From: Desulfuromonas sp.
GTDB lineage: Bacteria; Desulfobacterota; Desulfuromonadia; Desulfuromonadales; BM501
Length of the DNA: 51,405 nucleotides
Assembly (NCBI RefSeq): GCF_002868845.1
Contig: NZ_PKUB01000022.1
Span: forward strand, 1-51,405
Direction of reading: 5' to 3'
Shown in pieces: positions 1 through 51,405 of this stretch (the first letter of the stretch is position 1; every line of letters starts with the position of its first letter). A program made the position numbers and the translations under genes. Under the pieces are notes generated by a model. That model saw only the letters and a program-made list of their open reading frames with translations. It did not search any database and was not told the DNA's origin.

Positions 1-2
1 TT

Positions 3-119
3 AAACTTCCTTCCGGTGAGCTTCCCGTCCCCTGCTACCAGGTCCCCATGGATCTCGTCGTTCAGGACGAGGCGGTCATGGAAAGGGCGTTTAACCCCTT
101 TTTGCGAGAAGGAGTTGAG
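3..119 (+). CDS. lpxK: C-terminal end of probable tetraacyldisaccharide 4'-kinase (LpxK), partial
   Basis: The window opens inside a reading frame that is open from base 3 and runs into the Trm112 gene without a stop. The roughly 39 visible residues contain KLPSGELPVP and then VPMDLVVQDEA, which resemble the last beta-strands of LpxK, the inner-membrane kinase that phosphorylates the lipid A disaccharide at the 4' position. A small Trm112-type gene directly after lpxK is a familiar arrangement (lpxK-ycaR in E. coli), and the following LPS genes fit. The assignment is an inference from a short tail. It could be another protein, or the N-terminal part of a fusion with Trm112. Confidence 0.42.
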
Positions 120-287
120 ATGGCAATTTCGGAAAAGTTGCTTGAGTTGCTGGCATGTCCCAAGTGCAAGGGGGAGGTGCATCTCCGAAAAGAGAAGAAC
201 CGGATCGTCTGCGAAGAGTGCCGGCTGCTGTACCCGATTCTGGACGACATCCCGGTCATGCTCATTGACGAGGCGGAGAGTTTTTGA
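120..287 (+). CDS. Trm112 family zinc-ribbon protein (YcaR-like)
   Basis: This 55-residue protein starts MAISEKLLELLACPKCKGEV and has two CxxC pairs (CPKC and CEEC) expected to hold one zinc ion, followed by YPILDDIPVML, the hallmark end of bacterial Trm112/YcaR proteins. Eukaryotic and archaeal Trm112 activates partner methyltransferases; the role of the bacterial form is not settled. The ATG at 120 is chosen because AAGGAG lies seven bases upstream and the protein then begins where the family usually does. The upstream frame is open, so it may also be made as a fusion to the preceding LpxK-like sequence. The gene ends with TGA. Confidence 0.85.
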   Translation: MAISEKLLELLACPKCKGEVHLRKEKNRIVCEECRLLYPILDDIPVMLIDEAESF

Positions 288-343
288 TCCCTGACCATGG
301 GGCCCCGGGCCCAAAGCCCGGAGTGGGCACGGTAGATAAAGGC

Positions 344-1417
344 ATGCTGCGTTCCCTGCATATTATCGGCAGCCGCAAAATGGGCGGAGCCGAACAGTTT
401 TTCCAGCGGTTGGTCCGTGGACTGAACGGGCCGGATCACTGCGCCACGGCCGTGGTGCGGCCGGGCAGCGAGCTGCGCCCCGTCGTCGGAGACTCCACGC
501 GCCAGTTCCACGTTCCCATGCGAAACGGCTGGGACATCCTCTCGGGCCTCGCAATCCGCCGCCTGGTGCGGAAGGAGCGGATCGATATCGTTCAGAGCTA
601 CATGGGCCGCGGCACCCGCCTGACCCGCATCCCCCAAGGATGGGGAGTTAAGCACGTGGCGCGACTGGGGGGGTACTACAAAATCGACGGCTATTACCGG
701 CACGCCCACGCCTGGGTCGGCAATACCCGGAAGCTGTGCGACTATCTCGTTCAGCAGGGGCTGCCCTCGGAGCGGGTGTTCTACATCGGCAACTTCGTCG
801 AGCCCCGACCCGCGACCTCCCCGGAGGACCGGGAAACGCTGAGAAACTTACTCCGATTGCCGGAGGACGCTTTCGTCCTTTTCGCCCTCGGGCGGTTCAC
901 CGAGGTCAAAGGTTTCGACGACCTGCTGCCGGCCTTTGCGCGGCTTCCTGCTGAGGTCGGGGGGCGGCCCTTTTTCCTGGTCATTGCAGGGGACGGCCCC
1001 CTCAAACAAAAGCTTTTGGCCCAGGCCGCAGAGCTTGGCATCGAGAAGCGGTTGCGCTGGGCGGGCTGGCAGAACGATCCCCATCCCTATTTCGACCTCG
1101 CGGATCTCTTCGTTTGCCCTTCCCGGCACGAAACGCTGGGCAACGTCATCCTGGAGGCGTGGGCTCATCGGTTGCCGGTCGTGTCGACCTCCTCGCTGGG
1201 CGGTGCGGAGTTGATCCGGGACGGGGAAAACGGTCTGCTGGTTCCTTGCCAGGATCCGGTCGGGATGGCGGACAGGATGTCCGAGCTGATCCGGGCCAGT
1301 GACTCTGACCGCAGCCGTATCGCCGAGAGGGGGTACCAGACCCTTTGCTCCGAGCACAGCCCTGAAGCCGTACTTGCGGCATACCGCGCTCTTTACCAGG
1401 AACTGCTGACCGCATAG
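344..1417 (+). CDS. GT4 family glycosyltransferase (LPS core type)
   Basis: The 357-residue product has a GT-B fold layout: an N-terminal Rossmann half beginning LHIIGSRKMGGAEQFF with the GGAE acceptor-side motif, then a nucleotide-sugar half with ALGRFTEVKGFDDLL and PSRHETLGNVILEAW, which carries the E-x7-E signature of retaining GT4 enzymes. It should transfer a sugar from an activated donor to the growing LPS core at the cytoplasmic face of the inner membrane. The donor and acceptor cannot be read from sequence. ATG 344 is preferred to the upstream start at 284 because it gives the standard family N-terminus. The gene ends with TAG at 1415-1417. Confidence 0.85.
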   Translation: MLRSLHIIGSRKMGGAEQFFQRLVRGLNGPDHCATAVVRPGSELRPVVGDSTRQFHVPMRNGWDILSGLAIRRLVRKERIDIVQSYMGRGTRLTRIPQGWGVKHVARLGGYYKIDGYYRHAHAWVGNTRKLCDYLVQQGLPSERVFYIGNFVEPRPATSPEDRETLRNLLRLPEDAFVLFALGRFTEVKGFDDLLPAFARLPAEVGGRPFFLVIAGDGPLKQKLLAQAAELGIEKRLRWAGWQNDPHPYFDLADLFVCPSRHETLGNVILEAWAHRLPVVSTSSLGGAELIRDGENGLLVPCQDPVGMADRMSELIRASDSDRSRIAERGYQTLCSEHSPEAVLAAYRALYQELLTA

Positions 1418-1457
1418 ACATCCGGGGAGGAGACGATCGCCTCCCGCTCCTTGGAAT

Positions 1458-2489
1458 ATGAAAAAGATACTGATCATCAGACCGAGTGCCATCGGCGACG
1501 TGGTCATGGCATCGCCCATGATCAAGGTGCTGCGCTGTGCCTACCCCGGGGCAAGGATCGCCTGGCTGGCCGAGCCCCAGGTCAAGGATTTGCTTGCTTC
1601 CAATCCGGACCTGGACCAGGTTTTCCTCTGGCCTAAAGGGCATTGGCGCCAGCTTCTCCGCCGGGGCCGCCTGCTGGCACTGGCCAGGGAGGTGTCGGTC
1701 CTTGCGCGGCAGTTGCGCCGCGAGGAGTTTGACCTCGCCATCGACGCGATGGGGCTCCTTAAGAGCCGGGTTCTGGCCTGGCTGTCCGGGGCGCGGCAGC
1801 GGGTCGGGTTCGATTCCCGCGAGCCGGGCCGGTCTCTCATGACCCGGATCGTCGCCCGGGGCTCCGGCGACAAGAGGATGAGCTCAGAGTATATTCGCAT
1901 GATGGAGGACCTCGGCCTCAGTCCCGGAGGGTTCGAACCGCACATCGCGGTCTCCCCCGAGGACGAGGAGAGCGCCCTGGAGAAGCTCCGCGGGGCGGGC
2001 GTGGAGTTCCCCTTCGCGGCCTTCGCACCCTTCACGACCCGGCCCCAGAAGCACTGGCTGGACGAACGATGGGCCGGGGTGGCCCGGGGAGTCAGGGACA
2101 AGTTCGGGATGCAGGCGGTCATGCTCGGCGGTCCCGGGGACGTCGAGCGTGGAGCCCGGATCGCTGCCTGCGAAGAGGGGACGTTGGTCGATTTGGTGGG
2201 GAGCATGACTCTCGGCCAAACCGCCGCGGTCCTCAAGAATTGTTCCCTTCTGATCGGGGTGGACACCGGCCTGACCCACATGGGCGCCGCTTTCGATCGT
2301 CCGACCGTCGCCCTGTTCGGATCGACATGTCCCTACCTCAGGACACCGAGGGACAAGTTCCGGGTGCTCTACAGCCCCATGGACTGCTCCCCCTGCCGTA
2401 GGCGACCCACCTGCGAGGACGGGTTTCTCTGCATGGAAGCACTTGGCCAGGAGGACGTTCTTCGTGCCGCCCAGGAAGTGGTCGCCTGA
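1458..2489 (+). CDS. ADP-heptose:LPS heptosyltransferase family protein (GT9)
   Basis: The 343-residue protein starts with MKKILIIRPSAIGDVVMASP, the GT9 N-terminal signature, and near residue 270 has GVDTGLTHMGAA followed by PTVALFGST, the donor-binding motif of WaaC/WaaF/WaaQ heptosyltransferases. These inverting enzymes transfer heptose from ADP-heptose onto the LPS inner core. The substrate genes gmhA, hldE and gmhB lie about 6 kb downstream in the same direction, which supports the role. Which heptose is added (I, II or III) cannot be decided. A C-terminal cluster SPCRRRPTCEDGFLCM is rich in cysteine, as in many GT9 proteins. It ends with TGA, one base before the next start. Confidence 0.88.
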   Translation: MKKILIIRPSAIGDVVMASPMIKVLRCAYPGARIAWLAEPQVKDLLASNPDLDQVFLWPKGHWRQLLRRGRLLALAREVSVLARQLRREEFDLAIDAMGLLKSRVLAWLSGARQRVGFDSREPGRSLMTRIVARGSGDKRMSSEYIRMMEDLGLSPGGFEPHIAVSPEDEESALEKLRGAGVEFPFAAFAPFTTRPQKHWLDERWAGVARGVRDKFGMQAVMLGGPGDVERGARIAACEEGTLVDLVGSMTLGQTAAVLKNCSLLIGVDTGLTHMGAAFDRPTVALFGSTCPYLRTPRDKFRVLYSPMDCSPCRRRPTCEDGFLCMEALGQEDVLRAAQEVVA

Positions 2490-2490
2490 G

Positions 2491-3591
2491 ATGAAGATTC
2501 TTCACATCGAAACCGGTTTGCATCTTTACGGAGGCGCTCAGCAGGTCCTTTATCTGCTGGGCGGGCTGAAGGCGGGAGGCGGCGTAAATATTCTCGTCTG
2601 TCCCGCCGGCAGTGCCATTGGCGCTGCGGCCGTCTCTAGCGCCGATGTCGTCGAAGCCCCGATGGGCGGAGAACTCGATCCGAGGTTTCTGTTCAGTCTG
2701 GTGCGGGTCATCCGGGAAAGGCGCCCCGACCTGGTTCATGTGCACAGCCGGCGCGGAGCTGACCTCTGGGGCCCCATCGCAGCCCGCCTCACCGGAACCA
2801 GGGCCCTTCTGACCCGTCGGGTCGACAATCCCGAACCGCCCTGGCTCGCGCGCATCAAGTACAGCCCCTATGAACGGGTCGTGACCATCTCCGAAGGGAT
2901 ACGACGGGTCCTTCTTTCCGAGGGGCTTCCTCCGGAACGGGTCCGCTGCGTTCGCAGCGCCGTGGACAGCCGTCCATTCAAAGGAGAGCGAGACCGGGAA
3001 TGGCTTAGGCGGGAGTTCGGTGTCGGGCCGGAGGAAACCGCCGTCGCCGTAATCGCCCAGCTCATAGAGCGCAAAGGGCATCGTTCCCTTATCCAGGCTG
3101 TGCCGGGGATTCTGCGCAAGTGTCCCCGCGCCCGGTTCCTGTTTTTTGGCAAGGGTCCTCTTCGGGGAGAGCTCGAACAGCTCTGCCGTGAGGCCGGGCT
3201 CGGCGAAAAGGTTCTTTTCGCCGGCTTCCGCAAGGACCTGCCGCGGGTCTTGCCCTGCCTCGATCTGGTCGTCCATCCGGCTTTTATGGAGGGACTCGGG
3301 GTCTCTTTGCTGCAGGCTTCTGCCGCCGGGTTGCCGATCGTGGCGGGTCGGGCGGGCGGTATCCCCGAGGTCGTTCGGGACGGCGTCAACGGCTACCTGG
3401 TGGAGCCGGGCGATGTTTCCGCCCTTGAGGAGTCGGTGGTGAAGGTCCTCCTCGATCCCGGCCTGGCCCGCAGGCTTGGGCATGCCGGGCAGGAGATCGT
3501 CGGGGGGGAATTTTCCCTGGAGGCCATGGTCGAGGGGAACCGGAGGGTCTACCGGGAGATCCTCGGACTAAACGAGGCCGGCGCGCCGTAA
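2491..3591 (+). CDS. GT4 family glycosyltransferase
   Basis: The 366-residue protein begins MKILHIETGLHLYGGAQQVL, with the GGAQ loop typical of GT4 N-domains. It continues with VAVIAQLIERKGHRSLIQA and FMEGLGVSLLQASAAGLPIV, matching the C-terminal donor-binding half, with the E-x7-E position apparently altered to E-x7-Q. The start ATG lies one base after the TGA of the heptosyltransferase gene, so the two are translationally close. Within this locus it probably adds a sugar to the LPS core or O-chain. The substrate is unknown. It ends with TAA. Confidence 0.84.
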   Translation: MKILHIETGLHLYGGAQQVLYLLGGLKAGGGVNILVCPAGSAIGAAAVSSADVVEAPMGGELDPRFLFSLVRVIRERRPDLVHVHSRRGADLWGPIAARLTGTRALLTRRVDNPEPPWLARIKYSPYERVVTISEGIRRVLLSEGLPPERVRCVRSAVDSRPFKGERDREWLRREFGVGPEETAVAVIAQLIERKGHRSLIQAVPGILRKCPRARFLFFGKGPLRGELEQLCREAGLGEKVLFAGFRKDLPRVLPCLDLVVHPAFMEGLGVSLLQASAAGLPIVAGRAGGIPEVVRDGVNGYLVEPGDVSALEESVVKVLLDPGLARRLGHAGQEIVGGEFSLEAMVEGNRRVYREILGLNEAGAP

Positions 3592-3647
3592 GACGGCGGC
3601 GATCCCTTTTGCGGCCGCCGTTTTGCGGCCAGTGCAGGATTGAAGAG

Positions 3648-4709
3648 ATGAGACCGATTTTCATCGGCGGCTGTGACCGCAGCGGAACGACCATGCTCGG
3701 GGCGATGCTCGGAGCGGGCTCGGGGAATCTGTGCACCCCGGAATCCCAGTTCATCGTCAAGGTTCACGAAAAGGCGGCCCTGAAGGGCAGGGGGAACGAT
3801 TCCGCTTTTCTGGCCCGGGCGCTGGTCGACCACTGGCGCTTCAAGATCTGGGGTCTGGACGTTGCTCCGGAGGAGGCGGTGTCCGCCGCGGGGAAGGGGA
3901 GCTTCAGAGACCTCGTCGAATGGGTCGTCGGCCGCTACGGGGAGAAGGCCGGAAGGTCCGCTCCCGAAGTCTGGATCGATCACACTCCCTGGAACCTCCG
4001 GTACGGACTGCTTCTCGATAAGCTCTTCCCCGAGGGGAAATTCATTCACATCGTTCGCGACGGCAGGGGGGTCGCCTCCTCGGTGATCCCTCTCGACTGG
4101 GGTCCCAACAACGTCAGGGACGCCGCCCACTGGTGGCTTGAAAAGCTCTCCTACGGCCTGGCGGCAGAATCGTCCCTGGGCACGGGGAGAATCCTCCGGG
4201 TGCATTACGAAAAACTCCTGCAGGACCCCGAGGGGGAATTGCAGCGGATCTGCGCGTTTGCCGGAATTGAGTATCAACCGGAGATGTGTCGGGGGGAGTT
4301 CAACGTGCCCGGGTACACCGCCCGACAGCATCGCCTGGTCGGCAAAGCGCCCGACAAGGGGAGGGCCGAGGGGTGGGTCGACTCCCTCTCCGGCCGCGAG
4401 GTTGAGGTGTTCGAAATGATCGCAGGGCAGATGCTGGGGTATCTCGGCTATCGGCGGCGGAGCCCTTATCTTACCGAGAACATCAGCAGCAGGGAGAACC
4501 GCAGGTTTTCCCTGGGTCATTTTTTCAAGAAAAACCTTTCCCGGAAATTTTCCGGAAAAAAAGGATTATTCCCGGGGCTTCCGGGGGATCTTCCGAAAAC
4601 GCATTGTAGTCGGATTTGCCCCGTCATAAAGAAAAAACAGGGCGCAGGGTCGCCTTTTTCGGATTCCGTTCTGGAAACCAGGCGATCAGCCATGTCATGC
4701 TCAACCTGA
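3648..4709 (+). CDS. Sulfotransferase family protein (PAPS-dependent)
   Basis: The 353-residue protein carries the two phosphoadenosine-phosphosulfate motifs of the sulfotransferase superfamily: the 5'-phosphosulfate loop GCDRSGTTML at residues 8-17 and the 3'-phosphate motif HIVRDGRGVASS at about 134-145. It should move a sulfuryl group from PAPS to a hydroxyl on a sugar or lipid. Lying between LPS glycosyltransferases, it probably sulfates the LPS core or a related glycan. ATG 3648 gives the usual N-terminus. The last 70-80 residues after SPYLTENISS are basic, not family-like, and overlap the next gene by 94 bases, so the natural end may be disturbed. Confidence 0.82.
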   Translation: MRPIFIGGCDRSGTTMLGAMLGAGSGNLCTPESQFIVKVHEKAALKGRGNDSAFLARALVDHWRFKIWGLDVAPEEAVSAAGKGSFRDLVEWVVGRYGEKAGRSAPEVWIDHTPWNLRYGLLLDKLFPEGKFIHIVRDGRGVASSVIPLDWGPNNVRDAAHWWLEKLSYGLAAESSLGTGRILRVHYEKLLQDPEGELQRICAFAGIEYQPEMCRGEFNVPGYTARQHRLVGKAPDKGRAEGWVDSLSGREVEVFEMIAGQMLGYLGYRRRSPYLTENISSRENRRFSLGHFFKKNLSRKFSGKKGLFPGLPGDLPKTHCSRICPVIKKKQGAGSPFSDSVLETRRSAMSCST

Positions 4710-5758
4710 TGAACGCCATGGTGGACCAGGGGGTATCCGTCGATCTTCTTCTGAACAAGACCGACATTCCGGAGCTCTCCCGGGTGCGCCCCGAGATCCG
4801 CATCGTGGAACTGGGCCACGGCAGCGTCTGGTACCGGGTCCGGGCGCTGGCCCGCTACCTGGAAGAGGACGAGCCGCAGGTTCTGTACACCAATCACAAG
4901 GAGCGGGCCAACCGGGAGGCGATATTCGCCAAAAAGATGACCGGTTCCGGGGTCCACCTGGTCTTCCGCATCGGAACCACTCTCTCCAAGGCGCTGGAAC
5001 GGCGGAACGCCCCGAAGCGCTTCCTCATGCGGACCTCGGTGAACTACTGCTATCGTCGGGCCGATACCATTATCGCCAACGCCCGGGGGGTGGCCGCGGA
5101 TGTTTCCGCCATTACCGGCATCCCCCTGGAAGAGATCCACGTGGTGAACAACTCGACGGTGACTCCCACCCTTTATGAGCGGGCTCTGGAACCCCTCGAC
5201 CATCCCTGGCTGCAGGGAGACGGGGTGCCGGTCGTCGTGGGGGTGGGGCGTATGACGAGGCAGAAAGATTTTCCGACCCTTTTCCGTGCCTTCGCCCGCA
5301 TCCGGGCGACCCGAAGCTGCCGTTTGCTCATTCTCGGCGAGGGCAAGGAGCGTGGGCGCCTGGAGCAACTGGCCAGGGAACTCGGTATCGAAGCCGATCT
5401 CGACATGCCCGGCTTTGTGGCCAACCCCTTCGCCTACATGCGCCGGGCCTCTCTCTTTGTCCTGTCCTCGGCGTGGGAGGGATCTCCCAACGTGTTGATC
5501 GAAGCCCTGGCCCTCGGAATTCCCGCCGTCGCCACCGATTGCCACAGCGGGCCTCGGGACATTCTTCAGGGAGGAAAGTACGGCCCCCTCGTTCCGGTGG
5601 GCGATGTCGATGCTCTGACCGAGGCGATGCTTGCGGGGATGACCCGCCCCCATCCCGCCGAGTTTCTGAAAAGGGCCGCCGAGCCCTTTCACGCCGATCG
5701 GTGCGCCGGCGAATACCTGGCCGCCGCCGGTTCGGCCGTTGCCGAAGAGATTTTTTGA
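4616..5758 (+). CDS. GT4 family glycosyltransferase, first of a tandem pair
   Basis: The 380-residue product reads as a GT4 enzyme: RRVAFFGFRSGNQAISHVML at the N-terminus, then VVGVGRMTRQKDFPTLFRAF and SAWEGSPNVLIEALALGIP with the E-x7-E motif. It is clearly paralogous to the next gene, sharing PGFVANPFAYM, ASLFVLSSAWEG and GPLVPVGDV. The assigned start is TTG at 4616; the frame has an in-frame TAG at 4607-4609, no ATG before residue 28, and no good ribosome site. The start is therefore uncertain and overlaps the sulfotransferase gene. It ends with TGA sharing bases with the next ATG. Confidence 0.8.
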   Translation: MPRHKEKTGRRVAFFGFRSGNQAISHVMLNLMNAMVDQGVSVDLLLNKTDIPELSRVRPEIRIVELGHGSVWYRVRALARYLEEDEPQVLYTNHKERANREAIFAKKMTGSGVHLVFRIGTTLSKALERRNAPKRFLMRTSVNYCYRRADTIIANARGVAADVSAITGIPLEEIHVVNNSTVTPTLYERALEPLDHPWLQGDGVPVVVGVGRMTRQKDFPTLFRAFARIRATRSCRLLILGEGKERGRLEQLARELGIEADLDMPGFVANPFAYMRRASLFVLSSAWEGSPNVLIEALALGIPAVATDCHSGPRDILQGGKYGPLVPVGDVDALTEAMLAGMTRPHPAEFLKRAAEPFHADRCAGEYLAAAGSAVAEEIF

Positions 5759-6900
5759 TGCCACCCGGGAAAACGCCTAGCAGACCGAGGATCGCCGTCT
5801 TTGTCTCCTTCTCCGGAAAGGGCGGGGTCGAGAGAATGATCACGCGGCTGTGCGGAGGCTTCATCGACCTGGGGTGCCAGGTGGACCTGCTCCTGATCAA
5901 GTCCCAGAGCGAGCACCTGAACGAGCTTCCGCCTCAGGTCCGGTTGGTCAAGCTGGGGGCCTCGCACAGCCTGACTTGTCTTTGGCCCCTTGTCCGTTAC
6001 CTGCGGAGGGAACGCCCCGATGGGTTGCTCGCAGCCAAGGACCGCGCCAACCAGGTGGCCATTATCGCCCGCTGGCTGGCCCGGGTTCCGACCCGGCTGG
6101 CGATTCGCATGGGAACGACCATTTCGGCGGCCCTGGAGGGCAAGGGCACTCTGAAAAAATGGCAGTGGTATCTCCCCATCTGGCTGCTCTACCGCCAAGC
6201 CGACGAAATCGTAGGGATCTCCCAGGGCGTGGCCGACGACTTGGCCTCGATCACCGGACTGCCCCCGAAGCGTTTCCGGGTGATCACCAACCCTGTCATC
6301 GATCCGCAGACCGGAGAGTTGGCCCTGCAGGAGGTTGCCCACCGGTGGTTTGCCCCCGGGGAGCCGCCGGTCGTTCTCGGCGTCGGTCGTTTGACCCGGC
6401 AAAAGGACTTTCCCACCCTTATCCGCGCCTTTGCGCGGCTGAGGGAGCAGAGGGCATGCCGCCTGGTGATCCTCGGCGAAGGGGCGGATCGAGAGAGACT
6501 CTCGGCCTTGACGGAGGAGTTGGGAATAGGGCAGGATGTCGATTTTCCGGGGTTCGTGGCAAATCCCTTCGCCTACATGAGCAAAGCCTCCCTTTTCGTC
6601 CTTTCCTCGGCGTGGGAGGGGTTCGGCAATGTTCTGGCCGAGGCGATGTCTGTCGGCACGCCGGTGGTCTCAACGGACTGCCCCAGCGGTCCGCGGGAAA
6701 TGCTGCGCGGCGGCGAGGTTGGCCCGCTGGTTCCGGTCGGCGATGTCGCCGCTCTGGCCGAGGCGATGCAGGCCGTCCTGGCCGACCCTCCCGACGGCGA
6801 ACTGCTGAAAGAGGCGGTCTGCGAGTATACCGTGGAAAACAGCAGCCGGGCCTATCTTGCAGCCCTGATGGGGGACAATCTCCCAGCGGACAAAGGATGA
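5758..6900 (+). CDS. GT4 family glycosyltransferase, second of a tandem pair
   Basis: This protein is also 380 residues long and aligns along most of its length with the preceding GT4. It begins MPPGKTPSRPRIAVFVSFSG and has GKGGVERMITRLC, the N-domain GGxE loop, then VLGVGRLTRQKDFPTLIRAF and SAWEGFGNVLAEAMSVGTP with the E-x7-E donor motif. Its ATG overlaps the previous stop (ATGA), indicating translational coupling. The pair most likely arose by an old tandem duplication and may add two similar sugars in succession. An upstream in-frame extension to 5473 lies inside the neighbour and was discarded. Confidence 0.87.
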   Translation: MPPGKTPSRPRIAVFVSFSGKGGVERMITRLCGGFIDLGCQVDLLLIKSQSEHLNELPPQVRLVKLGASHSLTCLWPLVRYLRRERPDGLLAAKDRANQVAIIARWLARVPTRLAIRMGTTISAALEGKGTLKKWQWYLPIWLLYRQADEIVGISQGVADDLASITGLPPKRFRVITNPVIDPQTGELALQEVAHRWFAPGEPPVVLGVGRLTRQKDFPTLIRAFARLREQRACRLVILGEGADRERLSALTEELGIGQDVDFPGFVANPFAYMSKASLFVLSSAWEGFGNVLAEAMSVGTPVVSTDCPSGPREMLRGGEVGPLVPVGDVAALAEAMQAVLADPPDGELLKEAVCEYTVENSSRAYLAALMGDNLPADKG

Positions 6901-6907
6901 TGACAGG

Positions 6908-7567
6908 ATGTTGCTCTCCCTTAAATACAAGTTCCTCTTTGTGCACATCGCCAAGACCGGAGGCACGAGCGTTCGCGCGACCCTGAACCGCTACCGATGG
7001 CGGGACCCCTGGTATTACCCCATGTTCATGTGCAGCCGCCTCAGCTCTCTCTCCGGCCACAGTATCGGGGCGAAACTGCCGCGCCACGCCAGGGCGATTT
7101 GCGCCTACGAGATGCTGCCCCGGGAGCTTTACGACTCCCTTTTCAAGTTCGCCTTTGTCCGAAATCCCTGGGATCTGCAGGTCAGTTCCTTTCATCACAT
7201 CGGGCGCGAGAGACCCCACCTGATGGAAGGTCGGGAGGACTTTGAAAGTTTTCTGCGCTGGAAACTCGATCCCGAGAGGCCCCACCAGTACCATATCGAC
7301 ACCTCCATCGAACTGCAGTCCGATTATCTCGTCGACCTTCACGGCAAGGTCATCGTCGATTTCGTGGGACGCTACGAACGGCTCCAGGACGATTTCCGTC
7401 AGGTCTGCGAGCACGTCGCTCTCCCGGCGCCGAAGCTGGCGCACAAAAGGCAAGCCAAAGACCGGGGTTCTTTCCGCAAATACTACACCGATGACACAGC
7501 CGCCCTGGTGGCCGAACATTTCAAGGCGGACATCGACATGTTCGGCTACACCTTCGATGGGGATTAG
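6908..7567 (+). CDS. Carbohydrate sulfotransferase-like protein (Sulfotransfer_2 type)
   Basis: The 219-residue protein has FVHIAKTGGTSVRATL at residues 11-26, the 5'-phosphosulfate loop of the membrane-type carbohydrate sulfotransferases, and FAFVRNPWDLQVSSF near residues 81-95, the 3'-phosphate motif. This family differs from the sulfotransferase at 3648-4709, so the locus carries two distinct sulfation activities. It starts seven bases after the TGA of the GT4 gene. The probable target is an LPS or other surface sugar, inferred from context only. It ends with TAG at 7565-7567, and the gmhA start lies in the same frame 48 bases on with no other stop. Confidence 0.8.
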   Translation: MLLSLKYKFLFVHIAKTGGTSVRATLNRYRWRDPWYYPMFMCSRLSSLSGHSIGAKLPRHARAICAYEMLPRELYDSLFKFAFVRNPWDLQVSSFHHIGRERPHLMEGREDFESFLRWKLDPERPHQYHIDTSIELQSDYLVDLHGKVIVDFVGRYERLQDDFRQVCEHVALPAPKLAHKRQAKDRGSFRKYYTDDTAALVAEHFKADIDMFGYTFDGD

Positions 7568-7612
7568 CCGCCCCTTCAGGGGCATGGCTTGTCAACAAGG
7601 CAGGGAATGGTT

Positions 7613-8194
7613 ATGACAGAGCAAATCAAGCAAGTGTTCGAAGAGCACCTCCGGACCATCGAGCGCACCGCAAATACTTTGACCGGACCGATCGAGGCGG
7701 CGGCGGCGCTCCTTACGGGCGCCCTGGAGGCGGGGAATAAAATTCTGGTCATGGGCAACGGCGGATCCGCGGCTGACGCCCAACATTTTGCGGCGGAAAT
7801 GGTCGGGCGTTTTCTGATGGAACGCAAGGCTCTACCCGCCCTGGCCCTGACCACCGACAGCTCGATTCTCACCGCACTGGGCAACGATTACGGTTTCGAA
7901 AGGGTCTTTTCACGGCAGGTTGAGGCCCTGGCCGCTCCGGGCGACGTCGTTATCGGCATCTCGACCAGCGGGAACTCCGAAAATGTTCTCGCGGCCATGA
8001 AGGCCGCCCGGGAGATCGGTTGCCGAACCGTCGGACTGCTGGGGGGCGAAGGAGGAGGCATGACCGGGCTCGTGGATGTGGCCCTGACCGTCCCTTCGGA
8101 CAGGACCCCTCGGATTCAGGAGGCGCACCAGACCGTCATCCACATTCTGTGCGATCTGGTTGAAACGCGGCTGTTCTCCGAAGGGACACCGTAG
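7613..8194 (+). CDS. gmhA: Sedoheptulose-7-phosphate isomerase GmhA
   Basis: The 193-residue protein matches GmhA: a SIS-domain isomerase with [20 protein letters not shown], then [20 protein letters not shown] and [12 protein letters not shown]. It converts sedoheptulose 7-phosphate to D-glycero-D-manno-heptose 7-phosphate, the first step towards ADP-heptose for the LPS inner core. The next two genes encode the following steps. ATG 7613 is used here; ATG 7607, two codons upstream, is equally possible. It ends with TAG at 8192-8194. Confidence 0.95.
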
Positions 8195-8274
8195 CCGGTC
8201 GCCATCGTCAAAAACTCTTACGGATTCCTTTGCTCTTATCGGGCGGGGCCGAATCCGTTGCAAGGAGGGCAAGA

Positions 8275-9738
8275 GTGAATCGCAGCGAGGCTGAAAAATT
8301 CCTGTCCCGCCTCGGAGATATCCGGGTACTGGTCATCGGCGACCTGATGCTCGACGAGTATCTGTGGGGTCGGGCCGAACGCATTTCTCCCGAGGCTCCC
8401 GTTCAGGTGGTGGACGTCTCCCGTGACGAGATGCGGCTCGGCGGGGCGGGAAACGTTCTGCACAATCTGCTCGCTCTCGGCTGCCAGGTCCAGCTTGCCA
8501 GCGTGGTCGGCAACGACCGCGAAGGGGAACTCCTTCGGGATGCGCTCGTTGCCAAGGGGATCTCCGACGAGGGGGTTTTTCGGGAGCCGGGGCGGCAGAC
8601 GACGCGCAAGACCCGGATTCTGGCGGGCAACCAGCAGATGCTGCGCATCGACCGCGAATGCCGCCAGCCGATCGGTGCAGCAGCCGAGGACCGGCTCTTC
8701 GACTACATTTCCGGGACGGCGAAGGGGTGCCAGGCGATCCTGGTTTCCGATTATCTGAAGGGCGTCCTGACCGAGGGGCTGCTGGCGAGGATCATCGCTC
8801 TCGGTAAGGAGTTTGAAATCCCCGTGGTGATCGACCCCAAAGGGGACGACTATGCAAAGTACCGGGGGGCCACCCTGTTGACCCCCAACCGCAAGGAGGC
8901 CGAGAGGGCGTCCAAAGTCGCCATCGTGGACGAGGAGAGCCTCGTGCAGGCCGGCCGTCTGTTGCGCGACAGCCTCGAACTGGACTCCCTGGTGCTGACC
9001 CGCAGCGAGGAAGGGATGACCCTCTTTGCGGCCCAGGGCGGGGAACTTCACCTGTCAGCGGAGGCCAGGGAGGTTTTCGATGTCTCCGGGGCCGGCGACA
9101 CCGTCCTTGCCCTGCTCGGGGCAGGGCTGGCCGGAGGCCTGGTCCTTGAGGATGCCGCACACCTGGCCAATATCGGCGCTGGGATTGTCGTCGGCAAGGT
9201 CGGGACATCGACCGTCTCCCCGCAGGAAATCCTTCTGGTGTTGGGCCGGCAGCACCACGACTCTGACCTCAAGATCAAGGATCGGTCGATTCTCGAGGGG
9301 CTCATGGCCCTGGAGAGGGAGCAGGGGCGGACGATCGTTTTCACCAACGGATGTTTCGACCTGCTCCACGCCGGTCATGTCAAACTTCTGCAGCAGTCCC
9401 GGAGCTTCGGGGATGTGCTGGTGCTCGGCCTCAACTCCGACGCCTCCATCCGGCGCCTGAAGGGACCCCGCCGCCCCCTCATCGAGCAGGATGAACGGGC
9501 GCATCTGCTGGCTGCCCTTGACTGCGTCGACTATGTGGCGATCTTTGACGAGGACACCCCCCTGGAATTGATCCGGCAGTTGCGGCCCCACGTCCTGGTC
9601 AAGGGAGGTGACTACGCCCCGGAACAGGTGGTTGGAAAAGACGTCGTGGAGAGTTGCGGCGGGCGGGTGGAGATCGTGCCCCTGCTCGGAGGGAAGTCGA
9701 CCACCGGCCTGATCGAGAGAATCAAGCGGGACCATTAG
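8275..9738 (+). CDS. hldE: Bifunctional heptose-7-phosphate kinase / heptose-1-phosphate adenylyltransferase HldE
   Basis: The 487-residue protein joins a PfkB-type sugar kinase ([20 protein letters not shown] near the start and [18 protein letters not shown] near residue 270) to a cytidylyltransferase-like domain with [17 protein letters not shown] from about residue 358, including the HxGH nucleotidyl-transfer motif. It phosphorylates heptose 7-phosphate to the 1,7-bisphosphate and later adenylates heptose 1-phosphate to ADP-heptose. GTG 8275 is preferred over the TTG at 8230 because AAGGAGGG lies just upstream. It ends with TAG at 9736-9738, and gmhB begins in the same frame six codons later. 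Confidence 0.95.
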
Positions 9739-9753
9739 GCCGGACGGGGACCT

Positions 9754-10338
9754 ATGAAAAAGTCAAGACGACCAGCGGTCTTCCTCGATCGGGACGGCAC
9801 CATCAACGTCGAAAAGTCGTACCTGCACCGGGTGGAGGATTTTGAATTCATTCCCGCTGCCGCTGCCGCCATCCGCCGGCTCAATGAGGCCGGTTTCCTG
9901 GTCATCGTCGTGACCAACCAGTCGGGAGTCGCCCGGGGGTACTACGGTCTGGACGATGTGGATGCGCTCCATCGCCATCTTCAGGGGGAACTCGGCAAGG
10001 TAGGCGCCTTTATCGATGCCTTCTATGTCTGTCCTCACCATCCCAGCGAGGGGGTCGGCGCTTTCGGAATTGACTGCTCCTGCCGCAAGGGGAGGCCGGG
10101 CATGTTGCTTCGGGCCGCGGAGGATCACCATATCGACCTTGCGCGATCCTTCATGGTGGGGGACAAGGCCGCGGCCGTGGAGGCCGGCTTGCGGGCCGGT
10201 TGCCGTTCCCTTCTCGTTCTGACCGGCTACGGAAAAAGCGAGGCAGAACTTGCCAGTGCCCTGGGGGGGCGCCCCGTTGCCGACCTGGCAGCCGCGGTGG
10301 ACTATGTTTTGGGTCAGGGTATAATCAAAACCGATTGA
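9754..10338 (+). CDS. gmhB: D-glycero-beta-D-manno-heptose-1,7-bisphosphate 7-phosphatase GmhB
   Basis: The 194-residue HAD-family phosphatase begins with the nucleophile motif VFLDRDGTINVEK and has VTNQSGVARGYY and the CPHHPSEG...CSCRKGRPGM zinc-binding cluster typical of GmhB. FMVGDKAAAVEAGLRAG is HAD motif IV. It removes the 7-phosphate between the two reactions of HldE, so gmhA-hldE-gmhB supplies the whole ADP-heptose pathway in one run. The start ATG is 15 bases after the hldE stop. It ends with TGA, the last gene before a promoter-bearing gap. Confidence 0.94.
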   Translation: MKKSRRPAVFLDRDGTINVEKSYLHRVEDFEFIPAAAAAIRRLNEAGFLVIVVTNQSGVARGYYGLDDVDALHRHLQGELGKVGAFIDAFYVCPHHPSEGVGAFGIDCSCRKGRPGMLLRAAEDHHIDLARSFMVGDKAAAVEAGLRAGCRSLLVLTGYGKSEAELASALGGRPVADLAAAVDYVLGQGIIKTD

Positions 10339-10522
10339 ATAGAATTTAATACCGGTGCAACAGGCGTCCGGTGGCCGTCTCTTCGGACGGATCCTTCGAT
10401 GTCAGAGGGGCAGCCAGGGGCTTTAACACGGCCGGTGATGAGACCGGGTTCATCGGTTCCTCCATCGTGGAAGAACTCCCTGGTCGGGAGGCTTTCCGCA
10501 ACCGGGGCGCCTTGAACGAGGC

Positions 10523-10551
10523 TTGACCGCAGGCCCCCGCTGGTTTATGCT
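10523..10551 (+). promoter_or_regulatory. Candidate sigma-70 promoter for yicC-gmk-rpoZ
   Basis: TTGACC at 10523-10528 and TATGCT at 10546-10551 are separated by 17 bases, a good match to a housekeeping promoter. They lie about 60 bases before the yicC start. The rest of the 271-base gap between gmhB and yicC shows no supported gene. Confidence 0.55.
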
Positions 10552-10609
10552 CCTGTCCGGCCGCCATCGATGATGGTCGGCCCATCCCACTTTGTTAAGG
10601 AAAATTGAC

Positions 10610-11488
10610 ATGATAAAGAGCATGACCGGCTACGGCAAGGGACGCAGCGCCAATGAAACACTCGGGCTGACCGTCGAAATCAAATCAGTGAACCACCGTT
10701 TCTGCGACGTCTCGGTCAAGGCTCCCCGCTCCCTGATGGGGCTTGAGGCAGAGATAAAGAAAAAAGTCGGCGAGCGGCTGCGCAGAGGCAAGATCGACGT
10801 CTTCGTGAACCAGGAAATGATATCGATCGCCCCGGTCGTGCCGACTCTGAACCGAACGCTGGCCGGTGCCTACGTAGAACTTTTTGAACAGATGCGCACC
10901 GAATTCGCCGTCGATGGCGGGATACCTCTTGGCCTTCTCGCCGCACAGAAAGATGTGGTCGTCCTTCGCGACGCGGACCTGGACACGGAGATGGTCGGGG
11001 ACTGTCTCGCGCAGGCCCTTCGGCAGGCCCTGGACTCTCTGGAGGCAATGCGCAGCGCCGAAGGCGAAGCGACGGAAAAGGCGATGGAGAGCTACCTCGA
11101 TTCCGCCGAAGGACTTTTGGGGGAGATTGAGAAGCGGGCCCCCGAAGTTTCGGTAGAGTGGAAGGAAAAGCTGACCGAGCGTCTCGGTCGGTTGAGCAAG
11201 GATTTCGAATACGACCCCCAGCGGGTTGCCCAGGAAATCGCCCTCTTTGCCGACCGCTGCGATATCTCCGAGGAGGTCGTTCGCTTCAACAGCCATCTCG
11301 ACCAGTTTCGCAAGTTGTTTGCCCAGAACGAGCCGGTGGGGAGGCAGATGGATTTCCTTCTTCAGGAATTGAACCGGGAGACCAACACCATGGGTTCCAA
11401 ATCGAACGATGCCGAATTGACCCGCCGGGTGGTGAGTATCAAGGCCGATTTGGAGAAGATCAGGGAGCAGGTTCAGAATATCGAGTAA
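10610..11488 (+). CDS. yicC: YicC family endoribonuclease
   Basis: The 292-residue protein starts MIKSMTGYGKGRS, the invariant YicC opening, and ends with the DUF1732 block including DPQRVAQEIALFADRCDISE and NRETNTMGSKSNDAELTRRV. In E. coli YicC is an RNase linked to turnover of a small RNA; its cellular role elsewhere is less clear. It precedes gmk, as in many bacteria. ATG 10610 follows AAGGAAAATTGAC and gives the standard start; an in-frame TTG at 10592 is upstream. It ends with TAA. Confidence 0.9.
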   Translation: MIKSMTGYGKGRSANETLGLTVEIKSVNHRFCDVSVKAPRSLMGLEAEIKKKVGERLRRGKIDVFVNQEMISIAPVVPTLNRTLAGAYVELFEQMRTEFAVDGGIPLGLLAAQKDVVVLRDADLDTEMVGDCLAQALRQALDSLEAMRSAEGEATEKAMESYLDSAEGLLGEIEKRAPEVSVEWKEKLTERLGRLSKDFEYDPQRVAQEIALFADRCDISEEVVRFNSHLDQFRKLFAQNEPVGRQMDFLLQELNRETNTMGSKSNDAELTRRVVSIKADLEKIREQVQNIE

Positions 11489-11582
11489 TATGAGCGACCT
11501 CCCGAGGGGCCGAGCCCTCTCGAGGCAAGTCCGTTCCGGGAAAGCCGGTTTTGAACGGGCTCTTTTTTCAGAGAAGGGAAGT

Positions 11583-12233
11583 ATGAAACGTAATGGTATC
11601 GTCTTCGTCGTATCCGCACCGTCAGGGGCCGGCAAGACGACTCTATGCAAGGAACTTATTGACTTGTTCCCCCGCCTGCGGCATTCTGTCTCCTACACGA
11701 CGCGGCCCAGGAGGCAGGGTGAACGCGACGGTTCCGACTATCACTTCGTCACCGCGTAGCGATTCTCGGCCATGGTGGCGGCGGGGGAATTCGCCGAGTG
11801 GGCCGAAGTTCACGGCAACTGTTACGGGACGGCGATCCAGACCCTGGATGATTGGCGGGCCGCCGGCGAGGACGTCCTGCTGGAGATCGACTGCCAGGGG
11901 GCCGCTCAGTTGAAGCGAACCTGCCCCGGCGCCGTATTTGTCTTCATCCTCCCTCCCGGTTTCGCAGAGTTGAGACAGCGCCTTGAGGGCCGCGACACCG
12001 ATGCCCCCGAAGTTATCGAGCGGCGCATCGCCAACGCAAGCATTGAGGTCCGGGAAGCCGCCTGGTACGATTACGTGGTGGTCAACGATGAGCTGCCCAG
12101 GGCCCTTGAGGAGCTGAAGGGCATTGTCGTTGCGGAGGGGGCGCGCGCCCGCAGGGTATTGCCGGGGGTGGCCGAAGAGTTCCGCATCCCATTGCCTGCG
12201 GCGGACAGCGGCGGACAGGGTTCACAACCATAA
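11583..12233 (+). CDS. gmk: Guanylate kinase, interrupted by an in-frame UAG at codon 59
   Basis: The frame gives a 216-residue guanylate kinase if TAG at 11757-11759 is read as an amino acid. Before it stand the P-loop [15 protein letters not shown] and [20 protein letters not shown], the GMP-binding part. After it come [18 protein letters not shown] and [12 protein letters not shown], also conserved. GMK phosphorylates GMP to GDP and is normally essential. The stop falls at a variable position (HFVTA-stop-RFSAMV), one base from CAG (Gln) or GAG (Glu). Translation stopping there would leave 58 residues without the lid and the rest of the GMP site. Neighbours yicC and rpoZ are in the expected order. 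ATG 11583 follows GAAGGGAAGT. The gene is identified firmly; whether the codon is read is unknown. Confidence 0.85.
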
Positions 12234-12255
12234 TCCTCTAAGGAGATTATCATTC

Positions 12256-12462
12256 ATGGCACGCATCACCGTTGAAGATTGCCTGCATCAGGTTCCCAAC
12301 AGATTCCTGTTGGTCATGGTGGCCGCCAAGCGCACCAAGCAGTTGTACAAAGGAAGCCAACCCCTGATTGAAAACAAGGGCGGTAATAAAAAAGTTGTAC
12401 TCAGCCTGAGGGAAGTCGCAGCGGGGAAGGTCGACTTTGAGATGCCCGTCCGCAAGGGTTGA
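12256..12462 (+). CDS. rpoZ: RNA polymerase omega subunit
   Basis: The 68-residue protein begins [20 protein letters not shown] and continues with [19 protein letters not shown], matching RpoZ, the small subunit that clamps the beta' C-terminus and helps core assembly. It sits between gmk and the rsh gene, the widespread arrangement linking omega with ppGpp metabolism. TAAGGAG just upstream of ATG 12256 supports the start. It ends with TGA. Confidence 0.95.
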
Positions 12463-12548
12463 TCAGAAAGGCTGTGCCTTTTCCCGGCAGGAAGGAACGC
12501 TATCGGCTGCCGTTGCCACTGATTTTCCTGCCTTTTGTCTCTTCCTAA

Positions 12549-12583
12549 CGATTGCCGGCGCTCCTTCGCCGGCAATCGTTTTT
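12549..12583 (+). terminator. Rho-independent terminator after rpoZ
   Basis: A perfect 12-bp stem (arms 12549-12560 and 12567-12578) with a six-base loop is followed by TTTTTC. It ends the gmk-rpoZ message 17 bases before the rsh start, so rsh either has its own promoter or depends on read-through. Confidence 0.85.
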
Positions 12584-12599
12584 CTTGGTTAGGGTCGCC

Positions 12600-14768
12600 A
12601 TGGTTCGCATCGGCGATATTCTAGAAAAAATCCATTCCTACGACACCTCGGCAGATCTCGACGCGGTGCGTAAGGCCTACGTTTTTTGCGCTCACGTGCA
12701 TAAAGGACAGGTCCGCCTCTCCGGCGTACCCTACCTGACCCACCCCATGGAAGTGGCCAATATCCTCGCCGACCTGCGCCTGGACGTGGCCACGATCATC
12801 ACCGGCCTTCTGCATGACACCGTAGAGGATACTCTGGTCACCAAGGACCAGCTCGAAGAGAATTTCGGCCCAGAGGTCGCAGCCCTTGTCGACGGGGTCA
12901 CCAAACTCGGCAAGATGACCTTCCGTACCCGGGAGGAGCGGCAGGCGGAAAGCTTTCGCAAGATGCTCCTCGCCATGGCCAGGGATATCCGTGTCATCCT
13001 GGTCAAACTGGCCGACCGCCTCCACAATATGCGCACCCTCGACCATCAACCGGAAGCGAGGGGGCGGGATATCGCCCAGGAAACTCTCGATATCTACGCT
13101 CCGCTCGCTAACCGTCTCGGTATCAGCTGGATTAAGGGCGAAATGGAGGACCTTTCCTTTCGTCATGTCAGGCCGGAGGTCTTTTACGACCTTGTCGGCA
13201 AGGTCGCCAAGAAGAAGACGGAGCGTGAAAACTATATCGGAGAGGCCAAGTCCGGTATTCTCAAAAAACTTGAGGAACACCGCATTGAGGGGGAGGTTTC
13301 GGGCAGATCGAAGCATCTGTATTCCATCTACCTGAAGATGGAAAAGCAGGGAATCGACTTCGACCAGGTCTTCGACCTGATCGCCCTCCGAATCATCGTC
13401 AAGACGGTGCGGGACTGTTATGCCGTGCTCGGCATCATCCATTCGTCATGGAAGCCGATACCGGGGCGCTTCAAGGACTACATCGCCATGCCCAAGGCGA
13501 ACATGTATCAATCCCTCCATACCACCGTCATCGGACCCCACGGGGAGCGGATGGAGGTCCAGATACGCACCGAGGACATGCACCGGGTGGCTGAGGAGGG
13601 GATTGCCGCTCATTGGGCCTACAAGGAAGGAAAGGCTCTTGTCGGGGGCGGCCCCGGGGACGACCATCGCTTCGGCTGGCTGCGTCAGATGCTCGAGTGG
13701 CACCAAGAACTCAAGGATTCCAGGGAGTTCATGGACTCGGTCAAGGTCGATCTGTTCCCCGAGGAAGTCTACGTTTTCACCCCTCAGGGGGATGTGAAAG
13801 AACTTCCCAAGGGGGCCACGCCCATCGATTTTGCCTACAGCGTACATACCGATGTCGGGCATCGTTGCGTTGGAGCCCGGATCAACGGAAAGCTGGTCCC
13901 GCTCAAGACCCATCTCAAGAACGGAGACATGGTCGAGGTGATGACCGCGGCCAACCACACGCCCAGCAAGGACTGGCTGAAGTTTGTCAGCACCTCCAAG
14001 GCTCGTAATCGAATCCGCCAGTGGGTCAAGACCCAGGAGCGGGAACGAAGCATCGAAATGGGCAAGGAACTGGTGGAGAAGGATCTCCGCAAGTACGGAA
14101 TAGGGTTTAAGCGGCTTCTGACCACTGAGGAGTGGGCGCATGCCGTGGAGGAGTTGGGATTCCAGGGGGGCGATGACCTGCTCGCCGCTATCGGCTACGG
14201 AAAAGTCTCTCTCGGCCAGGTGCTCGGCCGCGTCGTTCCCCAGGAGAAACTGAAGGCAGAACGCGCCAAGGCGGCCCCCAAGGCAGGACGACTCGGACGG
14301 GTCCTGGAGAAAATCCGAAAAAAGCCGACCAGCGGAATAAAAATCGACGGTGTTGAGGATATCATGGTCCGGTTTGCCAAGTGCTGTAATCCACTTCCGG
14401 GGGATCCGGTCGTCGGTTTCATCACCCGGGGACGGGGAGTGACGGTGCATGCCAATGAGTGCCCTCATGTCCTTGAGGCGGACCTCGAGAGACGCGTCGA
14501 AGTGGAGTGGGACCAGAAGAAAAAGGCCTCTCGTCCGGCAAAGATTCGAGTGCACTGTGCGGATCAGAAGGGGATGCTGACCGGGATTGCCGGGGCCATC
14601 TCAACCTGCGAGGCCAATATCATCAGCGCCAATGTCCATTCGACCGTCGATCGAAAGGGAGTAAATACCTTCGAGGTGGATGTGCAGGACCTGGATCACC
14701 TCAACCGGGTGGTCAACGCCATTCTCAAGATCAAGGGAGTGTACAAGGTGGAGAGAATGCGCAATTAA
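12600..14768 (+). CDS. Bifunctional (p)ppGpp synthetase/hydrolase, RelA/SpoT family
   Basis: The 722-residue Rsh protein has the N-terminal HD hydrolase domain (THPMEVANILADL, GLLHDTVEDT at 70-79), the synthetase domain (GRSKHLYSIYLKM, and GRFKDYIAMPKANMYQSLHT), a TGS domain (VYVFTPQGDVKELPKGATP) and a C-terminal ACT domain. The RFKD sequence is the basic RxKD signature of bifunctional enzymes rather than the acidic form of RelA, and the HD motif is intact, so it should both make and degrade (p)ppGpp. It is the only Rsh enzyme in the window. ATG 12600 gives MVRIGDILEK, the usual start. It ends with TAA. Confidence 0.95.
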   Translation: MVRIGDILEKIHSYDTSADLDAVRKAYVFCAHVHKGQVRLSGVPYLTHPMEVANILADLRLDVATIITGLLHDTVEDTLVTKDQLEENFGPEVAALVDGVTKLGKMTFRTREERQAESFRKMLLAMARDIRVILVKLADRLHNMRTLDHQPEARGRDIAQETLDIYAPLANRLGISWIKGEMEDLSFRHVRPEVFYDLVGKVAKKKTERENYIGEAKSGILKKLEEHRIEGEVSGRSKHLYSIYLKMEKQGIDFDQVFDLIALRIIVKTVRDCYAVLGIIHSSWKPIPGRFKDYIAMPKANMYQSLHTTVIGPHGERMEVQIRTEDMHRVAEEGIAAHWAYKEGKALVGGGPGDDHRFGWLRQMLEWHQELKDSREFMDSVKVDLFPEEVYVFTPQGDVKELPKGATPIDFAYSVHTDVGHRCVGARINGKLVPLKTHLKNGDMVEVMTAANHTPSKDWLKFVSTSKARNRIRQWVKTQERERSIEMGKELVEKDLRKYGIGFKRLLTTEEWAHAVEELGFQGGDDLLAAIGYGKVSLGQVLGRVVPQEKLKAERAKAAPKAGRLGRVLEKIRKKPTSGIKIDGVEDIMVRFAKCCNPLPGDPVVGFITRGRGVTVHANECPHVLEADLERRVEVEWDQKKKASRPAKIRVHCADQKGMLTGIAGAISTCEANIISANVHSTVDRKGVNTFEVDVQDLDHLNRVVNAILKIKGVYKVERMRN

Positions 14769-14803
14769 ATGGCGGTCGAAAAAACAAGGAAGGGGAGGTT
14801 GTC

Positions 14804-15187
14804 ATGACGATTACAAGAATCGAAACGGAGCAGGCCCCTGCGGCTATCGGACCCTATTCGCAGGGGGTCAGGGCGGGGGATTATGTCTTTTTTTCGGGGC
14901 AGATTCCCCTCGATCCTGTCAATGGAGAGATGATCGCCGGAGGTATCGAGGCTCAGGCGGAGCAGGTGATGAGCAACATGGGAGCTGCTCTCGAGGGGGC
15001 CGGTCTGTGTTTTGAGCAGGTGGTCAAGACTACCATCTTTCTGACGGATCTGGCGGAATTCGCCGTTGTCAACGAGATTTACGGAAGGCGGTTTCCTGGG
15101 ATTTCCCCTGCACGAGCCACGGTTCAGGTTGCAGCTCTGCCGAAGGGCGCCAGGGTCGAGATCGAGTGGACGGCTTTTTGCGGTTGA
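14804..15187 (+). CDS. ridA: RidA family reactive intermediate deaminase
   Basis: The 127-residue protein has AAIGPYSQGVRAGDYVFFSG and SPARATVQVAALPKGARVEI, the RidA/YjgF signature, including the arginine that binds the imine carboxylate and the late acidic residue. RidA hydrolyses enamine/imine intermediates released by PLP enzymes such as threonine dehydratase. The gene follows rsh by 35 bases with a GGGGAGG ribosome site, so it is probably in the same transcript. It ends with TGA ahead of a strong terminator. Confidence 0.94.
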   Translation: MTITRIETEQAPAAIGPYSQGVRAGDYVFFSGQIPLDPVNGEMIAGGIEAQAEQVMSNMGAALEGAGLCFEQVVKTTIFLTDLAEFAVVNEIYGRRFPGISPARATVQVAALPKGARVEIEWTAFCG

Positions 15188-15219
15188 GTCAGGGGCACCC
15201 CGGCAGGAATCCGGAAAAA

Positions 15220-15265
15220 CGAACAGGGGGAACGGCGTGAGCCGTTCCCCCTGTTCGTTTTTTTT
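15220..15265. terminator. Bidirectional terminator between ridA and rpmB
   Basis: A perfect 17-bp stem (15220-15236 with 15241-15257) with a GTGA loop has eight T residues on the right and five A residues just left of the stem. It can end transcription from ridA on the + strand and from rpmB on the - strand. Confidence 0.92.
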
Positions 15266-15276
15266 ACCCGTCGATA

Positions 15277-15468
15277 TCAGAGCGCCTTGGTGACAGCCCC
15301 TGACCGGATGCAGCGGGTGCAAACCTTTACGGTGCGCACGGTGCCTTTGTCGATCGCCTTGATTTTCTGCAGGTTGGGATACCAGACTTTCCGGGTCTTG
15401 TTATGTGCATGACTGACATTATTGCCAGTCGTAGGTCTTTTTCCACAGATTTCACAAACTCTTGCCAT
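15277..15468 (-). CDS. rpmB: 50S ribosomal protein L28
   Basis: The 63-residue protein starts [20 protein letters not shown] and has four cysteines (residues 5, 8, 50 and 53) in two CxxC pairs, so it is the zinc-binding form of L28. It is part of the large ribosomal subunit. The start at 15468 follows AGGAGGT on the - strand; the longer frame to 15549 is not needed. A promoter with an A-rich upstream element lies just before it. It ends with TGA. Confidence 0.96.
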
Positions 15469-15500
15469 TTTGGTTACCTCCTGAATGTTTTGAACGTGAT

Positions 15501-15538
15501 TAGATACCACGGTTTGTTTTGTATTGCAACTTTTTTTT
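15501..15538 (-). promoter_or_regulatory. Promoter of rpmB with A-tract UP element
   Basis: On the - strand, TTGCAA (15529-15524) and TATCTA (15506-15501) are 17 bases apart. A run of eight A residues (15538-15531) sits directly upstream, as in UP elements of strongly expressed ribosomal genes. Confidence 0.65.
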
Positions 15539-15574
15539 GGTCTTTCCACTGGGCCGCTTCGTCCTGATGCGAAC

Positions 15575-16897
15575 TCAGGTCTTGCCCTTTTTGTCCAATC
15601 TTTTCAGCAGGTAGTTGGCCGTTGAAAGGCCCAGGATCACCCCTCCGAGAGTGCCGAGGTGGGGCAAGACCATGGTTTCGCTGCAGAGAAGGGACTGGCG
15701 CCCGCAACGGATAGGGCTTGCCCCGGCGGGAAAAGCCTTTGCGGCCGTTTTTCCAGCGGGATCATCGGAATGCTCAAGAAGGTCTTCTCCTGCGAAATTG
15801 ATCGTACAGAAGGGCAGGACCTGGGCCAGGCGGGCTATGATTTCCTGCTCGGACGGGGCCTTCTCTTGCAGGGGCGCGGCATATTGCACGGTGCATGACG
15901 TATTGCCCGGACTTGGCGCAAAGGTCAGGCGCAGGGGGAAGGGGGCCGCCTGGATGACTTCCGGTGCGAGCAGGGGGGAGATGTCACCCGTCAGCTCGGC
16001 GTGGAGGGTTCGGCTTGCGGTTTCGGGTGCCTTAAGTCGGTCGCAAAGAAACGCCGGAAGCAAGGGGAGCGCCGTTGCGCTGCCGATGAGGTAATGGCGG
16101 GCCGTACATTCGTGTCCGCCCTTCAGTACGATGCCGACCGGTCGCCCCCCCTCGGTCATGAATTCCTGAAGGCGGGAGAGCTTTTCCTGCGCTCCTCGAA
16201 ATTGTCGATAGCGATTTTCAAGGATCTCGTCGAGCTCAGCAGGTGAAATACCACCGGGGCGGGTAGCCCAGTGCCAGAGAAGGGCCGCCTCGGCGACCGA
16301 GAGCGTTTCATGGGGGACCAGGGCCAGTCCGGCGAAGAGGGTCGCCATCGCTTCGGTGACCTTCCCATCTCCGAGCTCTTCCAAGGCCTTGTCCAGGGGC
16401 TTATTAAGCTTCCTGGAGGTCAGGCGTTTTTTGAACAACTGTCGGGAAAAACGCAGCCGGCTGGCTATCCCCAGAGAGGGTAGGCCGCCTGAGTCGAAGA
16501 GGGATTCTTCCAGAGCGTTTCCCAAATATTTCAGGTCGGTCAGAAACTCTCCGATCCGTTCCGAAGCTTCGGGAAACTCCCGCGCCAACTCCTCCTTGAG
16601 CGGGGCGGCTCCGTTGAAGTCGATTCGTATATCCTCGGAGATAAGTTGAAAGGGAGGGGGAGAGCACTTGGTGGAGGCGGAAACCAAGTTTTCGAGGAGC
16701 CGGTCCAGGTGTAAAGACGACAACGGCTGGACGGAAGCGGCGGGACCGGCCTCATCAAGGACGAGAGTACGCCAGCCTCTTTTTGCAAGGAGGGTGAGAG
16801 CAATGCGGGTTGCCCGGCTGCTGCCCAGAGCTATGACATCGTAATGGTGTTGGGACACGGGGCGGGGTCTTGGTCGTTGCTGGGCTCTCCTTCGCAC
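15575..16897 (-). CDS. FAD/NAD(P)-binding oxidoreductase-like protein with a degenerate dinucleotide motif
   Basis: This 440-residue protein opens with a beta-alpha-beta fold, [19 protein letters not shown], then LVLDEA, resembling FAD-dependent phytoene-desaturase-type proteins. The usual GxGxxG is replaced by GSSRAT, so cofactor binding is uncertain. The C-terminus, [20 protein letters not shown], resembles the closing FAD-side segment of such enzymes. The substrate is unknown. The start is unsure: GTG 16897 gives an arginine-rich leader, and GTG 16858 would start [13 protein letters not shown]. It follows the DUF523 gene on the - strand with a 72-base gap and may share its message. It ends with TGA. 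Confidence 0.6.
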
Positions 16898-16969
16898 ATG
16901 GATGCCGTGGAGAAGAGCAGGGTTTTTAATAGGGACCGGTCAGGGGCCACCCTTAGGGGCGCCACGCCA

Positions 16970-17419
16970 TCAGAGGTCCTCTTCGGAGCGCACTTGAAAG
17001 CCGCGGCGCGACAGAAGAGCGCATGCCACTCCCTGACCCGGGACAATCGTCTCTTCCAAATAGACCTGATGAACACCACAGGAGGGGCTGCGCTCCTTGA
17101 GCAGGGCTTCAGTGCAACCGGACAGACGGGCGACTTCCAAAGTCTCTGACGCGCCCCTCAGGAAGGCATCGTTGACGATCTTCCCCTCGCTGTTTTTGAC
17201 CGTTCCGGTTCCGTTAAGCACCCCGGTTCCGTCGCCAGAGGTGAATCGGGTGGCAGGCCGTGGCGTGGCCAGTCCCGCGAGCTGTTCGGGACAGACCGGT
17301 ACGGGGGTCAGGTTCCGGTCGGCAAGGTAGCGGAGCACTGCGGCGTTGCGTTTCGCGGCTCCGTCGTACCGGGTCTGGAGACCGAGCAGGCAGGCGCTGA
17401 CCAGGATGGGGCGGGGCAT
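16970..17419 (-). CDS. DUF523 family protein
   Basis: The 149-residue protein starts MPRPILVSACLLGLQTRYDG and has PVCPEQLAGLATPR, then LKERSPSCGVHQVYLEET, the conserved cysteine motifs of DUF523 (YbbK-like). The biochemical role is not established; the cysteines suggest metal or Fe-S binding. It lies 23 bases after purN on the - strand, so it is probably transcribed with the purine genes. It ends with TGA. Confidence 0.85.
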   Translation of the reverse strand: MPRPILVSACLLGLQTRYDGAAKRNAAVLRYLADRNLTPVPVCPEQLAGLATPRPATRFTSGDGTGVLNGTGTVKNSEGKIVNDAFLRGASETLEVARLSGCTEALLKERSPSCGVHQVYLEETIVPGQGVACALLSRRGFQVRSEEDL

Positions 17420-17442
17420 GGCGTGCTCACTTGCCTGGAAAA

Positions 17443-18105
17443 TCAGGCGTCCAGGGGCGGATTGGCCAGGGACGCTTCTGCCGGAGTGAGGGGCGGAGAG
17501 ATGCGAACCCGGCGTCCCTCGATCTGCAACCGTCCTTCGGCGAAAAGCTGGATGGCCCGTGGATAGACCCGGTGTTCCTGCACGAGGATGCGCGCCGACA
17601 GGGATTCTTCCGTGTCGTCGTCAAGCACCGGAACCACCGCCTGGATGATGATGGGGCCGGTGTCGACCCCCTTGTCGACGAAATGGACCGTGCACCCGGC
17701 AAAGCGGGCCCCGTATTCCAGTGCCTTTCGTTGGACATGAAGACCAGGAAAGGCCGGCAACAGGGCCGGGTGGATATTCATGATCCGTCCTGGGAAGGCG
17801 TCGAGGAAGACCTCGGAAATCAGGCGCATGAAGCCTGCCAGGATCACTAATTCCACCCCGGCATCCTGAAGGGTCTGTACGACCGCGCGGTCGAAATCCT
17901 CACGACTCTGGAATTCGCGGTGGTCGAGAACACTGCAGGCGATGCCGGCCTTTCGCGCCCGCTTCAGGGCGCCGGCCTCGGGGTTGTTGGTGAAGACGAG
18001 GGCGATTTCAGCATCGAGCGAACCGTTCTGGCAGGCGTCGATGATGGCTTGCAGGTTGGTTCCCCCGCCGGAGGCAAGGGCCCCGATGCGCACTTTTCGG
18101 GCCAA
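17443..18105 (-). CDS. purN: Phosphoribosylglycinamide formyltransferase PurN
   Basis: The 220-residue protein has GALASGGGTNLQAIIDACQN for substrate binding, GFMRLISEVFLDAF, and the catalytic NIHPALLPAFPGLH followed by GCTVHFVDKGVDTGPI. It uses 10-formyl-tetrahydrofolate to formylate glycinamide ribonucleotide in purine synthesis. It directly follows purM, which catalyses a later step of the same pathway, with a 15-base gap. It ends with TGA. Confidence 0.95.
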   Translation of the reverse strand: MARKVRIGALASGGGTNLQAIIDACQNGSLDAEIALVFTNNPEAGALKRARKAGIACSVLDHREFQSREDFDRAVVQTLQDAGVELVILAGFMRLISEVFLDAFPGRIMNIHPALLPAFPGLHVQRKALEYGARFAGCTVHFVDKGVDTGPIIIQAVVPVLDDDTEESLSARILVQEHRVYPRAIQLFAEGRLQIEGRRVRISPPLTPAEASLANPPLDA

Positions 18106-18120
18106 GACTTCCTCCCTTTG

Positions 18121-19170
18121 TTACACCAACTGGATTCGCTCGTCCTCTTTGGAGCACTTGGCGATTTCGCCGATCGGGAATGCGGTTTCCTTCAGACCCG
18201 AAAGGCGCAGCATCACGTCTTCTGCTTCTTCTTCCGGAACCACCAGCACCATGCCGATGCCGTAGTTGAAGGTGCGGTACATTTCCAGTTCGTCGATATT
18301 GCCACCTTGGCGAAGGACCTCGAAGATGGGGGGCTTGTCCCAGCTGTTCTTCTCGATAATGGCCTGGCAGTGCTTGGGCAATATCCGGGGGATGTTCTCC
18401 ACGACCCCGCCCCCGGTGATGTGGGCGATTCCCTTGATCTGGAAGTCCCGCAGGAGATTGAGTATCGCTTTGACATAGATCCGGGTGGGGGTGATGAGTT
18501 CCTCTCCCAGGGGCCGGCCGATCTCGGGCAGGGTCGCATCCAGGGCAAGGCCCATCCGCTCAAACAGGACCTTGCGGGCCAGGGAATAGCCGTTGGAGTG
18601 AAGGCCGCTGGAAGCGATGCCGATCACCCGGTCGCCGACGGTGATGGACGATCCGTCGACGATGCGGCTGTTGTCAACGACACCCACGGAGAAGCCTGCC
18701 AGGTCGTACTCTCCATCGGCATAAAACCCGGGCATCTCGGCGGTCTCACCGCCGATGAGGGCACAGCCGCTCTGCTTGCACCCTTCGGCGATTCCCCGGA
18801 CAATGTCCGCTCCCTTCTCCGGGGCGAGCTTGCCGGTGGCCAGGTAGTCGAGGAAGAACAGGGGCTCGGCGCCCTGCACGACGATATCGTTGACGCACAT
18901 GGCCACCAGGTCGATGCCGACCGTGTCGTGCTTGTCCAGAAGGAAGGCAAGCTTCAGCTTGGTCCCCACCCCGTCGGTCGCCGCCACCAGGGTGGGCTTT
19001 TCGTACTTGTCCACGTGCAGGGAAAAGAGTCCCCCGAACCCGCCGATGTCGGTCAGCACTTCTGGCCGCGAAGTGGCTCTGACAAGAGGCTTGATGAGTT
19101 CGACAAAACGATTGCCGGCATCGATATCGACGCCGGCATCCTTATAGGTAGCCTTCGGTTCTTTACCCAA
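18121..19170 (-). CDS. purM: Phosphoribosylformylglycinamidine cyclo-ligase PurM
   Basis: The 349-residue protein contains [44 protein letters not shown] and [16 protein letters not shown], all PurM signatures. It closes the imidazole ring to form aminoimidazole ribonucleotide using ATP. The start chosen is TTG 19170 ([15 protein letters not shown]), which follows CGGGAG at a suitable distance; an upstream TTG at 19191 would add seven residues. It leads a - strand unit purM-purN-DUF523. It ends with TAA. Confidence 0.95.
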
Positions 19171-19200
19171 TGGTCTATACTCCCGTAGCAAAGTCGCTAA

Positions 19201-19230
19201 TTAATAGATCAATCTTCCAGGGCTTGTCAA
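19201..19230 (-). promoter_or_regulatory. Candidate promoter of purM-purN
   Basis: On the - strand, TTGACA (19230-19225) and TATTAA (19206-19201) are 18 bases apart. The -35 box is perfect. The start site would fall only about 25 bases before the purM start. Confidence 0.65.
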
Positions 19231-19337
19231 CGCCAAAGTCTCCCCGCGGAGGCCATTAATTTCTTCCGTCCTCGCCGATTCGGGACTCGGGGCCGAACGG
19301 AGGGGTTTTGCTTCGCGTCCCAAGCTGGCATAATCCC

Positions 19338-19366
19338 TTTACAGGGCCATAGGGGTGCCTTATTAT
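19338..19366 (+). promoter_or_regulatory. Candidate promoter of rimI-pyrK-pyrD
   Basis: TTTACA (19338-19343) and TATTAT (19361-19366) are 17 bases apart, a near-consensus sigma-70 promoter. It would give a leader of about 110 bases before rimI. Confidence 0.62.
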
Positions 19367-19485
19367 ACTATGCTCCGCCGGCGGGCTGTTCCTACATGAA
19401 TTATAGCCATCCGGTCGCTGAATACTACCCCCATGACCTGTCGCTTTCGGGTTCCGTTTCGACCTTCGGGGGACATTAGACGATC

Positions 19486-19944
19486 ATGCCCGACTGCCAC
19501 ACCATTCGCCAGATGACGCCGGAAGACCTGGAAGCTGTCCTGGCCCTCGAATCGACCTGCTATCGACAGCCCTGGTCGAGAGAGCTGTTCCTTCGGGAGC
19601 TTGAAAACCCCCATGCCGAAATCGATCTTTTGTGGATTGGTAACCGCCTCGCAGGTTTCCTCTGTTCCTGGATGATCGGCCCGGAGTTGGAAATTCACAA
19701 CGTGGCCACGTCACCCGAGCTGCGCAGGGGCGGGGTGGGGAGTTCTCTTCTGCGCCACGTCCTTTCACGCGGCAGGTCCCGGGGGCTGGAGCGCGCTTTT
19801 CTTGAAGTGCGAAAGGGGAACTTGGCCGCCATAGCCCTTTACCGGGCTTTCGGGTTTTCTACTGTCGCGGTACGGACGGGGTATTATCAGGACGGCGAAG
19901 ACGCCCTCATCATGGAGCTTCACGAGGCTGACGCGCCGGAATAG
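19486..19944 (+). CDS. rimI: Ribosomal protein S18-alanine N-acetyltransferase-like GNAT
   Basis: The 152-residue GNAT acetyltransferase has PWSRELFLRELENP near the start, LEIHNVATSPELRRGGVGSS for acetyl-CoA binding, and ALYRAFGFSTVAVRTGYYQ followed by DALIMEL, the RimI pattern. RimI acetylates the N-terminal alanine of S18; related GNATs with other targets cannot be excluded. It stands alone here, not beside tsaB. It ends with TAG at 19942-19944, followed six codons later by a second in-frame TAG. Confidence 0.85.
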   Translation: MPDCHTIRQMTPEDLEAVLALESTCYRQPWSRELFLRELENPHAEIDLLWIGNRLAGFLCSWMIGPELEIHNVATSPELRRGGVGSSLLRHVLSRGRSRGLERAFLEVRKGNLAAIALYRAFGFSTVAVRTGYYQDGEDALIMELHEADAPE

Positions 19945-20029
19945 GCATGCGCCGCCTGTTAGGTTTTTCGCCGGTTCAGACAAGGACGGGCCTGCCTGAG
20001 GCCGTGCCCGGGAAGGACAGAGACGAAGC

Positions 20030-20887
20030 ATGAAAGATTACAAAACCGTTGTACTCTCCAATCAGGAAATCTCTCCCGGTTACTTCCGGATGCGCCTTCT
20101 GGCCCCGGGAGCCGAAGAGATGGTCCGGGCGGGTCAGTTTGTTATGCTTCGGGTAGGAAGGGACCTGGCCCCTTTGCTGCGCCGCCCCTTCGGGGTCTTT
20201 CGCACAGGCTTTCTGCCGCCCGACTGCGAGGGGCTTCCCCCCAAGGAGTATATCGAACTGCTCTACAAGGTGGTGGGGCGCGGCACTGCGACTATGAGCG
20301 CCCTTCACGAAGGGGATCAGGTCGAACTGATGGCTCCGCTCGGCAAGGGGTTCGATCTCGGTGCCCCGGGGGGGCAGAGCATCCTCGTCGGAGGCGGGAT
20401 CGGACTTGTTCCTTTGTTCCTGCTGGCCGCAGAACTGGCCAAAACGGGTCGGGTCAATCTTCTCATCGGAGTACGCACCCGGGACGACATCATCGCCGTG
20501 ACCGAGTTCGAGAGACTTGGTGTGGAGACCTACGTCTCCACCGAAGACGGCAGCCTGGGCGAGCAAGGTCTGGTGACCCGGGTTCTGCAGAGCAAACTCG
20601 ACGAGGAGCCCGGCGCTGGCGTGTACGCATGCGGGCCGATGCCCATGCTTGAGGCGGTTCATTCCATCTGTGCCGATCGGGGAGTGCCCCTGCAGGTCTC
20701 CCTTGAGGCGCTCATGGCATGCGGTGTCGGGGCCTGCCTCGGTTGCGTCGTCAAGGGGGCGGGTCACAGCGAGGGGAAACCGCGCTTTTTGTGCACATGC
20801 AAGGAGGGTCCCGTGTTTCGGGCCGAGCAACTTGATTGGAGCAGGATCGGTCAGGAGGAAGGATACTGCGAGGGGTGCAGATCATGA
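20030..20887 (+). CDS. pyrK: Dihydroorotate dehydrogenase electron transfer subunit PyrK
   Basis: The 285-residue protein has a ferredoxin-reductase-like FAD domain ([10 protein letters not shown]), a NAD-binding part ([19 protein letters not shown]) and a C-terminal [2Fe-2S] site [10 protein letters not shown] with a further cysteine in [11 protein letters not shown]. It passes electrons from PyrD to NAD+ during dihydroorotate oxidation in pyrimidine synthesis. pyrD follows with an ATGA overlap, so the two are translationally coupled. It ends with TGA. Confidence 0.95.
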
Positions 20888-21834
20888 GACAGGGAGAAGC
20901 TATCGTGTCGGAGGGGGACGAGCGTCCTAGCCTGGCCGTGGAGGTCGCGGGAATCCAAATGAAGAACCCGGTCATGCCGGCTTCGGGGACCTTCGGTTAC
21001 GGCGAGGAGTATGCCCCTTATCTCGACCTGGAGAGGATCGGTGCCATTGTCACCAAGGGGCTGTCCCTGAAGCCCAAGGCGGGCAATCCCACGCCCCGCA
21101 TCGCCGAGACGCCCGGCGGCATGCTCAACGCCATCGGGCTGCAGAACGTCGGCATAGACGCCTTTGTCGAACACAAACTGCCGTTCCTGCGCGAGGTCAA
21201 CACCCCCGTCATCGTCAATTTCTTCGGCAACACCCTGGAGGAGTACGGTGAAGTGGCCACTCGCCTTTCGGACCTTCCTGAAGTCGCCGGGGTGGAGCTT
21301 AACATTTCCTGTCCCAACGTCAAGCAGGGGGGGATCGTCTTCGGCACCGACCCGGAGGCCGCCGCCGCCGTCGTCGGCGTGGTTCGCCAACGCCTGGCCA
21401 AACCCCTGATCGTCAAGCTGACTCCCAACGTGACCGATATCACGGTCATGGCGAGAGCCGTCGAGGAGGCCGGCGCCGACGCAATCAGCTGTATCAACAC
21501 CCTGACCGGCATGGCGGTGGACATCCGCACCCGCCGTCCTAAACTGGCCAACACGACCGGCGGACTCTCCGGCCCGGCCATTCGGCCGGTTGCCGTGCGC
21601 ATGGTCCACCAGGTCGCCCGTGCGGTAAAGGTCCCGGTCATCGGCGTGGGGGGCGTCATGGAAGCCGAAGACGCTCTGGAGTTCCTTGTCGCCGGGGCCA
21701 CCGCCGTGCAGGTCGGCACCGCCAACTTCGTGGAACCGACGGCCATGCTGAAGGTCATCGAGGGGATAGAGCAGTTCTGCATCGAGGAGGGGATCGCGGA
21801 TATCCGGGAACTGATCGGCAGTCTCCGCCCGTAA
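20884..21834 (+). CDS. pyrD: Dihydroorotate dehydrogenase, catalytic subunit (class 1B)
   Basis: The protein (316 residues from ATG 20884, or 309 from GTG 20905, which has GGGAG upstream) carries [22 protein letters not shown] with the catalytic-loop cysteine, [16 protein letters not shown] and [11 protein letters not shown]. It oxidises dihydroorotate to orotate with FMN. The adjacent pyrK marks it as the NAD-linked 1B type. It ends with TAA. Confidence 0.95.
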
Positions 21835-21860
21835 GGGCGAGGAAGGGACGGGTTTCGGTC

Positions 21861-24515
21861 ATGGAAGTCATCACCACTCACGTCAATGCCGATTTCGACT
21901 GCCTCGGCGCCATGATCGCGGCCAAGAAGCTCTATCCCCGGGCCCAACTTGTTTTCGCCGGCGCCCAGGAGCGCAGCCTCCGTGAATTTTTTCTCAGAAG
22001 CGCTCTTTATGCCTACGACTTCAAGCGAATCCGGGATATCGACCTCGATGCGATCACCCGCCTGATTCTGGTCGATGTCCGGCAATCGCAGCGCATCGGC
22101 CCCTTTGGAGCGGTTGCGGAACGGGACGGCGTCGAGATCCACATCTACGATCATCATCCGTCCGGACAGGCCGACATCCGTGGAACCCTCGAGCTCATCG
22201 AGCCGGTCGGGGCCACCGTCACCGTCTTTTCCCAGCTCTTCATGGAACGGGGTATCACCCCCGATCCCGAAGAGGCCACCATGATGATGCTTGGGCTGTA
22301 CGAAGACACCGGCAGCCTGCTCTTCAGCTCCACCACCGTCCGGGACTACCAGGCGGCGGCCTTTCTCCTTTCCTGCGGCGCCAACCTCGACACCGTCTCC
22401 GACTTCCTCACCCAGTAGTTGACCCCCGACCAGGTCGCCCTGCTTCACGAACTCATCAAAAATCGCACCGTACTCAACGTCAACGGTGTTGATGTCTCCA
22501 TTGCCCACGCTTCCCTGGATCATTTCGTGGTCGACCTGGCGGTTCTGGTCCACAAGCTCAAGGACATGGAAAACCTTCAGGCGCTGCTCGTGGCCGTTCG
22601 CATGGGGGACCGGGTATTTCTGGTCGGCCGCTCCCGGCTTCCCGAAGTGCATGTGGGGGAGATCTTCGCCGAGTTCGGTGGGGGGGGACACGCCTTCGCG
22701 GCCTCGGGAACGGTTCGCGACCTGACCATGGTCCAGATTCTTGAACGGCTGCCCGATGTCCTCAGGCGCCACGTCAATCCCTTGTGGGAAGCCCGCCACC
22801 TGATGTCCTCTCCGGTCAAGAGCGTCAATGCCTCGGACACCATCGGGGACGTTCGCAAGACCCTGACCCGCTACAACATCAACTCCCTGCCGGTCATGGA
22901 CGATGGCGAGATGGCAGGGATCATCACCCGGCAGGTGGCTGACAAGGCCGCCCACCACGGGCTTGGCAAAATCCCCGTTCGGGAATATATGAGCAGGGAG
23001 TTTGCCTCGGTGACCCCGGATGCCTCCGTAGAATCTCTCAAGGAACTCATTGTCGGGAACAACCAGCGCTTTGTTCCGGTGTTCGAAGAGGGACGTCTTG
23101 CCGGGGCCATCACGCGCACGGATCTCCTGCGTCACATGGTGGCAGGGGTTCGCGCCAACCACCGTCAAGGTGCGGGGAACGGGAATTCGGAACTGATTCC
23201 TCGAAAGCGGTCGGTGGCACGGCTGCTGCGCGACCAGTTGCCCCCCCCCATACTGAAAATGCTGCAGGACATGGGACAGGTCGGGGACGCTCTGGGAATG
23301 AACATTTTTGCCGTCGGCGGCTTTGTTCGGGACCTCCTGCTGCGCCAGGAGAACCTCGATGTCGATATCGTTGTGGAGGGCGAAGGGATCGCCTTCGCCA
23401 CCGAATATGCCAAGCAGCACGAGTGCCGGGTCCGCGCCCACCGCAAATTCGGCACTGCCGTGATCATCTTTCCCGACGGCTTCAAGGTTGATGTCGCCTC
23501 GACCAGGATGGAATACTACCTCGAGCCCGGGGCCCTCCCCACCGTGGAGCATGCCTCCATCAAGCTCGATCTCTACCGGCGGGATTTTACCATCAACACC
23601 TTGGCGCTGGCCATCAACGGCGAACACTACGGAGATTTGCACGATTTTTTCGGGGGCCAGCGGGACTTGGAGGAGAGGGCCATTCGGGTTCTTCACAATC
23701 TCAGCTTTGTCGAAGACCCGACTCGAATGTTTCGCGCCATCCGCTTCGAACAGCGCCTCGGGTTTCACATGGGCGTACATACCGAGCAACTGCTGCGCAG
23801 CGCGGTGCGCATGGGGTTTCTCGACAAGGTCGGGGGGGGACGTGTTTTCAACGAACTCGTCCTTATCTTTATGGAGGCCGACCCCCTTCCCGCGGTTCTG
23901 CGCATGGCCGAACTGGACCTTCTCAAGTACATCCACCCCTCCCTGGCTGGAATCAAGAAGGCCCGTCCCCTGTTCGAGGCCGCAAGCCAGGCCCTCCATT
24001 GGCATGCCTTGCTCTACACGGGTGAGACATGCCGGCGCTGGCTGGTCTATTTTCTCTGCCTGACCGCAAGTCTCGATCGGGACGCCATTGAAGGGGTCTG
24101 TAGCCGCCTCAGTATAACGGCCCGCTACCGAATGGTGGTGGCGCAGGAAAGAGAGGAGTCTCACCGCGTTTTGCAAGATATTCACCGCTACCGATCCCGG
24201 GGCCGCACTCCGCGGGCCAGCCAGGTTTACCGCTGGCTGACCCCCTTTTCAACCGAAACACTGCTCTACCTCATGGCCAGCGCCGGTCACGAGGAGGTGC
24301 GCCGTTGGATCTCCCAGTACTTCACCCGTCTGGCCGGTGCCTCAAGCATCCTCACCGGAAGCGACCTGAAGCGTATGGGGTTACCGCCCGGGCCCCGTTA
24401 CAGGGAGATCCTCGATGGCCTGCTCGATGCCCGGCTCAACGGCAAGGTGGTTACCAGGGAGGACGAGGTCGCCCTGGTGAAAAAGCGGTTCCTCCGGTCG
24501 GCTCCGAAGACCTAA
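21861..24515 (+). CDS. DHH-CBS-tRNA nucleotidyltransferase fusion, interrupted by an in-frame UAG at codon 186
   Basis: Read through TAG at 22416-22418, the frame gives an 884-residue multidomain protein. Residues 1-330 form a DHH phosphoesterase unit: [20 protein letters not shown] and [12 protein letters not shown]. Two CBS domains follow ([16 protein letters not shown] and [16 protein letters not shown], to about 430). The last part is a class II tRNA nucleotidyltransferase with [12 protein letters not shown], a DVDIVVEG metal motif and [14 protein letters not shown]. Geobacter is reported to use separate C-adding and A-adding enzymes, and this fused type is a candidate for one. The stop sits mid-DHH in FLTQ-stop-LTPDQ, a variable linker, one base from CAG or GAG. 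The second half has no clear start of its own. It ends with TAA. Confidence 0.85.
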
Positions 24516-24553
24516 GACTCCTGCGTCCCTCTCGGTTCCCTTTGTCGGCCGCA

Positions 24554-24583
24554 TTGACTTCCCCCCGCCCCATCTGCTACAAA
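24554..24583 (+). promoter_or_regulatory. Candidate promoter upstream of the M50 protease gene
   Basis: TTGACT (24554-24559) and TACAAA (24578-24583) are 18 bases apart, about 30 bases before the M50 gene start. This is a fair but not strong sigma-70 match. Confidence 0.4.
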
Positions 24584-24615
24584 GACTGTGTTTTCCCTTT
24601 GGAGATGCGCAATTA

Positions 24616-25302
24616 ATGGAAAGCATTGTCGCCAAAATCTCCGTCATGCTGGTGCCAGCCCTGCTGGCGGTGACCATCCACGAGGTATCCCACGGGTACG
24701 TTGCCGAGCGCCTCGGCGATCCGACCGCGCGAATGCTCGGCCGGCTGACCCTGAACCCCCTCAAGCACCTCGACCCCATCGGGACCTTGGCTCTGCTCTT
24801 TTTCGGCTTCGGCTGGGCGCGGCCGGTTCCGGTCAATTTCCGCAATCTCAAGCGTCCCAAACCTCATATGATCTGGGTGGCGCTGGCCGGGCCGAGCGCG
24901 AATTTTTCCCTTGCCCTGGCCTCGGCCCTTCTTTTGCGCGGTCTGGCTCTGCTCGAGGGGGACCTGGCCCCCGGCGCCGGGACGCTTTCCGCGATGCTGG
25001 AGCCGGTGAAGCTGATGGCCGGATTCAGCCTCTTCATCAACATTATTCTGGGGGTCTTCAACCTGATCCCTATCCCGCCCCTCGACGGGGGAAGGGTCTT
25101 GAGCGGGATTCTTCCCCAGCGCCAGGCCGACCTGCTGGCCCGGCTTGAGCCCTTCGGCTTCGTACTCGTCATTTTTCTGGTCTTTTTCACCGATCTCTGG
25201 CGGCTGGTCTTGCAGCCGATCGTCTTTCAGCTTGTGGCCTTTCTGTCCGGTCCCCAGGCGCCGACTGTGGAGAGGGCCATCCACTTTCTCTTCGGGCGCT
25301 AA
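24616..25302 (+). CDS. Site-2 protease family membrane protein (peptidase M50)
   Basis: The 228-residue membrane protein has the zinc motif HEVSH in [17 protein letters not shown] and the third-ligand segment [14 protein letters not shown]. Several long hydrophobic stretches indicate about five or six membrane segments. It belongs to the short M50 group without PDZ or CBS domains. The substrate is unknown. It precedes scpA by nine bases, an association seen in relatives, and is probably in the same operon. It ends with TAA. Confidence 0.88.
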
Positions 25303-25311
25303 AGGGTCCTC

Positions 25312-26088
25312 ATGGGCTATCAGTTCAAAATTGACAATTTCGAGGGGCCCCTTGACCTGCTGCTCCATCTCATCCGCAAGAACGAGATGGACATCTCCGA
25401 CATTCCCATCGCCGAAATAACTGTCCAGTATCTGGCCATTCTCGAAGGGATGAAGAGCCTGAACCTCGAGGTCGCCGGCGAGTTTCTTCTCATGGCCGCC
25501 ACCCTCATGCACATCAAGTCCCGCATGCTCCTTCCGGCATCCGCCGACGAGGATACGGACGATTTCGAGGAGGACCCCAGGGCCGAACTGGTTCGGAGGC
25601 TGCTGGAATACCAGCGCTTCAGGGAGGCCGCCGCCTCTCTGGAGGAACTGCCCCGGCTCGGGCGGGAGGTCTTCACCCGCACTCTTTCGCCAACCGAGAC
25701 GAAGGAGCGTGAAGAGCAGGAGGAACAGTCTCTTCAGGCCGTCGGACTGTTCGAACTGGTCGAGGCTTTTCGATCCCTTCTGAAGGGAGCCCCGGAGCCG
25801 GGGGTTCATGAGGTTGAGCCAGAGAGTTTGTCGGTGTCTGAGCGGGTTAACAGTATCCTCGGCCTTCTTTCACAACGGCCGAACCTGGCCTTTTCAGAGA
25901 TTTTCTCCCAGGCCCCCGGGCGCCAGGAAGTGGTGGTCACCTTTCTGGCCATGCTCGAACTCGTGCGGCTGCGCCTGGTGCACTTCATGCAAAACTCTCT
26001 GAGGGGGCCCATCTTGCTCTTCCCCTCAGAGTCAGCCGTGGCCGTGGGCGATCTCTGGATCGCGGAGTCTTCTCTTGGATACGGCTGA
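25312..26088 (+). CDS. scpA: Segregation and condensation protein A
   Basis: The 258-residue protein begins MGYQFKIDNFEGPLDLLLHL and continues with IRKNEMDISDIPIAEITVQY, the standard ScpA kleisin N-terminus that binds the SMC neck. The C-terminus after residue 190 (SVSERVNSILGLL, VVVTFLAMLELVRLRLV) is the winged-helix part that contacts the SMC head. It works with ScpB and SMC in chromosome condensation. scpB overlaps its end by 14 bases. It ends with TGA. Confidence 0.95.
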   Translation: MGYQFKIDNFEGPLDLLLHLIRKNEMDISDIPIAEITVQYLAILEGMKSLNLEVAGEFLLMAATLMHIKSRMLLPASADEDTDDFEEDPRAELVRRLLEYQRFREAAASLEELPRLGREVFTRTLSPTETKEREEQEEQSLQAVGLFELVEAFRSLLKGAPEPGVHEVEPESLSVSERVNSILGLLSQRPNLAFSEIFSQAPGRQEVVVTFLAMLELVRLRLVHFMQNSLRGPILLFPSESAVAVGDLWIAESSLGYG

Positions 26089-26662
26089 GCTGAAGGGGAC
26101 GATCGAGAGCCTGCTGTTCGCTTCTGCGGAGCCGCTCGTCCCGGAACGGCTTGCCGAGATTCTCGAGATCGACCTGGAGGATCTGGAGACGGTCCTGGCT
26201 GAGATGGAAGAGCACTTCCGTCAGGGGCACGGACTCTTGCTTGAGCGGGTCGCGGGAGGCCTTCAGTTCAGAACCCGGCCTGAACACGGGGAGTGGGTAC
26301 GGCGCCTGCATCGCAGCCGGCCTTTCCGTTTTTCCCGGGCCGCCCTGGAAACTCTCGCGATCATTGCTTACCGTCAGCCCATTACCCGCGCCGAAGTCGA
26401 GTACCTGAGGGGCGTCGACTCGGGCGGAGTGCTCAAGACCCTGATGGAGAAGCACTTGGTGCGCATTTTGGGCAAGAAGGATTCCCCGGGTCGTCCCATG
26501 ATCTACGGCACGACGCGCGGCTTTCTCGAGCTTTTCGGCCTGCGGGATCTTGCCTGCCTGCCCACCCTGAAAGAGTTCGGCGAACTTTCCGCCGGGTCGG
26601 GCCTGGAGGGGGAGGGGACCACCCCGTCACTTTTCGAGACCGCGGAAACCTCAGAAGACTAA
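26075..26662 (+). CDS. scpB: Segregation and condensation protein B
   Basis: The 195-residue protein has LKGTIESLLFASAEPLVPER, FSRAALETLAIIAYRQPITR and GRPMIYGTTRGFLELFGL, the tandem winged-helix signature of ScpB, which dimerises and binds ScpA. The start is TTG 26075 inside the scpA end, preceded by GGAG, which fits coupling. The C-terminal 35 residues are less conserved. It ends with TAA. Confidence 0.94.
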   Translation: MDTAELKGTIESLLFASAEPLVPERLAEILEIDLEDLETVLAEMEEHFRQGHGLLLERVAGGLQFRTRPEHGEWVRRLHRSRPFRFSRAALETLAIIAYRQPITRAEVEYLRGVDSGGVLKTLMEKHLVRILGKKDSPGRPMIYGTTRGFLELFGLRDLACLPTLKEFGELSAGSGLEGEGTTPSLFETAETSED

Positions 26663-26687
26663 GAGCCATTTACAGGAGTGCCGCCCG

Positions 26688-27416
26688 ATGCGGGTGGGGT
26701 TTTACATGAAACAGCGCTTGCAGAAACTCATCGCCCAGGCCGGTCTGGCCTCCCGCCGCGAGGCCGAACAGTGGATTGCCGCCGGCCGGGTTACGGTTAA
26801 CGACCAGCCGGCTTCCTTAGGCGACGGTGCCGACCCCGATCAGGATCTGGTCCGGGTCGACGGGGCCCTCCTCGGGCAGGGGGAAAAGAAGGTTTATCTT
26901 CTGCTCAACAAGCCCGTCGGATACGTGACCACCTTGCGCGACCCGCAGGGAAGGCCGACCGTTACCGACCTGGTCAAAGATATCCCTGCCCGTCTCTTTC
27001 CGATCGGCCGTCTCGATCTCAACACCGAGGGCCTGCTCCTACTCACAAATGACGGCGATCTGGCTCACCGGCTCGCCCATCCACGCCACCGCGTGGAAAA
27101 GACCTACTTGGTGAGGGTGCGGGGTGCGCTTTCCTCCCAAGCCAGGCACCATCTGCAAAAAGGGGTGATGCTGGAGGACGGTCTCACCGCGCCGGCACGG
27201 GTCGAACAGGTGAGGTCCGGGGGCAGTCACACCTGGCTTCAGATCACCATCCGTGAGGGGCGCAACCGCCAGGTGCGGCGCATGTGCGAAGCGGTCGGAT
27301 ACCCGGTCAGTCGCCTGAAGCGTCTCAGTATCGGGTTTCTGGATCTCGGGAACCTTCCCGCCGGAAAGTTTCGCCGCCTTTCCTCCGAAGAAGTAGTGCG
27401 CTTGAAAAAAACATGA
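26688..27416 (+). CDS. rluB: RluB/RsuA family pseudouridine synthase
   Basis: The 242-residue protein has an N-terminal S4 RNA-binding domain (KLIAQAGLASRREAEQWIAA), LNKPVGYVTT, and the catalytic motif GRLDLNTEGLLLLTNDG with the conserved aspartate, followed by REGRNRQVRRMCEAVGYPV. It isomerises a uridine in 23S rRNA (RluB type) or 16S rRNA (RsuA type); the scpAB neighbourhood favours RluB. ATG 26688 follows CAGGAG; ATG 26706 is a possible shorter start. It ends with TGA. Confidence 0.92.
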   Translation: MRVGFYMKQRLQKLIAQAGLASRREAEQWIAAGRVTVNDQPASLGDGADPDQDLVRVDGALLGQGEKKVYLLLNKPVGYVTTLRDPQGRPTVTDLVKDIPARLFPIGRLDLNTEGLLLLTNDGDLAHRLAHPRHRVEKTYLVRVRGALSSQARHHLQKGVMLEDGLTAPARVEQVRSGGSHTWLQITIREGRNRQVRRMCEAVGYPVSRLKRLSIGFLDLGNLPAGKFRRLSSEEVVRLKKT

Positions 27417-27689
27417 ATTCCGGCATACTTACTACTTGGGTTCCCTCAGCAATTCAACTTTTAGTTTGAAATGGCTTCCTTTTAAAGATGGGCATGCCGA
27501 GGATTGAGCTCTTCGACTGACGCTGAGCCAGTCGTCTCGGGATATCCCTCCCGGGGCGGTTCCGCTTTTCCTTGGGACTTGTAGGAATGCGTTTTTTCTA
27601 GCTTATTTCCTCTTCCATTTTCTTGACAGGGCGGCGCTTTTTGCCCTAAGGTATGCTGATACCCAATTAACTATAGACAGGGGACGGCT

Positions 27690-29972
27690 TTGGCCAAAAA
27701 AGAAAAATTATTTGCCTCCGCGCAGAAAAATCTTCAGAAGGGGCAAATCACCCGGGCCATCAAGGATTATCAGAAGCTCGTTGAGATCGATCCGGGAGAG
27801 GTTCGCCATCGGCAAAAACTTGCGGAACTCTTCAGCCGGGCAGGGTCCAAGGACAAGGCTCTTAGTGAATATGAGACGGTGGCCAACTACTATGCGGAGA
27901 ACGGTTTTCACCTCAAAGCCATTGCCGTCTGCAAGCAGATTCAAAAACTCGATCCGGGACAGGTCAAAATCTACTACCGTCTCGCAGAGCTGAATGAAAA
28001 GCAGGGCCTTGTCGGCAATGCCCTTTCGGAATACCGGAATCTGGTCAACTATTTCGAAAATCGCAAAGAGCCTGACGAGGTTGTCAAGACCCTGGAAAAA
28101 ATGAAGGATCTTGCGCCGGATAATCTGAATATCCGGGTCAAACTCGCCGAAAGCTATGCCGCGGCGGGGCAGAATGACAAGGGCTTGGAGGAGTTCCGGG
28201 AGATTCAGGAATCTTTGCGGCAGAAGGGGGATATCTCCAAGATCCTCAAGCTCTATGAGATTTTCCTTCCCCTCTTCCCCGATGCGTCGGAGATGAAAAC
28301 AGGGCTCGCTCAAGCCCTGATAGAAAAAGGAGAGGTAGAAAAGGGCATCGCCATTCTTCGGAAGGTGCTCGAAGAACACGCCGGGCACACCGGGGCTCTT
28401 CGCCTGCTGGCCCAGGGGTACGAATCTCTGGGAAGAGGGGGGGAGCAGGAGGAGGCTTTGCGGCAGCTTCTGGAGGACGACTCCTCCGACCCCGATGCGC
28501 GGCTGGGGCTTGTCCGACTACATCTTCGGGAGGGGCGTTTGCACTCCGCACTGGGTGAACTCGACCCCTGGCGGCAGGCTCTGCTCGATGACGGACGCTG
28601 CGCCGCCCTTCAGGAGATCTATGAGCAACTCAAGGAGGCTCTGCCGCAGGACGAGCAGGTGCTCCATTCTCTTCGCGCCGTTTATGAGCATGCAGGAGAG
28701 GGCAACAAGCTCTTCGACATGATTTCGAGCTCCAGCGGAGAACCCGAATCGTCCGCTTTCATGGAGGTCGACCTTTCCGCTGGCGAAGAATCCTGCGATC
28801 ATCCTTCGGCGGACCTGCCTGTCGACATCGAGGCTCTTGGTTGCAAAGGCGGAATCCCTGAAGATGCGGATTTTTCCGGTGGCTCCGATGGTGAGGATGG
28901 TTCAGGTGAGGTCGAGGAAATCCCCCTGGAATTCCTCGAAGAGGTCGCAGAAACCGCCGCAACATCCGTTGTTCCCAAACCTTCCGAGGAGCCCGAGGAG
29001 CAGGAACTCGAATTCGAGATAGAGCTGGAACTGGACGAACCGGCGACGGAGGAAACTTCCGCCGCCGGCAGAGACGTGAGGGTTGAGGTGGCCTCCGAAA
29101 CCGATGCCCCGGCAGCGGTCTCGGCCTCTGGCGCCCCCAGCGAATCCGATGAGGAACTTCTTCTTGACTTGGCCTGGGAGGAAGAACCTGAAGTTGGCCC
29201 GGAGGCATCGCCCGTTGCCTCGGCGGCCGGGTCTGCCGAACTGGAAGAAGCCGAATTTTACCTGCAGCAGGGTCTTCTCGAGGAGGCCGAGGGCGTCTGT
29301 CGTGCCATTCTGGATCGCGATCCGGACAACGCTCAGGCCTGCGGCAAGCTTGCCGTTATCGTCGAAAGGCTCGGGTCTGAGGCAGCGTCTCTGGAGCCGC
29401 CGACGGACGGGGATCCCTTGGGAATCTTCCCGGCCGATGACTCCGTTGGCGGGAGCGGCGATGGGGATGAAGCCTTTGCTCTTGAAGAGACCCTCAACGA
29501 ACTGAGCGGCCCCGAGGTCTCCGCGGAGGAGGCTGAAGATCTCGAATCCCATTACCACCTCGGTATCGCCTACAAGGAGATGGGACTGCTCGATGAGGCT
29601 CTCGGCGAATTCGACAAGGCCATGAAAAGACCGGAGCGCCGAGTGGACTGCCTGACCCTGAAGGGGCTCTGCCTCGCCGAAAGGAGCTCTTTCGAGGAGT
29701 CAGAAGGTGTTTTCAGGGAGGCCCTGGCCGATAAGGGACTCAGTTCCGGCCAGCGGGTCAGCCTGCATTATGAAATGGGCGCGATGTACGACAACTGGGG
29801 GCTGACAGACAAGGCTCTGGAGAGTTTTCAGGCCGCGGCCGGCATCGATTCCTTTTTTCGGGACGTCGGCGAGAGAGTCCAGCAGCTGCAGAAGACCCTC
29901 GGGGTCGAAGGTCCTGTTCCGGAGAGCACGGGGCAGGGCAAGGGTAAAAAGGACCGCATCTCCTATGTTTGA
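27690..29972 (+). CDS. Large tetratricopeptide repeat protein with an acidic central region
   Basis: The 760-residue protein starts (TTG 27690, AGGGGA upstream) with a lysine-rich MAKKEKLFASAQKNLQKG and then TPR-type helices such as AIKDYQKLVEIDPGEVRHRQ. From about residue 350 to 510 it becomes low-complexity and rich in Glu, Ala, Ser and Pro. TPR units return in the last 240 residues (EAEFYLQQGLLEEAEGVCRA; YHLGIAYKEMGLLDEALGEF). TPR proteins act as scaffolds; no enzyme motif was seen and no signal peptide is obvious, so it is probably cytoplasmic. The following ATPase gene suggests they work together. It ends with TGA. Confidence 0.85.
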   Translation: MAKKEKLFASAQKNLQKGQITRAIKDYQKLVEIDPGEVRHRQKLAELFSRAGSKDKALSEYETVANYYAENGFHLKAIAVCKQIQKLDPGQVKIYYRLAELNEKQGLVGNALSEYRNLVNYFENRKEPDEVVKTLEKMKDLAPDNLNIRVKLAESYAAAGQNDKGLEEFREIQESLRQKGDISKILKLYEIFLPLFPDASEMKTGLAQALIEKGEVEKGIAILRKVLEEHAGHTGALRLLAQGYESLGRGGEQEEALRQLLEDDSSDPDARLGLVRLHLREGRLHSALGELDPWRQALLDDGRCAALQEIYEQLKEALPQDEQVLHSLRAVYEHAGEGNKLFDMISSSSGEPESSAFMEVDLSAGEESCDHPSADLPVDIEALGCKGGIPEDADFSGGSDGEDGSGEVEEIPLEFLEEVAETAATSVVPKPSEEPEEQELEFEIELELDEPATEETSAAGRDVRVEVASETDAPAAVSASGAPSESDEELLLDLAWEEEPEVGPEASPVASAAGSAELEEAEFYLQQGLLEEAEGVCRAILDRDPDNAQACGKLAVIVERLGSEAASLEPPTDGDPLGIFPADDSVGGSGDGDEAFALEETLNELSGPEVSAEEAEDLESHYHLGIAYKEMGLLDEALGEFDKAMKRPERRVDCLTLKGLCLAERSSFEESEGVFREALADKGLSSGQRVSLHYEMGAMYDNWGLTDKALESFQAAAGIDSFFRDVGERVQQLQKTLGVEGPVPESTGQGKGKKDRISYV

Positions 29973-30001
29973 GGGGAGGGCCGCGAGCCCTGGGAGGGAG
30001 C

Positions 30002-30904
30002 ATGAGTTATATTGAGCATTTTGGCCTGGAACGGGAACCGTTTTCAAACGCCCCCGATGCCCGATTTTATTTCAATACCGAGCAGCACAGCCAGGCCCTC
30101 ATCCGGCTCATGTATGCCGTCGACTCCAACAAGGGGCTGGCGGTTCTGGTGGGAGGGGTCGGGACGGGGAAAACCACCCTCGCCCGACGCATGCTGGACA
30201 ACCTTCCCGAGGAGCATTACGAGTCATCGCTCCTGGTCATGGTTCATTCCGGCATCACGCCCGAGTGGATTCTGACCCGGATCGCCATGCAGCTGGGCGT
30301 CGAAGACCCCGCAACCGACCGGCTCAAACTGCTCCGGCAGCTATACGAACGGCTCGAGGAGATCGAAGCCTCAGGGCGCAAGGCGGTGGTCCTTATTGAC
30401 GAGGCCCAGATGCTTCAGAGCCGGGAGTTGATGGAGGAGTTCCGGGGTCTTCTCAATTTGGAGATCCCAGGGAAAAAGCTCCTTAATATCGTTTTTTTCG
30501 GCCTTCCCGAGGTGGAGGACTGCCTCAGCCTTGACGAGCCCCTCGCCCAGAGGGTCGCCGTGAAATATCATCTTCACTCGCTCCCAGTCGATACGACCGA
30601 ATCTTATATCAAGCACCGCCTGCAGGTGGCGGGCGCCAGCAAAATGCCTTTCACCGGCGATGCCATCCCGGCGCTTCATCGCTATGCCGGCGGTGTGCCC
30701 CGGCTCATCAACACCCTCTGCGACAACTGCCTGTTCGAGGCCTACATGCGCAAGATGAACAAGGTTGACGCTAAGATCGTGTTCAGCATCGCGGGCGATT
30801 TCGGTCTGCTGCGTCAGTCACCCAAGGGGGCCGAGCCCCGGAACAAGCTCGAAGACCTCGACGAGATCGAGAGCATGCTCGACAGCCTCGAGCAGAAGAT
30901 GTAA
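30002..30904 (+). CDS. ExeA/GspA-like AAA ATPase
   Basis: The 300-residue protein begins MSYIEHFGLEREPFSNAPDA and has the Walker A motif VGGVGTGKTTLARRM at about residue 52 and Walker B VVLIDEAQML near residue 135, with GVPRLINTLCDNCLFEAYMR in the lid region. This is the pattern of the ExeA/GspA family of AAA proteins, linked in other bacteria to secretin assembly or pilus systems. It lacks the peptidoglycan-binding domain of ExeA. It starts 29 bases after the TPR gene with GGGAGGGAG upstream, so the two are probably an operon. It ends with TAA. Confidence 0.85.
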   Translation: MSYIEHFGLEREPFSNAPDARFYFNTEQHSQALIRLMYAVDSNKGLAVLVGGVGTGKTTLARRMLDNLPEEHYESSLLVMVHSGITPEWILTRIAMQLGVEDPATDRLKLLRQLYERLEEIEASGRKAVVLIDEAQMLQSRELMEEFRGLLNLEIPGKKLLNIVFFGLPEVEDCLSLDEPLAQRVAVKYHLHSLPVDTTESYIKHRLQVAGASKMPFTGDAIPALHRYAGGVPRLINTLCDNCLFEAYMRKMNKVDAKIVFSIAGDFGLLRQSPKGAEPRNKLEDLDEIESMLDSLEQKM

Positions 30905-30930
30905 ACCAACCATCAACTGAGTACTGGAAG

Positions 30931-30951
30931 ACGGCCGGCGTCGCCGGCCGT
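30931..30951 (+). terminator. GC-rich hairpin between the ATPase gene and mutL
   Basis: A perfect 9-bp stem (30931-30939 with 30943-30951) closes on a three-base loop and is followed by TTCGCGTTTC, only a weak T-rich tail. It may attenuate or end the TPR-ATPase message. Confidence 0.45.
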
Positions 30952-31007
30952 TCGCGTTTCCGCTCGATGCTGCCAATCACGAGACAGTCGTCTCCAGGAC
31001 GTTCCTT

Positions 31008-32843
31008 GTGGATAAACATAAAATAAGCATTTTGCCTGAAACCCTCTGCAACCAGATTGCCGCCGGCGAGGTCGTGGAGCGGCCGGCCTCGGTGGTCAAG
31101 GAACTGGTGGAAAATTCACTCGATGCCGGGAGCAAGGATATTCGGATCGAAGTGGAGAAGGGGGGCAAGCGTCTGTTGCGGGTAACCGATGACGGCGAGG
31201 GGATGGGCAAGGATGATGCCTTCCTCTGCCTGGAGCGCCACGCCACCAGCAAAATCACCTCTTCCGAAGACCTTTTCCAGTTGCGCACCCTCGGTTTCCG
31301 GGGCGAGGCTCTGCCCTCGATCGCCTCGGTTTCCCGCTTTACCCTCCGGACCCGCTCGGCCGAGGCTCAGGAGGGATGGGAGATCTACGCCGAAGGGGGA
31401 ATTGTCCGGAGGGCGGAGGCGGCGGGTCTGCCCGGCGGTACGGTTATGGAGGTTAGAGACCTCTTCTTCAACACACCGGCGCGGCGCAAGTTCCTGCGCC
31501 GCGAGGAGACCGAACTGGGCCACATCGGCGATGTCGTGACCAAACTGGCCCTGGCCCATCCGGAAGTGCAGTTTCGCCTGGTTCATAACGGACGCGCAAT
31601 CCTGGAGGCCTACCGGCAGGGCTCCCTCGAGGAGCGGGTCGGGGCGCTTCTGGGCCGTCCCCTCCTTAAAGACCTACTGGCCATTGAGATGGATGATGGT
31701 GACGGCCTTAAATTGACGGGGCTCGTCTCCCAGCCCGCCGTCACCCGCTCGACAACCGGCTACATTTACACCTTTATCAACGGGCGCTACGTCCGGGACA
31801 GGGTCGTCCAGCATGCTGTGCTTGGGGGGTACAGGCACCTGCTTATGAAAGGGCGCTATCCCGTTGCGGTTCTGTTCCTCGAGATCGATCCCGAAATGGT
31901 CGACGTCAACGTTCATCCGACCAAGCACGAGGTTCGGTTCCGCTAGCAGGGACGGGTCCACGACTTTCTCGCCTCCTCGGTTCGACAGACGCTGAGCCCC
32001 TCCGAGTGGCTCTCCCATGCAGATGAGGCTCCTACCCCCGAGACCATACCCGCCGCATCGATTCGCGAAGGTGGGTCTGCGGGCGCCGTTCCTGATCGCC
32101 CTGCCCAATCGCCCGTTGCCGCCCCTCAGGTTGCTCTGACGGGGGTTCGGGAGGCTCTTACGTCCTATGCGGGCGGCGCACCGGCCGTTCCAGGCTCTTC
32201 CTCCGCCCCCCCTCGCCGGTTCGAGAACGCCCCCGAACCGCTCATGATCGCCACCGGCGGGTTTTTCTCCTCCCTGGAGCTTATCGGGCAGTACCGTTCC
32301 AGTTACATCCTTTGCCAGGACGGGGAGGACCTGATCCTGGTCGATCAGCATGCAGCCCACGAGCGAATCGGTTTCGAGCGCCTTCGTGCCCAGTTCCGGC
32401 AGGGAACGGTCGAATGCCAGGCACTGTTGTTCCCGACGGTCATTGAGGTCGATTTTCGCGAAGCGGCCCTTCTTAAAGAGCAGTTGGGGGAGTTGGAGCG
32501 GCTTGGGTTTGAACTCGAACCGTTCGGGGGGAAGAGTTTTGCTCTCAAGGCCGTCCCCCGCTTGCTGCGAGACGCCGAGGCGGAGCAGCTCGTTCTGGAC
32601 GTCGCGGCCGAAATTGCTTCCGTCGGCAAGAGCGGGCTCGCCGAGGAGGCCCTTGACAAGGTCCTCATGCTCATGGCCTGCCACGGTGTAATTCGGGCCA
32701 ACCAGGGCCTGGCCCCTGCAGAAATGCTCGCCCTGCTTCGCGATCTCGACGGGGTCGATTTCAAGGCCCACTGCCCCCACGGCCGGCCCGTTATGTCGCG
32801 CCTGGCCGGTGTCGAGGTTGAACGCATGTTCAAGAGGACCTGA
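31008..32843 (+). CDS. mutL: DNA mismatch repair protein MutL, interrupted by an in-frame UAG at codon 313
   Basis: Read through TAG at 31944-31946, the frame encodes a 611-residue MutL. The N-terminal GHKL ATPase has ENSLDAG (35-41), DDGEGM (61-66) and GFRGEAL (96-102). After the stop come a proline-rich linker and the dimerisation/endonuclease domain with DQHAAHERI (446-454) and CPHGRP (589-594), so nick-forming activity is expected. The stop lies at the end of the ATPase core in EVRFR-stop-QGRVHDFL; from memory, E. coli MutL has glutamine there (CAG is one base away). Stopping would leave an N-terminal fragment unable to nick DNA and could cause a mutator state. The start is GTG 31008. miaA overlaps its TGA. 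Confidence 0.88.
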
Positions 32844-33787
32844 TGGGGGAGGTGTCTAAAGACCCCGGGGCCTTGCCCCTGCTGGTCATCTGCGGTCCCA
32901 CCGCATCGGGAAAAACGGCGCTGGCACTGCGTTTGGCCCAACGGCTCGAGATGGAAATCATCTCGGCCGACTCCCGCCAGGTCTATCGTCATCTCGATAT
33001 CGGCACCGCCAAGGCGACCCGGGAAGAGCGCGGGCGGGTTCCCCACCACCTGATCGACGTGGTCGATCCGGACCAGGATTTCAGCGCCGCCGATTTCGCC
33101 CGGCTCGGCAGAGAAACTGTTGGGCAGGTCTTTGGCCGGAGCCGTCTGCCGGTGGTGGTTGGGGGAACCGGACTATACATACGCACTCTTACCGAGGGGC
33201 TGCTCCCGGGACCGCCCGCCGATCCCGGTCTGCGGCGCGAACTGCTCGAGGCGGAGGGCGCCGAGGGTGAGGGCGCCCTGCACCGGCGCCTCGAACAGAT
33301 CGATCCCACGCTTGCCCGGCGCCTTCAGCCCCGGGACCTGGTGCGCATCGTGCGGGCCCTGGAGGTTTACGATCAAACAGGGCGACGCCTCTCGGATCTC
33401 CAGGCGGAGCACGGTTTTCGGGAGGCTCCTTACCGAATCCTTCAGTTGGCGGTCTCCTCATCGCGGGAAGAGTTGTATCAGCGTATCGACCGGCGGGTTG
33501 AGGCGATGGTGCAGGAGGGGCTCCTCGACGAGGTTCGCACTCTCCTGGACATGGGGTACTCGCCCTCGCTAAAGGCTCTGCGTACCATCGGGTATCGTGA
33601 GTGCATCGCCCACCTGAAGGGGGAACTCTCCCTGGATGAGGCGGTAAGGCTCATCCAGAGGGACACGCGGCGGTACGCGAAACGGCAATTTACCTGGTTT
33701 CGCAAAGACAATTCAATAATTTGGGTTGATTCCTGTGGAGAGTTTGATAGAATCCTCGCATTGATTGAAGATTTTTATGCAGAGTAA
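32843..33787 (+). CDS. miaA: tRNA dimethylallyltransferase MiaA
   Basis: The 314-residue protein has the P-loop ICGPTASGKTALALRLAQRL, SADSRQVYRHLDIGTAK and VVGGTGLYI, then QRDTRRYAKRQFTWFRKD, all MiaA signatures. It transfers a dimethylallyl group to A37 of tRNAs reading UNN codons. Its ATG overlaps the mutL TGA, and hfq follows, the same mutL-miaA-hfq order as in many proteobacteria. It ends with TAA. Confidence 0.96.
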   Translation: MGEVSKDPGALPLLVICGPTASGKTALALRLAQRLEMEIISADSRQVYRHLDIGTAKATREERGRVPHHLIDVVDPDQDFSAADFARLGRETVGQVFGRSRLPVVVGGTGLYIRTLTEGLLPGPPADPGLRRELLEAEGAEGEGALHRRLEQIDPTLARRLQPRDLVRIVRALEVYDQTGRRLSDLQAEHGFREAPYRILQLAVSSSREELYQRIDRRVEAMVQEGLLDEVRTLLDMGYSPSLKALRTIGYRECIAHLKGELSLDEAVRLIQRDTRRYAKRQFTWFRKDNSIIWVDSCGEFDRILALIEDFYAE

Positions 33788-33798
33788 AAGGAGCGGAC

Positions 33799-34032
33799 AT
33801 GGCCAAGACCCCATTCAACATTCAGGATCAGTTTCTTAACCAGGCCCGCAAGGAGCGGGTTCGCGTGACCGTGGTGATGATGTCGGGGGAAAAACTGGAG
33901 GGGTTTATCAAGTCCTTCGACAGTTTTTGCCTGCTCGTGGAAAGCAGTGGAGACATCCTGCTCTACAAGCACGCCATTTCCTCGATCACCTCCTCTGACG
34001 GGTCCTTCCGACTGCACGGTGGAAGGGACTGA
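33799..34032 (+). CDS. hfq: RNA chaperone Hfq
   Basis: The 77-residue protein starts MAKTPFNIQDQFLNQARKER and has the Sm1 motif (VTVVMMSGEKLEGFIKSFD) and the Sm2 motif YKHAISSI. It forms a hexamer that pairs small RNAs with mRNAs. GGAGCGGAC before ATG 33799 is a good ribosome site. It follows miaA by 11 bases. It ends with TGA. Confidence 0.96.
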   Translation: MAKTPFNIQDQFLNQARKERVRVTVVMMSGEKLEGFIKSFDSFCLLVESSGDILLYKHAISSITSSDGSFRLHGGRD

Positions 34033-34071
34033 TAACCCGTCCCCAGGGGGTGTCCCCCGCGAACACAATTT

Positions 34072-34122
34072 GGGTCCCCGCTCGGAGGCTGTTGCAGCCT
34101 AGTGCGGGGGCCCTTGTCTTTT
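34072..34122 (+). terminator. Probable terminator after hfq
   Basis: A nested hairpin pairs GGGTCCCCGC (34072-34081) with GCGGGGGCCC (34104-34113) through one G-T wobble, with an inner stem AGGCTG/CAGCCT. TTGTCTTTT follows. Confidence 0.65.
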
Positions 34123-34177
34123 CGAGCGATACCGTACTGGGAAACTCACCAAATTCCGGTTCGCTGAGAAGGGGCCC

Positions 34178-34717
34178 ATGGCGCATGGGATGAACATCCC
34201 CAATGCTCTGACCCTGCTGCGATTGCTTTTGGTGCCGGGGTTCCTGATCGCCGTCATTTACGGGCGGTTGCCGGCGGCCCTTACTTTGTTTGTCGTAGCG
34301 GCTATCACCGATTTTCTCGACGGCTTGCTCGCACGCATCCTCGGGCAGGAGACGCTTCTCGGTGCCTACCTCGACCCGGTCGCCGACAAGCTGCTTTGCA
34401 TCACCGCTTTTGTGTCCTTGGCTGCCGTTGGGGTTTTGCCGGCTTGGCTCGCGGTTCTCGTGGTGGCCAAGGACCTCTACGCCGCTCTCGGGGCACTGAT
34501 CGTTCTATTCTGCAACCGACCGCTTCCCGAAGGACCATCCCCGTGGGGCAAACTGGCTACCGGTCTGGAACTGCTGACTGCCGGAATAGCCCTGCTTGCC
34601 GTTGCCGTTGGGGCGGGCGGCGCGTTTCTGCCGCCCCTGTTTGCGTTGACCGGTGCGATGACCGCCGTAGCTGGTCTTCATTATGTCGTCGGCGGCGTTC
34701 TCTTCCTGTCGCGCTGA
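34178..34717 (+). CDS. CDP-alcohol phosphatidyltransferase (PgsA-like)
   Basis: The 179-residue membrane protein carries the complete CDP-OH-P motif: DG at 48-49, AR at 52-53, G62, D66 and D70 (DGLLARILGQETLLGAYLDP, then VADK). Hydrophobic segments suggest about five membrane spans. It uses CDP-diacylglycerol to make phosphatidylglycerol phosphate (PgsA) or, less likely, another anionic lipid such as cardiolipin (CMP-forming type). ATG 34178 follows GAGAAGGGGCCC; ATG 34190 is also possible. It ends with TGA. Confidence 0.88.
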   Translation: MAHGMNIPNALTLLRLLLVPGFLIAVIYGRLPAALTLFVVAAITDFLDGLLARILGQETLLGAYLDPVADKLLCITAFVSLAAVGVLPAWLAVLVVAKDLYAALGALIVLFCNRPLPEGPSPWGKLATGLELLTAGIALLAVAVGAGGAFLPPLFALTGAMTAVAGLHYVVGGVLFLSR

Positions 34718-34800
34718 CCTCAGAGCACGGTGGCTCCGGCCGGAACCTTCCATGGCGCGGTGGCCAAGTGGTCATGTTTTCTGATTCCCGAGACAAACAT

Positions 34801-36090
34801 ATGATAGAAATCCTATCGGTAGACCCCGGCAGCATCGGCGCTGAACTCGACCTGGAACCGGGTGATTGCCTTCTTTCCATCAATGGCGAAGTGGTACGCG
34901 ATCTGCTCGACTTTCAATTGCAACTCTCAGAGGAAGAGCTCCTCCTCGAGGTGCGCAAGAAGGAAGGCGAACTCTGGGACATCGAGTTGGAAAAGGACGC
35001 AGGCGCCCCGATGGGTCTGCATTTCGAGCACCCGGAGCCGAAGCAGTGCGGCAACAACTGCATTTTCTGCTTCGTCCACCAGCTGCCGAGCGGCATGCGC
35101 TCGACGCTCTACGTCAAGGACGAGGATTTCCGCTTCTCCTTTCTTTACGGATCCTATATCACTCTGACCAATCTGGATGAGGCCGATATCCAGAGAATCA
35201 TCGACCAGCACCTTTCGCCTCTCTATGTGTCGGTACACGCCACCAACGACCAGCTTCGTTCCAGGCTTCTCGGGGTCGAAGGCCCGCCGATCCTCGATCT
35301 GCTTCGGCGTTTGACCGCCGCCGGGATCGAGGTGCATACCCAGATTGTGCTCTGTCCTGGGTTGAATGACGGTGAGGAGTTGGAGCGGACCGTGGAGGAT
35401 CTTCAGGCCCTCCATCCGGGCGTCATTTCCCTGGCGGTCGTTCCCCTCGGGCTGACTGGGTACCGGCAGCGGCTTCCCACGTTGGAATCAGTCTCTCCAG
35501 AGATTGCTCGGAGTGTTCTGGAAGTCCTCGAGCGCTATCAGGAGCAGCTGCTGGATCGATGCGGAACCCGCTTCGTCTTCGCAGCAGACGAGTTTTACCT
35601 GAAGGCAGGAATTGATTTTCCTCCTATCGAGGCCTACGAGGATCTGGGGCAGTTGGAAAACGGCGTCGGGATGGTCCCTCTGTTCCGGTCCGACGCTGCC
35701 GAAGCGCTGGCCGAGGCCCGGTCACTTGAGTCTCCCGAATTTTCCACCATTACCGGGGAGTCGTCGCTGCAGGAGCTGGAGAAGTTTTGCGTTGCGTTGT
35801 CCAAAAAGACCGGGGTCATCATCCACCTGCACCCCGTGCGTAACGAATTCTTCGGCGGTCAGGTCACGGTAACCGGACTCCTTACCGGCCGCGACGTGGC
35901 GGCTCAACTGCGGGACAAACCCCTCGGAGAAGTTCTCCTGGTCCCCGATGTCATGCTCAAGGACGGGGAGGATGTATTCCTGGACGACTTGTCTCTGAAT
36001 GATCTGGAAGCGGAACTGGGGGTGCGGGTTGAAAAAGTCGAGAGTTCTCCCTGGGGGCTGCTTGAAGCTCTTGAACGACATGCCCGATAA
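34801..36090 (+). CDS. DUF512 family radical SAM-like Fe-S protein
   Basis: The 429-residue protein has a PDZ-like N-terminus (SVDPGSIGAELDLEPGDCLL), a CxxxCxxC Fe-S motif at residues 83-90 (CGNNCIFC), FLYGSYITLTNL, and the DUF512 C-terminal region including PVRNEFFGGQVTVTGLLTGR. Family members are widespread in anaerobes with no firmly known reaction. The start is unclear: ATG 34801 gives a family-like N-terminus and ATG 34774 adds nine residues; neither has a clear ribosome site. It follows the phosphatidyltransferase gene in the same direction. It ends with TAA. Confidence 0.87.
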   Translation: MIEILSVDPGSIGAELDLEPGDCLLSINGEVVRDLLDFQLQLSEEELLLEVRKKEGELWDIELEKDAGAPMGLHFEHPEPKQCGNNCIFCFVHQLPSGMRSTLYVKDEDFRFSFLYGSYITLTNLDEADIQRIIDQHLSPLYVSVHATNDQLRSRLLGVEGPPILDLLRRLTAAGIEVHTQIVLCPGLNDGEELERTVEDLQALHPGVISLAVVPLGLTGYRQRLPTLESVSPEIARSVLEVLERYQEQLLDRCGTRFVFAADEFYLKAGIDFPPIEAYEDLGQLENGVGMVPLFRSDAAEALAEARSLESPEFSTITGESSLQELEKFCVALSKKTGVIIHLHPVRNEFFGGQVTVTGLLTGRDVAAQLRDKPLGEVLLVPDVMLKDGEDVFLDDLSLNDLEAELGVRVEKVESSPWGLLEALERHAR

Positions 36091-36112
36091 AGCTTACCAA
36101 GAAGACAGGTGT

Positions 36113-36754
36113 ATGGACGAGCACCAAAGATGGCACCGCCGGAGCCTGCTGGAGCAGGCCGCAGTTGCCCTGGAACGTAACGGTTTCGCCACCACCGTCT
36201 GTGAGAGTCGGGAGGAGGCCGTCGCATACCTGAAGGGGGAGGCCGATGAGGCGCAGACTCTCGGGTTCGGAGGCTCCATGACCCTGGCGGACATGGATCT
36301 GGTGGGGCTTTTCGAAGGGGCGGGGAAGAAGACCCTAGTGCATGGCAGATCTGGCTATTCTCCCGAGCAGCGTCGGGGCGTGATGCAGGATCAACTCAAC
36401 TGCGACTTGTTCTTTACCAGCACCAATGCCCTGACCCTTCAGGGGCACCTGGTCAACATCGACGCCACCGGCAATAGGGTCGGCGCCATGGCTTTCGGGC
36501 CTCAAAGGGTCGTTGTCGTGGCGGGGGTCAACAAGGTCTGCCACAGCCTTGAGAGTGCTTTGCGCCGGGTCAAGGAGGTGGCCTGCCCGCCCAATGCGCG
36601 CCGTCTCGGTTTCGATACACCCTGTGCAAAAACCGGCCTCTGCTCCGACTGCAATTCGCCCGAGCGGATATGTCGCATCACAACCATCATCGAGCGCAAG
36701 CCGCGGGCCACAGACCTGCGTATTTGCCTGGTCAACGAACAACTGGGCTACTGA
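36113..36754 (+). CDS. LUD domain (LutC/YkgG-like) protein
   Basis: The 213-residue protein shows TLGFGGSMTLADMDLVGLF, LFFTSTNALTLQGHLVNIDA and GNRVGAMAFGPQRVVVVAGV, the pattern of LUD-domain proteins of the lactate utilisation family. Near the C-terminus a cysteine group (CAKTGLCSDCNSPERIC) could bind an Fe-S cluster. It is not beside lutA/lutB, so a lactate role is uncertain. ATG 36113 is chosen; an upstream ATG at 36080 overlaps the DUF512 gene. It ends with TGA. Confidence 0.82.
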   Translation: MDEHQRWHRRSLLEQAAVALERNGFATTVCESREEAVAYLKGEADEAQTLGFGGSMTLADMDLVGLFEGAGKKTLVHGRSGYSPEQRRGVMQDQLNCDLFFTSTNALTLQGHLVNIDATGNRVGAMAFGPQRVVVVAGVNKVCHSLESALRRVKEVACPPNARRLGFDTPCAKTGLCSDCNSPERICRITTIIERKPRATDLRICLVNEQLGY

Positions 36755-36781
36755 GCGCAGGATTGTGAAAGGACGAGCACC

Positions 36782-37567
36782 ATGAAGGAATTCGAGGATC
36801 TTTTGAGAGAGGGCCGGGAGGCCCTTGAAACAGGCGATTACCGGGCCGCCACCCGCGCCCTGAGGCAGGCCGCTCAGCAGCAGCCCGAGTCGGCCGAAAC
36901 CCATCTCATGCTCGGCGAGGCCCTGGCCGAGGACGGCAAGGTCAAAGAGGCCATTGCATCTTTTCAGAAAGGCAGGCAACTCGAGCCGGAGAACCTGGAA
37001 GTGCTCTTCGCTCTGGGGGATGCCTTTTTCGAGGGGCAGAGACCGGAAGAGGCCCTGCAGGTCTACCGGGACATACTGGCCCTGGACGACAGGCAGGCCG
37101 ATGCCTGGGTAAGCGTGGGTCTGGTCAATTTCAACCAGGAGCGGGTCGAGCAGGCCATGGAGTCCTTCCACAAGGCCCTGCAGATCGAGCCCGATTCGAT
37201 CTTTGCCATCAACTCTTTGGGAGACGCCTGTTTCGCTCTCGGTCGCAACGAGGAGGCCCTCGGGCATTTCCGCCGGGTCATTGAACTCGATCCCGAGGAT
37301 CCCCAGGCCTACTACAACCTGACGGAAATGTACTACGACGCGGATGAACTCGAAGCGGCCGAGGAGGCCTGCCGGGAGGTTCTGCGCCTCGATCCCGCCT
37401 TTGCCTTTGCCTACTTGACCCTGGGCAATATCTGCCTCGACCAGGAAAGGCCTGAAGAGGCTTTGAGCAGTTTTCAGGAGTTTTTGGTTCTGGAGCGCTC
37501 CCCCGGGTCCAAGGAGATCCGGGACGAGGTTGCCGCCGTCGTGGAGGGACTCAAGGCCGAGGTTTGA
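36782..37567 (+). CDS. Tetratricopeptide repeat protein
   Basis: The 261-residue protein is built of about seven TPR units, for example DYRAATRALRQAAQQQPESA, AIASFQKGRQLEPENLEVLF and ALGHFRRVIELDPEDPQAYY. There is no signal peptide or enzyme domain, so it is likely a cytoplasmic scaffold. It follows the LUD gene by 27 bases and may be co-transcribed. It ends with TGA before a bidirectional terminator. Confidence 0.85.
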   Translation: MKEFEDLLREGREALETGDYRAATRALRQAAQQQPESAETHLMLGEALAEDGKVKEAIASFQKGRQLEPENLEVLFALGDAFFEGQRPEEALQVYRDILALDDRQADAWVSVGLVNFNQERVEQAMESFHKALQIEPDSIFAINSLGDACFALGRNEEALGHFRRVIELDPEDPQAYYNLTEMYYDADELEAAEEACREVLRLDPAFAFAYLTLGNICLDQERPEEALSSFQEFLVLERSPGSKEIRDEVAAVVEGLKAEV

Positions 37568-37639
37568 AGAAGGGGCTTGGCGGCTCTGCTGAAAAAATCG
37601 GCCGGTTTCGTGTGGCCTTTCTCGAGGCATGATTCCAAT

Positions 37640-37676
37640 AAAAAAGGGCAGACCCTACAGGGCCTGCCCTTTTTTT
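37640..37676. terminator. Bidirectional terminator between TPR and PxxKW genes
   Basis: The stem GGGCAG (37646-37651) with CTGCCC (37664-37669) is flanked by six A on the left and seven T on the right. It serves both converging genes. Confidence 0.85.
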
Positions 37677-37693
37677 CAAAACGGAGGGACGCG

Positions 37694-37975
37694 TTACTTC
37701 TTGGCGGCCTTCTTGGAGGCTTTGAGGGGGTTGACCCGGGCCTCTTCGGTCTTGATGTCGATTTTCTTGTGGGTAGCGAAGTTGCACAGTCCAGCGGACC
37801 ATTTCCTCTCGGGGGAGGGGGCCACGGAACAGACCTGGCCGATGGATCCCTCGACGATGCGGTCGCATCCCTGACATTCGTCGATGACGGTCTGGCAGGT
37901 GTTGTCCTCGAAGGTGCAGCCTTTTTTAGACCAGAAGGTACACTCGGTACCGGAAAGAACGGTTTGACACTGCAT
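37694..37975 (-). CDS. PxxKW family cysteine-rich protein
   Basis: The 93-residue protein has ten cysteines arranged in groups (CQTVLSGTEC, GCTFEDNTCQTVIDECQGCD) and the defining PERKW sequence in SPERKWSAGLCNFATH, followed by a lysine-rich tail. This small family is found mainly in deltaproteobacteria; its function is unknown but metal binding is likely. The start at 37975 follows GAGGAGG on the - strand. It ends with TAA. Confidence 0.85.
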   Translation of the reverse strand: MQCQTVLSGTECTFWSKKGCTFEDNTCQTVIDECQGCDRIVEGSIGQVCSVAPSPERKWSAGLCNFATHKKIDIKTEEARVNPLKASKKAAKK

Positions 37976-38029
37976 GGGTCTTGCCTCCTCGCGTTTACGT
38001 TGCGCTTTGTCGCCTAGTCAGAACCAACA

Positions 38030-38058
38030 TATTTAATCGGTTTGGCTGGTTTTGTCAA
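38030..38058 (-). promoter_or_regulatory. Candidate promoter of the PxxKW gene
   Basis: On the - strand, TTGACA (38058-38053) and TAAATA (38035-38030) are 17 bases apart. They lie about 55 bases before the start codon. Confidence 0.5.
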
Positions 38059-38150
38059 CGACTATTTGACTATTTGAAGCTCCTTTGCATGTTGACCGGT
38101 TGGTCAGCCATCAGCTAGGCTGTCAGGAAACAGGGAAGGGGAGGTCGGAC

Positions 38151-38435
38151 TTGGAAACGGAAGCCTGGGAAAAGCTCTGCCGGCGCTGCGGGCGCTGCTG
38201 CTACGAGAAGGTTGAATTCGAAGGTCGGGTTTACTACACCGACGTGCCCTGCGAAAAGCTCGACCTCGAAACCCGACTCTGCACCGTTTACGATTTTCGA
38301 TCATCGGGCCGGCCCGGCTGTGTTTTATTGACCCCCGATCTTGTGCGGCGCGGAATTCTGCCCTGCGACTGTCCCTACGTTGAAGGGATACAGGAATATC
38401 CGGCGCCGCTCGACTGGGACGAGGAGAACCCCTGA
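38151..38435 (+). CDS. YkgJ/YcgN-like cysteine-cluster protein
   Basis: The 94-residue protein has the cysteine pattern CRRCGRCCYEK, CEKLDLETRLCTVYD, GRPGC and PCDCPYV that defines the YkgJ/UPF0260 group, predicted to bind a metal or Fe-S cluster. Its role is unknown. TTG 38151 is chosen because GGGGAGG lies upstream at good spacing; an ATG at 38085 would add 22 residues that do not look like the family. The following LysE gene overlaps its TGA. Confidence 0.75.
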   Translation: METEAWEKLCRRCGRCCYEKVEFEGRVYYTDVPCEKLDLETRLCTVYDFRSSGRPGCVLLTPDLVRRGILPCDCPYVEGIQEYPAPLDWDEENP

Positions 38436-39067
38436 TGAACCTGATGACCATTGCCGGGATGTCTTTCCTCCTGGGGCTGTCCGGCGCCATGATGCCCGGT
38501 CCTTTGTTGACGGTAACCGTGACAGAGACGGTGCGCCGGGGGATGTGGGCCGGGCCCCTGCTGATGGCGGGGCATGCTCTGCTTGAGGGAGCGTTGGTCC
38601 TGCTTTTGTTTTTCGGCCTGGCGGACCTTGTCCAGGACGGGTCTGCCTTCTCCGTCATCGCTCTGGCCGGGGGGGGGATGTTGCTGTGGATGGGCTACGG
38701 AATGCTGCGCAGCCTGCCGACCCTGCGCCTGGAACTGGTGGGCGAGGAGGGGAGCGGCCTGCACCCGTTGGCCGCCGGCGCAGTGGTGAGCCTTGCCAAT
38801 CCCTATTTCACCCTCTGGTGGGCCACCGTCGGAATGGGGTACCTGGCCGTGGCCCACAAGGCGGGACCCGCCGGGGTGGCCGTCTTCTACCTGTTCCACA
38901 TTCTGGCGGACTTCGTGTGGTATACTTTCGTCGCCGGAACGGTCAGTTTCGGCCGTCGATTTCTCAGCGACAGAGGCTACCGAATCCTGGTCTGATCCTG
39001 TGCGCTCTTCATTCTCGGATTCGGCCTTTATTTCGGCTACCGGGGAGCGCAGGTGCTGCTTCGCTGA
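38435..39067 (+). CDS. LysE family exporter, interrupted by an in-frame UGA at codon 187
   Basis: The frame encodes a LysE/RhtB-type transporter of 210 residues if TGA at 38993-38995 is passed. It has the family opening MSFLLGLSGAMMPGPLLTVT, and TLWWATVGMGYLAVAHKAG with several membrane segments. After the stop come 23 residues, SCALFILGFGLYFGYRGA, which look like the last membrane helix, then a second TGA. Stopping early would remove that helix. The codon is one base from CGA (Arg) or GGA (Gly). Selenocysteine here is unlikely on family grounds. Substrates are usually amino acids or other small polar compounds. Its ATG overlaps the preceding TGA. Confidence 0.75.
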
Positions 39068-39131
39068 ATCGTGGCGCCCCGTTTTCGGCCTTTCGGTTTG
39101 TTACAATTTAATTCAAGGTAGGTTTGAGATT

Positions 39132-40553
39132 ATGGCTCGCATTCAGTTTGGCACCTCCGGATGGCGGGGGGTTTTCTGCGAAGACTTTACCTTCGCCAAC
39201 GTACGCATCGTGACCCAGGCCATTGCCGACTACCTTCGGGAGGCTGGGCAGGGGGAGAAGGGGGTCGTTGTCGGCTACGACAGCCGTTTCATGGGTGAGT
39301 TCTTCGCCCGCGAAACGGTCCGGGTTCTGGCCGGCTCCGGGATCAAATCCTACCTGTGCAATCGGGACACCCCGACGCCGGTCATCGCCTTCGAGCTTAT
39401 GCGGAGGAAGGCCGGCGGCGGGATTAATTTCACCGCCAGTCACAACCCCTTCGACTTTAACGGGCTCAAGTTCTCCCCCGACTGGGGCGGCCCCGCTCTC
39501 CCCGAAACCACCCGGGACATCGAAGATCGGGCCAATGCCATGGTGGGGGAGGTCTGCTTCCACGAGATGCCGATGGACCGGGCTTTCGAGGCGGGCCTGG
39601 TGAAGAATATCGACCCCCGGAAGCCCTATTTCGAGAGGCTACGGGAATTGATCGATTTCGAGGCTATCGGCCGCTCGGGCATCAAGGTCGCCGTCAACCC
39701 TCTCTATGGTACCGGGCGGGGCTACCTTGACGCCCTGTTGCGAGAGGCCGGCGTAGACGTAGTGACCATCAACGACCATCGCGACCCCTACTTCGGTGGG
39801 CATCCCCCGGAGCCGGCGCGAAGTCATATCGCTGATTTTATAGACCTTGTCAGGGGGGATGACGCCATCACTCTCGGCCTGGCCACAGACGGCGACGCCG
39901 ACCGCTACGGGATCGTCGATCACGACGGCACATTCATCGAGCCCAACTACATCCTCGCCCTGCTCTTCGATTACCTGTTGCGCACCAAGGGCCAGCGCGG
40001 CGACGTGGCCCGCTCGGTCGCGACCTCCCAACTGGTCGATGCGGTCGCCCGGCATCACGGGATGAAGGTGCACGAGACTCCGGTCGGCTTCAAATTCATC
40101 GGCGAGTTCATCCGCGACGACGAGATCCTCATCGGGGGCGAGGAGAGCGCCGGGCTGACTCTGCGCGGCCATGTTCCGGACAAAGACGGCATTCTCGCCT
40201 GCCTGCTCGTGGCCGAGATGGTCGCCGTGGAAGGCAAGCCCCTCACCGAACTCCTTGCCGACCTGTATCGCAGGGTAGGAGAGGTCTACTCTCACAGGGA
40301 CAACCTGCGCCTCGGGCCCGACATCGAGGGCAACCTGGCGCAGAAACTCGCATCCCCGCCCTCCAACCTCGCCGGCAAGACGATCGAGAAGGTCATTACC
40401 ATCGACGGCTTCAAGTGGGTCTTTGGCGACGATTCCTGGGTGCTGTTCCGCAAGTCGGGGACCGAGCCCGTGGTCCGGGTCTACAGCGAGGCGAAGAGCG
40501 CCGATGACCTGGCGCGCTTGAGCAAGGCCGCCGCCGAGTTCGTCCAAGGCTAG
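39132..40553 (+). CDS. Phosphoglucomutase/phosphomannomutase family protein
   Basis: The 473-residue protein has the four domains of alpha-D-phosphohexomutases: the phosphoserine loop TASHNP (101-106), the metal loop DGDADRYG (253-260), the sugar loop GGEESAG, and the phosphate-binding KSGTEPVVRVY near the C-terminus. It interconverts hexose 1- and 6-phosphates, supplying nucleotide sugars or glycogen; glucose versus mannose preference is not decided. ATG 39132 gives MARIQFGTSGWRG, the usual start. It ends with TAG at 40551-40553, and the next gene is in the same frame with no other stop. Confidence 0.92.
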   Translation: MARIQFGTSGWRGVFCEDFTFANVRIVTQAIADYLREAGQGEKGVVVGYDSRFMGEFFARETVRVLAGSGIKSYLCNRDTPTPVIAFELMRRKAGGGINFTASHNPFDFNGLKFSPDWGGPALPETTRDIEDRANAMVGEVCFHEMPMDRAFEAGLVKNIDPRKPYFERLRELIDFEAIGRSGIKVAVNPLYGTGRGYLDALLREAGVDVVTINDHRDPYFGGHPPEPARSHIADFIDLVRGDDAITLGLATDGDADRYGIVDHDGTFIEPNYILALLFDYLLRTKGQRGDVARSVATSQLVDAVARHHGMKVHETPVGFKFIGEFIRDDEILIGGEESAGLTLRGHVPDKDGILACLLVAEMVAVEGKPLTELLADLYRRVGEVYSHRDNLRLGPDIEGNLAQKLASPPSNLAGKTIEKVITIDGFKWVFGDDSWVLFRKSGTEPVVRVYSEAKSADDLARLSKAAAEFVQG

Positions 40554-40564
40554 GCGGGACCGGG

Positions 40565-40594
40565 GAGGAAAGGGGCCGGCCGGCCCCTTTCCTC
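40565..40594 (+). terminator. Perfect 30-base palindrome after the phosphohexomutase gene
   Basis: Two 15-base arms (40565-40579 and 40580-40594) are exact reverse complements with no spacer. There is no T-tract, so it may act as a terminator, an mRNA 3'-end stabiliser, or a protein site. Confidence 0.55.
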
Positions 40595-40619
40595 GTTGCA
40601 GATAACGAGGGAGGCTTCC

Positions 40620-41726
40620 ATGGCAAGACACCTTGCTGTTCTAATCCTGCCCCTTTTGCTCATCGCCTTTTCTCTTTCCGTATGCCTGGCCGAAGGCGCC
40701 GGCCTGGTCGGCCTGGGAGACCCCTTCCCGGAACTTTCCCTGACGACCCCCGCCGCCTCCGATGCCCGGGACTATCTTGGCCTGGCGCCCGGAGAGCGGT
40801 TCACCCTCAGTCAGGTCGAGGCGGACCTGGTCCTGGTGGAGATGCTCAATGTCCATTGCCCCCACTGCCAGATGCAGACCGGTCCGTACAACGAGCTATT
40901 CGAACGGATAGAAGCCGATCCGGAGACCCGGGGGAAGATCAAAATTCTCGGGCTGGCCGCCGGGAACGTTGCCGACGAGGTGGCACGCTTCGTTGCCGAC
41001 TTCCGGGTCCGGTTCCCCATCGTCGCCGATCCGCAGTTCCGGTTCCACCGCGCTCTCGGCGCCGGCACCACTCCCCTGTCCATCTACGTCCGCCAGGGCG
41101 CTCCGGGCCAGGAAGGGGTCGTCGCCGGCAGCCACCTCGGGATGAACCTTGAGCACGAAAGGCTTTTCGCGGAACTGCGCGGCCTGGCGTCCGAGGACCT
41201 CGAGGACCTGCGTCGGCGGGGGCGGCGGATCGAGAAAGCGCGAACCGCCATCGCGCCCCTCTTCAGCGAGGAGGAGCTTCAGTACCGGGTGCGCACCGCG
41301 GTGATCGATGCCGGAGGGGTGATCGTCGAGTTGAGTCCGGTGGCGCTGCGAAGCGGCCGCCGGGTCTATACGGCCCTGATGAAGAGGGACGAGAGGCGGG
41401 AGCGGCTCTTCGCCGAGGTGGTCAGCCGCACTTCGGTGTGCGACATCTGTCACGACGTTCACTTCGTCTACGTCTTCGACGCTTCGGGCCGGGTGGTCGG
41501 CTTCGAGCCACTGCAGTTGACCAAGTACGGCAACGAGCCCTGGAGTCCCGGGGATGTGCAGAAGATGACCCGTCGTGTGCTGGGCAGGCCTCTCGTTTCT
41601 CCGGCTCCCTTCGACCCCGAGGTGGACGCAGTCACCTCGGCCACCATCACCTCGGCGGTTATCTTCGACAGTCTGGCTCAGGGGGAGGGGCTGCTGGGAG
41701 AACTCCGGGAGAAGGGATTGCTCTAA
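40620..41726 (+). CDS. Exported thioredoxin-like protein with CxxCH and FMN-binding-type motif
   Basis: The 368-residue protein starts with a hydrophobic signal sequence (residues 1-24). A thioredoxin-like domain follows with active site CPHC at 80-83 (NVHCPHCQMQTGPY) and GAGTTPLSIYV, matching the cis-proline loop. The C-terminal 130 residues resemble an FMN-binding domain, with DAVTSAT at 336-342 fitting the D-[AG]-x-[ST]-x-A-T flavin-attachment pattern of NosR/RnfG-type proteins. Between them CDICH at 274-278 fits a haem c site or a second redox cysteine pair. This suggests a periplasmic electron-transfer or thiol-redox protein. The physiological partner is unknown. ATG 40620 follows GAGGGAGG. 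It ends with TAA. Confidence 0.75.
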   Translation: MARHLAVLILPLLLIAFSLSVCLAEGAGLVGLGDPFPELSLTTPAASDARDYLGLAPGERFTLSQVEADLVLVEMLNVHCPHCQMQTGPYNELFERIEADPETRGKIKILGLAAGNVADEVARFVADFRVRFPIVADPQFRFHRALGAGTTPLSIYVRQGAPGQEGVVAGSHLGMNLEHERLFAELRGLASEDLEDLRRRGRRIEKARTAIAPLFSEEELQYRVRTAVIDAGGVIVELSPVALRSGRRVYTALMKRDERRERLFAEVVSRTSVCDICHDVHFVYVFDASGRVVGFEPLQLTKYGNEPWSPGDVQKMTRRVLGRPLVSPAPFDPEVDAVTSATITSAVIFDSLAQGEGLLGELREKGLL

Positions 41727-41769
41727 AAAGGGGGAGGGGCTGTAGAGGGAACTTCCGAAGAAGGGAAAA

Positions 41770-41804
41770 GGAACGGGGCCGGTCGGCCCCGTTCCTGCGT
41801 TTTG
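41770..41804. terminator. Terminator-like hairpin between the thioredoxin/FMN gene and fmdB
   Basis: A 12-bp perfect stem (41770-41781 with 41784-41795) and a two-base loop are followed by TGCGTTTT. It lies between converging genes. Confidence 0.65.
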
Positions 41805-41832
41805 CGGTGGTCACGCCACCGAATTTCTAGGC

Positions 41833-42021
41833 TCAGCCGAAGCCCGAACCGGGCGGGGGCGTGCAGCCGCCGCTGCCCCCGCTCGAAGACGCTGCAAAGA
41901 CAGAAACGCTGCGGCGGGCCGTCTTTCCGCAAGCCGGGCAGGGGGTCTCCTCAGACGGTTGACGCTCGATTTTTTCGACGACCTGTTGGCAGTCGCTGCA
42001 TCGGTATTCGTAAATGGGCAT
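41833..42021 (-). CDS. FmdB family zinc-ribbon protein
   Basis: The 62-residue protein begins MPIYEYRCSDCQQVVEKIER and has a second pair CPACGKTARR, the FmdB/CxxC_CxxC_SSSS pattern, followed by a serine- and glycine-rich tail (ASSSGGSGGCTPPPGSGFG). It should bind one zinc; family members are thought to be small regulators. The start at 42021 follows AAGGAGGT on the - strand. It ends with TGA. Confidence 0.9.
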   Translation of the reverse strand: MPIYEYRCSDCQQVVEKIERQPSEETPCPACGKTARRSVSVFAASSSGGSGGCTPPPGSGFG

Positions 42022-42056
42022 GGGACCTCCTTGGGATTCTGCTTGATATACTGAAA

Positions 42057-42085
42057 ATCATATATAAGAAGGGGGCCTGTTACAA
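42057..42085 (-). promoter_or_regulatory. Candidate promoter of fmdB
   Basis: On the - strand, TTGTAA (42085-42080) and TATGAT (42062-42057) are 17 bases apart, about 36 bases before the fmdB start. Confidence 0.55.
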
Positions 42086-42261
42086 GCGCCAATCGGCGGG
42101 CGAGTGGTCCTTGTTTGGAAACCGCAATGAAAACGATGCTCTGGAATGGGACGCTGGAATCATTCTTAGGGAAATCATGGGGAAGGATGGGAGGGGATTC
42201 GGCTCCTTCCCCGGTATGGAATGGTTCGAAGAGTCGAAGATCTGCCTTGGAACCGGAAATG

Positions 42262-42299
42262 CCCGAAGGGCCCTGATCGTTCGATCAGGGCCCTTCGGG
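42262..42299. repeat. Perfect inverted repeat, 18-bp arms with a two-base loop
   Basis: Arms 42262-42279 and 42282-42299 are exact reverse complements around TT. On the - strand it lies 36 bases after the stop of the 44-residue gene and lacks a T-tract. It may end or stabilise that transcript. Confidence 0.75.
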
Positions 42300-42334
42300 T
42301 CGTGTGGTGATTCTTTTTTCCTGGCGGAAGCGAC

Positions 42335-42469
42335 CTAGTCGCTTCCGAATTTCCAGGAATCATCCGACTCCCCGGTACAGAGGAGGGAAATGTCCTCGTA
42401 GGACATGTCCGGTTCCGTCTCTGCCAGTTCCTCCTCGTCGATCCAGAACGCCTTTGCCGCTTCTCCCAT
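42335..42469 (-). CDS. Small acidic hypothetical protein
   Basis: The 44-residue frame starts MGEAAKAFWIDEEELAETEP and ends with ISLLCTGESDDSWKFGSD. It is strongly acidic, with a single cysteine. It was not recognised as any known family. AAGGAG eight bases before the ATG supports translation; the frame extends upstream to 42655, but that part lacks a good start. A sigma-54-like promoter lies about 80 bases upstream and a perfect hairpin downstream. It may be real, but this rests on context. Confidence 0.5.
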   Translation of the reverse strand: MGEAAKAFWIDEEELAETEPDMSYEDISLLCTGESDDSWKFGSD

Positions 42470-42559
42470 GGTCCCTGCTCCTTGTTGGATTGTTGTTCGG
42501 AAGATCCCTTCCGTCTTCCGGCCCGCCAGACATGCGCAGCCTGCATGCCCAAGGACGAT

Positions 42560-42576
42560 TGCGAGAGTTGTGCCAA
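42560..42576 (-). promoter_or_regulatory. Sigma-54-like promoter element
   Basis: On the - strand the sequence TTGGCACAACTCTCGCA has the invariant GG and GC dinucleotides exactly ten bases apart and matches the TGGCAC-N5-TTGCA consensus except for one base. It points towards the small acidic gene, with an expected start near 42549. Confidence 0.4.
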
Positions 42577-42646
42577 CAACGCATATCCTTCCAACTACCC
42601 GAATTGGCAATGAAATAACCGTTTTCCGTATACGCCTCAGGCGGAT

Positions 42647-42688
42647 GCGGGTCAAAGTGCCCCAGGCCTCCGGGGCAAAATGACCCGC
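42647..42688. repeat. Interrupted inverted repeat upstream of the sigma-54-like element
   Basis: GCGGGTCA (42647-42654) pairs with TGACCCGC (42681-42688), and inside it TGCCCC (42658-42663) pairs with GGGGCA (42672-42677), separated by symmetric three-base internal loops. It is centred about 118 bases upstream of the predicted - strand start, a usual distance for an enhancer-binding site. Confidence 0.5.
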
Positions 42689-43105
42689 CCGAGCCTGAAC
42701 GGGGCCCTTGGAAGGGTTTTCGGGCGGGACACGAATAGGATTTCGGTGAATTCAATGCCTCGAGCCGGGGGGGGCTATTCGCCTCGAATCTCTTCGGCCG
42801 CCGGGCTTTTCATTTGACTTCCTCGGCTAAAAGTAATAGGGAATGTAATAGGTTCTCGGAGAAAAGTAGCAAGGCATGGGAGGGGCCGCTTCGGCCCTCC
42901 GGCCTGCTAGGCTCGAGAGGGGCCCGGTTCCCGTTGCTCGAAGGGCTGTCGGAGGCGAAAGGCTCTCTGCTTCCCACTCGCTGCTCCCCTTCGGAGGCAC
43001 CCCGGGAAAACCACCACTTGGCCGTGCCGGGGAGGCAATGGGGCCTTCCTGCCACCGGGGTGTCTTCTCATCCCCGGAACAAAGGCCAGAAAAGGGGCAT
43101 CAAAC

Positions 43106-44374
43106 ATGACGCGAAGAAGCGTCAGACAGCGCTGGTTACCCCTGCTCGCCTTTCTGCTCCTGGTTTCCATTCCCCAGGGCGCCGAAGGGACCAACGGGAT
43201 GAACCTGATCGGCTTCGGGGCCGTCTCTCCGGCTATGGGCGGGGCCGACCTGGCGCTTGTCGACAACGCCACGGCGATGAACATCAATCCCGCCGGACTC
43301 TGCGAGTGCGCCGGGCCTGAAATCGGACTCGCCCTCAGCCTCCTCATGCCGCAGATCACCCATGGGCATTCTCACGGCGAAAGCCACGACGCGCAGGACC
43401 AGGTATTTCTCCTACCCCTGCTTACCTACGCGCAGCCGGTGACCCTGGCAGGGGTTCCCCTGACTGTTGGGGTCGGGCTCTTTTCCCAGGGGGGGATGGG
43501 CGTGGATCACAGGGGACTGCACACCCCGTTCGGCACGGTCGACGACCTCAGTTCCGACGTGCGGTACGCCAAGGTCACCCCGACGCTGGCCTGGCGCAGC
43601 CCGGTGAGCGGCCTGAAGCTTGGGGCCAGCCTCAATCTCGGTTACGCCAACACGGAAATGGAGCTCTTCCCCGAGTCATCCGGTCCCGAGTTCGCAGGGA
43701 TGGATCTCGAGGGGATGGAAGCCTTCGGCTACGGCTTTCGCCTCGGCTTTCAGTATACCCTCGGGCGCGTGACCTTCGGAGGCGCCTACCTCTCCAGGTC
43801 GGAACTCGACTTTGACGGGGGGAACATGGTTCTCAATTTCGGCGAGGAGAAGGTTCGATACGACGCCGAGATGGAGGGCTTCGACTGGCCGCGACAGGCG
43901 GGGCTGGGGATCAGCTACCATGTTTCGCCGCGGATCCGACTGGCGGCCGATGTCGACTGGATCGATTGGGAGGGTGCCATCGATACGATTATCATCCGCC
44001 TCGATAACCCCTCGAGCCCTACCGCGCCGGCCAGCCGAACCATTCGATTTCCCATGGACTGGAAGGAGCAGTGGGTCTACGCGGTCGGGGCCGAAATAGA
44101 AGCCCTGCCGGGGTGGCTTCTGCGCCTCGGGTACAATCACGGTGATTCCCCCGTTCCCGACACCACACTCTCCCCGCTCTTCCCGGCGATCGTCGAAGAC
44201 CACCTGACCGCCGGGGTCGGCACCCAGCACGGGCAATGGAGTTTCGATCTCGCCTTCGAGGTGGCCCTTTCCGCGCGGCAGGACAACGACAACCCCAGCA
44301 ACCCCTTTGGGGGGATCTTTTACGAAAAGCACTCCCAGTTTCTCGCCCACGCCATGGTGCGGCGCTTCTTCTAG
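43106..44374 (+). CDS. OmpP1/FadL family outer membrane protein
   Basis: The 422-residue protein has a signal peptide (positively charged MTRRSVRQRW, then a hydrophobic core ending near QGAEG) and a mature start GMNLIGFGAVSPAMGGADLA, with ATAMNINPAGL, the FadL/OmpP1/TodX signature. The rest has alternating beta-strand character and ends in phenylalanine (VRRFF), typical of outer membrane barrels. Such proteins carry long-chain fatty acids or hydrophobic compounds across the outer membrane; the substrate is unknown. It ends with TAG at 44372-44374. Confidence 0.9.
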   Translation: MTRRSVRQRWLPLLAFLLLVSIPQGAEGTNGMNLIGFGAVSPAMGGADLALVDNATAMNINPAGLCECAGPEIGLALSLLMPQITHGHSHGESHDAQDQVFLLPLLTYAQPVTLAGVPLTVGVGLFSQGGMGVDHRGLHTPFGTVDDLSSDVRYAKVTPTLAWRSPVSGLKLGASLNLGYANTEMELFPESSGPEFAGMDLEGMEAFGYGFRLGFQYTLGRVTFGGAYLSRSELDFDGGNMVLNFGEEKVRYDAEMEGFDWPRQAGLGISYHVSPRIRLAADVDWIDWEGAIDTIIIRLDNPSSPTAPASRTIRFPMDWKEQWVYAVGAEIEALPGWLLRLGYNHGDSPVPDTTLSPLFPAIVEDHLTAGVGTQHGQWSFDLAFEVALSARQDNDNPSNPFGGIFYEKHSQFLAHAMVRRFF

Positions 44375-44554
44375 GCCGGCGGAAGCCTTCTCGGCGATGC
44401 GACGGGTCACTTTTCCAATCGGACCCCCCCTTTCGGTCCGCTTTTCCAAACTGCGACAACCCAAAAAGATGTTGTTGACTTCTCGGCCACCTCCTCGGCG
44501 TGCTGGGTCAGGGAGCCGTCCCGCCATCCCTTTCTCGCGCGGGAATCTGTACGG

Positions 44555-44594
44555 AAAAAGCCTCGCCCACCGGTTTCGGAGGGCGAGGCTTTTT
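44555..44594. terminator. Bidirectional terminator between the FadL-like gene and hcp
   Basis: A 14-bp stem (44555-44568 with 44581-44594) has a 12-base loop, with AAAAA on the left arm and TTTTT on the right. It serves the two converging genes. Confidence 0.9.
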
Positions 44595-44618
44595 GATGTG
44601 CGAACGAGCGGGTTGAAA

Positions 44619-46232
44619 TCAGCCGAGAATCGCCTTGAGGTCCTCGTCGGCTGTGCCGATGGGGGCGATGTTGAAGTTCTCCACCAGGAAGTTGAGGACG
44701 TTCGGGGTGACGAAGGCCGGCAGGGTCGGCCCCAGTTTGATGTTCTTTATCCCGAGGTGGAGCAGGGTGAGAAGGATCGCCACCGCCTTCTGCTCGTACC
44801 AGGAGAGGATCAGGCTGAGGGGCAGGTCGTTGACCCCGCAGTCAAAGGCGTCCGCTAGGGCCAGGGCGATCTGGACAGCGCTGTAGGCGTCGTTGCACTG
44901 GCCGACGTCGAGCAGGCGGGGGATGCCCCCGATGTCGCCGAACTCGAGCTTGTTGAAGCGGTACTTGCCGCAGGCCAGGGTCAGGATGACCGTGTCCTTG
45001 GGGGCCTTCTCGGCGAACTCGGTGTAGTAGTTGCGCCCGGACTTTGCGCCGTCGCAGCCGCCGATGAGGAAGAAGTGCTTGATGGCGCCGGCCTTGACTC
45101 CCTCGATGACCTTGTCGGCGACGCCGAGAACTGCATTGTGACCGAAGCCGACCAGGATCTCCTTGCCGGGTTTCTCCTCGAACCCCGGGCTGGCGAGGGC
45201 CTTTTCGATCACAGCGGAGAAGTCCCAGCCGTCAATGTGCTTGACGTCGGGCCACTGCACCAGGCCCCAGGTGAAGAGGCGGTCCTTGTAGGCATCTGTC
45301 GGGCGCTGGATGCAGTTGGTGTTGAAAATGATGGCGCCGGGGAAGTCGGGAAATTCCTTGGCCTGGTCCTGCCAGGCGTTGCCGAAGTTGCCGGCGAGGT
45401 GAGGGTACTTTTTGAGGCCGGGATAGCCGTGGGCGGGGAGCATCTCGCCGTGGGTGTAGATGTTGATCCCCTTGCCCTCGGTCTGCTTGAGCAATTCCTC
45501 GAGCATGCGAAGGTCGTGGCCGGAGACGAGGATGGCCTTTCCGGCCCTGGTGCCGAGCTGGACCGGGGTCGGAACCGGGTGGCCGTAGTGGTCGGTGTGA
45601 GCCTTGTTGAGCAGCTCCATGGTGACAAGGTTGATGCGGCCGCATTCCATGGCGAGGGTGACGAAGTCCGTCAGGCCGAGGCTGTTGTCGAGGGTCGCGG
45701 CAAGGGCCTTGTGGGTGAAGGCGTAGATCTCGTCGCTTTCGGCGCCAAGGGTGAGGGCGTGTTCGGCGTAGGCGGCGTAGCCCTTGATGCCGTAGATGAC
45801 GAGTTCCTGCACGCTCTTGACGTCCGGGTCGATGTCGTTGCTCTTGACGCCGTGGGCTTCGCCCTGCTGCACCAGGGCGGCGCTGCCGATGGCCGGCTGC
45901 CAGTCGGCGGCCTCGGGGACGGGCCCGCTGACAGGGCCGGCCAGGGACTTGGCCTGCTCTTTGACCTCGCCGCACTTGCGCAAGACCCTTTCGATGGCAG
46001 CAGGGTCGAAGTCGACGTTGGTGACGGTGGTGAAGAGACCCTCGATCATGAAGCGGTCGATTGCGGCCTCTATTTTTCCGGCCTTGCGCGCCTCGTTGGC
46101 CCAGAAAGCGACCCCCTTGAGGCCGTAGACTAGCAGGTCCTGCAGGGCGGCAACGTCCGGTTGCTTGCCACAGACGCCGACTTTCGTGCATCCGGTTCCC
46201 TGGGCGGTTTGTTCGCATTGGTAACAAAACAT
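44619..46232 (-). CDS. hcp: Hydroxylamine reductase / hybrid-cluster protein
   Basis: The 537-residue protein starts MFCYQCEQTAQGTGCTKVGV with cysteines 3, 6, 15 and 21 (C-x2-C-x8-C-x5-C), the [4Fe-4S] site of class I Hcp from strict anaerobes. Cysteines for the hybrid Fe-S-O cluster are visible in NTNCIQRP, GGCDGAKSGR, LACGKYRFNK and VGQCNDAYSA. Hcp reduces nitric oxide or hydroxylamine and protects against nitrosative stress. GAGGAGG precedes the ATG on the - strand. An FNR/HcpR-type palindrome lies 168 bases upstream. No hcr reductase gene is next to it. It ends with TGA. Confidence 0.96.
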   Translation of the reverse strand: MFCYQCEQTAQGTGCTKVGVCGKQPDVAALQDLLVYGLKGVAFWANEARKAGKIEAAIDRFMIEGLFTTVTNVDFDPAAIERVLRKCGEVKEQAKSLAGPVSGPVPEAADWQPAIGSAALVQQGEAHGVKSNDIDPDVKSVQELVIYGIKGYAAYAEHALTLGAESDEIYAFTHKALAATLDNSLGLTDFVTLAMECGRINLVTMELLNKAHTDHYGHPVPTPVQLGTRAGKAILVSGHDLRMLEELLKQTEGKGINIYTHGEMLPAHGYPGLKKYPHLAGNFGNAWQDQAKEFPDFPGAIIFNTNCIQRPTDAYKDRLFTWGLVQWPDVKHIDGWDFSAVIEKALASPGFEEKPGKEILVGFGHNAVLGVADKVIEGVKAGAIKHFFLIGGCDGAKSGRNYYTEFAEKAPKDTVILTLACGKYRFNKLEFGDIGGIPRLLDVGQCNDAYSAVQIALALADAFDCGVNDLPLSLILSWYEQKAVAILLTLLHLGIKNIKLGPTLPAFVTPNVLNFLVENFNIAPIGTADEDLKAILG

Positions 46233-46364
46233 CTTGTATTCCTCCTCTTGGTCGGGTGTTGGTGTTTGGTAAATCCAGGCGGCAGGACCTGATAATTTTC
46301 CCCCGATAGGCCGATGATCATTCCTTGAAGCGGTATAATTGCTAAGCGAAGTTTATCAGGGATT

Positions 46365-46413
46365 TGCGCTTAGGATAGGTCTAGGGAGCGGGGGGCACCT
46401 TGACCAGAGTCAA
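46365..46413 (-). promoter_or_regulatory. FNR/HcpR-type regulated promoter of hcp
   Basis: TTGACCAGAGTCAA at 46400-46413 is a perfect TTGAC-N4-GTCAA palindrome of the CRP/FNR superfamily type. On the - strand TATCCT (46377-46372) is centred 32 bases downstream, so the palindrome would sit at -41.5, the class II activator position, with a start near 46365. The hcp leader would be about 130 bases. Confidence 0.6.
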
Positions 46414-46516
46414 AAATGTTGACCCAAAAGAACGTTTTCTGGGAGCGGGGTGGATATCTTCCGCTGAAGGTCCAGACCTTGTCGGCTCTGGCTTTCGGTA
46501 ACCGAGGAGGCAGAAA

Positions 46517-48913
46517 GTGAAGAAACTCGGAAAGTATTTCGGCATAGGTGTCGCCATACTGGTCGTTTTGACGATTGTTTTTGCGATCCTTGCCAAGGTC
46601 CTCATCACCCCGGAGCGGGTGCGCGATACCCTGCAGCCCCTCGCCAAAAAGGCACTGCACCGCGAGGTCGGCCTCGGCGCGGTGGAGGTGAGCCTCCTCT
46701 CCGGCATCACCCTCGGCGACCTGGTCGTTGCCGAACGCGACGGAGCCGATCCCTTTGTGGCGGCAGAGAAGGTTGTGCTGCGCTACAGTTTATGGCCTCT
46801 GCTCGCAGGGCGGGTGGTTGTCGATGAGGTTCGCCTTGTGAAGCCCTCCATCCGGGTCGTACGCCTTGCCGACGGGAGTTTCAATTTCAGCGACCTGCTC
46901 GGTGCCGGGCCAGTGGACCCGGTCCAGGAAACGGAAAAGAGCGCGGAGCCGGAAGTTACCCCGGATGGCCAGCCCCTCGACCTCCTGGTGTCCGAGGTTT
47001 CCATCGCCGAAGGGGAGATTCTCTTTCTCGACCATGCCCTCGGGACCGAGGCGCCCTACCGGCACAAGGTGTCCGAACTGGAACTGCGCGCCCGGGATAT
47101 CTCCCTGGAGGATGCCTTCCCCTTCGATCTCAGCGCCGTCGTCAACGGGGGCTCTCTGGCCGTCTTGGGGGAAGCTAATCCAAAGGCGCTGTCTGGAAGT
47201 GCCGATGTGAAGATGAAGGGTCTGGACCTGGTCCCCTTCACGCCCTACTTCCGAGAGGCGCTCCCCGGAAAACTAGGTTCTCTCAAGGTGAGTCTCGATC
47301 TTGCCCTGGAGGGAGGCGCAGGCAAAGTCAGTTCGAGCGGGAAGGTTGGCCTGGATGAGATCGACCTTCTTTTGAATGCCCTTCCGGATGCTCCGATTCA
47401 GGGCGGCGCCCTTCACCTCGACTATGCCTTGGGGGTCGACCTGAACGCAGGACGGCTCGACCTGGAGCGTGGGGTCATCGCATTTAATGGCGTTCCGCTG
47501 GAGGTTTCCGGCCATGTGGAGGATTTCCTGCAAAGCCCCGTACTCGCACTGGCCCTCGTCCTGAAGGATCTGGAACTTGAGCCCAGCCTTTCAGCCCTGC
47601 CTCCGGGGCTGGTGCCGGAGCTCGGCGAGCTGAAACCTGCCGGCTCCGTCAATGCCCGGATCAATCTGGCCGGAAGCACAGCAGAGCCGATGAAGCTCCT
47701 GCGGGACGGAGAGATCCGGCTCGAAAATGTACAGGCCAGCGCAGGGGGCGCCCGGCCGGCGCTGTCGGGGGTGATCGCCCTTGAGAAGGACTCATTCAGG
47801 TCCGAGGGACTCAAGCTGGTCCTGGGAGAGAACCGTGCCGACATCGACCTGAATGGGAGCAACCTCTACGGAAAGCCGATCGTAATATCCAGTGCCATCC
47901 GTTCCGACCGCTTTCTGATCGAGCCCCTTCTGGGGACGGCCGCGGCGCCGGCCGCCGCAGCAAAGAAAGGCGGGGCCGGGGACCAGGCACCGAAAGCGGG
48001 TTCGGAAGTCGGGCCTCTCGACCTGCCTCTGCGGGCCGAAGGGACGGTTCAGATCGGCCAGACCGTTTACAAGGGGCTCGCCGTGAACAACTTCGACATG
48101 CACTATCTTCTCGACAAAAACATCCTGACCGTGGACCGGATGACCGGTGAAATGGCGGGGGGTACCCTGAGCGAGACGGCCCGGGTCGATCTTGGCCAGA
48201 AAGGGCTCGCCTATACCGCCGACCTGGCTTTCAGCGGGGTGCAGGCCGACCCCCTGGTGAGCGCCTTTGCCCCCAAGGCGAGCGGCATGATCTTCGGTCT
48301 GCTCAATTTTCAAACCCACATGAGCGGCCGCGGGACCCTTCCCGAGACCTTCAAGCGCAGTATCTCAGGAAAGGGCAAGCTGACTCTGGGCGACGGAAAA
48401 CTGACCGGTGCCGGTCTGGTCGTGGGCCTCGCCGATTTCCTCGGACTTCCGGAGCTTCGGGAGCTGCGGTTCAGCGATGCCAAGGGGAGTTTCACCATAA
48501 AAGATGGACGGATCAACCTGTCGAGCGATTTCAACGGCCGGGAGGTTCGCCTGGCTCCCAGCGGCAACGTCGGTCTCGACGGTTCCCTCGACGTGGTCCT
48601 CGACGGCCGGCTCTCCCCGGAGCTGACCGCCAAGCTCGACAAGGCGGGCAGGACCAGCAAGTTCCTGAGGGATGCCGAGGGGTGGGGTCAACTGCCCCTG
48701 AAAGTCACCGGCACGATGGGGTCGCCCCGGTTCACACTCGATACAACGGCTGCGGTCGAACAGGTGAAGGAGAAGGCCCGGGAAAAGATCGAGAAGACTA
48801 TACAGGAGAAGATATTCAAGAAGATCGATCCGGGAGCGGCCGAGGGTGAGGGCGTCGAGGAGCCGGCCAAACAACTCCTGGAAAAGACCTTCAAGGGGTT
48901 GTTCTGCAATTGA
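46517..48913 (+). CDS. AsmA family protein
   Basis: The 798-residue protein has one N-terminal membrane anchor (GVAILVVLTIVFAILAKVLI) and a long periplasmic body of beta-rich repeats. SLLSGITLGDLVVAERDG and PSIRVVRLADGSFNFSDLL near the start match the AsmA N-domain. The C-terminal AsmA_2-like part includes GKGKLTLGDGKLTGAGLVVG and GNVGLDGSLDVVLDGRLSPE. AsmA/TamB-type proteins are believed to move phospholipids to the outer membrane. It ends with a charged EKAREKIEKTIQEKIFKKI helix. GTG 46517 follows GAGGAGGC. It ends with TGA. Confidence 0.87.
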   Translation: MKKLGKYFGIGVAILVVLTIVFAILAKVLITPERVRDTLQPLAKKALHREVGLGAVEVSLLSGITLGDLVVAERDGADPFVAAEKVVLRYSLWPLLAGRVVVDEVRLVKPSIRVVRLADGSFNFSDLLGAGPVDPVQETEKSAEPEVTPDGQPLDLLVSEVSIAEGEILFLDHALGTEAPYRHKVSELELRARDISLEDAFPFDLSAVVNGGSLAVLGEANPKALSGSADVKMKGLDLVPFTPYFREALPGKLGSLKVSLDLALEGGAGKVSSSGKVGLDEIDLLLNALPDAPIQGGALHLDYALGVDLNAGRLDLERGVIAFNGVPLEVSGHVEDFLQSPVLALALVLKDLELEPSLSALPPGLVPELGELKPAGSVNARINLAGSTAEPMKLLRDGEIRLENVQASAGGARPALSGVIALEKDSFRSEGLKLVLGENRADIDLNGSNLYGKPIVISSAIRSDRFLIEPLLGTAAAPAAAAKKGGAGDQAPKAGSEVGPLDLPLRAEGTVQIGQTVYKGLAVNNFDMHYLLDKNILTVDRMTGEMAGGTLSETARVDLGQKGLAYTADLAFSGVQADPLVSAFAPKASGMIFGLLNFQTHMSGRGTLPETFKRSISGKGKLTLGDGKLTGAGLVVGLADFLGLPELRELRFSDAKGSFTIKDGRINLSSDFNGREVRLAPSGNVGLDGSLDVVLDGRLSPELTAKLDKAGRTSKFLRDAEGWGQLPLKVTGTMGSPRFTLDTTAAVEQVKEKAREKIEKTIQEKIFKKIDPGAAEGEGVEEPAKQLLEKTFKGLFCN

Positions 48914-49021
48914 CAGGCCCGATTCACCGGCCTAGGATGGATCCATCATTCAAGTCCGGAAACGGCCGTATCCCAGCGGGGCGGTGCGGGGTGCCGGGGC
49001 AACGACAAAGGAGCATGGTCG

Positions 49022-49516
49022 ATGACGGGAGTCGAAGATTTCAGCGGGTTCGAGGTGGTCAAGGCGGCCATGGAGGTGGAGAAGAACGGCCACCGCTTCT
49101 ATTCGGCCATGGCCCAGAAGGCCGACAGTGAATTGGCGCGGGAGATTTTCTCCTGGCTGGCCCAGGACGAGGTCCAGCACCTGAAAACCCTTGAAGACCT
49201 CGTGCCCAAATACGAGGAAGGCGCTTTCTGGGACGACGAGGAGCAGTTTCTACCCTACCTGCGTCGTTTCCGGGCACAGGAGATCTTCCCTTCCCGAGAA
49301 CGCCTCGAAGCGCTGCTTCACCAGGGCGATTCAGATGTAAAGGCTCTCGACCTGGCCATCGAGGCCGAGGAGCGCTTCTCCGAGTATTTCCACAAGGCGT
49401 CCCAAAGCGCGCGGACCCAGGACGGCAAGGACGCCTTTGCCTGGCTGGCATCCGAGGAAGAGCGGCACGCCACGATTCTCAAGGAGCGAAAGGAAAAAAT
49501 TCTCTCCGCCTCTTAA
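49022..49516 (+). CDS. Rubrerythrin-like ferritin-fold protein
   Basis: The 164-residue protein has a four-helix diiron pattern: EVEKNGHRFYSAMAQ, FSWLAQDEVQHLKTLEDL, LDLAIEAEERFSEYFHKA and AWLASEEERHATILKERKE, with the expected Glu and ExxH ligands. It lacks a C-terminal rubredoxin domain, so it belongs to the short erythrin-type group. Such proteins reduce peroxide or store iron in anaerobes. AAGGAG lies eight bases before ATG 49022. It ends with TAA before a terminator. Confidence 0.88.
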   Translation: MTGVEDFSGFEVVKAAMEVEKNGHRFYSAMAQKADSELAREIFSWLAQDEVQHLKTLEDLVPKYEEGAFWDDEEQFLPYLRRFRAQEIFPSRERLEALLHQGDSDVKALDLAIEAEERFSEYFHKASQSARTQDGKDAFAWLASEEERHATILKERKEKILSAS

Positions 49517-49544
49517 CCATGAAAACGGCCCGACCCCCTCTCCG

Positions 49545-49572
49545 GGCGCCTCGCAGAAGAGGCGCCTTTTTT
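49545..49572 (+). terminator. Rho-independent terminator after the first rubrerythrin-like gene
   Basis: A perfect 8-bp stem (49545-49552 with 49559-49566), a six-base loop and six T residues (49567-49572) end the message. Confidence 0.9.
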
Positions 49573-49619
49573 GTTTTCCGCCTTCTCTGCAGAGGCATTC
49601 ATGGCCCCCTGGTGCGGCC

Positions 49620-49647
49620 TTGACAGTCCATGTTCTCCCGCTAAAGT
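49620..49647 (+). promoter_or_regulatory. Candidate promoter of the second rubrerythrin-like gene
   Basis: TTGACA (49620-49625) and TAAAGT (49642-49647) are 16 bases apart, about 100 bases before the start. A terminator precedes it, so the gene needs its own promoter. Confidence 0.5.
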
Positions 49648-49744
49648 TTTAGTCACCGCATATCCCCGGAGGCGGCGAAGGCTACGATCCGGACAGGCCT
49701 GAGGGCGGGGGCGGCGGGATCCTGACCTCGAAGGAGAGGACGTT

Positions 49745-50257
49745 ATGAATGTTTTCGATTTTGCACTGCAGATGGAAACGGACGGCAAGGTGTTTTACGA
49801 GAAAATGGCCCGGGAGACCAAGATTCCCGGTTTGAATACGATTTTCTCCCGCCTCGCCGACGACGAGCAGAAGCACTATGAAACGATCCGGGCCCTCAAG
49901 GACGAATCCCCGCCCTCCATGGCTCAGACGATGGTGCTGGAGGCGACCCAAAACGTCTTCACGGAACTTCTTCACGAAAAAGACGCCCTCGGCCCCATCG
50001 AGGGGGACCTGGAGGGATACCGCTACGCCATGAAGATCGAGGCCGAAAGCTTTCGATTTTACGAGAACGCGGCCAAGCGGGATAAAGACCCGGCCGTTGC
50101 GGCCCTGCTGCTCCGGATTGCCGATGAGGAACGGAAACATTTCAATATCGTGGAAAACATCCTTCACTTCGTTGACGCCCCCAACAACTACCTGGCCTGG
50201 GGCGAATTCAGCAACATCGAAGAGTTTCGCCAGTTCGGCCGGGACGTTGACCTGTGA
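49745..50257 (+). CDS. Second rubrerythrin-like ferritin-fold protein
   Basis: The 170-residue protein has the same diiron helix set: ALQMETDGKVFYEKMARE, RLADDEQKHYETIRALKD, AMKIEAESFRFYENAAKR and RIADEERKHFNIVENILH, with ExxH pairs. It has no rubredoxin centre. It is similar to but clearly diverged from the gene at 49022 and is transcribed separately. A peroxide- or iron-handling role is inferred from the family. GAAGGAGAGG precedes ATG 49745. It ends with TGA. Confidence 0.9.
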   Translation: MNVFDFALQMETDGKVFYEKMARETKIPGLNTIFSRLADDEQKHYETIRALKDESPPSMAQTMVLEATQNVFTELLHEKDALGPIEGDLEGYRYAMKIEAESFRFYENAAKRDKDPAVAALLLRIADEERKHFNIVENILHFVDAPNNYLAWGEFSNIEEFRQFGRDVDL

Positions 50258-50280
50258 CGGGGCGGTGAATCTCCTTTCGC

Positions 50281-50511
50281 TCAGTTTCGCCCCGGCAATC
50301 CCTCGGTTGCCAGCTTGAGCCCCAGAAGAATGACCGGCAGGAGGTGAAACAGGAGGTCGAAGATGTCGACCGGCCGGCGCAGTGCCCCGCTCAGGAGCAT
50401 GCGCACCTTTTCCACGAGGTGGGGCTCGGGTACAAAGGGCGCCAGTCCCAACGCCACGACCAGGACGATGAGGACCGGGTAAGGAATGTCCTTGAGGATC
50501 GGGATCTCCAT
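50281..50511 (-). CDS. Small inner membrane protein of unknown function
   Basis: The 76-residue protein has two hydrophobic segments, YPVLIVLVVALGLAPFV and FDLLFHLLPVILLGLKLA, joined by a polar stretch PEPHLVEKVRMLLSGALRRP. Proteins of this type in relatives are often labelled as RND transporter fragments, but nothing here supports a transport function. It follows the DJ-1-type gene on the - strand by 26 bases and is probably in the same unit. It ends with TGA. Confidence 0.7.
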   Translation of the reverse strand: MEIPILKDIPYPVLIVLVVALGLAPFVPEPHLVEKVRMLLSGALRRPVDIFDLLFHLLPVILLGLKLATEGLPGRN

Positions 50512-50537
50512 AGCGTCGGTCTTTCCGTATCCGGGGT

Positions 50538-51215
50538 TCAGTCACCCCGGTTTAAAAGTTCCAGCACGGCCCGGGCGGTACTGGCGCTTGACTGGGGGTT
50601 CTGGCCTGTGATCAGGTTGCCGTCCCTTTCCACATGGTCCTGCCAGTTGGATCCGGTCACGAACTTCGCTCCCAGTTCCCTTAGCCTGCTCTCCAGAAGG
50701 AAGGGCATCAGTCCGTCCAGTTCAACGGTTTTCTCCTCCGCGTCGGTAAAGGCGGTGAGGGTGCGGCCTGCTACAAGGGGGCGCCCGTCCTTCCCCAGCG
50801 CCCCGACCAGTCCCGCCGGGCCGTGGCAGACCGCGGCAATCACCTTCTCCTGTCCTTCGAAGGTCTCGAGCAGTCGTTGAAGCGCTTTGCACTCGGGTAG
50901 GTCGAACATGGTCCCGTGCCCTCCCGGAAGGAACAGGGCTTCAAAGGGGGCCGAATCGACCCGATTCAGGGGGCGGGTCTTTTCCAAGGCCTTCCGGGCC
51001 GCTGCCCATTGTTCCTTCTGTTCTTCTGGGGGTGTGCTGCGAGGGTCGATCGGTGCGGATCCGCCCCCGGGGCTGGCCACCTCGACATCGAATCCGGCCT
51101 CGCGAAAGGCCTCGAAGGGGACCGCGAACTCTTCCAGCCACAGGCCGGTCGGATGATCGGAATCGATACGGTCGCAATTGGTCACCACAAAAAGGATGCT
51201 TTTCCCGGGGTTCAT
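50538..51215 (-). CDS. DJ-1/PfpI superfamily (Hsp31-like) protein
   Basis: The 225-residue protein has GLWLEEFAVPFEAFREAGFD, LFLPGGHGTMFDLPE and the nucleophile elbow VIAAVCHGPAGLVGAL with the reactive cysteine, matching the class I amidotransferase-like group that includes glyoxalase III and Hsp31-type proteins. It may detoxify methylglyoxal or act in stress protection. The start at 51215 follows GGGAGGACGGC on the - strand. It ends with TGA. Confidence 0.88.
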   Translation of the reverse strand: MNPGKSILFVVTNCDRIDSDHPTGLWLEEFAVPFEAFREAGFDVEVASPGGGSAPIDPRSTPPEEQKEQWAAARKALEKTRPLNRVDSAPFEALFLPGGHGTMFDLPECKALQRLLETFEGQEKVIAAVCHGPAGLVGALGKDGRPLVAGRTLTAFTDAEEKTVELDGLMPFLLESRLRELGAKFVTGSNWQDHVERDGNLITGQNPQSSASTARAVLELLNRGD

Positions 51216-51405
51216 GCCGTCCTCCCGATATGGGGTGCTCAGGTCGAAACTGCGGAACTGCCGTTCCTAGTATAGCAGAGGGGCATGCCTCAATGCCCTG
51301 CTACGCGGCGGGAAGGGACTCTGTTGGCGGCAGGGCACCTCTTTATCGTCGGAGATTGCAATTGGTCGAGATCGATGGATCGATGGGGGAGGGGGGCGGG
51401 CAGGT

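Follow-up and report, generated by a model that had tools for sequence, protein, structure and literature searches.

The question raised by this locus is whether an in-frame TAG in the gene of an RNA-repair enzyme is accommodated by the cell, through read-through, internal initiation or a natural gene split, or whether it entered the sequence as damage, error or recent mutation. The gene lies in a 51,405-nucleotide stretch of a Desulfuromonas sp. assembly (contig NZ_PKUB01000022.1), called the window below. Its relevant features are:

21861..24515, + strand: A-adding tRNA nucleotidyltransferase gene, DHH-DHHA1-CBS-CBS-PolyA_pol, with one in-frame TAG (from NF041569, Pfam and homologues)
22416..22418, + strand: in-frame TAG at codon 186, where a conserved Glu is lost (GAG to TAG; from 104 homologues)
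22419..22421, + strand: TTG adjoining the stop, the sole immediate candidate restart (from the sequence)
22530..22532, + strand: codon 224, GTC (Val), with Gly in 98/104 homologues; a G-to-T change (from the homologue alignment)

We confirmed the TAG at 22416-22418 in the assembled sequence. With the frame set by the ATG at 21861, the gene runs for 884 codons up to 24515 and is unbroken apart from codon 186. Upstream of the TAG, 185 codons correspond to the DHH domain (match to Pfam PF01368 over residues 3-145); downstream, 698 codons (22419-24515) encode DHHA1, a pair of CBS domains, the PolyA_pol head and an RNA-binding domain; DHH, DHHA1, CBS and PolyA_pol are all present in one frame, interrupted solely by the TAG. 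NF041569 was by far the best NCBIfam model. The upstream half matched its positions 1-185 and the downstream half its positions 187-876, which leaves exactly one position to the stop. When codon 186 was set to X, a single match to positions 1-876 of 880 was obtained (1190 bits), short of the curated cut-off of 1440. For the related nucleotidyltransferase core, structures have been solved (3h37, 4wby and 1vfg). The original prediction had identified the gene as a DHH-CBS-tRNA nucleotidyltransferase with the stop in the middle of the DHH unit and the catalytic part entirely downstream, and we found the same: the stop sits between two DHH sub-domains, PF01368 before it and DHHA1 after it, and the nucleotidyltransferase domains lie wholly 3' of the TAG.

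The stop site itself was examined in 104 homologues, drawn from GTDB contigs as well as related genomes. The codon 186 column holds Glu in 98 sequences, Asp in five and Gly in one, and is not a variable linker. The first base of the equivalent codon is G in all homologues, with GAG in 53 of them, which makes one private G-to-T change the best reading of the TAG. Among 37 related genomes, 36 carry the gene at full length (51-72% identical) and one carries a C-terminal contig fragment; the homologues from related genomes are continuous across codon 186, which puts the break beyond chance. At columns at least 90% conserved, all five deviations of the A-adding protein could be reached by G-to-T or C-to-A, compared with 29% in 60 controls. 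A distant Nitrospinota MAG (L128) has one in-frame TAG elsewhere in its A-adding gene, at aligned position 271 before the FGGGGH motif, unrelated to the one described here.

A natural split gene, in which the TTG 3' of the stop would start a separate CBS-nucleotidyltransferase protein, was rejected, as none of the 104 homologues is split at codon 186. The TTG does adjoin the TAG and opens a 698-codon reading frame, and the CCA-adding enzyme of T. maritima does not need its accessory domains to be active (PMC8208693). However, the stop replaces a conserved Glu within the DHH unit, no purine-rich ribosome-binding site was seen 5' of TTG 22419, no promoter-like site was found before it, and stops of like kind are present in unrelated genes. 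The residue that follows the stop position is Leu or Met in homologues, an ordinary internal residue. Taken together, we consider a split gene very unlikely.

It had also been proposed that tRNA 3'-end completion would depend on read-through or internal initiation. This was not borne out: all 43 distinct tRNA genes recovered encode CCA, so the A-adding enzyme would serve end repair and new tRNAs would be independent of it. The CCA-adding enzyme of E. coli has a repair role. The genome also encodes another class II nucleotidyltransferase (L003, 451 aa) and a poly(A) polymerase of the PcnB type (L002, above its cut-off). For Geobacter sulfurreducens, a passage of PMC8208693 that cites Bralley et al. 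2009 gives separate CC-adding and A-adding enzymes together with a poly(A) polymerase.

In-frame stops were then surveyed in the assembly as a whole (G000; 3.70 Mb in 56 contigs, 99.8% complete), of which 778 kb (21%) was sampled, window included. Phase-specific Markov scans, which superseded an earlier and insensitive composition scan, were used to find stops flanked on both sides by coding sequence, and candidates were checked against four relatives. We found 21 in-frame stops (15 TAG and 6 TAA), all of them in genes unbroken in relatives, a rate of ~8 G:C-to-T:A changes per 10,000 susceptible codons. The genes concerned are cmk, N-acetylmuramoyl amidase, lysC, cyclopropane-fatty-acid synthase, a pyridine nucleotide-disulfide oxidoreductase-like gene, a carboxyltransferase, a C-terminal protease, an XRE regulator, histone-deacetylase-like and photolyase-like genes, tig, lon, cysQ, a P-type ATPase, mutS2, aspS, korA, bioA, gmk, mutL and the A-adding gene (apart from gmk, mutL and the A-adding enzyme, these names were assigned by reading the sequences). 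The stops in gmk and mutL were placed as follows:

11757..11759, + strand: in-frame TAG in the guanylate kinase gene gmk (single-copy), Glu in 7/10 relatives
31944..31946, + strand: in-frame TAG in mutL (single-copy), Asp/Glu in 9/11 relatives

Relatives have Glu or Asp at 17 of the 21 sites, Ser at three and a mixture at one (lysC); korA, where they show one Glu and three Lys, is counted among the Glu/Asp sites. In the comparison of the window, two more stops, at 20704 and 32819, were excluded because on visual inspection we placed them 5' of gene starts. Two TGA codons were also left out, as selenocysteine sites at which relatives have TGA too. These conserved TGA codons are found in a peroxiredoxin and an AhpD-like protein (L154:6084-6086 and L149:5156-5158). 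Two further probable in-frame TAGs came from the last Markov scan, one uvrB-like (C41a -94952, reverse strand of joined L206-L215) and one ilvD-like (C18a 56310, joined L154+L216-L223). Stop density was apparently lower in the two longest contigs, in scans too uneven for this to be relied on. No genuine in-frame stops were found in the homologous regions of 11 relatives (~520 kb covered).

The stops share a common type. G:C-to-T:A explains 20 of the 21: 17 are GAR to TAR (G-to-T) and three are TCG to TAG (C-to-A). Since Glu to stop requires G-to-T and Ser TCG to stop requires C-to-A, these represent the identical G:C-to-T:A change on either strand. None of the 21 could be clearly assigned to Gln, Trp or Arg, although codons for these residues are common. 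Missense sites were affected as well as stops, as seen from radical G-to-T changes at invariant columns, which numbered 10 here (seven missense, three of them Gly-to-Trp) and 4, 3, 1 and 1 in four control genomes. The missense spectra of the window alone gave no clear excess, which emerged with more regions. One radical missense change is found in mutL:

32595..32597, + strand: mutL codon CTG (Leu), Arg in relatives; a radical G-to-T missense change (from comparison with relatives)

We considered whether suppression or ambiguous decoding allows UAG (and UAA) to be read through at these sites, giving the full enzyme. The frames 3' of the stops are intact and conserved, and, if the sequence is correct, the hits in essential genes would make read-through obligatory. 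Yet such decoding would have to involve two stop codons (UAG and UAA) and two amino acids (Glu and Ser), and a CUA or UUA anticodon was found in none of 45 tRNA matches. PylS is absent (best match 26.8 bits, where 178 is the cut-off), and RF1 is complete, with both the GGQ and the PxT motif kept. Of ~480 selected reading frames, 158 finish with TAG and 103 with TAA. The excess of G-to-T missense changes likewise counts against read-through, which we regard as improbable. A pyrrolysine or other UAG code was rejected on the lack of PylS and of a CUA/UUA tRNA and on the intact RF1.

The sequence context of the changes points in another direction. At all 20 assignable stops the changed G precedes A; judged from codon counts, the probability of this by chance is ~5e-4, other contexts also being able to give stops. 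In a Pseudomonas mutY mutant in vivo, the GA context made up 80% of G:C-to-T:A events (PMC3676378). If the GA context alone mattered, Asp-to-Tyr changes would be expected too; none was seen at 830 conserved Asp, where only ~1 was expected, in regions picked for holding stops. We also found that mutM (fpg) is a decayed pseudogene, with the MPELPEVETT start and a zinc-finger remnant kept, several hundred bases lost internally, and frameshifts:

L299:1410-1677 (G000 contig C18, ~123.8-124.0 kb): mutM pseudogene

The uniform GA context and the mutM pseudogene together favour real mutation and count against error or damage. A mutM-less lineage would gather G:C-to-T:A changes, and the sequenced population would carry many recent nonsense alleles, the codon 186 TAG included. 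In such a lineage the A-adding gene could be truly broken yet tolerable, because the tRNA genes encode CCA. The stop in mutL is also in keeping with a mutational load of this kind. Several observations oppose it: the essential single-copy genes gmk, cmk and aspS were not spared, and MutY is complete (L296:1435-2541). MutY residue 91, which adjoins the W-GLGYY motif on its N-terminal side, is Ser, with Leu in 14/15 relatives. A mutM match was absent in 3 of 12 relatives as well (G010, G008 and G015, one of them just 87% complete), yet in the nearest, G010, the 45 kb that could be compared held no genuine nonsense. Moreover, the mutM remnant looks old, so a recent burst is not explained by mutM loss. 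We treat a real mutational load as the main rival reading, possible but doubtful. The stronger version, that the sequence is correct and a MutM-less lineage with roughly a hundred live G-to-T nonsense alleles, some of them in essential genes, survives by broad UAG/UAA read-through through a mechanism not visible in the tRNA set, seems very improbable.

On balance, the TAG is best taken as a private GAG-to-TAG change in an otherwise intact gene, part of a genome-wide G:C-to-T:A excess in this one draft, and we think it probable that it is damage or consensus error fixed in the assembly. Oxidative-type damage, or consensus error, would have given rise to the G:C-to-T:A changes and become fixed in the assembly, and the TAG and its like are then most likely not working alleles of living cells. 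The genes gmk, cmk and aspS are essential in bacteria. Here each is single-copy and interrupted, and no intact second copy of any of the three was found in this genome. A living cell could therefore not carry the given sequence as its sole allele; this favours damage or consensus error in the draft. Damage or error is further supported by relatives that are free of such stops in the regions compared and by the G:C-to-T:A excess at both stops and missense sites. No frameshifts were seen in the window, and the assembly is draft- or MAG-like in that a search for 16S rRNA found none and tRNA-Ile(GAT)/Ala(TGC) are missing. Two further points argue against it. Such an error rate in contigs of 50-280 kb would need very low coverage or amplified, damaged templates, and the C-to-A share is too low, at 3/20 where codon counts predict ~6.5.

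The stop thus looks like DNA damage, sequence error or mutator load rather than a novel route to tRNA. With many G-to-T nonsense changes across the assembly, no special mechanism is called for in the A-adding gene. A tempting case of read-through in an RNA-repair enzyme is thereby removed, and the whole assembly is flagged: in-frame stops, and odd changes involving Glu, Gly, Ser or Arg, are all suspect there. If the stops are real, they would amount to a striking nonsense load in an anaerobe without MutM.

Compared with the Geobacter/Aquifex-type A-adding tRNA nucleotidyltransferases described by NF041569, the domain order is identical, whereas here one codon is TAG and Gly224 is Val. The in-frame UAG within conserved genes resembles pyrrolysine or UAG recoding, but here UAA is found too, Ser and Glu are both replaced, and PylS and a CUA tRNA are lacking. 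Shearing artefacts show a CCG context, in contrast to the GA context found here. With GO-repair (mutM/mutY) mutators the genome has in common the G:C-to-T:A type, the GA context (PMC3676378) and a mutM pseudogene; it differs in its complete MutY and in the hits to single-copy essential genes, intolerable for a living clone. Set beside 8-oxoguanine-type damage or error in draft genomes, the changes are scattered G-to-T and C-to-A, without indels in the window, and hit genes of all kinds.
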